From Candidatus Atribacteria bacterium (GTDB taxonomy: Bacteria > Atribacterota > Phoenicimicrobiia > Phoenicimicrobiales > Stramentimicrobiaceae): a stretch of DNA of 54,901 nt. Below the pieces are notes generated by a model, which was not told the DNA's origin, made no database searches, and was given only the letters and a program-made list of their open reading frames with translations. The stretch spans positions 1 to 54,901 of the forward strand of contig JAKQEP010000077.1 in assembly GCA_029556475.1 (NCBI GenBank), read 5' to 3'. The position numbers and the translations under genes are program-made. Shown in pieces: positions 1-54,901 of this stretch (positions within the stretch are counted from its first letter, which is position 1; every line of letters begins with the position of its first letter).

Positions 1-75
1 AGAGAAGGCCACTGTTATTGTTTCTTTGAAATGGCAGGTTATTTGATTATGAGGTTTGCAGGTAAAAATCATAAA

Positions 76-125
76 AGGTGACATTATCTGGCGATAATTA
101 ACTCCCCTTTTAGGTGACATTTTCT
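76..125. repeat. Pair of 14-nt direct repeats (possible IS end remnant)
   Basis: Two near-identical 14-mers, at 76-89 and 112-125, share AGGTGACATT and end in TCT; they differ at one base and repeat with a period of 36 nt. Short repeated tips of this kind are seen at the ends of some insertion sequences, IS21-like ones among them. No transposase reading frame is present here, and a short open frame that ends at about position 81 cannot be assigned. The link to a mobile element is inference only. Confidence 0.25.
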
Positions 126-161
126 AAAGTTATTGACAATAATTTAATAAATATTAAAAAT

Positions 162-1151
162 TTATCTATTTCTCAACATTCCTGTTTCTTTAAACCATTG
201 AAGAGAATCACTAATAGATTTATAAATTGACCTGGGGTTATAGCCAAGGTTTTCTTTTGCCTTCTGGTTAGAAAAGACAGAATTACTTAGTAAAACATCT
301 ATGGAATACGGAGTGAACAGGGGTTTAGTTTTAAACATCCTGCAATAATAGGCATTAAAAAATCCAAACATTTTAGCTATCTGATAAGGTATCTTAATAG
401 AAGGAGCTTTAATTCCACTTATTTCTTCTAAATATTTCAAAATATCTACCACGCTAATTTGTTGTCCGGATAAGATATAACATTCTCCTTTTTTCCCTTT
501 TCCGTTAGCCAGGATAATTCCTTCGGCTACATCTCTTACATCAACAAAATCATAAGCTCCCTCAATATATGCCTTTAATTTTCTGTTGGTATAACTAACT
601 ATTAAATTGCCCATTTCTGACAATCTATAGTCATAAGGCCCTATGATTCCCGAAGGGCATACAATAACGGCATCCAATCCGTTTTCTACCCCTTTTAAAA
701 CCTCTAAACTTCCCAGAGCTTTTGTTCTGGAGTAATCTCCCAATACATTTTCTGGATCAAAGGATCTTTCTTCGGTTATTACCACACCCTTTTCAGGGTC
801 TGAAAGAGCATGTATTGAACTGATATGTACTAATCTTTTTACCTTTTCTTCCATACAGATATTAACAACATTCCTGGTCCCTAAAACATTTACCTGAAAT
901 AATTGTTTTTGTTGACCCGGAATAATAGAGATTATACCGGCACAATGGAATACCGTATCAGCTCCCCGGAAGGCTTTTCTCAAAGAATCAGGGTCAAGAA
1001 CATTCCCTTCTACTTTTTCTATCTCTAATCCCTGTAGAGAGATGATATCCTCTCCTGGCAAAATCAATGCCCTTATCTTTTCTCCGCTCCTAAGTAATTC
1101 TCGAATCAATACATTTCCTAAATGTCCGGCTGCACCAGTTACTACAATCAT
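162..1151 (-). CDS. NAD(P)-dependent epimerase/dehydratase (extended SDR)
   Basis: This 329-residue protein belongs to the extended short-chain dehydrogenase/reductase family. The N-terminus carries the Rossmann motif GAAGHLG (residues 6-12), and the catalytic YxxxK is Y140/K144 in YSRTKAL, with the SSIH strand around residue 111 supplying the serine. The length is normal. The pattern resembles dihydroflavonol-reductase, 3-beta-hydroxysteroid-dehydrogenase and nucleotide-sugar epimerase relatives, so the substrate cannot be named. It is the last gene of a three-gene minus-strand operon behind a TetR regulator and a TPR protein, 45 nt below the latter. Start is ATG with an AAGGGG-like site upstream. 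Family assignment is secure; substrate is unknown. Confidence 0.85.
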   Translation of the reverse strand: MIVVTGAAGHLGNVLIRELLRSGEKIRALILPGEDIISLQGLEIEKVEGNVLDPDSLRKAFRGADTVFHCAGIISIIPGQQKQLFQVNVLGTRNVVNICMEEKVKRLVHISSIHALSDPEKGVVITEERSFDPENVLGDYSRTKALGSLEVLKGVENGLDAVIVCPSGIIGPYDYRLSEMGNLIVSYTNRKLKAYIEGAYDFVDVRDVAEGIILANGKGKKGECYILSGQQISVVDILKYLEEISGIKAPSIKIPYQIAKMFGFFNAYYCRMFKTKPLFTPYSIDVLLSNSVFSNQKAKENLGYNPRSIYKSISDSLQWFKETGMLRNR

Positions 1152-1196
1152 TGCTTTTTATATACCCCTTGTTATAAATGATTAAATTAAGATATT

Positions 1197-2015
1197 TCAT
1201 TTATTGTTCATATATTTTCTTTCAATCCTGGCTATCATAGAATCTATATCCTCTTTGTTAGAAAATAAATCCAAAATTGAAATACAATCTGATATTTTTT
1301 CTGGATTAAACTCAGAATTAACCCAGGCAGTTTCAATCCAAAGATATAGTGAGAATAAATCAATTTGAGTATTTTTATTAATATCAATCATATCTTTTAA
1401 AACTGCTTCGCTCTTTTTAAGATCACCTCCTGCGATAAAAGGCGCATCACGATAATACATGGCCAAAGAAAAATAAGCTTTCTCATTGCCAGGGTCCAAT
1501 TTAATAGCCTTGTTAATCATGTTTTTTATTGGTGGCCCAAATTTAGTTTTATAAAGCAGGTCACCATAAATAATCAACTGACCTTCTACATCAGCTAACA
1601 GGCGATAGCCTTCACTAAAGTCCTTCAATTTTAAAGCCGTCGAGATTGACTCTTTGCTGGAAGAGAAATATATTTTTGCTTTTTCATGACTATTTCTATC
1701 TTTTTCTATTACTCCCATTAGATATAAAACTTCAGCAAGCCAATAATATTTTGTTGGTTGCTCCTCTGTCTCTGTAAACAAAGAAATACTTTCTTCTAAA
1801 ATTTGTAGTGAAACATCATGTTGAGCAGCAGACTCCAGAAATAATTCCTGGGCTTGAAAGTATGAATCTTCACCTTTTCTAAGGTTGGTCTCATCTGATT
1901 GTGTAAAGCTAATACTGCTCTTTATGCCCAACAAAAAGAATAATAAGGCCACAAAACTATATGTAATTATCTTTCTAACTGGTAAAATATAACTTTTGCA
2001 AAGTATCCTGCCCAC
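1197..2015 (-). CDS. Exported TPR-like repeat protein
   Basis: A 272-residue protein with a basic N-terminus followed by one hydrophobic segment (about residues 15-35), so it is probably secreted or membrane-anchored in the periplasm. The rest is helical with TPR-like character; the stretch around residues 180-205 (AYFSLAMYYRDAPFIAGGD) matches a motif common in bacterial TPR proteins. Such repeats mediate protein contacts, and no enzymatic residues are visible. The start is a GTG preceded by AAGGAG nine bases upstream. It lies between a TetR gene and an epimerase gene, and a second copy of the putative TetR operator sits just upstream at 2042-2065. Function unknown. Confidence 0.6.
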   Translation of the reverse strand: MGRILCKSYILPVRKIITYSFVALLFFLLGIKSSISFTQSDETNLRKGEDSYFQAQELFLESAAQHDVSLQILEESISLFTETEEQPTKYYWLAEVLYLMGVIEKDRNSHEKAKIYFSSSKESISTALKLKDFSEGYRLLADVEGQLIIYGDLLYKTKFGPPIKNMINKAIKLDPGNEKAYFSLAMYYRDAPFIAGGDLKKSEAVLKDMIDINKNTQIDLFSLYLWIETAWVNSEFNPEKISDCISILDLFSNKEDIDSMIARIERKYMNNK

Positions 2016-2041
2016 CGAATTCTCCTTTTAAATCATAAATA

Positions 2042-2065
2042 TATAATAAACGATTGTTCATTATT
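2042..2065. promoter_or_regulatory. Second copy of the TetR-type palindromic operator
   Basis: The sequence has arms ATAATAAAC and GTTCATTATT around a 4-nt centre (GATT). It copies the layout of the palindrome at 2683-2706 (same arms, same 4-nt spacing) and lies in the gap between the TetR gene and the TPR gene. The duplication suggests the regulator also controls an internal promoter for the two downstream genes. Binding is inferred. Confidence 0.5.
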
Positions 2066-2079
2066 TAATTAAAAAAAAA

Positions 2080-2682
2080 TTATCTTAATTCATCCAGAAA
2101 ATATTTAAAATAGATATGAATGTATTTTACAAATAGTTCTCGAGTTTTTTCTTTATCTTCGTATCTGCCTAAAACTAATGAAATACCTTCCATGAAGCTG
2201 ATAGAGAAGGCTTCAGCCAAAAAATCATCAACTGGTTTGACATCATTTTCCATTTTGGGGAATATCTCTTTTTTTAAACGGTCTGTAATCAAATGAACAA
2301 TTTCTTCCTTGGCATTCTCCATATGGGAACCTTTGCTCCCATTTAACAGGATAAGTAATTCTGCACGATGTCTACCATAAATTTTAATCAAGGCCTCTTG
2401 AAATGCCTTTATAAAATTTTGTTTTTGCCCTTTTTTGTGAAACTCATTTTCTTTTATATAGTCAAAATCACTTACGAAACGATAAATCTCCTGAAAGGCA
2501 GGTTGGATTATGACATCGAACAGGTCATCTTTATTTTTAAAATAGCGGTAGAGATTCCCAACAGTTAAATCTGCCCTGGAAGCAATGCGACGCATAGTAG
2601 CCTTCTGATAGCCATATTTTTCAAACACAGCTAAAGCCACTTCTTTTATTCTTTCTTTTACCTCTTCCTTTAAAATCTGCAC
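2080..2682 (-). CDS. TetR/AcrR family transcriptional regulator
   Basis: A 200-residue TetR-family repressor. The N-terminal helix-turn-helix is clear (TMRRIASRADLTVGNLYRYF, about residues 29-48, followed by KNKDDLFD), and the rest is the variable helical ligand-binding domain. The start is GTG, chosen because GGGGG sits nine bases upstream. A palindrome covers this ribosome-binding site and touches the -10 box of a near-perfect promoter, which is the expected arrangement for autorepression. The ligand is unknown. It heads the operon containing the TPR protein and the epimerase. Confidence 0.9.
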   Translation of the reverse strand: MQILKEEVKERIKEVALAVFEKYGYQKATMRRIASRADLTVGNLYRYFKNKDDLFDVIIQPAFQEIYRFVSDFDYIKENEFHKKGQKQNFIKAFQEALIKIYGRHRAELLILLNGSKGSHMENAKEEIVHLITDRLKKEIFPKMENDVKPVDDFLAEAFSISFMEGISLVLGRYEDKEKTRELFVKYIHIYFKYFLDELR

Positions 2683-2706
2683 AATAATAAACCCCCGTTC
2701 ATTATT
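2683..2706. promoter_or_regulatory. TetR autoregulatory operator candidate
   Basis: Palindrome with arms AATAATAAAC and GTTCATTATT around CCCC; nine of ten arm positions pair. It lies directly upstream of the tetR start, overlapping the ribosome-binding site and touching the -10 box. The same arms with the same 4-nt spacer recur at 2042-2065, and a shorter version occurs at 12101-12116 before the second tetR gene. Confidence 0.6.
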
Positions 2707-2731
2707 ATATTTGAAAAAATGTACTTGTCAA
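2704..2731 (-). promoter_or_regulatory. Sigma-70 type promoter of the tetR operon
   Basis: Read on the minus strand, a perfect TTGACA (2726-2731) is followed after 16 nt by a perfect TATAAT (2704-2709). Transcription would start a few bases before the tetR operator and run into tetR, giving a very short leader. Confidence 0.7.
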
Positions 2732-2917
2732 GAGAATATTTAAAAAAATCCTGTTTTTTGGAAATAATAAGTAATAGTTATATTTGAAATATCAGAGAAT
2801 AAATTATAAAATAAATATGTAAGTCAAAAAAATCAATTGCCCAATAACAATATTCCAAATGTAGAAATGGTCTGTCTGATGTCTAATAATTATAAAAAAA
2901 TTTTGAGGAGGAAAAAA

Positions 2918-3361
2918 ATGATTAACAAAAAGAAACCTTATGTTTTTTGCACTTTTCTACTTTTACTTCTTATGCTCGGCTCTCTGTCTGTTCAAGCAAT
3001 CGAGTTAGTTCAGGGTTCTCAATATTTAAATATGATATCCTTGTGTAAAGATGTTGAGGAAAAAGAACCGGTATTTGAAACAAAATTTTTTTCTATCAAT
3101 GATGAAAAGGCAGTTTGCTGGATTCGCTTTAATTACTCTTCTTCAGAAATATTTGAGATAACCTGGGAATGGGAAGACCCTTCTGGTAATATTTATCATA
3201 ATGGCAAACTGGAGATGGAGCCGGGTAATTACCAGAATTACCGTACCTGGTATGAGATTGGTATTAAGGATCATTATGCCAAAAATCTTCCCGGTAATTG
3301 GAGAGTAAGGGTATATCTAGGCGACTTTGTAGTAGCAATTAAAGATTTTACTATCTACTAA
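2918..3361 (+). CDS. Small secreted protein of unknown function
   Basis: A 147-residue protein beginning at the ATG preceded by GAGGAGG. An upstream in-frame start at 2837 would add 27 residues but has no ribosome-binding site. The N-terminus is a classical Sec signal peptide: MINKKK, then a leucine-rich core (FLLLLLMLGS), then the cleavage-like site VQA. The mature part of about 120 residues is rich in Trp and Tyr and in alternating hydrophobic residues (WEWEDPSG, WRVRVYLGDFVVAIKDF). This suggests a beta-sandwich domain like those in periplasmic binding or Ig-like modules. It stands alone between divergent neighbours. I do not recognise a specific family. Confidence 0.6.
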   Translation: MINKKKPYVFCTFLLLLLMLGSLSVQAIELVQGSQYLNMISLCKDVEEKEPVFETKFFSINDEKAVCWIRFNYSSSEIFEITWEWEDPSGNIYHNGKLEMEPGNYQNYRTWYEIGIKDHYAKNLPGNWRVRVYLGDFVVAIKDFTIY

Positions 3362-3563
3362 AAACTTAACAATTGCCTGTACCATAAACCTTTTATCTTC
3401 TTTTTAGGATAAAAAATAAAATTGATTTGCAGTAAGTTATCCAATTTATTTATAAGCGAGTGTTATAAAAAAATGGTATTTTAGCAGACAAAGCTAACAG
3501 AGTGCTGTCCTATTCGTTCCAAACGAAAATTCTGAACCGGTTTTCTACTTATTCCCGGATGAT

Positions 3564-4970
3564 TTAATCGTATTTATGAAAGGGATCAAGTGCCTCAGGA
3601 GCAACTATATTATTTGCTCTAACCCATTCCTGGTGTTCATTGCTGATTTGGCCTCTAATGGTGTAAAAAAGACTGAGTGCCAGTAAAAGTATGAGTATAT
3701 TGGAAAATGGTTGAGCATAAATGAACCCAGAGAATCCAAAGTATTTATCCAGAATAAGTATTGTTGGTATATAGATTAAATCACGCGCTAAAGCTAAAAT
3801 CAAAGCCGGTTTTCCCTTGCCCAGGGCCTGAAAAGTTACCCTTATTAAAAACTGAATGCCGGCAAAGGGCAGGGCAATGATCATAACTCTCATAATCTGA
3901 ATACCATAGGCGATTACCTGTTCATTGTTAATAAATGCCTGAATCATCTTTCCGGCAAAGAGATAGAAGAATAGCACAAAGAACACTGATATCCCGGTAG
4001 CCAGAACAATAGCAGTTTTAATAATCTTATTCATACGGTCAATTTTTCTGGCACCATAACTATATCCAATTAAAGGTTGAGTACCTTCTGATAATCCAAT
4101 TAAAGTCATTATACACATGGAAAAAATGCGATTGTTAATGCCAAAAGCAGCAACAATCAGGTCATTATAAGTTGCAGCCATATAATTTCCCATTGTCTGG
4201 GATATACTAATGGTTAATTGGTGTATTGAGGCCGGAATACCGACTCTAAAAATTTCAGACAGGATATCTATTCTAAAAGATAAATATTTCCAGTGAATAG
4301 AGACCATACTCCTCTTTTTCAGGTAGAAAATAAAATAGTAGAATAAGGCAATTGCCTGTCCTATTAGAGTGGCAATTGCCGCCCCTTTTACCCCATAGCC
4401 TAATATCAGTATAAAAATAGGATCTAAAATTATGTTTATTCCAGTTCCTATAAACATCCCATACATAGATACCTTAGCTGCTCCTTCTGACCTGAGAAGC
4501 TGGGTGACCAGAAAATTTAGCATCATAATAATACTTCCTGCAAAAATTATTGACAGATAATCATTGGCATATCTATGTGTTTCCGTGGTAACCCCTATCA
4601 GATGTAAAATAGGGGAAATGAAAATAAGGCTTGCAATTGTTACTACAGTAGCCGCTATGAGGCAGGCATAGAAAGCTGTAGAGCTGGCTTTCTTAGCCAT
4701 TAAATAATCTTTTTTACCCAATAATCGGGAAATATATGATGCTGCTCCAAATCCGAATACCCCGCTGAAGGCAATTAGAATCATAAATATGGGATAGGCA
4801 ACAGATACTGCGGCAACCTGAAAAGGGTCATTTAACTTTCCTACAAAGAAGGTGTCGGTAAGATTGTAAAATACCTGAACTTGCATAGCCAGTATTGTAG
4901 GCACAGATAGACTCAAAATTGCCCGTAAAGGAGTTTCATCTCTTAGTATTTTAATTCTTTTTTCATCCAT
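3564..4970 (-). CDS. MATE family multidrug efflux transporter
   Basis: A 468-residue membrane protein with about twelve hydrophobic segments in two homologous halves, the normal size for MATE transporters, which export cationic drugs or metabolites in exchange for Na+ or H+. Family traits include the early stretch LSVPTILAMQVQVFYNLTDT (residues 17-36) and GLSEGTQPLIGYSYGA in the second half. It lies 119 nt downstream of a MarR-type regulator on the same strand, a usual pairing in which MarR represses the pump. The cargo cannot be read from sequence. Confidence 0.88.
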   Translation of the reverse strand: MDEKRIKILRDETPLRAILSLSVPTILAMQVQVFYNLTDTFFVGKLNDPFQVAAVSVAYPIFMILIAFSGVFGFGAASYISRLLGKKDYLMAKKASSTAFYACLIAATVVTIASLIFISPILHLIGVTTETHRYANDYLSIIFAGSIIMMLNFLVTQLLRSEGAAKVSMYGMFIGTGINIILDPIFILILGYGVKGAAIATLIGQAIALFYYFIFYLKKRSMVSIHWKYLSFRIDILSEIFRVGIPASIHQLTISISQTMGNYMAATYNDLIVAAFGINNRIFSMCIMTLIGLSEGTQPLIGYSYGARKIDRMNKIIKTAIVLATGISVFFVLFFYLFAGKMIQAFINNEQVIAYGIQIMRVMIIALPFAGIQFLIRVTFQALGKGKPALILALARDLIYIPTILILDKYFGFSGFIYAQPFSNILILLLALSLFYTIRGQISNEHQEWVRANNIVAPEALDPFHKYD

Positions 4971-5089
4971 TTCTTCAATTCCTCAAATCTGAATCAAATA
5001 AAATATAATTACAATATTAAAAACATTGGTTGCTTATAGGAAAAGAAAGAGCAAATATAATTTTGGGAATAAATATTATAAAGGAGATA

Positions 5090-5524
5090 TCAATGCCTGA
5101 TTTTTTTCTTAATCCTGAGCAGGAGCTCTTTTAGGGTAAGAATTTCCTTTTGAGAAAAATCCTGCAAGATATATGCTTCTGATTCGGCAATGCGCTGTAA
5201 ACATAATTCCTTTATTTCAATGCCTTGTTCGGTTAGTTTTATAGTTTTGTTTCGAGAATCATGTGGATCGATTTCTTTTCTAATCAGTCCTTTTGATTCC
5301 AGTATTTTTATCAATTTAGTCAGAGAAGAGGGCTTGATTTCCAAAAATTCGTGAATCATTTTTTGATTAATTCTCTGCTCACCGTATTCCCATAAATAGG
5401 CCAGCACCCTGAATTGGGAGATGGTCAAATTATCTTCACTTAATTTTTTATCCAGACGTATCTTCAAATGATGGCCAATTCCCATAATTAGTCTGGGGAT
5501 ACTCTTTTTCTTATTTTTATCCAT
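5090..5524 (-). CDS. MarR family transcriptional regulator
   Basis: A 144-residue winged-helix regulator. The recognition region is IHEFLEIKPSSLTKLIKILE (about residues 57-76), followed by the wing containing KEIDPHDSRNKTIKLTEQG, which is the hallmark DxRxKxxxLT pattern of MarR. It precedes a MATE pump on the same strand and is divergent from the tripartite efflux operon that begins at 6003. An 18-nt palindrome at 5817-5834 in the shared intergenic region is a plausible binding site. The ligand is unknown. Confidence 0.88.
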   Translation of the reverse strand: MDKNKKKSIPRLIMGIGHHLKIRLDKKLSEDNLTISQFRVLAYLWEYGEQRINQKMIHEFLEIKPSSLTKLIKILESKGLIRKEIDPHDSRNKTIKLTEQGIEIKELCLQRIAESEAYILQDFSQKEILTLKELLLRIKKKIRH

Positions 5525-5963
5525 TTAAAAACCTCAAATCACCAATAAGCTTAAAGTTTATGAAATAATTTTGGTTAAGAATATATTAATTAACGATATT
5601 TTTTCTAACGACATTCTTGTATTCTATTTTTAAAAAATTGAACTATAAAAAACATTGTACTTACAATTATTCCTTCAAAAAACTGGCTCAAGTTATTAAC
5701 AAAAATTAGATAATAAACTTTTATTTGAAAAATATCAATCTTCCACAATGAATTAAAACTTAAAAACGTAAAATTATAGACAATGTAAAGCCCACAATTG
5801 TTAAATATTAATTAGATATTTAGCTAGCTAAATACATTATAATAATGAACAATATTTTGTCAATGAAAAGTTGATATTTTATAAAAATTTAAGATTTATT
5901 TTAAGCACATTTTAAAATTTCTATATATAATAACATTGTAAAGGAAATGTATAAATTTTTATA
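5525..5963. other. Divergent intergenic region between marR and the efflux operon
   Basis: A very AT-rich, gene-free stretch of about 440 nt. It holds the perfect palindrome at 5817-5834, a TATAAT at 5838-5843 facing the efflux operon, and a single half-site AATAATGAAC at 5841-5850 resembling the TetR operators elsewhere in the window. Near marR there are two TAACGA elements (about 5592-5612). I see no further gene. Confidence 0.5.
5817..5834. promoter_or_regulatory. Perfect 18-bp palindrome, candidate MarR operator
   Basis: TATTTAGCTAGCTAAATA is a perfect inverted repeat. TTAG/CTAA-type palindromes are typical of MarR-family operators. It ends four bases before a TATAAT (5838-5843), so a bound repressor would cover the -35 region of the efflux operon promoter. 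Which regulator binds is inference from the divergent marR gene. Confidence 0.5.
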
Positions 5964-6002
5964 TTGTTAGCAAACCAATGTGAAGAAGGAGGCTCTATCT
6001 AT

Positions 6003-7070
6003 ATGAAGAATAAAATACTGATAGGCTGCTTTGTTTTCATTCTAATTATTGCTTCCCGGGGCTGCCCGGTTTTGGGTCAGGAGAAAGTTGTATTAGATAT
6101 ATCCAGGATGATTTCACTGACCATTTCCAACAATCTGGATTTTAAAAAAGCTAGCTACCAGTTGAATAATGCAGAATTGGATATCCGTCAACTGGAAGCA
6201 GAAAATCTTTTAACTCAATCAGGGATTCTTAACAAACAGAAGGAAATCAATATTTTACAGCAGCAAAACACTTTCCAGAACCAGAAGAGCCAGCTGATTA
6301 TCCAGGCGGCGGATAATTATTTTCGCTTAGTGCTGGCAGAGTTAGACATTAGACGTAAAGAAAAGAATATTGATTTGGAGAAAGCGGTTCTGGCAGAGGT
6401 AGAAGCCCAGGTAGCTGCTGGTTACAGAATTGAATTAGATTTATTGCAGCAAGGGAATGCCTATTATGATGCCTTATTCTCCTATGAGAAGGCCAGACTG
6501 GATTATCAGCAGCTGTTAATTGAGATAAAAAATGCTCTGGGGTTATCTGGTGAGGCAGAAATATCGGTTGAAGCCGTTAGTTTGCCCCATTTCCCCGATA
6601 TAGATTGCAATGTTTCCTGTGAGAAAGCCCGGGAGAATAGTTTCACTCTAAAAAGTAAAGGGATTGAGGTTGAGTTAGCCCTTTTTAAGCGGGAGAATGC
6701 TAAAATTGAGCAGGCTTCCCAATTGAGTATAGCAAAATTGATTAATAACCTGGAAATAGTTAAATTGGAGCAGATAATATTAGAGCAGGATTTAGATTAT
6801 CAGATACTGACCCAATGGCAGAATCATCAGCAAAGTAAAAATAGTGTATTATTAGCTGAACAGAGTTTAACGCAGATGAAAGAAAATGAATCGATAATAA
6901 AAAGACAGGTGCAGGCGGGTTTACGTAGAGAAGATGAATTGCTTTCTGCTTCCATTGGAGTTCTGGATGCTGAATACCGTTTTATTTCCTCAGTGCGGCA
7001 GTGTTATCAATCTTATCTGGAGTTGCAGAAAATAATGGGTATTTTGGATGAAGGAGCGATGGTAAAATGA
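6003..7070 (+). CDS. TolC-family outer membrane efflux protein (short)
   Basis: A 355-residue exported protein, counted from the ATG preceded by AAGGAGG; an in-frame TTG at 5964 is less likely. A signal peptide (MKNKILIGCFVFILIIA) is followed by long Gln/Glu/Leu-rich heptad helices typical of the TolC/OEP fold, including paired LDIRxxE-like helices. It is shorter than usual TolC proteins (about 420-480) and may lack part of the strand-forming segments. It is the first gene of the efflux operon and overlaps the next gene by 4 nt (ATGA). Its role would be the outer-membrane channel or an accessory of it. Confidence 0.7.
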   Translation: MKNKILIGCFVFILIIASRGCPVLGQEKVVLDISRMISLTISNNLDFKKASYQLNNAELDIRQLEAENLLTQSGILNKQKEINILQQQNTFQNQKSQLIIQAADNYFRLVLAELDIRRKEKNIDLEKAVLAEVEAQVAAGYRIELDLLQQGNAYYDALFSYEKARLDYQQLLIEIKNALGLSGEAEISVEAVSLPHFPDIDCNVSCEKARENSFTLKSKGIEVELALFKRENAKIEQASQLSIAKLINNLEIVKLEQIILEQDLDYQILTQWQNHQQSKNSVLLAEQSLTQMKENESIIKRQVQAGLRREDELLSASIGVLDAEYRFISSVRQCYQSYLELQKIMGILDEGAMVK

Positions 7071-8521
7071 AATCTTTAAATTTGAGAGAAAAAATGTATA
7101 AAATAATCTTCATTCTTTTAACAGGCTTATTTTTGATACTAAATTTTCAAATACTCAAAGCCAAAGAGATTAGCGTGGAAGAGGCCCTGCAATGGGGCGT
7201 TCTCCATAACCTTGATTTACAAAGTATTCGCTATAGTATAGAAGATATCAAACGCAACCTGGAAATAGTGGAGGCGGGAAAGTCATTTCAGATTGATTTG
7301 AGTATTACACCTATCTGGCGTTTTGGAGAAAAGGATAATCCCTATCTGGTAGAAATTGGAGAAAATCGGGTTGCCCCTGATACCAAGCTAAATCTATCGG
7401 CAAAAAAAATGTTAACACCTAATCTAAGTATGTCTGGCGAAGTTTCCTGGCAGTCAGAGAATTCGACAGAACATTTTATAGAAGCAATAGCAGAAGAAGT
7501 AAAAGCAAATATCAAGTTAGAGCAGAAACTCTATCCACGTAGCTGGACTGAACAGGAAAGACAGACTTATTCTCTGGAAAATAATCTTCAGATGAAGTTA
7601 GAAGAATTAAAGTGGAAAGAAATAGAAAAACAGATCGAATTTATCCAGAAATACTTAAATATAATCCGTTTACAGGAGCAACTTGAAATAGCCTCTGAAC
7701 GGTTGAGACTGGCAGAAGAAGCACTGGAGAGGGTAAGAGCTCAGATAAAACTGGGTGAAGGGGGTTTTCAGCAGGAAGCGGAAGCCATCATTTCTCTTGG
7801 TGAGACACAGAATAAACATTGGAGTACAGAACAGGACCTGAATATGGCTAAGAGGCAGTGGTACCTCCTGCTTAACTTGCCTGAAGAGGCAACCGTAGAC
7901 TTTGCAACAGAAGCTCTTTTTATAGATAGCCTTTTTCAGCAAATGGAGAATTTACCTATCTTCAGCCAATCTCGTGATATATTTATAAATCAAGCTCTTC
8001 AGGAGAATTACCAGTTCAAAAATAGTGTAATAGAAAAAGATGAATTGTTAAAGGAGCTGCAATGGACAAAAGATGCCGGTAAACCTGTAGTGAATCTTTC
8101 AGGTGGACATACTTATCCGGATAGTGACTGGTTTGTTATGGTTGATTTCAGAATAAACCTGGCTGATGGTGGTATTCAAGAACTTAAAGTAAAACAGAAA
8201 GAGGAAAATGTAAAACGCAAAGAAGTAAATCTGGTTTATTTAATGGAAATGTTGAGATTAGAGGCCGAACAACTATTAGATAAAGATGAATATAACCAGC
8301 TTATATTACAAACTCTGTCAAAGTCCTTAGAAAAAGAACAGGAAAAAGAGAAGATAATTGAACAGCAATACCATCAAGGGGCTATTAGTCTGGCTCAACG
8401 GGATAATAACCTGATATTATTAAAAGAGAAAGAATTAGGTTTAAAGCAGGCTTCTGACCAGTGGTTAGTTGATCGTCTTAAACTAGCTCATCTTATTGGT
8501 CTTTTACCGAAAGGGGTTTAA
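7067..8521 (+). CDS. TolC-family outer membrane efflux protein
   Basis: A 484-residue protein with an N-terminal signal segment (IIFILLTGLFLILNF) and the repeated long-helix architecture of TolC, starting with the family-typical ISVEEALQWGVLHNLDLQ and with a second repeat in the C-terminal half. Full-length for the family, so it can form the outer-membrane exit duct. Its start codon overlaps the stop of the preceding TolC-like gene, and it is followed at 11 nt by the HlyD-type adaptor. Two TolC paralogues in one pump operon is uncommon; they may form a hetero-oligomer or serve different pumps. Confidence 0.8.
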   Translation: MKSLNLREKMYKIIFILLTGLFLILNFQILKAKEISVEEALQWGVLHNLDLQSIRYSIEDIKRNLEIVEAGKSFQIDLSITPIWRFGEKDNPYLVEIGENRVAPDTKLNLSAKKMLTPNLSMSGEVSWQSENSTEHFIEAIAEEVKANIKLEQKLYPRSWTEQERQTYSLENNLQMKLEELKWKEIEKQIEFIQKYLNIIRLQEQLEIASERLRLAEEALERVRAQIKLGEGGFQQEAEAIISLGETQNKHWSTEQDLNMAKRQWYLLLNLPEEATVDFATEALFIDSLFQQMENLPIFSQSRDIFINQALQENYQFKNSVIEKDELLKELQWTKDAGKPVVNLSGGHTYPDSDWFVMVDFRINLADGGIQELKVKQKEENVKRKEVNLVYLMEMLRLEAEQLLDKDEYNQLILQTLSKSLEKEQEKEKIIEQQYHQGAISLAQRDNNLILLKEKELGLKQASDQWLVDRLKLAHLIGLLPKGV

Positions 8522-8531
8522 GAAATTTAGA

Positions 8532-9605
8532 ATGAGAAAGAAAAATATTTTTATCTGGTTTTTAATGATTGTGGTAATAGGTAGTTTAATATATTTCTGG
8601 AGAGAACATTTGCCCATCCCTTTTCTTAACTCCAATCCAGGAAATAGTGATAATGCTTATATGGAAAATATTGATCCCAGAGCGGTAGTTGAGGTAAAAA
8701 GGGGCAGCATAAAAAAGACGGTATCAGCCAGCGGGTATATCAAACCGGTTAATGAAATGTATCTCAGTTTCGCCAGTACAGGTACTACCGGTGGTACAGT
8801 GGAAAAAATACTGGTAAAAAGAGGGGAAATAGTCGTAAAGGGACAGGAATTAGTGAAATTAGAAGATAAACAGGAACACCTCAATTACTTAAAGGCCTTG
8901 AATAAGTATGAACTGGCAAAAATTACCGGTTCACCCAGTCAGATAGAAGAAAAAAAGTTAACTATGGAAGTAGCCCTGGATCGTTATGAATCGAAAACAT
9001 TGCCAGCACCTTTTTCTGGAAAAATAGTAGATATTTTTGTAGAAGAAGGAGACTTTATTGAAGGAACGCGTGATGTGATTTATATTGCAGATGATTCATC
9101 ATATGAAGTGACCAGTTCCATTGGTGAAATAGATATTTTACAAGTTGCAGTGGGACAAAAGGTAGAAATTGAGCTTGATATTCTGAAAGGTCAAAAATTT
9201 CCCGGTACAGTAGCCGAAGTTGCAGAATATGCCCGTATAGAAGGGGGTGTTGTTACCGTACCGTTAACTCTTCGGATAGACCAGGTATCTCCATATTTTA
9301 AGCCAGGTTTTTCGGCAACTGCAGAAATCATTGTCGATATGATTGAAGATGTCCTAATCGTTCCGGTTACTGCCCTATCTACAAGTAGCCGGGGCAGTAT
9401 GGTATTGAAAGTTGATGGAGATAAGGCGATTCCTACTCCTGTGAATACGGGTATTACTGATGGATTTTATCAGGAGATAAAAAATGGTTTACAGGAAGGG
9501 GATAAGATAATTATTAATAATTATCAAATTAACAACGCTTCTCAGGGCTCCAGGGGTGGTTTTAGAGGTTTTGGTGGTGCTGCTCCTATCCCTATGATGA
9601 GGTGA
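8532..9605 (+). CDS. HlyD/MacA-type periplasmic adaptor (membrane fusion protein)
   Basis: A 357-residue protein from the ATG at 8532; a TTG at 8496 would overlap the upstream gene. One N-terminal membrane anchor (IFIWFLMIVVIGSLIYF) precedes the lipoyl/barrel-sandwich halves (VKRGSIKKTVSASGYIKP and PAPFSGKIVDIFVEEGDFI), separated by a short hairpin. Beta-barrel and membrane-proximal domains follow (PGFSATAEIIVD, VLIVPVTALS). It bridges the MacB-type permease in the inner membrane to a TolC channel. A Gly-rich tail (about the last 20 residues) is usual for MacA relatives. It sits between the TolC genes and the ABC ATPase in one operon. Confidence 0.88.
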   Translation: MRKKNIFIWFLMIVVIGSLIYFWREHLPIPFLNSNPGNSDNAYMENIDPRAVVEVKRGSIKKTVSASGYIKPVNEMYLSFASTGTTGGTVEKILVKRGEIVVKGQELVKLEDKQEHLNYLKALNKYELAKITGSPSQIEEKKLTMEVALDRYESKTLPAPFSGKIVDIFVEEGDFIEGTRDVIYIADDSSYEVTSSIGEIDILQVAVGQKVEIELDILKGQKFPGTVAEVAEYARIEGGVVTVPLTLRIDQVSPYFKPGFSATAEIIVDMIEDVLIVPVTALSTSSRGSMVLKVDGDKAIPTPVNTGITDGFYQEIKNGLQEGDKIIINNYQINNASQGSRGGFRGFGGAAPIPMMR

Positions 9606-9607
9606 AG

Positions 9608-10294
9608 ATGAGTATTGTAATAAGAGTTGAACAACTAAAAAAGGTCTATCATCTGGGTAAGGTGAAGGTGGAAGCATTGAGAGGTATTTCTTTTCAAGTT
9701 GAGGAAGGAGAATTTGTCTCTATTATGGGTCCTTCTGGTTCAGGAAAGTCAACCTTGATGCATATTATAGGTTGTCTGGATTACCCCAGTGAAGGGAAAT
9801 ATTTTCTTACTAATCATGATGTAACTAAATTGGATGATAACCAATTAGCTATTTTTCGAAATAAAAAGATAGGTTTCGTCTTTCAGCAATTTAATCTATT
9901 ACCCAGAGCTACCAATCTAAGAAATGTGGAGATTCCCCTAATCTATGCCGGTATGCCATTTAGAGAAAGGCAAAGACAGACTTTAAAAGCCCTCCAGGAT
10001 GTAGGCATAAACCATCGGGCTCACCATCACCCCAATGAGATTTCAGGTGGCGAGAAGCAAAGAGTAGCCATTGCCAGAGCTTTAGTTAACAATCCTTCTA
10101 TTATCCTGGCAGATGAGCCAACCGGTAATCTTGATTCTAAAACCGGTCTGGAGATAATGAAAATTTTTCAGAACTTGAATCAAAAAGGCAATACAATTAT
10201 TCTGGTTACCCATGAACCGGAATTAGCTCATTATGCCGGAAGGATAATACATCTCAGGGATGGAATTATCAATAGAGAAGAGGTACTGGCATGA
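9608..10294 (+). CDS. ABC transporter ATP-binding protein, MacB/LolD type
   Basis: About 228 residues with every ABC ATPase motif: Walker [11 protein letters not shown]-loop FVFQQFNLL, signature [14 protein letters not shown], Walker [12 protein letters not shown] and the H-loop THE. The spacing and sequence fit the MacB/LolD/FtsE class that energises mechanotransmission rather than membrane transport. The ATG at 9608 has GAGGTGA just upstream; a GTG at 9602 overlapping the upstream stop is possible. The gene overlaps its permease by 4 nt. Confidence 0.92.
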
Positions 10295-11511
10295 TTTTAC
10301 AGGGATTAAAGATAGCCCTGGAGAGTTTATGGGCTAATAAAATGCGTAGCTTCTTATCTATGCTGGGGATTGTGATAGGTGTAGGTGCTGTAATTGCTAT
10401 TGTTTCGGTAGGAACGGGGTCCACACAACAGATAACTGCCCGGATTGCTAATTTAGGTTCAAATATGATTACCATTTACCCAAGAGCCCTCAGGGGTCAA
10501 TTTGGAAGGTTGAGTTCAATAAGTTCTCAACAAAAATTTACTTTAGAGTTATCAGAACATCTGGAGGAATTTTGCCCTTCTGTAAAACAGGTAATTCCTC
10601 TAAAACAGGTCAATGGCAGGTTGATTTCTGATGATGTAAATATTAATAGTGCCATAATAGGAACCAGGGCAGAATATACTGAAATAAATAACTATGAAAT
10701 TGCTCAGGGAGTATTTATTAACCAAGAAGATGACCTGGAAAGAAGACAGGTAATAGTCTTAGGTCATCAACTGGCATCCGATCTATTTGATAATGAAAAC
10801 CCATTAGGCAATTTGGTCAGACTTAATTATGATGGAAGAATATTTCAATTTACTGTAATCGGAGTGATGAAAGAAAAAGGTGGTTCTATGGCCGGTAACC
10901 TTGATGAGCGTGCCTATGTTCCCCTATCTGTTGTTATGGATCGGCTGACAGCACAAAAATATGTTGACTCACTGTTAGCACAAGCTTATTCCTCTGATGA
11001 GGCAAACAGAGCTGTCCAGGAAATTGAATATTTTATGCAAAAACATCTGGAAGATGAAAAAAGAGAGCAATTCAGAATCACCAGCCAGGATGAAATATTG
11101 GATACCGTAAGTTCGGTTACCAATACAATGAACATGATGTTGGGAGGTATAGCTGCAATCTCTCTCTTAGTTGGTGGAATTGGTATTATGAACATTATGT
11201 TAGTTTCTGTTACGGAGAGAACCAGGGAAATAGGTATCCGCAAAGCACTGGGTGCCCAAAATAAGAATATTTTATTCCAGTTTTTGATGGAATCCCTCAG
11301 TTTGAGCAGTTTAGGCGGAGTAGCTGGAATTGGTTTTGGCTGGGTTGCAACCTATTTTCTTGCACAATATGGGAACTGGCCTTTTATCATCTCCACTATT
11401 TCTGTTATCATAGCTTTTAGTTTTGCCTTATTTATAGGCATATTTTTTGGTCTATACCCTGCTATGAAAGCGGCAAAGATGAACCCGGTAGATGCATTAC
11501 GCTATGAATAA
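10291..11511 (+). CDS. MacB-type ABC transporter permease (FtsX domain)
   Basis: A 406-residue permease with the MacB layout: one N-terminal membrane helix (MLGIVIGVGAVIAIVSVGTG), a large periplasmic domain (residues about 45-270), then three C-terminal helices of the FtsX type that begin near the conserved ERTREIGIRKALGA. The ATPase is a separate gene here, unlike fused E. coli MacB. With adaptor and TolC it forms a tripartite pump for drugs, peptides or lipid-like cargo. It is the final gene of the operon. Substrate unknown. Confidence 0.9.
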   Translation: MILQGLKIALESLWANKMRSFLSMLGIVIGVGAVIAIVSVGTGSTQQITARIANLGSNMITIYPRALRGQFGRLSSISSQQKFTLELSEHLEEFCPSVKQVIPLKQVNGRLISDDVNINSAIIGTRAEYTEINNYEIAQGVFINQEDDLERRQVIVLGHQLASDLFDNENPLGNLVRLNYDGRIFQFTVIGVMKEKGGSMAGNLDERAYVPLSVVMDRLTAQKYVDSLLAQAYSSDEANRAVQEIEYFMQKHLEDEKREQFRITSQDEILDTVSSVTNTMNMMLGGIAAISLLVGGIGIMNIMLVSVTERTREIGIRKALGAQNKNILFQFLMESLSLSSLGGVAGIGFGWVATYFLAQYGNWPFIISTISVIIAFSFALFIGIFFGLYPAMKAAKMNPVDALRYE

Positions 11512-11524
11512 AAAAGAAGTTATC

Positions 11525-12059
11525 AGTCTATAGATTAGTTTTTAGATTCTAGTTAATTGTGGAAGATTTATATTTTTAATTCAGAGCCACTATTTAAGCT
11601 TTCTGAACACCCGGCACTATTTTATGGGAATAATTGAAAATAACCTGTTTTTGTTTTTAGTCTAAGCTTTCAATAATGTAAAACAGATAATGTTATTGAA
11701 AAATATTCTTAATCCATATATTCCTATCCAAAAACCAAAAACCCCCTTCACTTATTCCCACAACTTTTTCACTAAATACCAACGACTATTTTGTAATTTC
11801 ACACTCTACAGCCCGCATCCTTCTCTTTTTCTTTATCCTAAAATCTAAAAACTATTAACTATAAACCTCCCTCATTTATTCCCCATATCTTTAGACTAAA
11901 TACCAACGACTATCGACCAACGACCACTTCTATTTATTCCCACACTTTGCATTTACCTTCTCTTTGTCTTTTATCAAAATCTAAAAACTAAGAACCATGA
12001 ACCATAGACCACTTTCATTTATTCCCACAATGATTATAACTAACGACCAATGACTAAAT
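11525..12059. repeat. Interspersed 7-nt-period repeat tracts with TTATTCCC modules
   Basis: Tracts built from variants of ACYAACG or ACTAAAA occur at 11730-11743, 11771-11791, 11837-11864, 11895-11929, 11973-12014 and 12039-12059. For example, ACTAAAT, ACCAACG, ACTATCG and ACCAACG follow one another at 11895-11922, and ACTAAGA, ACCATGA and ACCATAG at 11987-12007. Most tracts are followed by a TTATTCCC motif (about 11752, 11876, 11933 and 12019). A tract in the opposite orientation lies at 11525-11556. The phase is kept although single bases vary. Confidence 0.65.
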
Positions 12060-12073
12060 CTGGGTATTTTAAT

Positions 12074-12116
12074 TTGACATAATCTAAAAGTTGTATTATT
12101 ATGAACATAGGTTCAT
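12074..12116 (+). promoter_or_regulatory. Promoter with perfect ATGAAC-N4-GTTCAT operator
   Basis: TTGACA (12074-12079), a 17-nt spacer and TATTAT (12097-12102) form a strong promoter. A perfect inverted repeat ATGAAC-ATAG-GTTCAT follows at 12101-12116, overlapping the -10 and the likely start of transcription. This is the expected place for autorepression by the TetR protein encoded 35 nt downstream. Confidence 0.7.
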
Positions 12117-12150
12117 TTAAAATAAGTACATAAAACATTGCAGGTAAAGA

Positions 12151-12693
12151 GTGCCAAAATACATTGATGGAATAGCAGAAAAGATATATCAGGCTGCCTT
12201 TAACTTATTTACTATAAAAGGATATCATCAGGTGACTATGAAAATGATTGCTCAAAGGGCAGATTTATCAATAGGGACTCTTTATAATTACTTTCTTAAC
12301 AAGCAGGACCTGTTTTTAAATGTTTTTCGCCAGAGTATGGAACAGACTTATACCGTTTTAGATAAAATGTTAGAAGAAAATGAGGAAGACAGGTATAACT
12401 TTTTTGCCACTTTGTATAACGAAATTGTAAGGTTGAAAGAATTGGGAAGGGTAATCTTAAAAGAAAATCTGAACCATGAACTTTTTGAACAGATGAAGGA
12501 TTATCTGGTTGGACTTATTAGAAACCTGCTATACAAAGCAGAAGAAAAAAAGGAGCTTTATATTCCCGATAGAGATAAAGAGAGAACAATTCGTTTATTG
12601 ATAACCTCAATCTATGATTTTGCCCAGGAATTTCCGACTGAGAAAGAGGAGAATATCAATTTTATCTGCCGCCTAATTGATAAACTAAAATAA
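12151..12693 (+). CDS. TetR/AcrR family transcriptional regulator
   Basis: A 180-residue TetR repressor starting at a GTG. The DNA-binding domain is residues about 9-53, with the helix-turn-helix TMKMIAQRADLSIGTLYNYF and the following LNKQDLF. The remainder is a helical effector domain of no recognisable specificity. It is preceded by a strong promoter with a perfect operator, and followed 115 nt later by a radical SAM gene that it may control. Its recognition helix resembles that of the other TetR (2080-2682), in line with their similar operators. Confidence 0.9.
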   Translation: MPKYIDGIAEKIYQAAFNLFTIKGYHQVTMKMIAQRADLSIGTLYNYFLNKQDLFLNVFRQSMEQTYTVLDKMLEENEEDRYNFFATLYNEIVRLKELGRVILKENLNHELFEQMKDYLVGLIRNLLYKAEEKKELYIPDRDKERTIRLLITSIYDFAQEFPTEKEENINFICRLIDKLK

Positions 12694-12808
12694 AATATAG
12701 ATTTTTTTATAAGTGGTCTTTTTAAAATTTATCTGTTTTTATCTAACATTTTTTAATTTCTATGAACAGCAATCTTGCAAAGGCATCCTGTAAAAGGAGG
12801 GGATTAAA

Positions 12809-14209
12809 ATGGCTATTAATTTTAACTTTGCCAAGAAATTTGCTGCTGAACAGATTATCAGACAGGCTATCCATTATTTAGAAAAAGATCCGGAGAAAAA
12901 CTTAATTAAGGTACTTAACCTGGCTGACAAAGTAGCTCGAACAGAGCGACATCATGCACACATAGCTGCTATTAAAGAATCCTATCAAACTAATCCGGCT
13001 CTTCATCAGCTTGTCAGGCAACTTACTAAACTTGCTCCCAGCTACAAAGATGGAATGATTATGAACTTCTTCTTAAATGCAGGTCTTATGGGTATTCCCA
13101 GACAATATGAATTGGCCAAAGAGATAGGGGTGGATGTTCCCTGGACTATCTTGATTGACCCGACCAGTGCTTGTAATTTAAGCTGTACCGGTTGCTGGGC
13201 TGGAAAATATAAAAAAAGTGATAGTCTGGAAGTGGAAACCATTAATCGTATTATCACTGAAGCCAAAGAGCTGGGAATCTACTTTATTGTACTTTCCGGC
13301 GGAGAACCAACCATATATCCGCACCTTTTTGATATCTTAAAAAAGCATTCAGATGTAGGTTTTATGATGTATACCAATGGTACCTTAATTGATGATGTGA
13401 TGGCTGACCGGATGCTGGAGGTGGGTAATATCAGCCCGGCAATAAGTCTGGAAGGATTTAGGGATTCAACAGATGCCCGGCGTGGAGCCGGTACCTATGA
13501 CAAGATTATGGATGCTATGGATAGACTTCATAAAAGGGGGATTGCCTTCGGTATCAGTCTCACTGTAACCAGACAGAATGCAGGGGAACTTTTTGGGACA
13601 GATGACTTCATTGACTATATGGTTGAGAAAGGTGCCCTCTATGGCTGGTCTTTCCACTATATCCCTATAGGCAAAGATACCAATCTGGATATGATGATTA
13701 CCCCGGAACAGAGGGCTATGCTTGCTTATCGTATTCCTGAAATACGGGTTAAAAAACCTATCTTCCTGGCTGATTTCTGGAATGATGGTACTTTCTCAGG
13801 TGGTTGTATTGCAGGAGGCAGAAGATACTTCCATATCAATGCTAAGGGAGAAGTGGAGCCGTGTGCTTTTGTCCACTTTGCCATAGATAATATTAAGGGA
13901 AAAAGTCTGAAAGAAGTATTACGAAATCCTTTATTCCGGTCTTTCCAGAAACGCCAGCCCTTTTCCGATAATCTGCTGGCACCCTGCCCTATTATAGATA
14001 ACCCCCAGCAACTTAGAGATATTGTAGCAGAATCAGGGGCATATCCTACTCATGAAGGGGCTGAAACCATCTTATCAGGTCCTATTGGCAAATACCTGGA
14101 TGAGCTGTCTTCTGACTGGCATAAAAAATCAAGGCCAATCTTTGAGGAAAGAATAAAAAAAGCAATAAAAGTAAAAGAAGAATACCAGAAACATCGCATC
14201 GTAGCGTAG
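12809..14209 (+). CDS. Radical SAM protein with C-terminal Cys-containing domain
   Basis: A 466-residue radical SAM enzyme. The cluster motif is C122-xxx-C126-xx-C129 (ACNLSCTGCW), followed by the GGEP-type motif SGGEPTIYP around residue 167. A roughly 110-residue helical N-terminal extension precedes the barrel. The C-terminal part has further cysteines (GGCIAGGRRYFHINAKGEVE, EPCAFVHF, APCPII) that could bind an auxiliary Fe-S cluster as in SPASM-type proteins. The start has AGGAGGGG upstream. It follows a TetR gene, an arrangement suggesting ligand-induced expression. The reaction is unknown. Confidence 0.8.
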   Translation: MAINFNFAKKFAAEQIIRQAIHYLEKDPEKNLIKVLNLADKVARTERHHAHIAAIKESYQTNPALHQLVRQLTKLAPSYKDGMIMNFFLNAGLMGIPRQYELAKEIGVDVPWTILIDPTSACNLSCTGCWAGKYKKSDSLEVETINRIITEAKELGIYFIVLSGGEPTIYPHLFDILKKHSDVGFMMYTNGTLIDDVMADRMLEVGNISPAISLEGFRDSTDARRGAGTYDKIMDAMDRLHKRGIAFGISLTVTRQNAGELFGTDDFIDYMVEKGALYGWSFHYIPIGKDTNLDMMITPEQRAMLAYRIPEIRVKKPIFLADFWNDGTFSGGCIAGGRRYFHINAKGEVEPCAFVHFAIDNIKGKSLKEVLRNPLFRSFQKRQPFSDNLLAPCPIIDNPQQLRDIVAESGAYPTHEGAETILSGPIGKYLDELSSDWHKKSRPIFEERIKKAIKVKEEYQKHRIVA

Positions 14210-14616
14210 TATTTAAAGATAAAAATCAGTAGCAAAACTAAATTGCTAATTTAACAAGATTTAAATATTTTTAATTATAATTGTCAAATATTAACTATTA
14301 CCCAAAACAATTGGCCAAAAATTAAAACTCCGCTCTCAGTTTTTTGAATAAAATATTTCTTCTTTTTTACTTTCCTTTTTAAATATTAATACTACATAAA
14401 AATAGTTAATGTCAGCAGAATATAGCAAATAAGACAAAACATTCAGTCAGCTACAATAAATATTGTAAATACGATTTGTTACAGCTATAATTATATAAAA
14501 ATGTGTTGGTTCCTTAATTAATACTCTCTTCTATTATCTTTATAACCATAAAAAGGAGGGGGTGAAATACTTTTTGTAAGCAATCTTAAAATCTGAAGGC
14601 GAGGAGGTCTTTTCAG
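14210..14616. other. AT-rich leader region before the Ig-repeat lipoprotein
   Basis: About 400 nt without a gene. It holds a small TAGCAA/TTGCTA hairpin at 14230-14248 just after the radical SAM gene and the promoter at 14463-14491. An isolated AAAGGAGGGGG element at about 14552-14562 is followed only by a five-codon frame. Confidence 0.45.
14463..14491 (+). promoter_or_regulatory. Sigma-70 type promoter
   Basis: TTGTAA (14463-14468), a 17-nt spacer and a perfect TATAAT (14486-14491). It would give a leader of about 120 nt before the lipoprotein start at 14617. Confidence 0.5.
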
Positions 14617-15977
14617 ATGAAAAATAAATTAAGATTATCCGGTTATTTTATAAGCTCTCTATTATTTTCTTTATATTATCCTTTTTGTTAGGCTGTGGTG
14701 GCCCCATTCCTTCTAAACCAACTATTAATTCCTTTACAGCTGCTCCTCCAACAATAGCCCCCGGTGATAGTTCTGTCTTGAGCTGGAATGTTACCGGTGC
14801 CACCAGTGTCACCATTTCTCATGGGATTGGCAGTGTTTCTTCCACAGGAACTCGTTCCACAAGCCCAGCCACTACCACTAACTATCTCCTGACTGCCACT
14901 AATAGTTCTGGCAGTGTCTATGCAACTGCTACAGTAACAATTGCTCCTAAACCTACTATCAATTCTTTTAAAGCCACTCCCCCAACAATTGCATCAGGTG
15001 GAAGCTCTACCTTGAGCTGGAATGTTACCGGTGCCACCAGTGTCACCATAGACCAAGGTATCGGCAGTGTTTCTTCAATAGATGCTCGTTCTGTAAGACC
15101 AACTAGAACTACTACTTATACCCTGACTGCTACAAATAGTGTGGGTAGTGTCACTGCCACTGCTATAATAACGATTGCCCCAAAACCAACTATAAATTTC
15201 TTTAATGTTACCCCAGAGGTTGTTGATTCAGGAGGAAACTCTACCTTGAGCTGGGATGTCACTAATGCTACTAGCGTAAAAATTGAACCTGGTATTGGCA
15301 GTGTAGAGATAATTGCTGGAGTTCGTACCGTGATTCCCATTACAACTACTACCTATACCCTGACTGCTACCAATAGTGTGGGTAGTGTCACTGCAAAAGT
15401 CAAAATAAGAGTGAATGAAATTAAAATCATACAACCGGGGCCAATTGATGGACAGGATGTTGATGTATGTAGGTATTTGCCAGATACAAGCATGAGTGGA
15501 GATTCTTCAGTACTTTTTGTCGGGAGAGCATGGTGGGTTTCACCTTTGGATGTCAATAGAACATACATAAAATTTAACTTAAGTTCTATCCCAACTGGTG
15601 CAGTCATAATAGAGGCAAAACTGAAACTATATCAGGATAATTATACCGGAGAAAGTGGCTATCCAAATATGGAGATTTTTTTATGGAGAGCAGAAGGTGG
15701 GTGGAATGAAAATACTATTACCTGGAATAATCAACCCCCAACTTCCCGAGTGGCATTAGGTGGGTCATGGATTATTGACCATGTTTCAAACCAATGGAGG
15801 GAACGAGATATTACCGTTTTAGTTAGTGGTTGGTTCAGGGGAACCTACCCAAATTACGGATTGATGCTAAGTGCTAAAAATGAATTCACCATCAAAGCGT
15901 TGGCTATGTTCTGCTCATCAAATAATACAGATGCTCTTAAACGTCCTAAACTGGAAATCAAATACTATATACCCTAA
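14617..15977 (+). CDS. Ig-like repeat / DNRLRE-domain lipoprotein, frameshifted near its start
   Basis: The open frame proper (from a TTG at 14685 to 15977) begins exactly at a lipobox (LLGCGG) and so lacks a start and signal peptide. The only good start is the ATG at 14617, nine bases after GGAGG, but it is one frame off and stops at 14689-14691. Adding one A to the AAA at 14626-14628 would join them into a textbook lipoprotein signal (MKNKIKIIRLFYKLS, then IIFFILSFLLGC). The protein then has three near-identical 78-residue Ig-like repeats and a C-terminal DNRLRE-type domain of about 175 residues (TYIKFNLSSIP, NTITWNNQPPTS, DITVLVSGW). It is probably a surface-anchored adhesive or carbohydrate-associated protein. 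Whether the frameshift is real or a read error cannot be told here. Confidence 0.7.
14715..15420 (+). repeat. Three tandem 234-nt (78-aa) coding repeats
   Basis: Repeat units start at about 14715, 14949 and 15183. Each encodes KPTIxxF, a proline-rich turn, SxLSWxVTxATSV, GIGSV, TTTxYxLTATNS and GSVxA. Nucleotide identity between units is high, so copy number could change by recombination. Confidence 0.8.
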
Positions 15978-15987
15978 AAGGACAAAG

Positions 15988-16047
15988 GGGGTTAGTCCAT
16001 GGAATATTAGCTTCGATACTTTTTGCTTTACTTCCAGGGCTAACCCC
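15988..16047. terminator. Hairpin after the lipoprotein gene
   Basis: GGGGTTAGTCC (15988-15998) can pair with GGGCTAACCCC (16037-16047), eleven pairs including one wobble, with a loop of 38 nt. It follows the lipoprotein stop closely and precedes the convergent stress-protein gene. There is no clear T-run, so it may be a terminator, an RNA-stabilising hairpin or a REP-like element. Confidence 0.45.
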
Positions 16048-16158
16048 TGAAAATTATTACCGGAACAGAAGGTATAATTTAAAAACTTAGAGAAGTTAAG
16101 CAATGGTATAAGAAAACTAAAATATTCTTTTTAATGAAGCTTCAATTTTAGCCCATTC

Positions 16159-16620
16159 CTATTTTACAATGAGTATGCTGCAATCTTTGGCTTCATGGAG
16201 GACAGCATTACTTACACTTCCCAGGAATACCTTTTTAAAACCACTCAAACCCCTGCTACCCAGTACAATCATGTCAAATCCTTCTTTGTTTGCTACCTCA
16301 ACAATAATATGAGAGGGGTGTCCTTCCCTGAATATAGTTCTGACTTTTATATTTTTGTCTTTAAAAACCTGGGAAGCTTTTGCTAATAACTTTTTACTTT
16401 CTATTCTTTCTTTCTCTTTTATCTTTTCCAGGCTTTCAATCTCTTCTTCAGTGATGCTAATACCACCATCTGGGAAAAAAGGAAGGGAAGTGTATTGGCT
16501 CTTATCATAAACGTGAATGATAGCTATCTCTTCTATTTTACATTTTTCTGCCATCATGACAATTTTTTCTAATGCTTTTTGACTGGGTTCTGAACCATCA
16601 GTACATAATAGAATTTTCAT
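16159..16620 (-). CDS. Universal stress protein (UspA family)
   Basis: A 153-residue single-domain Usp. It starts with the nucleotide-binding strand MKILLCTDGSEPSQKAL and ends with the ATP-binding motif G-x2-G-x9-G-S (GSRGLSGFKKVFLGSVSNAV), so it is of the ATP-binding type. A Lys/Glu-rich helix in the middle (residues 60-95) is normal for the family. Start ATG has AGGAGG upstream. It is a monocistronic gene convergent with the lipoprotein. Specific role unknown. Confidence 0.9.
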   Translation of the reverse strand: MKILLCTDGSEPSQKALEKIVMMAEKCKIEEIAIIHVYDKSQYTSLPFFPDGGISITEEEIESLEKIKEKERIESKKLLAKASQVFKDKNIKVRTIFREGHPSHIIVEVANKEGFDMIVLGSRGLSGFKKVFLGSVSNAVLHEAKDCSILIVK

Positions 16621-17107
16621 ACAAACCTCCTATATTTTATAACCTAATATAAAGTATATCATAAAATGTTAAACCCTGAACATTGCCTGATACAACTTTT
16701 GTAATAGATATGATAAATGGTAAGATTATTTATTGACAAAAATTAAGCATCTTTTCTCTTGTTTTTTATTATTTTATTTTCTCTACATAAAGAAAATTCG
16801 GACTCAAAAATTAGATTAGTGCAAATAAACCGAATTAAAAGACACGATTATAATAATTGGTATTGGGCAGAAAAATATAAAATTATAGTGACAAGTTTAA
16901 TAGCTTTTGGAATAATTATATATCCGTAGATAAAAAAATTAATATTACAAAAGAGAAAGTGAAAATTAATGTAAAAAATATTAAATGGAACGATATTTAG
17001 ACAGGGGAAAATTGTAAAGAAAAGCTATATAATATTATATAAAATGATAATAGGTGGGAAATCATTTTTCAGTATTTAACCATTAACAATAGGAGAGATA
17101 TTTCCAT
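16621..17107. other. AT-rich intergenic region with no recognised gene
   Basis: About 490 nt between the divergent stress-protein and aldolase genes. It is highly AT-rich with many stops in all frames. A TTGACA occurs at about 16733 but without a matching -10. I see no RNA motif and no convincing operator. Confidence 0.4.
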
Positions 17108-17884
17108 ATGATAGAAAACAGGATGAAAAGAAAAATAGAAAAGGGGATACCGGTAGTAGGGACATTTTTTGGATTGAACAGTACCTTGGCGGTGGAATGT
17201 TTAGGACTGGCAGGCTTGGATTTTCTGGTAATAGATTGCGAACATGGGCCTGCCGATGTGGAAAGCACTATAAATTTTGTACTGGCGGCGGAGTTTCGTG
17301 GTATCACGCCACTGGTGAGGGTTAAAAACCAGAATCGTGATTCTATTTTGAAGATGCTTGATATTGGTGCCAAAGGACTGGTTATTCCCTGTTTAGAAAC
17401 GATAGATGAGGTAAGAAATATTGTGAAATATGGCAAGTACTATCCTATAGGGCAGCGGGGCGTAGCAATGTCTCGAAGCGGAGGATTTGGTTTTGAAGAT
17501 TTTTCCAGTGGTGGCTTAGAAAAATATTTTGAAATTTGTAATAAAGAAACTTTGTTAATTCCTCAGTGTGAAACTATTGGTTTTTTGGATAATATTGAAG
17601 TGATATGTGCTATTGATGGAATAGATGGAATCTTCATTGGTCCCTTTGATTTATCAGTAGCCCTAAAAAAGCCAGGAAAATTTGATGACAAGGAGTTTTT
17701 ATCAGCACTAAGAAGGGTTAAAAGGGTTGCTCAGGATGCTGGAAAGTTTGTCTTTATCCATACTAGCACTACTCAAGAGGCAAGAGAACATCTTAAAAAT
17801 GGTTTTGATGGTGTTACCTTAAATCAGGATGTGGTAATGTTAACCAGAGCTTATCAAGATGAAGTTAACGAAATAAGGTCTTAA
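17108..17884 (+). CDS. HpcH/HpaI family aldolase (2-keto-3-deoxy sugar acid or HKHD type)
   Basis: A 258-residue class II (metal-dependent) pyruvate aldolase. Family marks are GTFFGLNST near the start, the DCEHGPAD motif (catalytic His and acidic residues, about residues 44-51), PLVRVKNQN with the conserved Arg, the QCETI metal-ligand Glu and the IDGIFIGPFDLSVAL motif. Such enzymes split 4-hydroxy-2-oxo acids into pyruvate and an aldehyde; the particular substrate cannot be read. It stands alone before the BrnQ gene, separated by a Fur box. Confidence 0.85.
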   Translation: MIENRMKRKIEKGIPVVGTFFGLNSTLAVECLGLAGLDFLVIDCEHGPADVESTINFVLAAEFRGITPLVRVKNQNRDSILKMLDIGAKGLVIPCLETIDEVRNIVKYGKYYPIGQRGVAMSRSGGFGFEDFSSGGLEKYFEICNKETLLIPQCETIGFLDNIEVICAIDGIDGIFIGPFDLSVALKKPGKFDDKEFLSALRRVKRVAQDAGKFVFIHTSTTQEAREHLKNGFDGVTLNQDVVMLTRAYQDEVNEIRS

Positions 17885-17976
17885 AGTAATATCTTTTGAG
17901 ATTACCGTGATGTGATAAGCTGAGAATAGCAATAGAAATAATTTGACAAGATATATTTTTTTATATATCTTTTATA

Positions 17977-17995
17977 GAAAATGATTATCATTGTT
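17977..17995. promoter_or_regulatory. Fur box
   Basis: GAAAATGATTATCATTGTT matches the 19-bp Fur consensus at 15 positions and has the core AATGATTATCATT. The same GAAAATGATTATCA string appears at 20676 and 21221, both next to the fur gene in this window, which supports real binding. Confidence 0.75.
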
Positions 17996-18130
17996 ATTTT
18001 GTTTGACTGAATGAGAATATTAAAAATTTGAATTATGATAGTCAGTTTAATGAAAAATCCTATATCTTTTACTTTTGTAACTATTTTTCTTAAGTTTATA
18101 CTCAAAGGAAGTTTTTTGAGGAGGTGATTG

Positions 18131-18214
18131 ATGGTAAAAAACAGACAAAATCACTTAACTGCACGAGTTATTGTACTTTTTCTACTTCACTATTTTAAAA
18201 TTGAGGAAGGATAA
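18131..18214 (+). CDS. Short leader peptide upstream of the BrnQ transporter
   Basis: A 27-codon frame begins with ATG four to five bases after a very strong GAGGAGGTG ribosome-binding site and ends 17 nt before the transporter start. The peptide holds the run RVIVLFLLHYF, seven of whose residues are Val, Ile, Leu or Phe. Branched-chain-rich leaders are a hallmark of attenuation in ilv and leu operons, and the next gene looks like a branched-chain amino-acid carrier. No terminator hairpin is obvious, so translational coupling is an alternative role. Function is inferred. Confidence 0.45.
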   Translation: MVKNRQNHLTARVIVLFLLHYFKIEEG

Positions 18215-18231
18215 AGAAGGAGTTGAATAAT

Positions 18232-19548
18232 ATGGATGAAAAAAACAAAAATTTACTCCCCTGGGGGGTAATACTGGTAATATCAGCAGCTATTTTCTCA
18301 GGTCATTTTGGTGTAGGTGACCTGATTTTCCCTCCCATATTGGGAAGAGAATCTGGAATTTGCTGGCTTATTGCCGCATTAGGATATGGTGTTATTAATA
18401 GTTTAGGAGTTTTCATTGCCTATTTAGCAGTCTCTATACAGGATAAATCTCTCTTCGGTCTGGCCTCCAGTGTATTGGGAAAGAATTTTGGCGCAGTTTT
18501 CACTACCCTATCTATGTTAATAATAGGTCCTGTCTTTATTTTACCCAGAGTCAGCTCTGCTACTCATGAGATGGCCGTTGCCCAATTTTTCCCCAATATA
18601 CCTATATGGGTAACCTTACTCATCTTTTTTGCCCTAAATTATTATTTTGCCTATAATCGCTCTAAGGTCATTGATAATCTGGGGAAATTTCTTGCCCCCA
18701 TCCTGATAGTATTTATGGTCATATTAGTAATAAAAGGAATAGCTTCCCCGCTGGCTAGTCCTGTTTCTCCCGGTTCTCCCACAGCATTCTCAGAAGGTAT
18801 CTTAAATGGATATAATACCATGAATGCTTTAGGAGCTTCCTTATTTGGTCTCTGGCTTATCAATGAATTTAATTTGAGAGGAGTTAAAACTAAGGAATCA
18901 CGCAAATATAATTTAATTATAATTGGTTCTATTACCGCAATAATGCTGTTTTTAACCTCTACTGTTCTTACTTATTTAGGTGCCTCTTCGGGAGCAAAAT
19001 TCCCTGACGCAGATGTTGGTATTCTAACTGTGGAATTTGCCAGAGGATTGTTGGGATATTTTGGTATTATTGTCTTTGCTATTATTCTTACTTTTGCCAA
19101 TATAACCACCTCTATTGGTCTTACTTCAACCGCAGGAGATACTTTCCAGCAGATGACCAACGGGAAACTAAAATATACCACTACAGTTGCTTTGAGCAGT
19201 GTAATCGGTTTTTTAATTGGTTTAATAGGCTTATCGAAAGTGGTAGGTTATACCGTGCCCTGGTTAATGCTCATATATCCGGCTCTGGTAGTAATATTGG
19301 TTATGAACATATTTTCTAATTTTGAACGGGTAAAATTAGCCACACAGATTGGAACCATTGTTGCTATTCTGTTTAGTATAGGAGATTTCCTGCCCGGTAT
19401 AGGCTTTGCTAATAATTTCTTTACCAGAATGAATTCAAGCCTGCCCCTGGGGAATCAAGGGTTGGCCTGGTTAGTACCCACTTTGATAGCGGTGGTTGCG
19501 GGACTTATTGTAGCTAATTACTCTAAACCAAAAGCAGAAGGAGTGTAA
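18232..19548 (+). CDS. brnQ: Branched-chain amino acid transport carrier (BrnQ/LIVCS family)
   Basis: A 438-residue, roughly twelve-helix transporter. The first helix has the BrnQ-typical SGHFGVGDLIFPPILG, close to the family G(A)GNLIFPP motif, and the position of LPRVSSATHEM matches the conserved PR-T-E region. BrnQ proteins import Leu, Ile and Val with Na+ or H+. Start is the ATG at 18232 with AAGGAG nine bases upstream; a TTG at 18223 is less likely. Upstream lie a Fur box and a hydrophobic leader peptide. An MBL-fold gene follows after 29 nt, probably in the same transcript. Confidence 0.8.
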   Translation: MDEKNKNLLPWGVILVISAAIFSGHFGVGDLIFPPILGRESGICWLIAALGYGVINSLGVFIAYLAVSIQDKSLFGLASSVLGKNFGAVFTTLSMLIIGPVFILPRVSSATHEMAVAQFFPNIPIWVTLLIFFALNYYFAYNRSKVIDNLGKFLAPILIVFMVILVIKGIASPLASPVSPGSPTAFSEGILNGYNTMNALGASLFGLWLINEFNLRGVKTKESRKYNLIIIGSITAIMLFLTSTVLTYLGASSGAKFPDADVGILTVEFARGLLGYFGIIVFAIILTFANITTSIGLTSTAGDTFQQMTNGKLKYTTTVALSSVIGFLIGLIGLSKVVGYTVPWLMLIYPALVVILVMNIFSNFERVKLATQIGTIVAILFSIGDFLPGIGFANNFFTRMNSSLPLGNQGLAWLVPTLIAVVAGLIVANYSKPKAEGV

Positions 19549-19577
19549 ACAAGATTTAAGAAAGGAGTAATAATCAG

Positions 19578-20453
19578 ATGGAATTTGAATATTTAGACAG
19601 GATGAGTTTGACGGTATTAGCTGAGGATTCTGTATTATATGAAAGTCCTTATTGGGGACAGCATGGTGTTTCTTTTTTAATTGAAGCTTACCGGAATAAT
19701 ATCAAAAAAAATGTATTGGTGGATGTTGGACAGAATCATGAAGCGCTGTTACATAATATGCAATTACTCGGTATTAATCCTGTAATCATTGATTCAATTG
19801 TAATAACTCATTGCCATTATGACCATACTCTGGGAATTGCTGCTATGTTAAAGGCTATAGGGAAACAGGATTTACCTGTAATTGCTCATCCCGGTCTTTT
19901 CAGGTTGAATTTTATAGATAAGCCTTATTTGAGGCATGTTGGTGTAATGCAGGCAGATTCCCGGGAAAGGATAGAAGCTAATGGCGGGACTCTCTACTTA
20001 ACAGACCATCCTCTTCAGATAATGCCCGGACTTATCACTACAGGAGAAGTAAAAAGGCAGACGGATTTTGAGGAGGTAGGCATTGCTTTGAAGACAATCG
20101 TTGAAGGTAAGATTGTAGAAGATGATATGAAGGATGATATATCTTTGATTGCCATCTTTAAAGGAAGAGAGATAGCTATAGTAACCGGATGCAGTCATGC
20201 CGGTATTGTAAATATTGTAAAACAATCCATAGAAATGACCGGTCTGAGAAAAATTAAAGCTATTATTGGTGGACTCCATCTGGTGGAGGCAACAATGGAT
20301 AGAATTAAAAAAACTGCTGCAGCTTTATCAGAATTTGATATTGATTTAGTTTCAGCAGGACACTGCACCGGATTTAATGCACAAGCTGAACTCCATAATA
20401 TTTTTAAAGATAAATTTTTACCATTACAAACAGGTATGAAATTTGAATTTTAA
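19578..20453 (+). CDS. MBL-fold metallo-hydrolase (COG1237-like)
   Basis: A 291-residue metallo-beta-lactamase fold protein. The metal motif is THCHYDHT, and GCSHAGIVNIV, GGLHLV and SAGHCTG provide the later His ligands. This sequence set matches the group annotated after a methanopterin-biosynthesis synthase (7,8-dihydropterin-6-methyl...aminobenzene-phosphate synthase), but bacterial members are of uncertain function. It follows the BrnQ gene and ends before a long hairpin. Confidence 0.8.
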   Translation: MEFEYLDRMSLTVLAEDSVLYESPYWGQHGVSFLIEAYRNNIKKNVLVDVGQNHEALLHNMQLLGINPVIIDSIVITHCHYDHTLGIAAMLKAIGKQDLPVIAHPGLFRLNFIDKPYLRHVGVMQADSRERIEANGGTLYLTDHPLQIMPGLITTGEVKRQTDFEEVGIALKTIVEGKIVEDDMKDDISLIAIFKGREIAIVTGCSHAGIVNIVKQSIEMTGLRKIKAIIGGLHLVEATMDRIKKTAAALSEFDIDLVSAGHCTGFNAQAELHNIFKDKFLPLQTGMKFEF

Positions 20454-20460
20454 AATAAAA

Positions 20461-20519
20461 AGGGTCAGACTCTAAAATTATAGTATATCTGTCCTCACTA
20501 AATTTTAGGGCCTGATCCT
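20461..20519. terminator. Long stem-loop after the MBL gene
   Basis: AGGGTCAGACTCTAAAATT pairs with the mirrored segment ending CCTGATCCT, about 19 pairs with one mismatch and two wobbles around an 18-nt loop. The following bases are T-rich. It may be a terminator or a REP-like element; GGGTCAGACTC-type ends are common in bacterial palindromic repeats. Confidence 0.55.
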
Positions 20520-20640
20520 ATTTAATTTTACTTCTTTTAAATGGTCAATGTTTTCCTATTTTAAACAAGTGAAAAAATAATATGATGAGGAAAATAATTT
20601 ATAAAATCAAGAAATAAAATAGTAATTATTTCTCTTACAT

Positions 20641-20694
20641 TTGACAAGGGAAGCTGTTTTGTGTATTATATTATTGAAAATGATTATCAATAAG
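20641..20694 (+). promoter_or_regulatory. fur promoter with Fur box
   Basis: TTGACA (20641-20646), a 17-nt spacer and TATTAT (20664-20669), with GAAAATGATTATCAATAAG at 20676-20694 directly over the expected transcription start. This is the standard layout for Fur autorepression. Confidence 0.8.
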
Positions 20695-20713
20695 GAATGA
20701 GGAGCCAAAGAAT

Positions 20714-21196
20714 ATGCCCAGAGGGTGGTATGGAGGAGGTCCTGGAGGTTGGTGGCAGAGACAATTCAGGGGAGGCGGTTATAGAATCACAATGCCTCGA
20801 CAGATTATTTTACAGGTTTTAGATGAATCAAAGAGGCATTTGAGTGCTGAGGATATCTATTTAAAAGTATATCAAATTTATCCTACCATAGGTTTGACCA
20901 CTGTCTATCGAACATTGGAATTGTTGGTCAGGATGGGATTAGTTTTTAAGTTTGATTTTGGTGACGGCAGAGCGAGATATGAGCTAACTAGAGGAGATGG
21001 GAATTTGTCACACCACCATCATCTGATATGTACCAATTGTGGGAGAATAATAGATTACGATGATTTTATAGAGGAAGAATTGGAGTTAATAAAGAAAACC
21101 AGACAGGAATTAGAAAAAAAATATGGTTTTGAGATCAGGAATCATACACTCCAATTTTATGGATTGTGCAAAAAATGTAAGGCAATAAAGGAGTAG
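20714..21196 (+). CDS. fur: Fur family ferric uptake regulator
   Basis: A 160-residue Fur protein. The winged-helix domain covers about residues 25-90 (LTTVYRTLELL is the recognition helix region). The metal sites include HHHHLICTNCG (His100-103, Cys106, Cys109) and a second CxxC (Cys152, Cys155), so a structural zinc is expected. It carries an unusual N-terminal extension of about 23 residues rich in Gly and Trp. Its own promoter has a Fur box, and a second Fur box lies just downstream before the NifX-like genes. A zinc- or peroxide-sensing paralogue cannot be excluded, but the operator sequence is of iron type. Confidence 0.88.
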   Translation: MPRGWYGGGPGGWWQRQFRGGGYRITMPRQIILQVLDESKRHLSAEDIYLKVYQIYPTIGLTTVYRTLELLVRMGLVFKFDFGDGRARYELTRGDGNLSHHHHLICTNCGRIIDYDDFIEEELELIKKTRQELEKKYGFEIRNHTLQFYGLCKKCKAIKE

Positions 21197-21220
21197 TATA
21201 TATTTTTTATACAATTTATT

Positions 21221-21239
21221 GAAAATGATTATCATTACA
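21221..21239. promoter_or_regulatory. Fur box upstream of the NifX/MinD cluster
   Basis: GAAAATGATTATCATTACA matches the Fur consensus core AATGATTATCATT. It lies between fur and the first NifX-like gene and precedes a 173-nt leader, so the downstream cluster is likely iron-regulated. Confidence 0.75.
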
Positions 21240-21412
21240 TTGAAAATATAAAAAGAAGAAATAATGAGAGACAATAGCTGGTAAACCGTTAGGAAAATCT
21301 AACTAGGAGCTGGTAATTTTAAAGGATTAAGTAACAGCTATAGCGGAATAAACGAAAAACAATAAAAATAATGCTGAGAAAAAAAATAATAAAAATTAAG
21401 GAAGGAAAATAT

Positions 21413-21787
21413 ATGAAAATTGTAATTACCTCAACTGGCGCAGATTTAAAATCTCAAGTAGATCCCAGATTCGGAAGATGTGCTTACTTCATTTTAATAG
21501 ATACCGATAAAGATGAATTCGAGGCAATAGAGAATAGTGGAGCCCAGGGCATGGGAGGAGTAGGAGTACAATCAGCCCAGATAATGATTAATAAGGGGGT
21601 AAAGACAGTTCTAACTGGAAATTGTGGCCCCAATGCCTTTCAGACTCTTCAGGCTGACGGAATAGAAATTATTTCCGGTATTTCCGGTACAGTAGAAGAA
21701 GTTTTAGAAAAATTTAAAGCAGGCGGTTTCCAGTCAGTTTCTGGTCCCAATGTTTCGCCCCATTCAGGTATAAAAAAGAAAGAATAA
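21413..21787 (+). CDS. NifX/NifB-C-terminal-like dinitrogenase iron-molybdenum cofactor family protein
   Basis: A 124-residue small protein of the NifX/VnfX/ORP fold that binds Fe-, Mo- or mixed-metal clusters. Visible marks are the start MKIVITSTGADLKSQVDPRF followed by GRCAYF, then GGVGVQSA, LTGNCGPNAFQTL and GISGTVEEVLEKF. Start is the ATG with AAGGAAGGA upstream; an upstream ATG at 21371 has no site. It is the first gene of a cluster with a second NifX-like protein, a zinc-ribbon protein and two MinD-type ATPases. No nitrogenase gene is nearby, so a role outside nitrogen fixation is likely. Confidence 0.85.
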   Translation: MKIVITSTGADLKSQVDPRFGRCAYFILIDTDKDEFEAIENSGAQGMGGVGVQSAQIMINKGVKTVLTGNCGPNAFQTLQADGIEIISGISGTVEEVLEKFKAGGFQSVSGPNVSPHSGIKKKE

Positions 21788-21841
21788 AATATATAATAGA
21801 AGTAATAATTAGGTTTTAAGATAAAATTTAGAGGGAAATAT

Positions 21842-22234
21842 ATGATGAAGATTGCTATTTCTACAGATAATGGTTTTGTATCGGAACATTTTGGAAGATG
21901 TCCAGCCTTTACCATCGCGGAGATTGAGGGTGGTAAGGTTTTAAAGATAGAAGAAATAAATAACCCCGGACATCAGCCGGGATTTCTACCCGCCTTTCTG
22001 GCTGAAAGAGGTGTCAAATATATTATTTGTGGCGGTATGGGGAACAGGGCGCAGTCACTATTTGCTGAAATAGGAATTACCCCTATTATTGGAATTAGTG
22101 GCAAGATAAGTGAGGTAATTGATGAATTTATACAGGGAAGATTGGAAGGAGGAGAATCTTCCTGTAAACCGGGAGCAGGAAAGGGCTATGGAATAGAAAA
22201 AGCAGAGTGTGATCATTCAGAACACCATCATTAA
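21842..22234 (+). CDS. NifX-like protein with His-rich C-terminus
   Basis: A 130-residue paralogue of the preceding gene: SEHFGRCPAF, EEINNPGH, ICGGMGNRAQSLFAE and GISGKISEVIDEF mark the NifX fold. The tail ends in CDHSEHHH, and an SSC motif precedes it, suggesting extra metal binding. It may act as carrier or scaffold for a metal cluster together with the MinD-type ATPases. Spacing of 54 nt to the previous gene suggests one operon. Confidence 0.85.
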   Translation: MMKIAISTDNGFVSEHFGRCPAFTIAEIEGGKVLKIEEINNPGHQPGFLPAFLAERGVKYIICGGMGNRAQSLFAEIGITPIIGISGKISEVIDEFIQGRLEGGESSCKPGAGKGYGIEKAECDHSEHHH

Positions 22235-22279
22235 AATTATTAACTAACCAGAGTAGAATATTTAGAAAGGAGAATCATT

Positions 22280-22498
22280 ATGCCAAGAGGAGATGGAACC
22301 GGACCGAGGGGCTTGGGACCGGGAAGCGGACGCGGCAGGGGTGGCAGGCAGACGGGAAGGGGAAGCGGAGGAATGGGGCTAGGTTTAGGCGGTAACTGTG
22401 TTTGCCCTTCCTGCGGCGCTATAGTTCCTCATCAGACAGGAATACCCTGCACCGGTATGAAATGCCCTAAATGTGGAACAATGATGATAAGACAGTAA
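22280..22498 (+). CDS. Small Gly/Arg-rich zinc-ribbon protein
   Basis: A 72-residue protein. The N-terminus MPRGDGTGPRGLGPGSGRGR is the pattern of the small DUF5320-like proteins found next to NifX/MinD genes. The C-terminal half carries two CxxCG knuckles (CPSCG and CPKCG) that form a zinc ribbon or rubredoxin-like site, with extra cysteines at VCP and IPC. It has an AGGAG site. Function unknown, but the genomic linkage to metal-cluster proteins is recurrent. Confidence 0.75.
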   Translation: MPRGDGTGPRGLGPGSGRGRGGRQTGRGSGGMGLGLGGNCVCPSCGAIVPHQTGIPCTGMKCPKCGTMMIRQ

Positions 22499-22529
22499 TC
22501 AGTAAGAAGTTAAAAAGGATTGTGGATAT

Positions 22530-23438
22530 ATGATTATTTCAGTTGCCAGTGGTAAAGGCGGTACTGGTAAGACCACCATTGCAGTGAATCTTGCTTTGGC
22601 ATTAGCTGGAGATAAGAAAAATAATGTCTATTTTTTGGATTGTGATGTTGAGGAGCCCAATGCCCATCTTTTTTTAAAACCCCTGATTAAAAAAAGTGAG
22701 CCAGTTGAAATTCCAATTCCTAAAATTGATTATAATAAATGTAATTTTTGTGGGAAATGTGCCAGAGCTTGCCTTTTTAATGCCATAGCCGTTGCTAAAA
22801 ATAAAGTTCTAATCTTCCCGGAATTGTGCCATGGCTGTGGAGCCTGTACTTATATTTGTCCGGAAGGGGCAATCAGCGAGAAAGGCAGAGAGATTGGGAT
22901 TATAGAGGAAGGGGAGGCAGGTTTAAGTAATTTTATGGAAGGTCGTTTAAATATTGGAGAGGCAATAGCTCCGCCCATAATTAAGAGAATTAAAAAGAGG
23001 GGTATAGAAAAATATCAATCGGAGGTAAATAAGAACAAAAACGGGAGTAAGCAGCATATTCTTCTGATTGATGCACCTCCAGGTACTTCCTGTCCGGTTA
23101 TCGAATCGATAAAAGAAAGCGATTATACAATACTGGTAACCGAGCCGACTCCTTTTGGCTTGCATGACCTGGTTTTAGCAGTAGAGGTTTTAAAAAAATT
23201 ACAGATTCCATATGGAGTGGTTTTAAATAAGTGTGATATAGGAGACCATCAGGTAGAAAAGTATTGTCAGGAGAAGGAGATACCAATATTAATGTCTCTG
23301 CCTATGGATAAAGAGATAGCTATAGCTTATTCTAAAGGTATACCTTTAGTAAACCTGGGTTATTCTTATAAACAAAAATTCATTTCACTTTTTCAGAATA
23401 TCGTTACAGAATATAAACTTGCAAAAGTGAGAAATTAG
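22530..23438 (+). CDS. MinD/Mrp-type P-loop ATPase with inserted 2x[4Fe-4S] ferredoxin domain
   Basis: A 302-residue ATPase. The deviant Walker A is GKGGTGKTT (residues 8-16), followed by a MinD-like DCDVEEPN. Between about residues 70 and 115 a ferredoxin module carries two CxxCxxCxxxC sets (CNFCGKCARAC and CHGCGACTYIC). LIDAPPGTSCPV is the Walker B region. The combination is typical of the ATPase pairs that accompany ORP/NifX proteins in sulfate reducers and methanogens, where they probably drive cluster assembly or transfer. It is followed 17 nt later by a paralogue. Confidence 0.88.
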   Translation: MIISVASGKGGTGKTTIAVNLALALAGDKKNNVYFLDCDVEEPNAHLFLKPLIKKSEPVEIPIPKIDYNKCNFCGKCARACLFNAIAVAKNKVLIFPELCHGCGACTYICPEGAISEKGREIGIIEEGEAGLSNFMEGRLNIGEAIAPPIIKRIKKRGIEKYQSEVNKNKNGSKQHILLIDAPPGTSCPVIESIKESDYTILVTEPTPFGLHDLVLAVEVLKKLQIPYGVVLNKCDIGDHQVEKYCQEKEIPILMSLPMDKEIAIAYSKGIPLVNLGYSYKQKFISLFQNIVTEYKLAKVRN

Positions 23439-23455
23439 GAATTGAGGTTTGCCTG

Positions 23456-24325
23456 ATGAAAGAAATAGTCATTGTCAGTGGCAAAGGTGGTACAGGTAAG
23501 ACGGTAATAGCAGGAAGTTTTGCAGTTTTAGCAAAAAATAAAGTAATGGGAGATTGTGATGTTGATGCCTCTAATCTATACCTTTTGCTACATCCCCAAG
23601 TAAAAGAAAAGCATGATTTCTATGCTGGGGTAATTCCAGAGATTGATTTAACAAAATGTAATCAATGTGGATTATGCGAAGAATTATGCCGTTACGATGC
23701 TATTACAGTATCTCAGGACGGAGCTTTTGTCGACTATATTTCCTGCGAAGGTTGCGGATTATGTGGACTGGCCTGTCCCGAGAAGGCTGTAGAGATGAAG
23801 GAAAATCTTTGTGGCGAATGGTATATTTCTGAAACCCAATACGGACCCTTAGTCTATGCCAGATTGGGTATTGCAGAAGAAAATTCAGGAATATTAGTAA
23901 CCACAGTCCGTAAAAATGCCAGAGTAATTGCTGAAAACAGGAATTTAGACCTAATCATCATTGACGGACCACCGGGAATCGGCTGTCCCCTGATAGCTTC
24001 TATCACAGGTGCAAACCTGGTGGTGGTAGTAACCGAACCTACGCTCTCCGGGATACATGACCTGGAAAGAGTAATTGAAGTTAGCCAGCATTTCAATGTT
24101 GAACCGGTAGTAATAATTAATAAATTTGATATTAATTTAGAAAATACTTCTAGTATAAAAGAATTTTGCAAAGAAAATAGTATTTCTGTAATTGGTAGAA
24201 TTCATTTTGATAATATAATAACAGAAGCCTTAGTAAAAGGATTGCCAGTAGTTGAGCATAGTGATAATAAAGTGACTCAAGAAATAAAAGATATCTGGCA
24301 AGAAATATTTAAAAAAATTCAATAG
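23456..24325 (+). CDS. Second MinD/Mrp-type P-loop ATPase with ferredoxin domain
   Basis: A 289-residue paralogue of the preceding gene: GKGGTGKTV Walker A, DCDVDASN, a ferredoxin insert with CNQCGLCEELC and CEGCGLCGLAC, and IIDGPPGIGCPL. The two proteins are likely to form a heterodimer, as their adjacent arrangement is standard. The product probably handles an Fe-S or metal cluster with the NifX-like partners. A radical SAM gene follows after 34 nt. Confidence 0.88.
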   Translation: MKEIVIVSGKGGTGKTVIAGSFAVLAKNKVMGDCDVDASNLYLLLHPQVKEKHDFYAGVIPEIDLTKCNQCGLCEELCRYDAITVSQDGAFVDYISCEGCGLCGLACPEKAVEMKENLCGEWYISETQYGPLVYARLGIAEENSGILVTTVRKNARVIAENRNLDLIIIDGPPGIGCPLIASITGANLVVVVTEPTLSGIHDLERVIEVSQHFNVEPVVIINKFDINLENTSSIKEFCKENSISVIGRIHFDNIITEALVKGLPVVEHSDNKVTQEIKDIWQEIFKKIQ

Positions 24326-24359
24326 TTCCTCATTTTATATATGAAATGAAGGAGTAACC

Positions 24360-25340
24360 ATGCTTACTTTTGGACCTGTCCCTTCCCGTCGTTTAGGACG
24401 TAGTTTAGGAATCAATAATATCCCACCCAAGATCTGCTCATATGCCTGTGTTTATTGTCAGTTGGGGAAAACCTATCAAATGAAGATAATTCCACAAACT
24501 TTTTATCCCCCCGGGCAACTTTATGAACAGGTTCAGGAAAGAGTAAAGAGGAGCAGAGAAAGGGAAGAGCACATAGATTATCTGACTTTTGTACCGGATG
24601 GAGAGCCTACCCTGGATATTAATCTGGGAGAAGAAATTAAATTAGTAAAATCCCTGGGCATTAAAGTGGCGGTTATTAGTAACGGCTCGCTACTGGACCA
24701 GAGAAAAGTGATGGAAAATTTACTGGATGTAGACCTGGTTTCTTTAAAAGTTGATTCTGTGGATGAGGATATATGGAAAAAAATTAATCGACCTCATAAA
24801 AAACTTAATTTAAATACAATTTTAAATAATATGTTAAAATTTGTTTCCGTTTTTAAAGGGAAAATAATTACAGAAACAATGCTGGTGAAAGGCGTTAACG
24901 ATGGTATTGAACATATGGAGAGAGTGGCAGAATTTATAGCACAGCTAAATACAGAAAAGGTTTATTTGTCAATTCCCATCAGGCCTCCCGCCAGGAAATG
25001 GGTTCAAGCACCTCAAGAAGAGGTTATTAACCGATGCTATAATATCTTTAAAAAAAGTATTAGCCAGGTTGAATACCTTATCGGTTATGAGGGAAATGCC
25101 TTTGCTTTTACCGGCGAGGTAGCGAAAGATATTTTAAGTATCACCTCTGTTCATCCCATGAGAGAAGAGGCGATGAGAGATTTTTTAAAAAAGGCAGGTT
25201 CTGATTGGACTGTTATTCATAAATTAATCGAGGAAGGCCGATTAGTGGAAACTGAATATGAAGGAAAGAAATTCTATATCAGAAAATTAAAACCCTTCTC
25301 TTTGAATAATTTTATACACACATCTACTATTTCAGGCTGA
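24360..25340 (+). CDS. Radical SAM protein (COG0731-like)
   Basis: A 326-residue radical SAM enzyme with the short N-terminus FGPVPSRRLGRSLGIN followed by the cluster motif C-xxx-C-xx-C in CSYACVYCQLG. The SAM region continues with TFVPDGEPTL. The last 70 residues look like a winged-helix tail (DWTVIHKLIEEGRLVE). It belongs to the group often found next to MinD/NifX genes; its reaction is not established. Its 3' end overlaps the convergent HD-GYP gene by 67 nt. Confidence 0.8.
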   Translation: MLTFGPVPSRRLGRSLGINNIPPKICSYACVYCQLGKTYQMKIIPQTFYPPGQLYEQVQERVKRSREREEHIDYLTFVPDGEPTLDINLGEEIKLVKSLGIKVAVISNGSLLDQRKVMENLLDVDLVSLKVDSVDEDIWKKINRPHKKLNLNTILNNMLKFVSVFKGKIITETMLVKGVNDGIEHMERVAEFIAQLNTEKVYLSIPIRPPARKWVQAPQEEVINRCYNIFKKSISQVEYLIGYEGNAFAFTGEVAKDILSITSVHPMREEAMRDFLKKAGSDWTVIHKLIEEGRLVETEYEGKKFYIRKLKPFSLNNFIHTSTISG

Positions 25341-26083
25341 TAAAGAGTACCTTTGTTTTTTAATATTTCATCCATTGCTGCATCAATTCCCATTGCTGCC
25401 CTATAGGGCCGGTGTGAGGTCATAGCTTCTACCACATCTGCTACTGCGATTATTTTTGCTTCTAAAATGATACTTTCTCCTGTTATCCCCTGCGGATAAC
25501 CGGAGCCATCATTTCTTTCATGGTGTTGAAGTATAATATCGGCAATGGGGTAGGAGAAGTCGACATCTTTTAAAATGTTATAACCCATTCTGGGATGTTC
25601 TTTTATAAAAGAGAACTCTATTGAATCTAAATTAGTTGGCTTGGTAAGGATTTCTGAAGGTATCCCAATTTTACCAATATCATGAATTTGAGATGCTATC
25701 TTTACGCTTTCAACGTGGTCTGGCGAAAGATTCATCTCTTGAGCAATTGCGACAGCAAGCTTGGTAACTCTAAGCTGATGCCCAGCGGTATATTTGTTTT
25801 TAGCTAAAGCTCTCAATGCTTTTGGCACATCTTTTATAGACAACAATCCGGCCTGGAAATAGTTTTTACCTAATAGTTCATCACAGGTATATCCGCTAAT
25901 CCTTTCTGCTGCCCTATTTGCATCGATAAAGGTTCCTTTAAGGTCACTGATATAATATCCGTCAGGGGCATAATCGAACAAAATTTTATATTTTTCTTCA
26001 GATTCCATTAATTTGTTTATTAAACGTGAATTTGGTTCCAGATTTATTTTTAGCTCCAATTCATTATTTTTAAACGTTTCCAA
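25274..26083 (-). CDS. Truncated-PAS / HD-GYP domain protein (putative c-di-GMP phosphodiesterase)
   Basis: A 269-residue protein starting at a TTG. A PAS start (SEEKYKILFDYAPDGYYISD, about residue 28 on) is followed after only about 60 residues by the HD-GYP domain. The HD-GYP signatures are complete: GHQLRV, HDIGKIGIP (residues 134-142) and HHERNDGSGYP (188-198). HD-GYP proteins hydrolyse c-di-GMP to GMP with a di- or tri-iron site. The PAS half appears to lack its last strands. Its 3' end overlaps the radical SAM gene by 67 nt. Confidence 0.82.
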   Translation of the reverse strand: METFKNNELELKINLEPNSRLINKLMESEEKYKILFDYAPDGYYISDLKGTFIDANRAAERISGYTCDELLGKNYFQAGLLSIKDVPKALRALAKNKYTAGHQLRVTKLAVAIAQEMNLSPDHVESVKIASQIHDIGKIGIPSEILTKPTNLDSIEFSFIKEHPRMGYNILKDVDFSYPIADIILQHHERNDGSGYPQGITGESIILEAKIIAVADVVEAMTSHRPYRAAMGIDAAMDEILKNKGTLYQPEIVDVCIKLFKEKGFNFLI

Positions 26084-26427
26084 GGTATGCCTCTCTGTAC
26101 AGTAAAATCTAAAATATTATATCACTTAATAAGAATACCAGAAAAAAATTGCATAAATTATTTCTTATATTATTATATAACGACTTTGCAATACCGGTTA
26201 ATTACTAGTATACTGATTGTAAAACACATACCGTAGCTCTAATAAAAATTAATTTTGATAAATATTCAAAATTACAATATAATGTCTTTTATTGAATAGA
26301 ATTATTAAAATGCTAAAATATTTAAGATAATGTATGAAAAAAATTCACCAACACTACAACAATTTAAAAAGCAAAAATCCATTATAAAGAAAAGCGTTGC
26401 TATTTTTGGAGAAAGAGAAGAACAAAG
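26084..26427. other. Intergenic region between divergent genes
   Basis: About 340 AT-rich nt with a promoter-like element at 26186-26214 pointing right. No gene or recognised RNA motif is visible between it and the start at 26428. Confidence 0.4.
26186..26214 (+). promoter_or_regulatory. Sigma-70 type promoter candidate
   Basis: TTGCAA (26186-26191), a 17-nt spacer and TATACT (26209-26214). A leader of about 205 nt would precede the GNAT-like gene. Confidence 0.4.
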
Positions 26428-27579
26428 TTGGAAGTAAGAGAAGTAAAAAAAAATAAATCCGAACTTTTACAATTTATTAATTTTGCCTGTAGAGTATACG
26501 AACATGACCCCCATTGGGTTTCTCCAATAAAAACAGATTTGCTAAAATCCTTTTTAAGTGAAGGTTCTGATAATAAGATAAACTGTGGGCCACATACCTT
26601 TTTTATGGTTTGGGATAATAATATTCCAGTAGGTAGGGTTTTAGTTGGTATAAATGTAGAGAAGAATCATAGAAATAATATTAATGTTGGCTATTTTGGT
26701 TATTTAGAAATGATAAATTCTTATGAAGTTCTAAAAATGCTTATGGATGAATCATTCCTCTGGCTCAAAAAACATAATATTAATCGTTTGGTAGGCCCCC
26801 TTTGTCCCGATGATGATGTTGAGGGCAGGGGTATACTTATTAAGGGTTTTGATAGTCCACCGGTATTGATGAATTCATATAATCCGGTTTATTACCATGA
26901 ATTGTTAAGTCAATACGGATTTACTAAAGATAGGGATTTTTATGCCTACTATTCTGACAATTTCAATGAATTGAAGGGTAGAGTTGAAAAGGTTGCAGAA
27001 TTTGCAATGCAAAAATTTAATTTTAAAATTGACAAAGTAGATTTGAAATATCTAGAACGCGAAATAAAAGATATTGCTGAAATAGTAGAAAAAATAATCT
27101 CATCAGGAGATGAAACAGAAAATGGATTCGAATATGCCAACCCCCCTAATAAAGATTCCCTATTGATAGAAGTTAAAAAATACTTGCCCTTTTTAGATAA
27201 AGATCTGATTTATATTGCTCGCTCAGAAAATAGACCCATTGGCTTTGTTTTTGCTATACCTGACTATAATTATGTATTGAAAAAGATTAATGGTAAACTC
27301 GATCCGCTGGGTTTGATAAAATTTCTCTGGTATAAAAACAAGATAAAAGGGATAAGAGGTTTTGCACAATTTGTGGTTCCTGAATTTCAAAACAAAGCAG
27401 TTAATGCGGCAATTTTTAAGCACATTTTAGAGGTAGCAGAGAGAAAACAATATAACTATATTGAGGGTTCTTGTATTTGTGATAACAATCTACCCTCTCG
27501 ACGAATATTTGAGAATGCCGGACTTTCCCCATATAAGGTATATCGGGTTTATTGCAAAGATAGTAATATCGTTTCTTGA
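26428..27579 (+). CDS. GNAT-like N-acetyltransferase domain protein
   Basis: A 383-residue protein from a TTG start. The N-terminal region (FINFACRVYEHDPHWVSPIK) and the later VGYFGYLEMI resemble a large group of bacterial GNAT-related proteins. A second GNAT-like segment in the C-terminal third carries VVPEFQNKAVNAAIFKH, then YIEGSCICDNN and SRRIFENAGL, the usual end of an acetyl-CoA-binding fold. Two lobes in about 380 residues suggest a tandem GNAT. Acceptor substrate unknown. Confidence 0.65.
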   Translation: MEVREVKKNKSELLQFINFACRVYEHDPHWVSPIKTDLLKSFLSEGSDNKINCGPHTFFMVWDNNIPVGRVLVGINVEKNHRNNINVGYFGYLEMINSYEVLKMLMDESFLWLKKHNINRLVGPLCPDDDVEGRGILIKGFDSPPVLMNSYNPVYYHELLSQYGFTKDRDFYAYYSDNFNELKGRVEKVAEFAMQKFNFKIDKVDLKYLEREIKDIAEIVEKIISSGDETENGFEYANPPNKDSLLIEVKKYLPFLDKDLIYIARSENRPIGFVFAIPDYNYVLKKINGKLDPLGLIKFLWYKNKIKGIRGFAQFVVPEFQNKAVNAAIFKHILEVAERKQYNYIEGSCICDNNLPSRRIFENAGLSPYKVYRVYCKDSNIVS

Positions 27580-27680
27580 AAATGATAGTAAAAGATAACT
27601 GGTTTAGTTCTCTTTTAATTTAGAATAAGATTTTCTAAAGATAAAAATAATTATAAATAAAAGAAATAGGGAGGATAGCA

Positions 27681-27746
27681 ATGTTAAGAAAATTAATATA
27701 TCTCACTGTTTTTTTATTATTAACTCTTTTAATGTCTGGTTGCTGA
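27681..27746 (+). pseudogene. Lipoprotein signal-peptide stub ending at its lipobox
   Basis: ATG with GGGAGG seven bases upstream opens a 21-codon frame, MLRKLIYLTVFLLLTLLMSGC, followed at once by TGA. This is a complete lipoprotein signal peptide with the lipidated Cys as the last residue, so the mature protein is gone. It looks like the remains of a truncated gene; a secreted lipopeptide is the less likely alternative. No mature lipoprotein frame follows. Confidence 0.55.
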
Positions 27747-27761
27747 CTGTAGGGAGTATAT

Positions 27762-27782
27762 ATCTACCAGGGTCTGGTAGAT
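27762..27782. terminator. Perfect 9-bp hairpin
   Basis: ATCTACCAG-GGT-CTGGTAGAT is a perfect stem with a three-base loop, between the lipoprotein stub and the end of the convergent DUF1573 gene. There is no U-run directly after it on either strand, so terminator function is uncertain. Confidence 0.5.
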
Positions 27783-27814
27783 TAGATTCACTTTATTATT
27801 TATCAAATACCATT

Positions 27815-28537
27815 CTATTTCTTGGTAGTGCCAGTGATACGTAGGAATACCATGGAATTTTGAGGGTCATTGGTCATAATGCGGATTGCCTTGCGGAATA
27901 CCTCTTCTTTAATCTGGCTGGTATCTATGTAGACTTCAGACAGATATTGTTCTCCGGGAAGTAGTATAAGGGGTAAAACCAGGTTATGACTGAATATTTC
28001 TTCTGTAACTATATCCTCAATTATTAAATCGGCATCCCCTTCGTTGCTGATAGTAAATTCCAGTACAGATAGCCCCGATATGGTAATCGTACCCAGGTCA
28101 AAGGTTTGCTGTGAAAGTTTTATATCAGGATGGGGGACTCTTAATACCGTTATAGATAAATCGATTATTTTTTTGGGATGTTCAGGGTCATTGGAATTGA
28201 TAGTAACTTCTTTGGTTACAAATCCTTCGTAGCCATAAGGATCAAAAATAGCTTTAAGCGTTCCTTCTCCCCCGGGTGCTATCTCCTTTTTATCCATTTC
28301 CAGAATAACACAGGCACAGGAAGAGTAAAATGAATCAATGGTGAGTTTGCCCTCACCTTCGTTTTTTAAAGTAAATTGATGTGAAACAACCTGATCAGGC
28401 TTAACTTCCCCATAATACCAGCTATCTTCTGAAAGAGAAAGTTTGGGCTTTTTTGGTTTACTGCATCCAGCAAAAAAAAACAGTAATATCAGAATAATAA
28501 TAAAGATGAAAAATATTTTATTTCTGGAGAAATACAT
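27815..28537 (-). CDS. DUF1573 tandem-domain lipoprotein
   Basis: A 240-residue lipoprotein (signal IIILILLFFFAGC, lipobox FAGC). Two DUF1573 (Ig-like, ASH-related) domains follow. The first has the hallmark SCACV, then EIAPGGEGTLKAIFDPYGY; the second (from about residue 138) lacks the Cys pair. DUF1573 proteins are frequent partners of thioredoxin-like and DsbD-like membrane proteins in the periplasm. The cysteines in SCACV could be redox-active. It is 20 nt downstream of a thioredoxin-like gene in the same operon. Confidence 0.82.
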   Translation of the reverse strand: MYFSRNKIFFIFIIILILLFFFAGCSKPKKPKLSLSEDSWYYGEVKPDQVVSHQFTLKNEGEGKLTIDSFYSSCACVILEMDKKEIAPGGEGTLKAIFDPYGYEGFVTKEVTINSNDPEHPKKIIDLSITVLRVPHPDIKLSQQTFDLGTITISGLSVLEFTISNEGDADLIIEDIVTEEIFSHNLVLPLILLPGEQYLSEVYIDTSQIKEEVFRKAIRIMTNDPQNSMVFLRITGTTKK

Positions 28538-28557
28538 TTTCTTTATCCCTTATTCTA

Positions 28558-29184
28558 TTATTCAAATCCCGGCGGTGGGGGGCAGACACCGTCATCACAA
28601 CCATTTCCAGAATCTTTGCTCTTTTGAGAGGTAAAGATGAATTTCAGATATTGATAGAAACTGGCTTCCTGCCTGGAAGTGAAGCGGTCATATGCTTTCC
28701 TAACATATAAATCAGTTCTCAGTAAAAGCACAGTAGGATAGGTTTTGACTCCATAGACAGTATTGATTTTACCATCTGTATCGAGCAGAATAATTAAAGG
28801 TATTTCTGCCTTACTTTTAAGGTTATTCAATTTTTCTATAGCTCCCTCACTATCCTGACTCTGTTCCATAATGGCAACAATCTGATAACTTTCTCGGGGC
28901 TGGTAATCATTTAAAAAGGTAATTAAATCACCTAATTTAGCTAAGGAGGAATCTTCTTCACTATGCATAAAGAAGAGTATTAGATGCTGCTGTTTATTTA
29001 AAAATTGATTTAGTTGGAAAATCTCCCCATCCAATGCTTCCAGGGTAAAATCAGGAGCCGGCGAGCCGGTCTTGTATTGGGCAATTGCCGGAGTAGAGAT
29101 AACAAAAAAGATAGTTATAAAAGCCGCTGATACCAACAAAATGGCAATAGTAGTATAATTAATTCTTTGTTTTCCTGTAGTCAT
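28558..29184 (-). CDS. Exported thioredoxin-like protein lacking the CxxC motif
   Basis: A 208-residue TlpA/AhpC-like protein from the ATG preceded by AAGGAG (an upstream TTG at 29205 is unlikely). A signal anchor (IAILLVSAAFITIFFV) precedes GSPAPDFTLEALDGE, the family opening. Where TlpA has WCxxC after the LILFF strand, this protein has MHSEEDSS, so the usual redox pair is missing. KTYPTVLLL has the cis-proline of thioredoxin folds. The C-terminus has a new Cys pair in GNGCDDGVCPPPPGFE. It forms an operon with DUF1573 and is divergent from a Trx-DsbD fusion gene. Confidence 0.75.
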   Translation of the reverse strand: MTTGKQRINYTTIAILLVSAAFITIFFVISTPAIAQYKTGSPAPDFTLEALDGEIFQLNQFLNKQQHLILFFMHSEEDSSLAKLGDLITFLNDYQPRESYQIVAIMEQSQDSEGAIEKLNNLKSKAEIPLIILLDTDGKINTVYGVKTYPTVLLLRTDLYVRKAYDRFTSRQEASFYQYLKFIFTSQKSKDSGNGCDDGVCPPPPGFE

Positions 29185-29245
29185 ATCAAACTCCTTATAT
29201 CTCAATGATAGATTTGCTCTTTAATAATCCTATATTTCTACCATA

Positions 29246-29274
29246 ATTCTAACTAAAAACTGAGCTGGAAGCAA
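29246..29274 (-). promoter_or_regulatory. Promoter of the thioredoxin-like/DUF1573 operon
   Basis: On the minus strand, TTGCTT (29269-29274), a 17-nt spacer and TAGAAT (29246-29251). Distance to the start codon is about 60 nt. Confidence 0.5.
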
Positions 29275-29390
29275 ATCTAATTTAATAAAAACAAATTATT
29301 TAAACAACAAATCAGTTTATGAAAGAGCTATTTTAGGCGCCCTTTTTACCGTAAAAGATAATGAGAAAGGCTAAGGTAATCCCACTTTTT

Positions 29391-29419
29391 TTGAAATTAA
29401 GGGATGGAATAGGTATAAT
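29391..29419 (+). promoter_or_regulatory. Promoter of the Trx-DsbD fusion gene
   Basis: TTGAAA (29391-29396), a 17-nt spacer and a perfect TATAAT (29414-29419), about 45 nt before the first start codon. The two redox genes therefore have separate divergent promoters. Confidence 0.65.
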
Positions 29420-29463
29420 ACAAAACATGTTCCATATAATTTCTTTTTAAAATAGAAAATTGA

Positions 29464-30708
29464 ATGAAGGGAGATTATCAAAATAAAATGTTTTCAGTGG
29501 AAAAGAGCAGATGTGCTGGCGTTACGTTTTTTTTAACAATATTATTTTTGATTGTTGTTTTAAATATGTTTTTTATTTCTATAAGAGGACAGGAAGTTGG
29601 TAAAACAGTGTTATCCAGACAGATACCTGTCTACATTGCTGATTTTTTCGAACCGGGTTGCCTTGAATGTGAAAAAGCAGCAAAACTTTTAGAACAGATT
29701 GCTTTTCAATACCCTCAGGTGGAAATTCAAAAATTTGATATTTCTACTCCGGAAGGTGTTACCATAGCAGAACAACTTGGTGAGATCTATGGAGTATCAG
29801 AATATGACCGGTTGTTGGTGCCCATAATTTATATCGGTGATAGTTATTTTTTACGAGAACATATTAATTACGATAACCTCTCAAATCTGATTGAAGAGAT
29901 AAAGGACAAAGAATTCCCTCCACCCTGGGAAAAAATAGAAGAAGATATTTCTTCAGTTCAACAGCGTCTTGTGGAAAGATTTCAATCTTTTGGAGTGGGG
30001 GCTATTGCCATAAGCGGTCTCATCGATGGGATAAATCCCTGTGCCTTTGCCACGATTATCTTTTTTATTTCCTACCTGGCTTTAATTAAAAGAACGGGCA
30101 GAGATTTGCTTTTGGTGGGTAGTATGTTTACCCTGGCTATTTTCTTAACTTATTTTCTAATTGGCGCGGGGGCTCTTAAAGCAGTGACTACTCTTTCTTT
30201 TTTGCCGCTGGCCAGACAGATTTTTATCTTTGTCACTGCCGGTATCGGTATTATTCTGGGGACACTCAGTCTGCTCGATTATTTAAAATTTAAGAAGACC
30301 GGACAGGCTAGTGATGCTACTCTACAGCTACCTCCTCGTATAAAACAGATGATTCATTCTACTATACGAAAAAATGTAAAAACGCGTAATTTTGTTATAA
30401 TGGCCGCAGTAACCGGCTTTATGGTTTCTATATTAGAATTAGCCTGTACCGGACAGATCTATTTGCCTACCCTTATCTTTATCAGCAATGTTCCTGAATT
30501 CAGAGCCAATGCCCTTATTTATCTTTTATTATACAATCTGATGTTTGTGGTACCCTTAATACTGGTCTTTTTGTTTACCTACTGGGGTACCAGCTCTCAA
30601 AGATGGGCTGAATTAAACAGGCAGCATTTTGGTGCCATAAAATTAATTATGACTTTTTTATTCTTCGGGTTGGCTATTCTCTTAATTACCACCGGATTGC
30701 TCTTCTAA
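29464..30708 (+). CDS. Thioredoxin-DsbD/CcdA fusion membrane protein
   Basis: A 414-residue protein. A signal anchor (about residues 20-40) is followed by a thioredoxin-like domain with CxxC (Cys66, Cys69 in EPGCLECEK) and then a polytopic membrane part from about residue 178. The membrane part has the two DsbD/CcdA cysteines, Cys193 in GINPCAFATI and Cys328 in ELACTGQIYLP, which pass electrons from cytosolic thioredoxin across the membrane. The order (Trx first) is the reverse of DsbD, in which the C-terminal domain is the thioredoxin. The start is at 29464; an ATG at 29488 is an alternative. It is divergent from the thioredoxin-like/DUF1573 operon and probably reduces those proteins. Confidence 0.82.
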   Translation: MKGDYQNKMFSVEKSRCAGVTFFLTILFLIVVLNMFFISIRGQEVGKTVLSRQIPVYIADFFEPGCLECEKAAKLLEQIAFQYPQVEIQKFDISTPEGVTIAEQLGEIYGVSEYDRLLVPIIYIGDSYFLREHINYDNLSNLIEEIKDKEFPPPWEKIEEDISSVQQRLVERFQSFGVGAIAISGLIDGINPCAFATIIFFISYLALIKRTGRDLLLVGSMFTLAIFLTYFLIGAGALKAVTTLSFLPLARQIFIFVTAGIGIILGTLSLLDYLKFKKTGQASDATLQLPPRIKQMIHSTIRKNVKTRNFVIMAAVTGFMVSILELACTGQIYLPTLIFISNVPEFRANALIYLLLYNLMFVVPLILVFLFTYWGTSSQRWAELNRQHFGAIKLIMTFLFFGLAILLITTGLLF

Positions 30709-30743
30709 TAAAGGAAAAGTGAAGTTTACTTAATATATTAAAA

Positions 30744-30794
30744 AAACAGGGGAATACTTATCTATTTAGTAAAATAGCAAACAATCCCCTGTTT
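30744..30794. terminator. Bidirectional terminator between convergent genes
   Basis: AAACAGGGGA (30744-30753) pairs perfectly with TCCCCTGTTT (30785-30794). A smaller CTATTT/AAATAG hairpin lies inside the loop. It is placed between the convergent Trx-DsbD and SIMPL genes. Confidence 0.7.
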
Positions 30795-30816
30795 AGTGTT
30801 AAAAAGTAAATATTAT

Positions 30817-31542
30817 TTAAAATGTAAATTCTGCTATAACTGTTGCCCTAATGACAACTTCATCCGGAGATATAGGTGTTGGTGTATTGCTGACAGTCAT
30901 CTCTCTAGATAGCATATTATCCTGTAGCCGATAAGGTGCATAGAAAGTTCGCTCTTCTTTTACGCTGAACAATTGTTTAATAGTCAGGCTGGCACCCTGA
31001 GCGATAGCTTCAGCTTTCTGTTGTGCTTGCTCAGTAGCCATAGTCAAAGCCTGCAACATTAACATTTGAGGGTCTCTCAACTCAAAATTGATATAATTGA
31101 TATTATTAGCTCCTGCCTTTGCTGCCAGGTCTATTATAATACCTGCTCTATCAAGCTGGGTGGTTTGAATTATAATTTCGTTGATTGCCTGGTAATAAAT
31201 CTGTTCCTGTTCATTTTTAGAGTCTTTCTTTTCCCATTTACGGTAGCTGTTTAGCCTGTAGGAAGAGGTTTTTATATCTTCTTCTAAAAGACCAAACCCA
31301 TATAATGCCTTTAAGACAGAATTTGCCAGCCTGGCATTTTCCTCTGCTGCTTCATTAGCTGACTGGCTATGTGTTTCAATGGATATACTTATCCTGGCTA
31401 AATCTGGCTGGGCTGTTATTTCAGCCTCTCCATAAGTCTGAATAATTCCTTGATTTTCTGTGGCAGCAAAAGTATTTATACTGAATAACAGGATTATTAA
31501 ATGCAGATAGAAAAGCTTAAAAAATAATTTTTTTACGGACAT
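30817..31542 (-). CDS. SIMPL domain (DUF541) exported protein
   Basis: A 241-residue protein; the start is the ATG with AGGAGG seven bases upstream, not the in-frame codon nine residues earlier. A signal peptide (LFYLHLIILLFSINTFAA) precedes a single DUF541 domain: GEAEITAQPDLARISISIET, ANEAAEENARLANSVLKAL, EDIKTSSYRLN and VRATVIAEF-like strands at the end. SIMPL proteins form oligomeric periplasmic or membrane-associated assemblies of unknown biochemical function. It is the last gene behind a kinase-regulator pair, so it may be part of that envelope-stress output. Confidence 0.82.
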   Translation of the reverse strand: MSVKKLFFKLFYLHLIILLFSINTFAATENQGIIQTYGEAEITAQPDLARISISIETHSQSANEAAEENARLANSVLKALYGFGLLEEDIKTSSYRLNSYRKWEKKDSKNEQEQIYYQAINEIIIQTTQLDRAGIIIDLAAKAGANNINYINFELRDPQMLMLQALTMATEQAQQKAEAIAQGASLTIKQLFSVKEERTFYAPYRLQDNMLSREMTVSNTPTPISPDEVVIRATVIAEFTF

Positions 31543-31623
31543 AATCTGAACCTCCTGAAACTGAAACATTTTTTAAAATTAAAATATTAAAATTTTTTTA
31601 TAACACATCTTTTCTCTTACTTA

Positions 31624-32313
31624 TCAGGCATTAAACCGGTATCCGGATCCCCATAGTGTATCAATAAAGCGGGGCTTTTGGGGATCTTTTTCAATCTTGT
31701 CTCTTATTTTTTTAATGTGTACTGCAATAGTGGTTATATCTCCATAAGAGTCATCCCCCCAGATACGTTCATAGAGCCGCTCTTTGCTGAAGACTATATT
31801 GGGATGAGAAGCCAAAAAATTTAATATCTCAAATTCTTTAGTGGTAAAGGTTATCTCTTTATTATCCAGATAAACACGTCTTGCTATCTGATTTATGGTC
31901 AAGTTTTTAATGCTAATCTCATTTTTTGTCTTTTCGGTTTTCCCGGTTAAACGGTTAAAACGGCTCAAGTGTGCCTTAACTCTGGCTACCAATTCATTGG
32001 GGCTGAAAGGTTTGCTGATATAATCATCTGCTCCCAAACCCAGGCCACGAATTTTGTCAATATCTTCTCCCCGTGCTGAAATAATGAGAATAGGAATATT
32101 CTTTTCTTTTCTGATTTTTTTACAGATTTCAAAACCATCCAGATCCGGTAACATTAGATCGAGCAGTATTAAATCATAATCTTTACTCAAAGCTTCTTCT
32201 AAGCCCTCCAGACCATTGTTTTTTATATCAACCCCGAAGTTATTAATTTCCAGATAATCCTTTATCAGTTCAGCAATGCTCTGTTGGTCTTCAATAATTA
32301 GAATATTTTCCAT
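31624..32313 (-). CDS. OmpR/PhoB-family response regulator
   Basis: A 229-residue response regulator. The receiver domain has the acidic pair in LIIEDQQS, the phospho-Asp in DLILLDLMLPDLDG and the conserved Lys in SKPFSPNEL. The C-terminal winged helix shows FTTKEFEILNFLASHPNIVF and the HIKKIRDKIE recognition helix region, ending GSGYRF. The ATG at 32313 is preceded by a GGG-containing site; a TTG two codons upstream is possible. It sits 31 nt after the histidine kinase gene. Confidence 0.93.
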   Translation of the reverse strand: MENILIIEDQQSIAELIKDYLEINNFGVDIKNNGLEGLEEALSKDYDLILLDLMLPDLDGFEICKKIRKEKNIPILIISARGEDIDKIRGLGLGADDYISKPFSPNELVARVKAHLSRFNRLTGKTEKTKNEISIKNLTINQIARRVYLDNKEITFTTKEFEILNFLASHPNIVFSKERLYERIWGDDSYGDITTIAVHIKKIRDKIEKDPQKPRFIDTLWGSGYRFNA

Positions 32314-32344
32314 TTTCAATTACCCTATTTATACCATTATATTT

Positions 32345-33808
32345 TTAGGTCATAGGCAGGGTGAAAAAAATACTGGTTCCCGAACCAACCTGGCTTTTTG
32401 CCCAGATAGAACCACCATGGTCAAGAATAATTTTTCGAGCGATATAGAGTCCCAGGCCAGTACCCCGGGAACGGTTGGACCGAGATTTATCTTCTTTATA
32501 GAATCGTTCAAAAATTTTATCCAAAATATCATCCGGAACACCAATACCATTGTCCCTTATTTCTATCTGTGCCTCTTCTTCTTTTTCAGTTAGTATCATT
32601 TCGATTTTAGGATTACCGGCATTTTTATAATTGATAGCATTATTAATAATATTTAAAATTACTCTTTTCAACTGCTGTCTATCTGCCTTAACCAGTTTAT
32701 TTTCATCATAATCTACCCTGTATTCCAGTTTGATGCCTTTTTCCTGGAAATCAAATTGCAGTTCTTCATAACAATCAGCCAGGTATTCTTTAATATTAAT
32801 ATTCTCAAATTGATAAAAAGACTGATCTAAATCGAATTTTGAAAGTAAAAATAAATCTTCAATTAGTGATTCCATATGAACAGCATTCTGATAGATTGTC
32901 TCTAAATATTTGTTCTGCTTCTCTTGTGATTGAGGTATACCATCTCTAATTCCCTCTAAGTAACCTTTAATAGTGGTTATGGGAGTTTTTAAATCATGCG
33001 AGATATTGGTAATTAGCTCATTACGGCTTTGTTCGTATTTCTTCTGTGTTTCTTCTGATTTTTTCAGCTGTTTGCGGGCTTCTTCAAAACTTTCAAACAA
33101 TGCACCAATCTCGTCTTTGCTGGGTGCCCGCAATTGAAAATTATAATCGCCCTTTTGAATCTGTTGTGCTGCATTTTTAAGACGAATGATGGGATTGACA
33201 ATCTGTTTAGAGAGGAAGAAAGTTATCAGAGTATTAATAATAATCATTATAATTAAAAATGATATGAGAATATAAATGACAGAATTTTTAAAAGTCTGTA
33301 ATTCTTGAGAGGCAACTGTGGCATCATTTATTAAGAATAGACTGCCATTTGTATTATCAGTAAAGCTGATGGGTATAGTTTTCATAAACAGAGTATCTGA
33401 AATTCTAACAATATCACTTTCCCCCTGTGAAATATTAATTTGTTGTTCCAAAAAAGACTGATGATTGGTATCAATTTCAGCCATAAATGGAGAAAAATAG
33501 ACTATATGATTGTCTTTTTTTACAATCAGGGCAGTGCTAAAAGAATTTAAAAAATTATCTATCTGATTGAGATAGTCAGTATTTAAAAATTGATCCGGTT
33601 CTGATTCAATGGTTTTCATTATTATTCGATCTGCCCGAAGCAGAGCTCTGTTAAGGACGGGAGGCTGTCTCTGGTCATCGGAGGAGGGGAATCCAATGAA
33701 TTCCCGGGATTTTTCTGTTATGATTAAACTGACACCAATTAATAATACAATGGTAATCAGTATCAGTATTAAATTGGATATCCATAAACGTTTTTGAATG
33801 GTCATCAT
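32345..33808 (-). CDS. Membrane sensor histidine kinase with HAMP domain
   Basis: A 487-residue kinase. Two membrane helices (residues about 9-30 and 165-188) flank a roughly 130-residue extracytoplasmic sensor. A HAMP domain (SKQIVNPIIRLKNAAQQIQK) follows, then a coiled linker, the HisKA H-box NISHDLKTPITTIKGYLEGI and a HATPase domain with N-, G1- and G2-type boxes (NNAINYKN, DNGIGVPDD, RGTGLGLYIARK). The sensor domain has no recognisable ligand motif. It is upstream of its response regulator and of a SIMPL protein, and divergent from the phosphorylase gene. Confidence 0.93.
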   Translation of the reverse strand: MMTIQKRLWISNLILILITIVLLIGVSLIITEKSREFIGFPSSDDQRQPPVLNRALLRADRIIMKTIESEPDQFLNTDYLNQIDNFLNSFSTALIVKKDNHIVYFSPFMAEIDTNHQSFLEQQINISQGESDIVRISDTLFMKTIPISFTDNTNGSLFLINDATVASQELQTFKNSVIYILISFLIIMIIINTLITFFLSKQIVNPIIRLKNAAQQIQKGDYNFQLRAPSKDEIGALFESFEEARKQLKKSEETQKKYEQSRNELITNISHDLKTPITTIKGYLEGIRDGIPQSQEKQNKYLETIYQNAVHMESLIEDLFLLSKFDLDQSFYQFENINIKEYLADCYEELQFDFQEKGIKLEYRVDYDENKLVKADRQQLKRVILNIINNAINYKNAGNPKIEMILTEKEEEAQIEIRDNGIGVPDDILDKIFERFYKEDKSRSNRSRGTGLGLYIARKIILDHGGSIWAKSQVGSGTSIFFTLPMT

Positions 33809-34095
33809 TTTTTATGGTCTGTTTACCCTTTGCTTTATAGGACTGATTAATAATATTTACTCTGTATTCTTCTATTATTATATGTTATTATTTTAAAATA
33901 CTCATAAAATATTTATTAAAACTTCATAAAATATGGTATTAATAGCTAATTGGTTGTCAATTATTAGAAATTGGATAAATATGATAAAATTTAATAAGTT
34001 TATCATGAGTTTAACGAGCCAATATCCCTTCAGCTAAAGGATGAATAATTTTCAATAATTTATTTTATAATTAAGCGAAATAAAACGGAGGCAAG

Positions 34096-35826
34096 ATGGA
34101 AGCAAAACATAGCTTTCTTTATGATCATGAAGAATGTAGAGTTAGAGAGAATAAGATTGCTTATTTTTCTATGGAAATTTGTATTGACTCCAAAATACCA
34201 ACCTATAGTGGAGGGTTGGGAATTTTAGCTGGTGATACCATTCGCTCAGCCGCAGATTTGGGAGTTCCTTTGATTGCTATGACTCTACTATATAAAAAAG
34301 GCTATCTCAGGCAGAATATTGATGAACAGGGACTCCAGCATGAATTTCCTGATGAATGGAATCCTCAGGATGAGCTGGCTAAATTACCAGTTCAAATTCA
34401 AGTAGAGATAGAGAAGAGAAAGGTTACTGTCCAATGCTGGTTATATGTGGTAAAAGGAATTGATGGCAGTAAAGTACCAGTTTATTTTTTGGATACGGAT
34501 TTACCTGAGAATAGCGATTTTGACCGTAGTCTTTCTTATTATTTATATGGCGGAGATGACCGTTACCGTTTAGCCCAGGAGATAGTATTGGGAATTGGCG
34601 GTGTAAGAATGTTAAAAGAACTGGGATTTCAGGATATTTTGAGATACCATATGAATGAAGGACATGCCAGTCTGTTAGCCCTGGAATTGTTGAACAATTT
34701 TTATGATCCCCAAAAAAACGACCAATGGGATATCGAACAGGTGAAAAAAAGGTGTGTTTTTACCACGCATACGCCGGTTCCTGCTGGAATGGATCAGTTT
34801 TCCTATCAATTAGCCGGGCAAGTTCTGGGAGATTTTATTCCTTATAATTTATTAAAGAGTCTGGCTGGTAATGAAAAACTCAATATGACACAGTTAGCTT
34901 TGAATTTAAGCCATTACGTCAATGGAGTTGCTAAAGAACACGGGGCAGTATCTCGAGAAATGTTCCCAGGATACCATATTTATTATATTACCAATGGGGT
35001 TCATTCTAGTACCTGGACTGGACAATATTTTGCTGAATTATATGATAAATATATTCCCGGCTGGAAATCTGACCCATTCAGTCTGCGTTATGCCCTCAAT
35101 ATTCCAGATAGAGAGGTATGGAATGCCCATCAGAAAGGCAAGGAAGAGTTGATTGACCATATTAATAAACTTACCAGTTTAGAGTTTGATAAAGAGGTTT
35201 TAACAATTGGTTTTGCCAGAAGGGCTACTGCTTATAAGCGCGCTGATCTGATTCTTTATGATTTAAATCGTTTAATAGATATTTCCCGGAAAAAAGGCCA
35301 AATCCAACTTGTTTTTGCCGGCAAGGCGCACCCTAAAGATCAGCCAGGCAAGGAGCTAATTCAAAAAATTATCAGCGCTTCCCGACATTCCCCCTTAAAG
35401 GAGAATATAAAAACAGTCTATTTAGAAAATTATAATATGGATTTAGGAAAAATATTAACCTGTGGAGTAGATTTATGGTTAAATACTCCCAGAAAACCCC
35501 AGGAAGCATCTGGAACTTCAGGAATGAAAGCCGCCCATAATGGAATTCCCAGTTTTAGTATTCTGGATGGGTGGTGGGTGGAAGGATGCATTGAAGGTAT
35601 TACCGGGTGGTCTATAGGTTCTGCGGCAAATGTAGAGAGTAACGAAGAGGAAGAAGCAGAATCTCTCTATAAAAAATTAGAAATAGATATATTGCCTGCT
35701 TATTATCAAAAACGAAAGCAATGGATAAATATGATGAGGCACTGTATTGCCATTAATGCCTCTTTCTTTAATACTCACCGTATGGTATTGCAATATGTCT
35801 CTAATGCCTATCTCTACAGTAAATAA
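34096..35826 (+). CDS. glgP: Alpha-glucan phosphorylase (short GT35 type)
   Basis: A 576-residue glycogen/maltodextrin phosphorylase, which frees glucose 1-phosphate from alpha-1,4-glucans with PLP and phosphate. It belongs to the short alpha-glucan-phosphorylase group rather than the 800-residue type. Marks are YFSMEICIDSKIPTYSGGLG near the start, EGHASLLALELL, TTHTPVPAGMDQF and the PLP-lysine loop ASGTSGMKAAHNGIPSFS, with ILDGWWVEG after it. The start ATG has GGAGG upstream. It is followed by a Nudix-like gene at 30 nt and by purD. Confidence 0.9.
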   Translation: MEAKHSFLYDHEECRVRENKIAYFSMEICIDSKIPTYSGGLGILAGDTIRSAADLGVPLIAMTLLYKKGYLRQNIDEQGLQHEFPDEWNPQDELAKLPVQIQVEIEKRKVTVQCWLYVVKGIDGSKVPVYFLDTDLPENSDFDRSLSYYLYGGDDRYRLAQEIVLGIGGVRMLKELGFQDILRYHMNEGHASLLALELLNNFYDPQKNDQWDIEQVKKRCVFTTHTPVPAGMDQFSYQLAGQVLGDFIPYNLLKSLAGNEKLNMTQLALNLSHYVNGVAKEHGAVSREMFPGYHIYYITNGVHSSTWTGQYFAELYDKYIPGWKSDPFSLRYALNIPDREVWNAHQKGKEELIDHINKLTSLEFDKEVLTIGFARRATAYKRADLILYDLNRLIDISRKKGQIQLVFAGKAHPKDQPGKELIQKIISASRHSPLKENIKTVYLENYNMDLGKILTCGVDLWLNTPRKPQEASGTSGMKAAHNGIPSFSILDGWWVEGCIEGITGWSIGSAANVESNEEEEAESLYKKLEIDILPAYYQKRKQWINMMRHCIAINASFFNTHRMVLQYVSNAYLYSK

Positions 35827-35856
35827 AAAAAGTTTAGAGAGGAAGGTTAAAAATAA

Positions 35857-36498
35857 GTGAGTGGTAATGACTGGATAAACAATTTTGTAGAGCGGTTAAC
35901 AAATATAGAAGGAATTTTTGAAGTATATGTTTCTCTCTTTTTAAAGTATAACCACCAATTTGTTTTTGGTTTAAAGGGCAGCAAGGAATGGATTGAGGAA
36001 CAGGGGAAAAGAAAGGCGGCAATATCTGCTATTGGTGGTCGAACTGATTGGAGTAAAGATAAGAACTTAATACAAATCTTAAAAGAGAGCTGTGTTCAGG
36101 ATATTGGAATAGATGTTACCATTGAAGATAGCCCTTACACTTATTTTGATTATCAACATCGATTAAAAAAAATACCTATTGATTTAGTTAGGGGCGAAAT
36201 AAGACCACAGATGGTTACTTTTATTCAGAAGTCAAGGTATACAACTACTCCTGGTATGCTTATCTTTAGTTTTGCAGGAAGCACCAGACAGAAACCTCAG
36301 GCTTTACAATACAGCGCCCTCTTTTTAGCCGGGGAATCGGTATTAATGCAAATGTTTAAAAGCGAAAAGACAGTAAAAGAATTAAAACAAGCCGGAGCAA
36401 CTTTTGAAGAACGGATACAGATTCCTGATAATCTCCATCTTTACCCAACAGGTTCTGTAAACAGTTTATTACGTTTTTTAAGTTATGAAGTCTTCTAA
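35857..36498 (+). CDS. Degenerate Nudix-like protein of unknown function
   Basis: A 213-residue protein from a GTG. The region around residues 57-90 has the rhythm of a Nudix fold: SAIGGRT, then the helix LIQILKESCVQDIGIDVTIE. The catalytic REUxEExGU motif, however, reads ESCVQDIGI (residues 77-85), with all metal-binding glutamates replaced. The rest shows no other motif. Active hydrolysis is therefore doubtful and a binding or regulatory role is more likely. It lies between glucan phosphorylase and purD. Nudix kinship is an inference from pattern and should be treated with caution. Confidence 0.5.
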   Translation: MSGNDWINNFVERLTNIEGIFEVYVSLFLKYNHQFVFGLKGSKEWIEEQGKRKAAISAIGGRTDWSKDKNLIQILKESCVQDIGIDVTIEDSPYTYFDYQHRLKKIPIDLVRGEIRPQMVTFIQKSRYTTTPGMLIFSFAGSTRQKPQALQYSALFLAGESVLMQMFKSEKTVKELKQAGATFEERIQIPDNLHLYPTGSVNSLLRFLSYEVF

Positions 36499-36585
36499 AA
36501 TTTAAAGAGGGGTCATTACAGAAGATATTTAACAAAATCGGTAGATAAGTTTGTTATATTAATAATAGATGATGAGGATATAAAT

Positions 36586-37872
36586 TTGAATATTCTGGTA
36601 ATTGGTAGCGGAGGTAGGGAACATACTATTGTCTGGAAGATGGCGCAAAGTTCCTTAGTTGATAAGATTTTCTGTGCGCCGGGCAATGCTGGCATCGCCG
36701 AACTGGCAGAATGTCTGGAGGTAGAAACAGATAATTTATCTGGTTTATTAGAGATTGCCCGCCATAATAGTATAGATTGCACCATTGTAGGACCTGAAGT
36801 GCCCCTCTCTTTGGGAATAGTAGACCTTTTTGAAGATAATGGCTATCCCATTTTTGGACCTCGTCGAAAAGCTGCTGAGATTGAATCAAGTAAAGTCTTT
36901 GCCAAACAAATAATGAATAAGTACCATATACCAACGGCCCGCTCACAGGATTTTGAGGACTATTATGAGGCTCTTTCTTATCTTGAAAAACAGTCTTTCC
37001 CTTTAGTAATTAAGGCAGATGGATTAGCTGCCGGAAAAGGAGTTATTATTACAAAAGATAGATTTGAGGCTGAATTGGCTCTTGGAAAGATTATGAAAGA
37101 GAGAAAATTTGGTGAAGCAGGCAGGCGGGTATTAATTGAAGAATTTCTTACCGGCGAGGAAGTTTCTATGCTGGTCTTCAGTGATGGCAGGAATATTCTA
37201 CCTATGATAACATCTCAGGACCATAAAAAAATTGGTGATAATGATGAAGGGCTAAATACGGGAGGTATGGGAGCCTACAGCCCGGTTCCTTTTTTCGGTG
37301 AAAAAGAACGGGAATTTGTTCTTACCAGAATATTTCAGCCAGTTATATCAAGCCTGGAAAGAGAGGGCAGACTCTTCAAAGGGGTTCTTTATGCCGGACT
37401 TATTATCACTAAGGAAGGCCCTAAAGTATTGGAGTTCAATGCCCGTTTTGGAGATCCAGAAACACAGGTAATTTTACCAGGACTAAAAACTGATTTAATG
37501 GAGATTATTCTATCGAGTATCAATGGGACTCTGGATAGAGTTAATCCTGTATGGAGTAAGCAGTTTACAGTCTGTGTGATAATGACTTCCGAAGGATATC
37601 CCGGAGAGTATGTATCAGGTAAAACAATCACCGGTTTAGAAAAATTAAATGAAAGAGAAGATATAATCGTATTCCATTCAGGTACTAAAAAAGATGACGG
37701 CAAAACTGTCACTTCTGGTGGTAGGGTGCTAGGGATTACCGCCTGGTCAGATACTTTAAAGGGAGCAATTGATAAAGCGTACCAGGGAGTGGATGAAATC
37801 TATTTTGAAGGCTGTTATTACCGGAAGGATATTGGAAAAAAAGGATTACATTTTTTAAGAAATGCAAATTAA
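36586..37872 (+). CDS. purD: Phosphoribosylamine-glycine ligase
   Basis: A 428-residue GAR synthetase (purine pathway step 2: phosphoribosylamine + glycine + ATP). ATP-grasp marks are visible: MNILVIGSGGREHTI at the start, KADGLAAGKGVII, EEFLTGEEVSMLVFSDG, QDHKKIGDNDEGLNTGGMGA and EFNARFGDPETQVI. The start is a TTG with GAGG upstream; length is normal. It is followed 35 nt later by purH on the same strand. Confidence 0.95.
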   Translation: MNILVIGSGGREHTIVWKMAQSSLVDKIFCAPGNAGIAELAECLEVETDNLSGLLEIARHNSIDCTIVGPEVPLSLGIVDLFEDNGYPIFGPRRKAAEIESSKVFAKQIMNKYHIPTARSQDFEDYYEALSYLEKQSFPLVIKADGLAAGKGVIITKDRFEAELALGKIMKERKFGEAGRRVLIEEFLTGEEVSMLVFSDGRNILPMITSQDHKKIGDNDEGLNTGGMGAYSPVPFFGEKEREFVLTRIFQPVISSLEREGRLFKGVLYAGLIITKEGPKVLEFNARFGDPETQVILPGLKTDLMEIILSSINGTLDRVNPVWSKQFTVCVIMTSEGYPGEYVSGKTITGLEKLNEREDIIVFHSGTKKDDGKTVTSGGRVLGITAWSDTLKGAIDKAYQGVDEIYFEGCYYRKDIGKKGLHFLRNAN

Positions 37873-37907
37873 TTTAGGTAAATATAGAAAAGGGAGAGGA
37901 GAGAGAA

Positions 37908-39467
37908 GTGGACAAGACAAAGAGAGCAATTATTAGTGTTTCAGATAAAACAGGAATAATTGAATTTGCCAGAGGATTGTCGAAATCTGGTTACCAGATT
38001 ATTTCTACAGGTGGAAGTGCTAAAGTTTTACAAGAGGCAGGAGTGGATGTAATTTTGATTTCAGAGGTAACTGGATTTCCGGAAATTTTAGATGGTAGAG
38101 TTAAAACATTGCATCCATTAGTTTTTGGAGGTATACTGGCCCGCCTTGACAATTTAGATCATCAAAGACAATTAAAGGAACAAAAAATATTTCCAATAGA
38201 TATGGTAGTGGTTAACCTGTATCCATTTGAGAAAACCATATCTAAAGAAGAAGTATCCTTAGAAGAGGCAATTGAAAATATTGACATTGGTGGACCTTCT
38301 TTATTAAGGGCTGCAGCAAAAAATTACCAGGATGTAACTGTAATTATTGATCCTTCGGATTACAATAGAATATTGGATGAATTAAATAATTCTCATGGGA
38401 ATATCTCTCTTTCCACAAAAAAAGAATTAGCAGTAAAGACTTTCCAATATACTTCATACTATGATAGTTTGATTTATCGTTATTTAACCAGAAATCTGAC
38501 CCCCAATGAAGATTGTTTTTCAGATTATTTAGTAATTGGGGCTAAGAAGCTAAATGATCTACGTTATGGAGAGAACCCTCATCAAAAGGCTGCTTTTTAT
38601 AAGGAAAACCTTGTAGAAGAAGCCAATTTAGGTTCAGCCCGACTTCTTAGTGGAAAAGAATTATCATATAATAATCTTGTTGATCTTGAAGCCGCATTGT
38701 CTATAGTTAAAGAATTTGATGAACCTTCTGTTGTTTTCATTAAACATACAAATCCATGCGGGTTAGCAACTGATGATAGTATTGAAACAGCCTACGATAA
38801 GGCTTATCAAAGCGATCCTTTATCAGCCTATGGCAGTATTATAGGAATTAACAGAAGGGTTGAAGAAAAGTTAGCTAACATTATTGGCAATACACCTTTT
38901 GTAGAGGCGATAATTGCTCCATCCTATAGCCCAACTGCGCTTTCAATTTTAAAAGAAAAGCAGAATCGTAGAATTATTGAGGTAGGTGACCTGCGTACTC
39001 AGGATCGTCATGTAAAGGAGTTAAAAAAGATTTCAGGAGGATTTTTGCTACAGGATAGGGATTTTAAGAGTATATTCTTTGAAGATATGAAAGTAGTAAC
39101 TGAAAAAAAACCAGATAGAGATGATATTGAAGAACTATTGTTAGCATGGAAAATGGTTAAACATGTAAAATCAAATGCTATTGTTCTATCACAAAATAAA
39201 CAACTGGTAGGAGTTGGTGCCGGCCAGATGAGTAGAGTTGATTCAGTTTTAATCGCTATTAGAAAAGCAGGAGAACGTGCAAAAGGTAGTTACCTGGCTT
39301 CTGATGCCTTTTTCCCTTTTGCTGATGGAGTAGAAGCCGCAGGAAAAGCAGGCGTAAAAGCTATTATCCAACCAGGTGGTTCAAAGAGGGATGAAGATGT
39401 AATTAAAGCAGCAAACAAATTGGGAATGATTATGGTCTTTACAGGGTACCGTTCTTTCAAGCATTAA
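37908..39467 (+). CDS. purH: AICAR transformylase / IMP cyclohydrolase
   Basis: A 519-residue bifunctional enzyme catalysing the last two steps of de novo IMP synthesis. The cyclohydrolase half has [25 protein letters not shown] and [20 protein letters not shown]. The transformylase half has [38 protein letters not shown] and [14 protein letters not shown]. Start is GTG after AGGAGAG. It lies after purD and before a T-box region; other purine genes are not in the window. Confidence 0.96.
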
Positions 39468-39893
39468 AGTTTAAAAAAAATCAAAATATATATTGACAGC
39501 TGGACTATTAAGTGATAGTGTAACTATTAATTTTAGTATCAATCGTTTAAACAAAATAAGTTCTTTAATTTAAAATAAAAAATTTTATAAATAAGATATA
39601 AGATTTATTAAATTCAGAAAAGTAAGTCTAGATTCTTTTTCAGAGAGCTGAGCGTTGGTGAAAAATCAGCAAAGAGTCTGCTGAATTCCGCCTGAAATAT
39701 TGTCAGAGAGATTGTCAGTTTGTTTCTGACCGTATAAATCGTTAGTAAAAATAAGAGCTATTCAAGTTAGATTATTTTCCATTATTTTTTAAGATATTAT
39801 GTTGACTAGCTGAATTGGGGTGGCACCACGGCATATTTATTCGTCCCCGGTAGTTGTTCAAACTACCGGGGATTTTTTATAAATGAGGAAAGT
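39468..39893. other. Intergenic region containing a T-box leader
   Basis: A TTGACA at 39493-39498 with a weak TAGTGT 17 nt downstream is a possible promoter. The T-box element follows from about 39622. There is no coding frame. Confidence 0.5.
39622..39879 (+). promoter_or_regulatory. T-box riboswitch, probably tRNA-Ser specific
   Basis: Stem I features occur at 39642-39660 (AGAGAG bulge and GGTG loop), and the T-box core GGGTGGCACCACGG at 39818-39831. A terminator hairpin (TCCCCGGTAG / CTACCGGGGA, 39844-39872) ends in a T-run. CGTCCCC overlaps both antiterminator and terminator. The likely specifier loop around 39684-39692 (GAATTCCGC) contains TCC, a serine codon. The T-box bulge TGGC would pair with a tRNA end GCCA, i.e. 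discriminator G, as in tRNA-Ser. It leads a serine-synthesis operon. Confidence 0.85.
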
Positions 39894-40997
39894 GTGGTAG
39901 AAGTTATGAGGAAAAAATTATTTATCCCTGGCCCTATTGAGGTCAAAGCAGATGTTTTAAAAGAGATGTCAAGACCTTTGATTGGTCATAGAAGCAAGGA
40001 AGCATCTGATTTGCAAAGGGGAATAAGTAGCAATTTACAAAAATTAATGTATACCAATAATGAAATTCTGCTATCTACTTCTTCCGGTAGCGGATTAATG
40101 GAAGGAGCAGTCCGTTCCTGTACTAATAAACGTGCAGCCATTTTTTCATGTGGAGCATTTGGCGAGAGATGGTATGATATGGCTTTAGCCAATCAGGTAA
40201 GGGCAGATCTCTTTGAGGTAGAATATGGTAACCCAATAGGTGGTCAGATGGTTAAAAAAGCTCTGGATTGTGGAAAGTATGATTTAGTCACTATCACACA
40301 TAATGAGACATCCACTGGGGTAATGAACCCCTTACCTGAAATAGCTGATGTTTTAAGAGGATATCCTGAAGTAATCTTTTGTGTAGATGCGGTGAGCTCT
40401 TTAGGTGGCGTAAAGATTGCAGTTGACGAGCTGGGCATAGATATATGTATTACCTCCAGTCAGAAATGTATCGGTTTACCGCCGGGTTTATCATTATGCT
40501 CTTTCTCGCAGAAAGCGGTGGAGGCAGCAAGAGGTGTTAAGTATAGGGGTGTATATTTTGATTTGTTAGGGTTATATGAATATAAGATAAAAAGGGATTT
40601 TCAATATCCTTTTACACCTTCTCTCTCACACATGTTTGCTCTGGATAGCCAGCTGGACTCCATAATTAAAGAAGGTCTGGACAATCGTTTTAGAAGACAT
40701 AAGATGATGGCAGAGAGAGTGCAAAGATGGGCTAAAGATAACTTTGCTCTATTTCCCCAAGAACAGTTTGCTTCCCCAACTGTAACCTGTATTAAGAATA
40801 CTCGTAATTTAAATATAGCCGGATTAAACAGAGAACTTGGTGAGGTCGGTTTTGTAATATCCAATGGATATGGCAAATTGGAAAATAAGACTTTTCGTAT
40901 TGCTCATATGGGCGATATGACTTTAGAAGAGATAGAGGGGTTATTATCAGTAATTGATAATCTGTTAAGCTCAGGAGGTATACAAATTTATGCTTAA
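39894..40997 (+). CDS. Class V aminotransferase (SerC-type, serine-pyruvate aminotransferase family)
   Basis: A 367-residue PLP aminotransferase of the alanine-glyoxylate/serine-pyruvate group. Marks are KKLFIPGPIEVKADVLKEM, STSSGSGLMEGAVRS, HNETSTGVMNP, FCVDAVSSLGG and the PLP-lysine SSQKCIGLPPG. The gene follows a serine T-box and precedes serA, so it most likely transaminates 3-phosphohydroxypyruvate, a role this subfamily fills in several anaerobes. The start is the GTG close to AGGAAAG; an ATG at 39906 is an alternative. It overlaps serA by 8 nt. Confidence 0.85.
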   Translation: MVEVMRKKLFIPGPIEVKADVLKEMSRPLIGHRSKEASDLQRGISSNLQKLMYTNNEILLSTSSGSGLMEGAVRSCTNKRAAIFSCGAFGERWYDMALANQVRADLFEVEYGNPIGGQMVKKALDCGKYDLVTITHNETSTGVMNPLPEIADVLRGYPEVIFCVDAVSSLGGVKIAVDELGIDICITSSQKCIGLPPGLSLCSFSQKAVEAARGVKYRGVYFDLLGLYEYKIKRDFQYPFTPSLSHMFALDSQLDSIIKEGLDNRFRRHKMMAERVQRWAKDNFALFPQEQFASPTVTCIKNTRNLNIAGLNRELGEVGFVISNGYGKLENKTFRIAHMGDMTLEEIEGLLSVIDNLLSSGGIQIYA

Positions 40998-41934
40998 GAT
41001 ATTAATTAAAGATGAGATAGATCCTTTGGTGGTAGAGGAATTGAAGAAAAGAAAGTTTTTAGTTCAAGAAGGACAAAATGGGAAAGAAGTGTTCTTTAAG
41101 CAAGTACAGCAGAACGAGATACTCATAGTTCGCTCAGCAACAAGAGTCACTAAGGAATTGATAGATTCTGCTTTGGAAACGGGTCTACTCAAGGTAATCA
41201 TTAGAGCAGGGGTGGGAGTTGATAATATTGATGTAAGTTATGCCCGAAGCAGAGGCATAGAGGTCTTCAATACACCTGAAGCCAGTAGCGAGTCTGTGGC
41301 AGAGCTCGCCCTGGCATATATCTTTGCATTAGCTCGCAAGCTGGTTTCAGCAAGCCTAACTATGCGGCAGGGAGAGTGGAATAAGAAAAAATTTTTAGGC
41401 ATGGAATTAGCTGGGAAAACACTGGGCATTATAGGAATGGGACGTATTGGTCAAATCCTGGCTAAAAAAGCCAGTGCTCTGGGTATGAGAATTATCTATT
41501 GTGATATTAGGACACTGGAGCAAATAGATAGTGACTGGCGATCTCTTCCTTTCTCTGAAGTTTTAAAACAGTCGGATTTTATTTCGCTACATGCCTCCTC
41601 TGAGGGAAATAACGGTTATTTGATAGATGAGCCACAATTTAGGATGATGAAAAAAAATGCTTTCCTGATTAATACTGCCCGGGGTAGGCTAGTTAATGAA
41701 GATGCCTTGTTAGATGCTCTCAATAACAATGTGATAGCAGGTGCTGGTATAGATGTTTATTGTCAGGAACCGTGCAATAATATTGCTCTGTTACAGCATG
41801 ACAGGATATTTGCTACTCCACATATCGGGGCATCTACCGGGGAGGCACAATACAAGATTGGTCAGGAGATTCTTCAACTTGTAGAAGAGTATCAGAAAAA
41901 GAAGATAGCAGGGGGAAGATATGGTATACATTAA
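40990..41934 (+). CDS. serA: D-3-phosphoglycerate dehydrogenase (short form)
   Basis: A 314-residue NAD-dependent D-2-hydroxyacid dehydrogenase without the C-terminal ACT domain. Marks are RSATRVTKELID, IIRAGVGVDNID, the dinucleotide-binding GIIGMGRIGQILAKKA, NTARGRLVNEDALLDAL and the catalytic His in TPHIGASTGEAQ. The lack of an ACT domain implies no direct serine feedback, in line with control by the upstream T-box. It starts 8 nt inside the aminotransferase gene and ends 14 nt inside the DUF1015 gene, so all three are translated together. Confidence 0.92.
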   Translation: MLKILIKDEIDPLVVEELKKRKFLVQEGQNGKEVFFKQVQQNEILIVRSATRVTKELIDSALETGLLKVIIRAGVGVDNIDVSYARSRGIEVFNTPEASSESVAELALAYIFALARKLVSASLTMRQGEWNKKKFLGMELAGKTLGIIGMGRIGQILAKKASALGMRIIYCDIRTLEQIDSDWRSLPFSEVLKQSDFISLHASSEGNNGYLIDEPQFRMMKKNAFLINTARGRLVNEDALLDALNNNVIAGAGIDVYCQEPCNNIALLQHDRIFATPHIGASTGEAQYKIGQEILQLVEEYQKKKIAGGRYGIH

Positions 41935-43189
41935 ACCATTCAGGGCTTTAAGGCCAAAAGAAGAACTGGTTTCGAAAGTAAATTCTCCACCCTATGATAT
42001 TATCAGTAAAGAAGAAGCGGAATTAGTTATTGGATATAATCCCTATTCTTTTTTGAAGGTGGTTAAGCCGGAAGCGGCTATTAAAAAGGTTGGAGATATT
42101 ACAAATTATCAACTTGCGGAGGTAGCTGCCAGAAATCTACAGGAAATGATCAGGCAGGAAATCTTCTTACAAGATAAAGAGGAATATTTCTATCTTTACA
42201 GCCAGAGCAATGAAATATATCAAAGGATGGGGCTGGTAGTTTGTTTATCAGCAGAAGATTATCTTAAAGGAATTATAAAAAAACATGAAAATATCAATAC
42301 AGGAACCTATCAACAGAGAGTCAACCATATTATGAAAACTAAAGCCCATACTGGTTGTATTTTAGTTCTTTATAAGAGCAATGATGGGATAGAAGAATTG
42401 TTGAAACAAGAGGCTGGTAGCAAAAAACCAATATATGAATTTGAATCTGATGATGGAATGAAAAATTGCTGCTGGCAGATTCAGGAGAAGGAGATTATTA
42501 TTTCTCTGATAAAAGCCTTTCAGGATATTCCCAGTCTTTACATTGCTGATGGACATCATAGGACTGCTGCGGCAGTAGAGGTAGCTCAATTACTGAAAGC
42601 TCAACAGAAAAAAGGTGAAGATAAAGAAAAAAAGGTAATCGAAGAATACATGTATTTTCCAGCAGTGCTAATACCAGATAATCAAATTCATATTTCTGCC
42701 TACCATCGAGTAGTGAGAATACCTCTTGATTTTAATAAAGATTATTTTATCAACCAGTTAGCACAGATATTTAAAATTGAAAAGATTTCCCCCAATCACC
42801 CCTTTTTACCAGTCAAAAAACATGAATTTGGTATGAATATATTCGGGCAATGGTATAGGTTATTAGTAAAAGAGGGAATTTTACATAAAGAAAAAAGGGA
42901 TATTACCAGTAGACTGGATGTATCTATCTTACAGGAGCTGGTATTGTATCCCATATTGGGAATTAAATATCCTCAACAAAACAATATAATTGAATTTATA
43001 GGTGGAGTTAATTCCTTGCCAAAAATCGAAGAAAGAATCAGGCAAGGAGCCGTCATTGTATTTACTCTGTTCCCTACCTTAATTGAAGATGTTATAGAGA
43101 TTTCTGAAATGGAAAAAATTATGCCACCCAAGTCGACCTGGTTTACACCAAAACTGAGAAGTGGTATTTTCGTCCACTATTTTGGCTAG
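41921..43189 (+). CDS. DUF1015 family protein
   Basis: A 422-residue protein whose start, MVYIKPFRALRPKEELVSKV followed by NSPPYDII, is typical of DUF1015. The conserved motif ADGHHRTAAAVE (D210-R214) recalls the DGHxR loop of ParB/Srx-type kinases such as the free-serine kinase SerK. The family is often beside serA. Here it overlaps serA by 14 nt behind a serine T-box. A role in serine or phosphoserine metabolism is therefore suggested by context, but no reaction has been established from sequence. Confidence 0.82.
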   Translation: MVYIKPFRALRPKEELVSKVNSPPYDIISKEEAELVIGYNPYSFLKVVKPEAAIKKVGDITNYQLAEVAARNLQEMIRQEIFLQDKEEYFYLYSQSNEIYQRMGLVVCLSAEDYLKGIIKKHENINTGTYQQRVNHIMKTKAHTGCILVLYKSNDGIEELLKQEAGSKKPIYEFESDDGMKNCCWQIQEKEIIISLIKAFQDIPSLYIADGHHRTAAAVEVAQLLKAQQKKGEDKEKKVIEEYMYFPAVLIPDNQIHISAYHRVVRIPLDFNKDYFINQLAQIFKIEKISPNHPFLPVKKHEFGMNIFGQWYRLLVKEGILHKEKRDITSRLDVSILQELVLYPILGIKYPQQNNIIEFIGGVNSLPKIEERIRQGAVIVFTLFPTLIEDVIEISEMEKIMPPKSTWFTPKLRSGIFVHYFG

Positions 43190-43426
43190 AAATTTAGAAA
43201 GACGTTCTCTGCTGTGAGAGAATTTACTTTACCATAACTCATACTAAGGGTATACTATTATATAGAAGTACAGAATTGAACTGTGAAAATTTAAAAGTTG
43301 TTATTCATTATTATTAAGACATGGGGAAGACTAACTTTTATTTATTTCCTATACCTGTTCAATGCCTATTTACTGAACAATAAGATTAAAATCTGGTTTT
43401 ACAGAAGATAGAAGAAAGGGAAAAAG

Positions 43427-44425
43427 ATGAAAGTCAATTTAAGAAATCGTCATTTATTGACTCTTGAGGATTTTGACAAAGAAGAAATAGCTTTTTTAAT
43501 AGAACTGGCTGCAGAACTTAAAAAAGCTAAACATAATGGAAAAGAGGTGCAAAAATTAAAGAATAAAAACATTGCATTAGTATTTGAAAAACCATCAACC
43601 AGGACCAGAAGTGCTTTTGAGGTGGCTGCACATGATCAGGGAGCCAATATTACCTATCTGGAAGCAATTAGTTCTCACATAGGCTTGAAGGAATCTATGG
43701 AGGATACTGCCAGGGTTTTAGGCCGTTATTATGATGGGATAGGATTTCGGGGATTTAAACAAGAATCTGTGGAGATATTGGCTAAATATTCCGGAGCAGT
43801 GGTCTGGAATGGCCTAACAGACACAAAACATCCTACACAGGCTATAGCTGACTTAATGACCATCAAAGAAAAGATAAAAAAACCCCTGGAAAAGGTTATA
43901 ATCACATATGTTGGGGATGGTAGGGCAAATACCTCTAACTCCTTACTTTTAATTTCTTCAATTTTTGGTATTAAATTTCGTATTGTATCCCCAAAACTTC
44001 TCTATCCCAATAGAGAATTGCTTGATACCGCAAAAAAAATTGCAGAAAAATCTGGTAGCAGCATTGAGCTAACTGATAATATTTTAAAAGGGGTACGCGG
44101 TAGTGATGTGATTTATACTGATATATGGGTGTCAATGGGAGAAGAACACTTAATCGGAGAACGGATATTATTGCTAAAAGAATACCAGGTGGATATGGAT
44201 ATGATTAAAGCTACAGAAAATCCCGATGTCTTATTTTTACATCCTTTACCTTCTTTTCATGATATAAATACCAAAATAGGAATGGAGGTTTTTCATAAGT
44301 TTGGATTGAAGTCTATGGAAGTAACTGATGAAGTATTTCGAAGCAAACATTCTGTGGTTTTTGATGAAGCAGAAAATAAGCTTCATACCATAAAGGCGAT
44401 TATGATAGCTACCTTAGGTAATTGA
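43427..44425 (+). CDS. Ornithine carbamoyltransferase-like protein with altered HCLP motif
   Basis: A 332-residue transcarbamylase. The carbamoyl-phosphate loop is EKPSTRTRSAFE, with HPTQAIADLM, and the ornithine loop DIWVSMGEE is intact. The C-terminal VTDEVFRSKHSVVFDEAEN and LHTIKAIMIATLG are also OTC-like. The usual FLHCLPAFHD reads FLHPLPSFHD, so the substrate-binding Cys is Pro. OTC converts ornithine and carbamoyl phosphate to citrulline or the reverse. No arginine genes are near; an aminotransferase follows. Substrate identity is thus less than certain. Confidence 0.85.
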   Translation: MKVNLRNRHLLTLEDFDKEEIAFLIELAAELKKAKHNGKEVQKLKNKNIALVFEKPSTRTRSAFEVAAHDQGANITYLEAISSHIGLKESMEDTARVLGRYYDGIGFRGFKQESVEILAKYSGAVVWNGLTDTKHPTQAIADLMTIKEKIKKPLEKVIITYVGDGRANTSNSLLLISSIFGIKFRIVSPKLLYPNRELLDTAKKIAEKSGSSIELTDNILKGVRGSDVIYTDIWVSMGEEHLIGERILLLKEYQVDMDMIKATENPDVLFLHPLPSFHDINTKIGMEVFHKFGLKSMEVTDEVFRSKHSVVFDEAENKLHTIKAIMIATLGN

Positions 44426-44508
44426 TACTATCTTTGGTATCAGTACAAACCATAAGTTTTAATTGATACCTTATAAATATAGTTCAATGAAAAAGGAGTT
44501 TAATCAAA

Positions 44509-46417
<1,909 letters not shown>

Positions 46418-46491
46418 ATCCTCTTTAACCTTAAGGGCGATGAGTCATTCATATTCATTTGTTATCTGAGACGCGAAGATTTAATTACTTT

Positions 46492-46541
46492 CAATCTCTT
46501 CAATATTTTCCACTAAAATAATGAAGAGATTGTATTCTTTT
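46492..46541 (+). terminator. Rho-independent terminator after pyrR
   Basis: CAATCTCTTCA (46492-46502) pairs perfectly over 11 bp with TGAAGAGATTG (46522-46532), followed by a T-rich run. It separates the OTC/aminotransferase/pyrR unit from the AOR operon. Confidence 0.75.
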
Positions 46542-46593
46542 AAAAAATTTTATAATTAGAAGCACAGTCTTACAATTCAACCAGGGGGCTTAT

Positions 46594-48384
46594 ATGTTAT
46601 ATGGTAACTGGGGTAAGATATTAGAAATAGATGTAAAACGAAAAATAACAAGGATAGTAAAGCCATCTGAAGAAATCTATGACAAGTTTTTAGGTGGACG
46701 TGGACTGGGAGTATATTTGTATACTCAGTATGCCAGTCCATTGAATGGTTATGCCCTATCAGAGGGAAACCCGATTATTATTACTACCGGACCTTTGACC
46801 GGCACGCCAGTTCCCACTGCAGGAAGAGCAGCAATGACCTCCAGGTCTCCTTTGACCGGAACAATTTTTACATCCAGTTCCGGTGGTATATCAGGAGCAT
46901 CCTTAAAATTTACAGGATATGATGCTCTGGTTATTATCGGTAAATCGGAAAAACCGGTCTATATCTATATCAGTGATAATGAGATAGGAATAGAAGATGC
47001 CACTGCCTTATGGGGGAAGAATACGATTGAGACTACTCAAAATTTAAAGGAAAAATATTCCGGATATTCAAGTATCATCTCTATTGGCCCGGCTGGTGAA
47101 AATCAGGTCTTGTTTGCCAGTGTGATTACCGATGGGGCAAGGGGTTTTGGCCGAGGTGGATTGGGGACAGTATGGGGTTACAAGAATATAAAAGCACTGG
47201 TGATAAAAAAGGGCAGGAAAAAACCTCGGATAAAAGATAAAGAAAAATTAAAAAATGTAGTGTATGAAGCAAATAAGTCAATCAAACAAAATCCGGTTAC
47301 CTCTAAAGCTCTTCCTGAACTTGGTTCTAGTTTTATGCTCGATGTGGTTTATTTCGATAGGGCCTTGCCTGTTAAAAATTTTTCTGACAATAGGTTCCCG
47401 ACAATCGATAGGATAGGAAGTACTGCCTTGCAAGAAGAAATCTTTGAAAATTCAATTTCCTGTTGGGGATGCCCCATATCTTGCGGTAGGATATGTCATG
47501 ATAATGAAGACAAAGTTTCGGAAGGACCGGAGTTTGAGACTATCTGGGCTTTAGGACCAAATTTAGGGATAGATGATTTAGTATTTATTCAGAAAGCAAA
47601 TCGATTGGCAAATGAATATGGCCTGGATACCATTTCCCTTGGTGGAGTAATAGCTTTTGCTATGGAAGCCACAGAAAGAGGAATACTTGATTTTGGGGTA
47701 AAGTTTGGAGAGAAAGAAAAAATCCCCGATCTTATTAAGAAAATTGCTAAAAATAATGGCATAGGCCAGGATTTAAAAACAGGTACTGGAAATTTAGCTC
47801 GAAAAATAGGTAAAAAAGCCAGCTACTTTGCCATAAATGTCAAAGGATTAGAATTGGCAGCTTACGATCCGCGTATTATTAAAGGTATGGCAGTAGGTTA
47901 TGCTACTTCCAACCGAGGGGGCTGTCATTTACACGGAGGTTATTCTGCGGGCTCAGAAATATTAGGTCTGCCCCGTAGAGTCGATCCGGCTCTACAGATA
48001 AGCAAAGGAACTCTTGTGGCAAAAAGACAGAATGATTCGGCAGCAGTGGATAGCCTGATTGTATGTCAGTTTGCCAGTATGGCAGTATCTTTAGAGATCT
48101 GGTCCAGGATATTGACTGCTGTGTCAGGAAAACAATATTCTGCAAAAAGGCTGAGCCAGATAGGTGAGAGAATTCATAATCTGGAGCGAATAATCAATCT
48201 AAAACTTGGGTTTACCAGAAAAGATGATTCTTTACCACCTAAATTAATAGAGGAACATTTAGGGGAGGAAAAGATAGAATTGGATGTTATGTTAGATGAA
48301 TATTATGAATTCAGAGGATGGAGCAGGGAGGGTATCCCAACTGAAAAGAAAGTTTTAGAATTGGAGTTGAATAATTTTTTATGA
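46594..48384 (+). CDS. aor: Aldehyde:ferredoxin oxidoreductase (tungsten-type)
   Basis: A 596-residue AOR. Cys290, Cys293 and Cys297 in SCWGCPISCGRIC bind the [4Fe-4S] cluster, with a later Cys near SLIVCQF as fourth ligand. GRGGLGTVWGYKNIKAL and GPEFETIWALGPN are characteristic of the W-bispyranopterin pocket. The enzyme oxidises aldehydes to acids while reducing ferredoxin. The start overlaps nothing upstream, and the stop overlaps the class II aldolase start by 4 nt. The aldehyde may come from the aldolase product. Confidence 0.93.
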   Translation: MLYGNWGKILEIDVKRKITRIVKPSEEIYDKFLGGRGLGVYLYTQYASPLNGYALSEGNPIIITTGPLTGTPVPTAGRAAMTSRSPLTGTIFTSSSGGISGASLKFTGYDALVIIGKSEKPVYIYISDNEIGIEDATALWGKNTIETTQNLKEKYSGYSSIISIGPAGENQVLFASVITDGARGFGRGGLGTVWGYKNIKALVIKKGRKKPRIKDKEKLKNVVYEANKSIKQNPVTSKALPELGSSFMLDVVYFDRALPVKNFSDNRFPTIDRIGSTALQEEIFENSISCWGCPISCGRICHDNEDKVSEGPEFETIWALGPNLGIDDLVFIQKANRLANEYGLDTISLGGVIAFAMEATERGILDFGVKFGEKEKIPDLIKKIAKNNGIGQDLKTGTGNLARKIGKKASYFAINVKGLELAAYDPRIIKGMAVGYATSNRGGCHLHGGYSAGSEILGLPRRVDPALQISKGTLVAKRQNDSAAVDSLIVCQFASMAVSLEIWSRILTAVSGKQYSAKRLSQIGERIHNLERIINLKLGFTRKDDSLPPKLIEEHLGEEKIELDVMLDEYYEFRGWSREGIPTEKKVLELELNNFL

Positions 48385-48995
48385 AAAAAGTCTCACCAAG
48401 TATTGTACAATATTTTCAAAAAATTGGATGGGCTTCTTATATTGCCGGACTGCAAGATACCCATAGTGGAAACATGAGTATGCGTATTGGTAATCGTATG
48501 CTAATTACCAGGCGTGGCTCCATGCTCGGCTTTTTAAATGATTATGATATTATTGAGATAAGTTTAGAAAAAAATGACAGTGGAGTTAGTCTGGCTTCCA
48601 GTGAAATAGGAATACATAGGGCAATTTATAGGGAGACAAATGGATTGGCTATTGTCCATGCCCATCTTATTAATGCTGTAGTTCTTTCTCTGATTAATGA
48701 TGAGATTGTTCCGGTGGATGTGGAAGGCTCCTATACCATCAGAAAAGTTCCGGTGGTTAGCTTTGAGTATGGCAGCGGTTCGAGAGAGATGGAAGAAGAG
48801 ATTCCCAGACATCTGAAAGACAATAAGATTATGGTGATAAAGGGGCATGGTGCTATTGCTATAGGAGAGACTATGGAAGAAGCTCTCTTTTATAACAGTG
48901 TGTTGGAAAACTCCTGTAAAATAATTGTTGGAATTAACTCTCTAGGCAAGAAAGCGGATGATTTTAAACCGAAAAACATTTCTGAAGGATGGTAA
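48381..48995 (+). CDS. Class II aldolase/adducin family protein (fuculose-phosphate aldolase type)
   Basis: A 204-residue zinc aldolase. The Zn-ligands are the HAH in IVHAHLINAV and the His in KGHGAIAIG; the catalytic Glu is in SSEIGIHRAIY. GNMSMRIGNRMLITRRGSML matches the phosphate loop region. Such enzymes cleave fuculose, rhamnulose or ribulose phosphates or related acids to an aldehyde and DHAP or pyruvate. It is translationally coupled to AOR (ATGA), which suggests joint aldehyde handling. Specific substrate unknown. Confidence 0.88.
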   Translation: MKKVSPSIVQYFQKIGWASYIAGLQDTHSGNMSMRIGNRMLITRRGSMLGFLNDYDIIEISLEKNDSGVSLASSEIGIHRAIYRETNGLAIVHAHLINAVVLSLINDEIVPVDVEGSYTIRKVPVVSFEYGSGSREMEEEIPRHLKDNKIMVIKGHGAIAIGETMEEALFYNSVLENSCKIIVGINSLGKKADDFKPKNISEGW

Positions 48996-49268
48996 ATATG
49001 CCTTGAGTGGTGCATGGCCACGAAGAAATCTCATCCAATTGTACTGGAATAGAATTAAATAATATGGTTTTAGCTTATAATTTTCAGTTAATTGCTTTTC
49101 TTTAAATATAATAGTACATTTCTAGATTCTTCTATTTTTCTAGTAAATTAGATGCTGACTGATTGTTAATTACTTATTATAATCGTTACTTATAACTATA
49201 ATTTTTATGGTTCACTGCTATTATACTGATATACTTATAGAGAAGTTTTTAAGAGGTTAGTATAAAAA

Positions 49269-50171
49269 ATGACCACCGGAATTATTTTTAACATCAAAAA
49301 ATTTGCTATACATGATGGACCCGGTATTCGTACCACCATCTTTTTCAAAGGGTGCCCTTTGCGTTGTCAATGGTGTCATAACCCGGAAAGCTGGTTTCAT
49401 CAGCCGGAGATTTATTTTAATCAAGAAAAATGTATTCAATGTTATCAATGCCTCTCCTCCTGTCCAGAACAGGCCATCATTTTAAAGGACAATTTTCCCC
49501 ATACAGATAAAAACAGATGTACCATTTCGGGACGTTGTGTCTCTATCTGCCCGGCGCAGGCTAGAGAGATAATAGGCCGAAGGGTAACCCCTGAAGAGGT
49601 TATGGAGGAGATCAGAAAAGATTTAGTTTTTTATCAGGAATCTCGGGGTGGTGTCACTTTCTCAGGGGGAGAACCTTTAGGGCAGATTGACTTTCTATAT
49701 GATTTGCTATTACTATGCCAAAAAGAGGGTATACATAGGGCAGTAGATACCTCAGGTTACGCCCCCTGGTCTGATGTGGAATACATACTTCCTCTTGTTG
49801 ACCTGTGGCTCTATGATCTGAAACTGCTCAATGAAGAAAAACATAAAAAATATACAGGAGTTTCCAATCAGCTAATACTGGAGAACTTAAAGAGACTTTC
49901 TTCCTCAGGTGTTGCTATCGAAGTGAGAATTCCCCTCATACCCGGAATTAATGATAATGAAGAGGAGTTGATTGAAATGGTCAGATTTCTTGATTCTTTG
50001 AAGATAAAAAGGGTTAGTATTCTTCCCTTTCACAGAATGGGATTGGACAAATACACCCGGTTGGGTTTGGAGAATAGTATGAAAGATGTGGAAGCCATAT
50101 CAGAAACAGAATTGGAAAAAATAATAAAACCTTTCAGGAAGTCTAATTTTATAATTACCATAGGAGGCTAA
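49269..50171 (+). CDS. Glycyl radical enzyme activase (radical SAM)
   Basis: A 300-residue PFL-activase-like protein. The radical SAM motif is C29-xxx-C33-xx-C36 (GCPLRCQWCHNPE), and TFSGGEPLGQ is the SAM loop. A ferredoxin insert has one full cluster (Cys55, 58, 61, 65). The second has Cys84, Cys90 and Cys94 but Ser at the expected position 87, so it may hold a three-Cys cluster. The enzyme puts the glycyl radical on the partner encoded 2 nt downstream. Confidence 0.93.
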   Translation: MTTGIIFNIKKFAIHDGPGIRTTIFFKGCPLRCQWCHNPESWFHQPEIYFNQEKCIQCYQCLSSCPEQAIILKDNFPHTDKNRCTISGRCVSICPAQAREIIGRRVTPEEVMEEIRKDLVFYQESRGGVTFSGGEPLGQIDFLYDLLLLCQKEGIHRAVDTSGYAPWSDVEYILPLVDLWLYDLKLLNEEKHKKYTGVSNQLILENLKRLSSSGVAIEVRIPLIPGINDNEEELIEMVRFLDSLKIKRVSILPFHRMGLDKYTRLGLENSMKDVEAISETELEKIIKPFRKSNFIITIGG

Positions 50172-50173
50172 AG

Positions 50174-52534
50174 ATGAATAGCAGAGTAGCAAGATTGAGA
50201 GAAATAAGTCTCACCGTCAAACCCTCTATTGATATCGAAAGAGCTAAATTGATAACAGAAGCCTATCAACTTTATCAGGGCAAGGTTCCTGTTCCAATCT
50301 TGAGAGCTTTAGCTTTTAAACACCTATTAGAGAAAAAGACAGTAGCAATTGTTCAAGATGAGCTCATTGTGGGAGAACGAGGGAGTGCACCCTGTGCCAC
50401 TCCCACCTATCCTGAACTATGCTGCCATACCTTAGAAGATTTTGAGATTATTGACAAAAGGGATAAAATATCTTTCCAGGTAAGCAGTGAGGTAAAAAAA
50501 ATACAGGAAGAGATGATTATACCCTTCTGGCAGGAACGTTCCATACGTCACCAGGTCTTTTCTCTAATGGACCAGAATTGGCTGGATTGCTATCAAGCTG
50601 GTGTTTTCACCGAATTTATGGAACAGAGGGCACCAGGCCATACGGTTGCTGATGGTAAGATTTATCGGGAGGGCTTTCTGGACCTTAAAAAGAAGATTGA
50701 AAAGAATATTGATTCTTTAGACTTTCATAATGATAGCGGGGCATATCAAAAACTCATCCAGCTGAGGGCTATGTCTATCTGTGCTGATGCTATCGTTGCC
50801 CTGGCTAACCGATATGCCCAGCTGGCTGAAAAATTAGCTGCACGGGAAGAGAATCTCTCCCGTAAAAAAGAATTACATACTATTTCTGAAGTTTGTCGAC
50901 AGGTACCGGCTTATGCCCCCCGTAATTTCTGGGAAGCCTTACAGATGTACTGGTTTGTCCATATAGGAGTCATTAGTGAGCTTAATACCTGGGATTCCTT
51001 CAATCCCGGTCACCTGGATCAGCATCTTTTGCCCTTCTATGAGCAAGGTCTGTCAAGTGGAACATTAAATCGGGAAAAAGCTAAAGAATTATTAGAATGT
51101 CTCTGGATTAAATTTAATAACCAACCTGCTCCTCCCAAAGTAGGAGTAACCTTAGCAGAGAGTGGCACCTATACCGATTTTGCCAATATCAATAGTGGGG
51201 GACTCACCCCTCAGGGAGAGGATGGGGTCAATGAAGTTACCTATCTCATACTGGAGGTTATAGATGAGATGCGACTCTTGCAACCCAGTACCAATATACA
51301 GTTAAGCCAGAAGAGTCCTGATCTATTCCTGAAACGTGCCTGTGAGATAATCCGCAAAGGCTGGGGGCAGCCTTCAGTTTTTAATAGTGAGCTAGTAATA
51401 TCCGAGCTCTTAAGACAGGGGAAAAGTCTCACCGATGCCCGGGAGGGGGGAACCAGCGGTTGTGTAGAAACGGGAGCATTTGGAAAGGAAGCTTATATCT
51501 TAACCGGATACTTTAACTTAGTCAAAGTACTGGAAGTTACTCTTTATAATGGCTTTGATCCCAGAAGTAATAAACAGATTGGTCCTACTACCGGTGATCC
51601 CAGAACCTTTACCAGTTATGAAGAACTCTTTGCGGCTTTTCGAAAACAATTACACCACTTTATTGAAATTAAAATGAAAGGAAATAATATCATAGAACAA
51701 CTCTATGCTCAAAATATGCCAGCTCCATTTTTGTCCCTTATTATAAGTGATTGCCTGGAAAAAGGAGTGGACTACAATGCCGGTGGCGCCCGTTACAATA
51801 CCAATTATCTGCAGGGAGTAGGGATAGGAACTATCACTGATAGTCTGTCAGCTATAAAATACCACGTTTTTGATAAAAAGCATATTAGTATGGAAACCCT
51901 TCTATCTATCTTAGCTGACAATTACCGGGGTGAATTAAAAGCTCGTCAACTCTTAAAGCAAAACACCTCCCGGTACGGCAATGATGATGACTATGCTGAC
52001 ACTATTATGCAGGGGGTTTTTGAAGCTTTCTATCACGAAGTAGAAGGGCGCTCCAACACCAAAGGAGGGAAATACTGTATCAATATGCTGCCCACTACCT
52101 GTCATATCTACTTTGGTTCAGTAATTGGTGCAACACCTGATGGTCGTAAGGCAAAGGAGCCTCTCTCAGAAGGCATCTCCCCGGTACAGGGAGCTGATCG
52201 ACATGGACCCACAGCGGTAATAAAGTCGGCTGCCAAGATGGATCAGGCCAAAACTGGAGGAACCCTTTTAAATCAAAAGTTTACCCCCTCTCTCTTAGAA
52301 GGAGAAAAAGGTCTGGAAAGCCTGGCACATCTCATCAGGGCTTACTTTAAATTAGGTGGCCATCATATACAATTCAATGTGGTGAAAGCCGAAACGTTAA
52401 GGGCTGCTCAGGAAAATCCAGAGGAGTATCAGAATCTTATTGTACGGGTAGCCGGTTATAGTGATTATTTCAATAACCTCAGCAAGACTCTGCAGGAAGA
52501 GATTATCAGCAGAACCGAACATGACGAGTATTAA
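50174..52534 (+). CDS. hypD: Glycyl radical enzyme, probable trans-4-hydroxy-L-proline dehydratase
   Basis: A 786-residue glycyl radical enzyme of the dehydratase group. The thiyl Cys is Cys430 in GTSGCVETGAFG and the radical Gly is Gly761 in RVAGYSDYF. From memory of the Clostridioides difficile HypD site (H160, D278, S334, F340, C434, E436, Y450, T645, G765), every position shifted by four residues is present here: H156, D274, S330, F336, C430, E432, Y446, T641, G761. HypD dehydrates trans-4-hydroxy-L-proline to pyrroline-5-carboxylate. The partner P5C reductase is not in the window. Its activase is directly upstream. Comparison from memory only. Confidence 0.85.
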   Translation: MNSRVARLREISLTVKPSIDIERAKLITEAYQLYQGKVPVPILRALAFKHLLEKKTVAIVQDELIVGERGSAPCATPTYPELCCHTLEDFEIIDKRDKISFQVSSEVKKIQEEMIIPFWQERSIRHQVFSLMDQNWLDCYQAGVFTEFMEQRAPGHTVADGKIYREGFLDLKKKIEKNIDSLDFHNDSGAYQKLIQLRAMSICADAIVALANRYAQLAEKLAAREENLSRKKELHTISEVCRQVPAYAPRNFWEALQMYWFVHIGVISELNTWDSFNPGHLDQHLLPFYEQGLSSGTLNREKAKELLECLWIKFNNQPAPPKVGVTLAESGTYTDFANINSGGLTPQGEDGVNEVTYLILEVIDEMRLLQPSTNIQLSQKSPDLFLKRACEIIRKGWGQPSVFNSELVISELLRQGKSLTDAREGGTSGCVETGAFGKEAYILTGYFNLVKVLEVTLYNGFDPRSNKQIGPTTGDPRTFTSYEELFAAFRKQLHHFIEIKMKGNNIIEQLYAQNMPAPFLSLIISDCLEKGVDYNAGGARYNTNYLQGVGIGTITDSLSAIKYHVFDKKHISMETLLSILADNYRGELKARQLLKQNTSRYGNDDDYADTIMQGVFEAFYHEVEGRSNTKGGKYCINMLPTTCHIYFGSVIGATPDGRKAKEPLSEGISPVQGADRHGPTAVIKSAAKMDQAKTGGTLLNQKFTPSLLEGEKGLESLAHLIRAYFKLGGHHIQFNVVKAETLRAAQENPEEYQNLIVRVAGYSDYFNNLSKTLQEEIISRTEHDEY

Positions 52535-52655
52535 AAAGGTGATAATAAATATATTTTTACCATATTGCATTGGTTGTAATGATATTAGATTTATAGAAAA
52601 GAAAGTAAAAACTATAACGAATATAGTATTTATATGAATATGGATTGGAGGAGAG

Positions 52656-54647
52656 ATGTTAGAAGAGGTTGCAAAAATAATAAGAGGCTTATCTGTTGAT
52701 GCAATAGAAAAAGCTAACTCGGGACACCCGGGGTTGCCTCTGGGATGTGCTGACCTGGGAGCAGTTCTATTTGCTGAGATACTCAAACATGATCCTGAAA
52801 AGCCAGATTGGCTTGATAGGGATAGATTTATCCTATCTGCCGGTCATGGCTCAATGCTGCTCTATGCCTTATTACATCTATCTGGTTATGATATCACTAT
52901 AGAAGATATAATGAATTTCAGACAAATTGGCTCAAAGACTCCCGGACATCCTGAATACAGGCATACCCCTGGAGTTGAAGTCACTACCGGTCCATTGGGA
53001 CAGGGATTTGCCAACGGGGTTGGCATGGCTCTCGCTGAAAAGATACTGGCTGAAAAATTTAATGAAAAAGATTTTGATATTGTTAATCATTATACCTATG
53101 TTTTAGCCAGTGATGGCTGCATGATGGAAGGGATTACCTCAGAGGCTGCCTCTTTAGCCGGTCATTGGGGATTGGAAAAATTGATTGTTATATATGATCA
53201 AAATCAGATTTCTCTGGCTGGCAGGACTGATTTAACTTTTACTGAATCAGTGGCAGAAAGATACCGTGCTTATAACTGGAGGGTAATCGGTAATGTTAAT
53301 GGCCATGATTTCGATGAGCTAAAGGGAGCACTGATGAAAGCCCGAGAAAAGAGTGATAAACCGGTTCTTATAATTGTTCAGACCCATATTGGCTTTGGTG
53401 CGCCTACCAAACAGGATAGTCATACCTCACATGGAGCACCACTCGGCCATGAAGAGGTAATCGGGTTGAAAAAAAATCTTGGTTTGCCAGCAGATAAAAC
53501 TTTCTATGTTAGCAATGAGGTAAGAGAATTTTTCGAAAAAAGAAAATCAGAATTAAGGCAGTTAAGAAGGCAATGGGATGATAAATTTATTTCCTGGTCA
53601 GAAAAATTTCCCGAAAAAAGAAGGCAATTGGATGAGTCGATTGATTTAAAGGTACCGGAAGAAATGGGATTCTGGAAAATGGATTTAGCCGAAAAAATTG
53701 CTACCAGAAGTTCTTCTGGAGAAATTTTAAATAAGATTGCAGAAGAAATTCCATATATTATAGGTGGTTCAGCAGATTTAGAACCATCTACCATGACCTA
53801 TCTGGAAAAATTCTCTGAGCTGCAAAAAAATTGTTATAATGCTCGTAATATCCGTTTTGGAGTGAGGGAGCATGCTATGGGTGCTATCTGTAATGGTTTA
53901 GCTCTTCATAAGGGAATAAGGCCCTATTGCTCTACCTTTTTAGTATTTTCAGATTATATGAGGCCGGCAATCAGGCTGGCTGCTCTGATGAATTTACCGG
54001 TAATCTTTATTTTTACTCATGATTCAGTGTATGTTGGTGAAGATGGTCCAACTCATCAACCCATTGAACAGCTTGAATCATTAAGGATTATACCTAATTT
54101 GCAGGTAATTCGTCCTGCCGATAATGATGAAGTTAAAGTAGCCTGGCAAAATATTTTAGAAAAGAAGGAAGGTCCCTCTGTTTTAATATTAACCAGGCAG
54201 AAGCTGCCCTTACTTAGCAAATATCAGAATATCAGCGATATTTCACGTGGAGGTTACATAGTTTACCAGGGTGGTAAAGATCCGTATGTGGTTATCTCAG
54301 CCAGTGGAAGCGAGGTAGAGACTGCACTTCAGGTGAAGGATATTTTGGAAGGAGAACATATTTCCTGTCGGGTAGTATCTATTCCAGATCGTGAGACATT
54401 TTCCAGACAGGATTTTAAGTATAAAGAGAGTATTTTAAATTTAAAAAAATCTCTACAGGTAGTAATCGAAGCCGCTACCGGGCAGGGGTGGTATGAGGTC
54501 ATTCCCGGCCTTTCAATAGGTATCTTCATTCGTAGATTTGGAGAAAGTGGACCGGGAGAACAGGTAGCAGCACTGCTGGGACTGGAGCCAGATAAAATAG
54601 CCAGAATAATCCTGGAAAGATATAAATCTGGAAAAATAGAAAGATAG
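52656..54647 (+). CDS. tkt: Transketolase
   Basis: A 663-residue full-length transketolase (pentose phosphate pathway, TPP-dependent two-carbon transfer). Marks are KANSGHPGLPLGCADLGA, SAGHGSMLLYALLHLSGYD, GPLGQGFANGVGMALAEK, the TPP region ASDGCMMEGITSEAASLAGH, then HDSVYVGEDGPTHQPIEQLE in the pyrimidine domain. ATG has GGAGG upstream. It is monocistronic here, followed by a promoter and a lysine riboswitch. Confidence 0.96.
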   Translation: MLEEVAKIIRGLSVDAIEKANSGHPGLPLGCADLGAVLFAEILKHDPEKPDWLDRDRFILSAGHGSMLLYALLHLSGYDITIEDIMNFRQIGSKTPGHPEYRHTPGVEVTTGPLGQGFANGVGMALAEKILAEKFNEKDFDIVNHYTYVLASDGCMMEGITSEAASLAGHWGLEKLIVIYDQNQISLAGRTDLTFTESVAERYRAYNWRVIGNVNGHDFDELKGALMKAREKSDKPVLIIVQTHIGFGAPTKQDSHTSHGAPLGHEEVIGLKKNLGLPADKTFYVSNEVREFFEKRKSELRQLRRQWDDKFISWSEKFPEKRRQLDESIDLKVPEEMGFWKMDLAEKIATRSSSGEILNKIAEEIPYIIGGSADLEPSTMTYLEKFSELQKNCYNARNIRFGVREHAMGAICNGLALHKGIRPYCSTFLVFSDYMRPAIRLAALMNLPVIFIFTHDSVYVGEDGPTHQPIEQLESLRIIPNLQVIRPADNDEVKVAWQNILEKKEGPSVLILTRQKLPLLSKYQNISDISRGGYIVYQGGKDPYVVISASGSEVETALQVKDILEGEHISCRVVSIPDRETFSRQDFKYKESILNLKKSLQVVIEAATGQGWYEVIPGLSIGIFIRRFGESGPGEQVAALLGLEPDKIARIILERYKSGKIER

Positions 54648-54731
54648 TCCCTTAGTAGTCTTGTAGTTAAGTGGTATTAAATCTATAAATTATCTTTTAT
54701 TTTATATTTTTAAAATTTTTCCCCGATACAT

Positions 54732-54777
54732 TTGACTTTTCTAAATTTATCATTAAAATTGTTATTAAATAACAATT
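54732..54777 (+). promoter_or_regulatory. Promoter with overlapping palindrome
   Basis: TTGACT (54732-54737), a 16-nt spacer and TAAAAT (54754-54759). A perfect palindrome, AATTGTTATT-A-AATAACAATT (54757-54777), overlaps the -10 and start region and could be a repressor site. The transcript would begin with the lysine riboswitch. Confidence 0.5.
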
Positions 54778-54789
54778 GAATATGGTATA

Positions 54790-54813
54790 CCTCACTTTTT
54801 ATCTAAAGTGAGG
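54790..54813. other. Perfect 9-bp hairpin overlapping the riboswitch 5' strand
   Basis: CCTCACTTT-TTATCT-AAAGTGAGG is a perfect stem with a 6-nt loop. Its right arm is the 5' strand expected to form P1 of the lysine riboswitch. It could compete with P1 folding, or be a simple transcript-end element. Confidence 0.55.
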
Positions 54814-54901
54814 TAGAGGCGCGAACGATCAAGAGTACTGATAGGGAGCCCTGAGTAGCATTGAACTATCAAAAAAGGGATCTTCGCCGAAGTCTCAAGA
54901 G
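54805..54901 (+). promoter_or_regulatory. Lysine riboswitch (L-box), truncated by window end
   Basis: The conserved core is visible: AGAGGCGCGAAC (about 54815-54826), AAGAGTA (54831-54837), then GGGA and GCCGAAG (54886-54892). The order and wording match the L-box. The 3' half and the regulated gene lie beyond the window; a lysine transport or biosynthesis gene is expected. Confidence 0.85.

Follow-up and report, generated by a model that had tools for sequence, protein, structure and literature searches.

The locus described here raises the question of how serine synthesis is completed in bacteria without a recognisable phosphoserine phosphatase (SerB). Among sequenced bacteria, hundreds (Enterococcus, Clostridium and Roseburia among them) have the first two serine-synthesis genes and no such phosphatase, and automated tools label them auxotrophs or leave a gap in the pathway. 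SerA and SerC are present in 450 gut genomes that lack each of four phosphatase types (PMC9026213), no good SerB was found in C. perfringens or E. faecalis, yet both grow when serine is withheld (PMC7311316), and Roseburia is another documented case of this gap (PMC7478625). In the window (the whole analysed stretch of 54,901 nucleotides from Candidatus Atribacteria), a T-box leader precedes genes for an aminotransferase, SerA and a DUF1015 protein. The main interest of this arrangement is that a conserved candidate with a serine-kinase fold, encoded in the same operon, makes the SerB gap testable; DUF1015 is a candidate for the enzyme that many bacteria seem to lack at the end of serine synthesis and, should this be true, it would gain a function and the ParB-like fold a new role.

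A covariance-model search of a 451-base piece matched the leader to RF00230 over all 219 model positions (Table 1). Its score lies below the gathering score of 93 and the leader was consequently absent from the whole-window scan output; the same holds for the T-boxes that this genome carries ahead of valS, ileS and pheS. The leader RNA fold has a z of -3.7, the terminator stem occupies 39845-39871 ahead of its T-run, and CCCC at 39845-39848 is common to the terminator and antiterminator helices, which compete. Assignment of the specifier drew on 13 T-boxes from the window's own genome together with eight orthologous leaders. Since the cognate own-genome leaders (ileS GAAA-AUC-A, pheS GAAU-UUC-A and valS GAAA-GUC-A) fix the reading frame, GAAT-TCC-G in the window denotes Ser and not TTC (Phe); TCC followed by A or G occupies this position in all eight orthologous leaders (the window's leader counted), and Phe was ruled out because the seven others have TCC there. 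Furthermore, tRNA-Ser(GCT) of the genome ends in ...CCGCCA, with which the bulge TGGC, matching discriminator G, is consistent, while a pattern search for tRNA-Ser(GGA) gave no match in the assembly (84% complete). The three genes lie on the same strand behind the leader, and their open reading frames overlap by 8 nt (aminotransferase/serA) and 14 nt (serA/DUF1015). The original prediction of a T-box with Ser specifier TCC and a discriminator-matching TGGC bulge, heading a single operon, is thereby borne out. By itself the T-box is ordinary: Ser T-boxes are known for serA of Paenibacillus (AGC) and for serine genes of Clostridium and Desulfitobacterium (UCC) (PMC8002221), with which the window's leader shares antitermination control of serine synthesis genes and a UCC specifier, whereas it differs in belonging to another phylum and in governing a three-gene operon with DUF1015 last.

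Table 1. Features of the serine locus (positions are those of the window).
Feature	Position	Strand	Evidence
T-box leader (Stem I, Stem II/IIA-B region, Stem III, antiterminator)	39607..39851	+	RF00230, 83 bits, E 1.3e-18
AGTA side of specifier-loop E motif	39621..39624	+	aligned to Rfam consensus
AGAGA bulge, Stem I	39642..39646	+	invariant in 8 orthologous leaders
Specifier TCC (Ser), purine next	39687..39689	+	own-genome cognate leaders; TCC[A/G] in orthologous leaders
Antiterminator bulge TGGC, pairs with tRNA GCCA	39821..39824	+	sequence, RF00230 alignment
Intrinsic terminator CCCCGGTAGTT-loop-AACTACCGGGG and T-run	39845..39878	+	sequence, fold
Class-V aminotransferase, presumed SerC3/SgaA-type phosphoserine aminotransferase	39894..40997	+	PF00266 (Aminotran_5) 73 bits; serC_3 63.7 bits
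serA, short 3-phosphoglycerate dehydrogenase, 314 aa	40990..41934	+	PF02826/PF00389 (2-Hacid_dh); TIGR01327 298.5 bits
DUF1015 protein with predicted free-serine-kinase fold, 422 aa	41921..43189	+	PF06245; AlphaFold model; Foldseek
DGHHR motif, residues 210-214 (SerK D69-R73)	42548..42562	+	hhalign; invariant in 61/61
MPPKSTWF motif, residues 401-408 (SerK YSPKTTRH)	43121..43144	+	hhalign; nearly invariant, 61 sequences

The first gene, for which an ATG at 39906 is a possible alternative start, had been described as a SerC-type aminotransferase. Its class-V assignment stands, with a serC_3 score below the cut-off, but orthology to SerC1 does not (TIGR01364, 17.7 bits against a cut-off of 443.6), and it is a class-V enzyme from a different subfamily. 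The second product falls short of the cut-off of 454 for full-length SerA (TIGR01327), as it spans no more than model positions 1-304 of the 525, and the identity of this short SerA is assigned by context.

The third product matches DUF1015 (PF06245), which we take to be the same as COG4198, at 287.4 bits (curated cut-off 25.8). Its AlphaFold (AF2) model has a pLDDT of 94.2, and Foldseek returned SerK, the Pyrococcus SerK homologue and SbnI as the only significant PDB fold matches (E 5e-8 to 7e-6), the next match having an E of 0.065; free serine kinases thus make up the top nine PDB matches and the sole ones with E <= 0.001, at TM values by target of 0.49-0.59. Searches of PDB sequences with phmmer and hmmsearch found no relative of DUF1015, so that homology to SerK rests on the fold and on profile-profile comparison, in which hhalign gave a P of 3.5e-5 (reversed control 0.49); for the SerK probe, a PDB sequence search gave 1VK1 and 5X0B as near-identical. 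The hint of SerK that had been drawn from ADGHHR (encoded at 42545-42562) was strengthened by the fold match, by the controlled profile match and by the retention of both motifs, PPKST being nearly invariant among the 61 aligned sequences. Compared with SerK (the ADP-dependent free serine kinase, Thermococcus TK0378, PDB 5X0B; Pyrococcus 1VK1; 242 aa), the DUF1015 protein has the same predicted fold (E 5e-8), DGHHR and the C-terminal SPKTT-like motif, but is longer, with most of the extra length ahead of DGHHR, and is found in serCA operons of SerB-less bacteria. The position of SerK catalytic Glu30, which may not be conserved, lies beyond the hhalign alignment; DUF1015 residues 14/15 vary, and D26 and E32 are invariant in A2 instead. 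The fold is also shared with SbnI (the Staphylococcus free serine kinase, 5UJE and 6NR6; E 1e-6), which belongs to staphyloferrin siderophore synthesis and not to a serCA operon. On the strength of this model, the DUF1015 protein appears to be a large bacterial relative of the free serine kinases (SerK/SbnI, ParB-like fold). A viral structure search with the model gave no match, and neither Pfam nor NCBIfam assigned the protein to a HAD family.

DUF1015 comprises two subfamilies, marked by MPPKSTWFEPK and MPQKSTxFYPK, respectively; several phyla show linkage of the former to serA/serC. Among 79 named DUF1015 loci, serA and/or serC lie nearby on the same strand in 44 and neither is nearby in 33; the linkage spans several gene orders and either of two SerC types. 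In Lactobacillales, serC is one gene away in 80/80 DUF1015 genomes. A near-complete genome from the window's genus lacks DUF1015. A like leader precedes serC/serA/DUF1015 in Clostridium, Lutispora, Pelosinus (serA-DUF1015-serC) and Desulfosporosinus (serA-DUF1015).

SerB (HAD phosphoserine phosphatase, TIGR00338) is unrelated in sequence to DUF1015 and holds the pathway position presumed for it; in other bacteria, serB joins serA in operons (PMC9026213). The statement that no dedicated SerB is visible held when the window's own genome (84% complete) was searched, no match exceeding the cut-off; the same was true of all 34 genomes of the phylum and of the 48 genomes behind the named DUF1015 loci. 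In counts uncorrected for phylogeny, SerB occurs in 0/80 Lactobacillales genomes with DUF1015 versus 11/31 other serC-positive genomes, and in 5/106 Bacteroidota genomes with the serCA-linked subfamily versus 58/112 without it. Pooling the two subfamilies hid the Bacteroidota pattern, and treatment of DUF1015 as a single group was dropped. SerB is thus mostly, though not always, missing where the serCA-linked subfamily occurs: in single strains of Bacteroides finegoldii and of Parabacteroides distasonis, serC-serA-DUF1015 occurs together with an annotated serB, which rules out strict mutual exclusion. Several key residues and the serCA neighbours are missing from the Bacteroidota exceptions viewed (L178, L179 and L199-L201; five in the sample); however, no rule of degenerate copies was drawn, since the similar-looking L181 and L183 lie in serC-serA-DUF1015 in SerB-less genomes.

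In the proposed mechanism, uncharged tRNA-Ser would pair with TCC and TGGC so that the antiterminator forms, and antitermination would allow joint production of all three proteins of the operon. We infer a substrate, a biosynthetic direction and a phosphate acceptor for the DUF1015 protein: it would act on the serine/phosphoserine pair and, in SerB-less organisms, would most likely supply the last step, phosphoserine to serine. Formation of ATP or ADP from phosphoserine is thermodynamically uphill, and hence a DUF1015 enzyme of the last step should have inorganic phosphate or water as its acceptor, not ADP or AMP, and would not be SerK run backwards. We give an even chance to this reading of a Ser-T-box serine operon in which a SerK-fold DUF1015 protein acts on serine/phosphoserine, probably at the last biosynthetic step. 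A bolder version, in which the serCA-linked proteins form a new phosphoserine-dephosphorylating class that passes the phosphate to Pi and conserves it as pyrophosphate in many anaerobes without a hydrolytic phosphatase, is speculative and improbable. The predicted role as missing last step is sustained in part, by context and near exclusion with SerB, and weakened by those Bacteroidales that hold both genes. The two named species count against a simple replacement of SerB, as does the loss from the window's DUF1015 family of residues near-invariant in the subfamily (Q102, T125, K129, E130, D132, N262, R364 and G365). The loci without nearby serA/serC, and the opposite direction in which SerK works with ADP (PMC5120207), also count against the preferred reading.

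One rival is that DUF1015 is a true serine kinase (serine to phosphoserine), returning carbon to 3-phosphoglycerate through reversed SerC and SerA or feeding a phosphoserine-dependent cysteine route. The SerK-like fold and motifs and the co-presence of SerB in some Bacteroidales agree with this, as does Desulfurococcales serK, which adjoins 3-phosphoglycerate dehydrogenase and aminotransferase genes much as DUF1015 does and was read as serving serine assimilation (PMC5120207). Additionally, a glycine riboswitch lies upstream of some COG4198 genes (PMC2211319); Rfam scans of 24 named loci at the gathering score revealed none near serCA-DUF1015. We nevertheless regard a kinase as rather unlikely, because induction by uncharged tRNA-Ser, here and in related operons, fits synthesis rather than consumption, the step would be futile for a serine-starved cell, and the missing SerB of the Lactobacillales, Bacteroidota and named-locus genomes would be left unexplained. 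It is less probable still that another phosphatase (YsaA-like HAD, histidine-phosphatase type or unknown) performs the last step while DUF1015 has an unrelated role and only tracks the operon: alternative phosphoserine phosphatases are known (PMC9026213), the window's genome is incomplete and many DUF1015 loci are not beside serA/serC, but the linkage recurs over several phyla, gene orders and both SerC types and is without exception in Lactobacillales. A non-catalytic, nucleotide- or metabolite-binding pathway regulator is highly doubtful, for although NTP-dependent switches use the ParB-like fold and 'DU1015' fusions formed part of an NTP-binding survey (PMC12704722), the nearest folds are enzymes and not ParB, the C-terminal PKST motif common to SerK is conserved, and its near exclusion of SerB points to an enzyme.

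Apart from the serCA-linked subfamily, to which the preferred role in the last step of serine synthesis would apply, the second subfamily shares the Pfam family and DGHHR, but none of its viewed loci adjoins serA/serC; in other families of the phylum its neighbours are RACo-, OMPdecase/HUMPS-, SIS- and DeoC-family genes.

The three reading frames downstream of the T-box leader overlap by 8 and 14 nt, bearing out the original prediction of a single serine operon. The first encodes a class-V aminotransferase, the second a short SerA and the third a DUF1015 protein (PF06245, 287 bits). The aminotransferase, earlier designated SerC-type, is not an orthologue of SerC1 (17.7 bits against a cut-off of 443.6); the protein resembles the BhcA/PhnW-type and serC_3 models, each below its cut-off. 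Operon context has led to the prediction of a non-canonical type, SerC3, in Clostridium, Akkermansia and Brevibacillus (PMC9026213), and the window aminotransferase is probably of this type.

Locations of the operon and of the further features discussed
Feature	Location	Strand	Remark
Serine T-box leader	window 39607-39851	+	matches T-box model over whole length, 83 bits, E 1.3e-18
Aminotransferase gene	window 39894-40997	+	
serA	window 40990-41934	+	
DUF1015 gene	window 41921-43189	+	
Lysine riboswitch	window 54806-54901		47 bits, truncated by contig end
Second Ser T-box, own-genome locus L004	G000:C121:38379-38598		GAAG-TCC-G, TGGC; upstream of archease-family ORF
ykkC-superfamily match, own-genome locus L005	1350-1458		
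ykkC-superfamily match, own-genome locus L008	1762-1879		
tRNA-Ala(GGC) gene, own-genome locus L001	1669-1744		complete

The AlphaFold2 model of the DUF1015 protein (pLDDT 94.2, pTM 0.92; 61-sequence alignment) matched only nine PDB entries at E <= 0.001, all free serine kinases or a close homologue (SerK 5X0B and its mutants, 1VK1, and SbnI 5UJE, 6NR6 and 5UJD), the next match being at E 0.065. Sequence search alone yielded no PDB relative. Alignment of the DUF1015 profile with SerK by hhalign gave P 3.5e-5 (probability 72%), against P 0.49 for the reversed-profile control, and paired DGHHR with DGHHR and MPPKSTW of DUF1015 with YSPKTTR of SerK. The suspected likeness to SerK is thus upheld by predicted fold and profile alignment alike, and the protein is predicted to be a relative of the free serine kinases. 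Compared with SerK, its extra length lies mostly N-terminal to DGHHR and contains positions that never vary across the alignment (D26, E32, Y91, Y93, H122, E123 and R133).

Given the energies of phosphate esters, phosphoserine cannot drive useful formation of ADP or ATP, and a biosynthetic DUF1015 protein would therefore be expected to hydrolyse phosphoserine or to transfer its phosphate onto inorganic phosphate; a SerK-type reaction running backwards on AMP is unlikely. We give even chances to the prediction that DUF1015 performs the last biosynthetic step to serine. That it is a serine kinase, as its structural relatives are, appears distinctly less probable, and the remaining probability falls to regulation or an unrelated role. 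SerK takes its phosphate from ADP, not ATP or PPi (PMC5120207), and a survey with a 'DU1015' protein among its 50 candidates, 28 of which were purified, named none such among NTP binders (PMC12704722).

Genomic context bears on the predicted biosynthetic role. Same-strand serA and/or serC lie near DUF1015 at 44 of the 79 named DUF1015 loci (both at 30), with either SerC type and in the orders C-A-DUF, DUF-A-C, A-DUF-C and DUF-C-A; public annotation agrees in Enterococcus raffinosus, Listeria monocytogenes, Bacteroides finegoldii and Parabacteroides distasonis. This link is plain to anyone viewing gene context, and no paper connecting DUF1015 with serine was found in the part of the open literature searched; the missing phosphatase is given as an open question in several papers (PMC7311316, PMC9026213, PMC7478625). 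DUF1015 splits into a serCA-linked type with MPPKSTWFEPK (exact at 77 of the 79 loci, one letter different at the remaining two) and a type with MPQKSTxFYPK. Throughout the window's order (families f1 and f2) serA lies upstream of DUF1015 at all 13 loci having upstream sequence, as does serC where the contig extends far enough. The second type, in other families of the phylum, has as neighbours a RACo-like activator, an OMPdecase/HUMPS-family protein and a SIS protein, frequently joined by a DeoC-family aldolase (conserved gene group at loci L051-L055, L059 and L060), and a sugar-phosphate role is possible for it.

A separate SerB, which would weigh against the original prediction, was sought with TIGR00338; no match exceeded the cut-off in the window's own genome or across 34 genomes of the phylum (32 with DUF1015), where weak matches fell mostly in ORFs of P-type-ATPase size, nor in 48 genomes behind named loci. 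Among 247 Lactobacillales genomes, 80 carry DUF1015, each with serC one gene's space away (852-1631 bp), 31 carry SerB and none both; for the 111 serC-positive ones the exclusion has a Fisher p of 2e-7, co-occurrence p-values being descriptive as shared descent is ignored. The profile scores are bimodal in Bacteroidota (218 genomes), where SerB occurs in 5/106 genomes with the serCA type, 51/77 with the other and 7/35 with neither. Strains TSDC17.2-1.1 of B. finegoldii and P. distasonis each hold serC-serA-DUF1015 plus an annotated serB, and hence SerB replacement is not the sole role everywhere, or one gene is redundant or otherwise employed there. The window's family also departs at otherwise nearly invariant subfamily positions (Q102R, T125I, N262H; K129, E130, D132, R364 and G365 lost), so its function may have changed in this particular lineage; all five members compared keep D26, H122, E123, R133, DGHHR, R263 and MPPKSTWF, and E32 is K in two. 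One genome of the window's genus (G030, 98% complete) has neither DUF1015 nor SerB above cut-off, making it a natural test case for the route to serine there.

The window leader falls below the Rfam gathering score for T-boxes (93) and is therefore absent from the whole-window scan list; just two of the 13 T-boxes of its genome (E <= 1e-11) exceed that score. Genes downstream of the 13, judged from translations, include leuS, valS, pheS, ileS, ilvB and argC. The cognate ileS (GAAA-AUC-A), pheS (GAAU-UUC-A) and valS (GAAA-GUC-A) leaders set the reading frame, by which the window specifier is GAAT-TCC-G, serine; TCC followed by A or G occupies this place in every orthologous leader (two same-family relatives, two Clostridium species, Lutispora, Pelosinus and Desulfosporosinus). 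The bulge, TGGC, agrees with discriminator G, tRNA-Ser(GCT) of the same genome ending in GCCA, and both specifier and bulge were thus correctly predicted; tRNA-Ser(GGA) was not found by pattern search of the 84%-complete assembly. Folding of the leader, as originally proposed, gave stability above shuffles (z -3.7) and a strong terminator at the end. Since Ser T-boxes on serA or serC are known, those of Clostridium and Desulfitobacterium having the specifier UCC (PMC8002221), this T-box is ordinary. Elsewhere in the genome, two acetolactate synthase genes have a T-box followed directly by a ykkC-superfamily match (RF00442, 54-57 bits, below the 63-bit cut-off), which may form a tandem of T-box and ppGpp-type riboswitch, and the tRNA-Ala(GGC) gene lies within the leuS T-box leader, 5' of the antiterminator.
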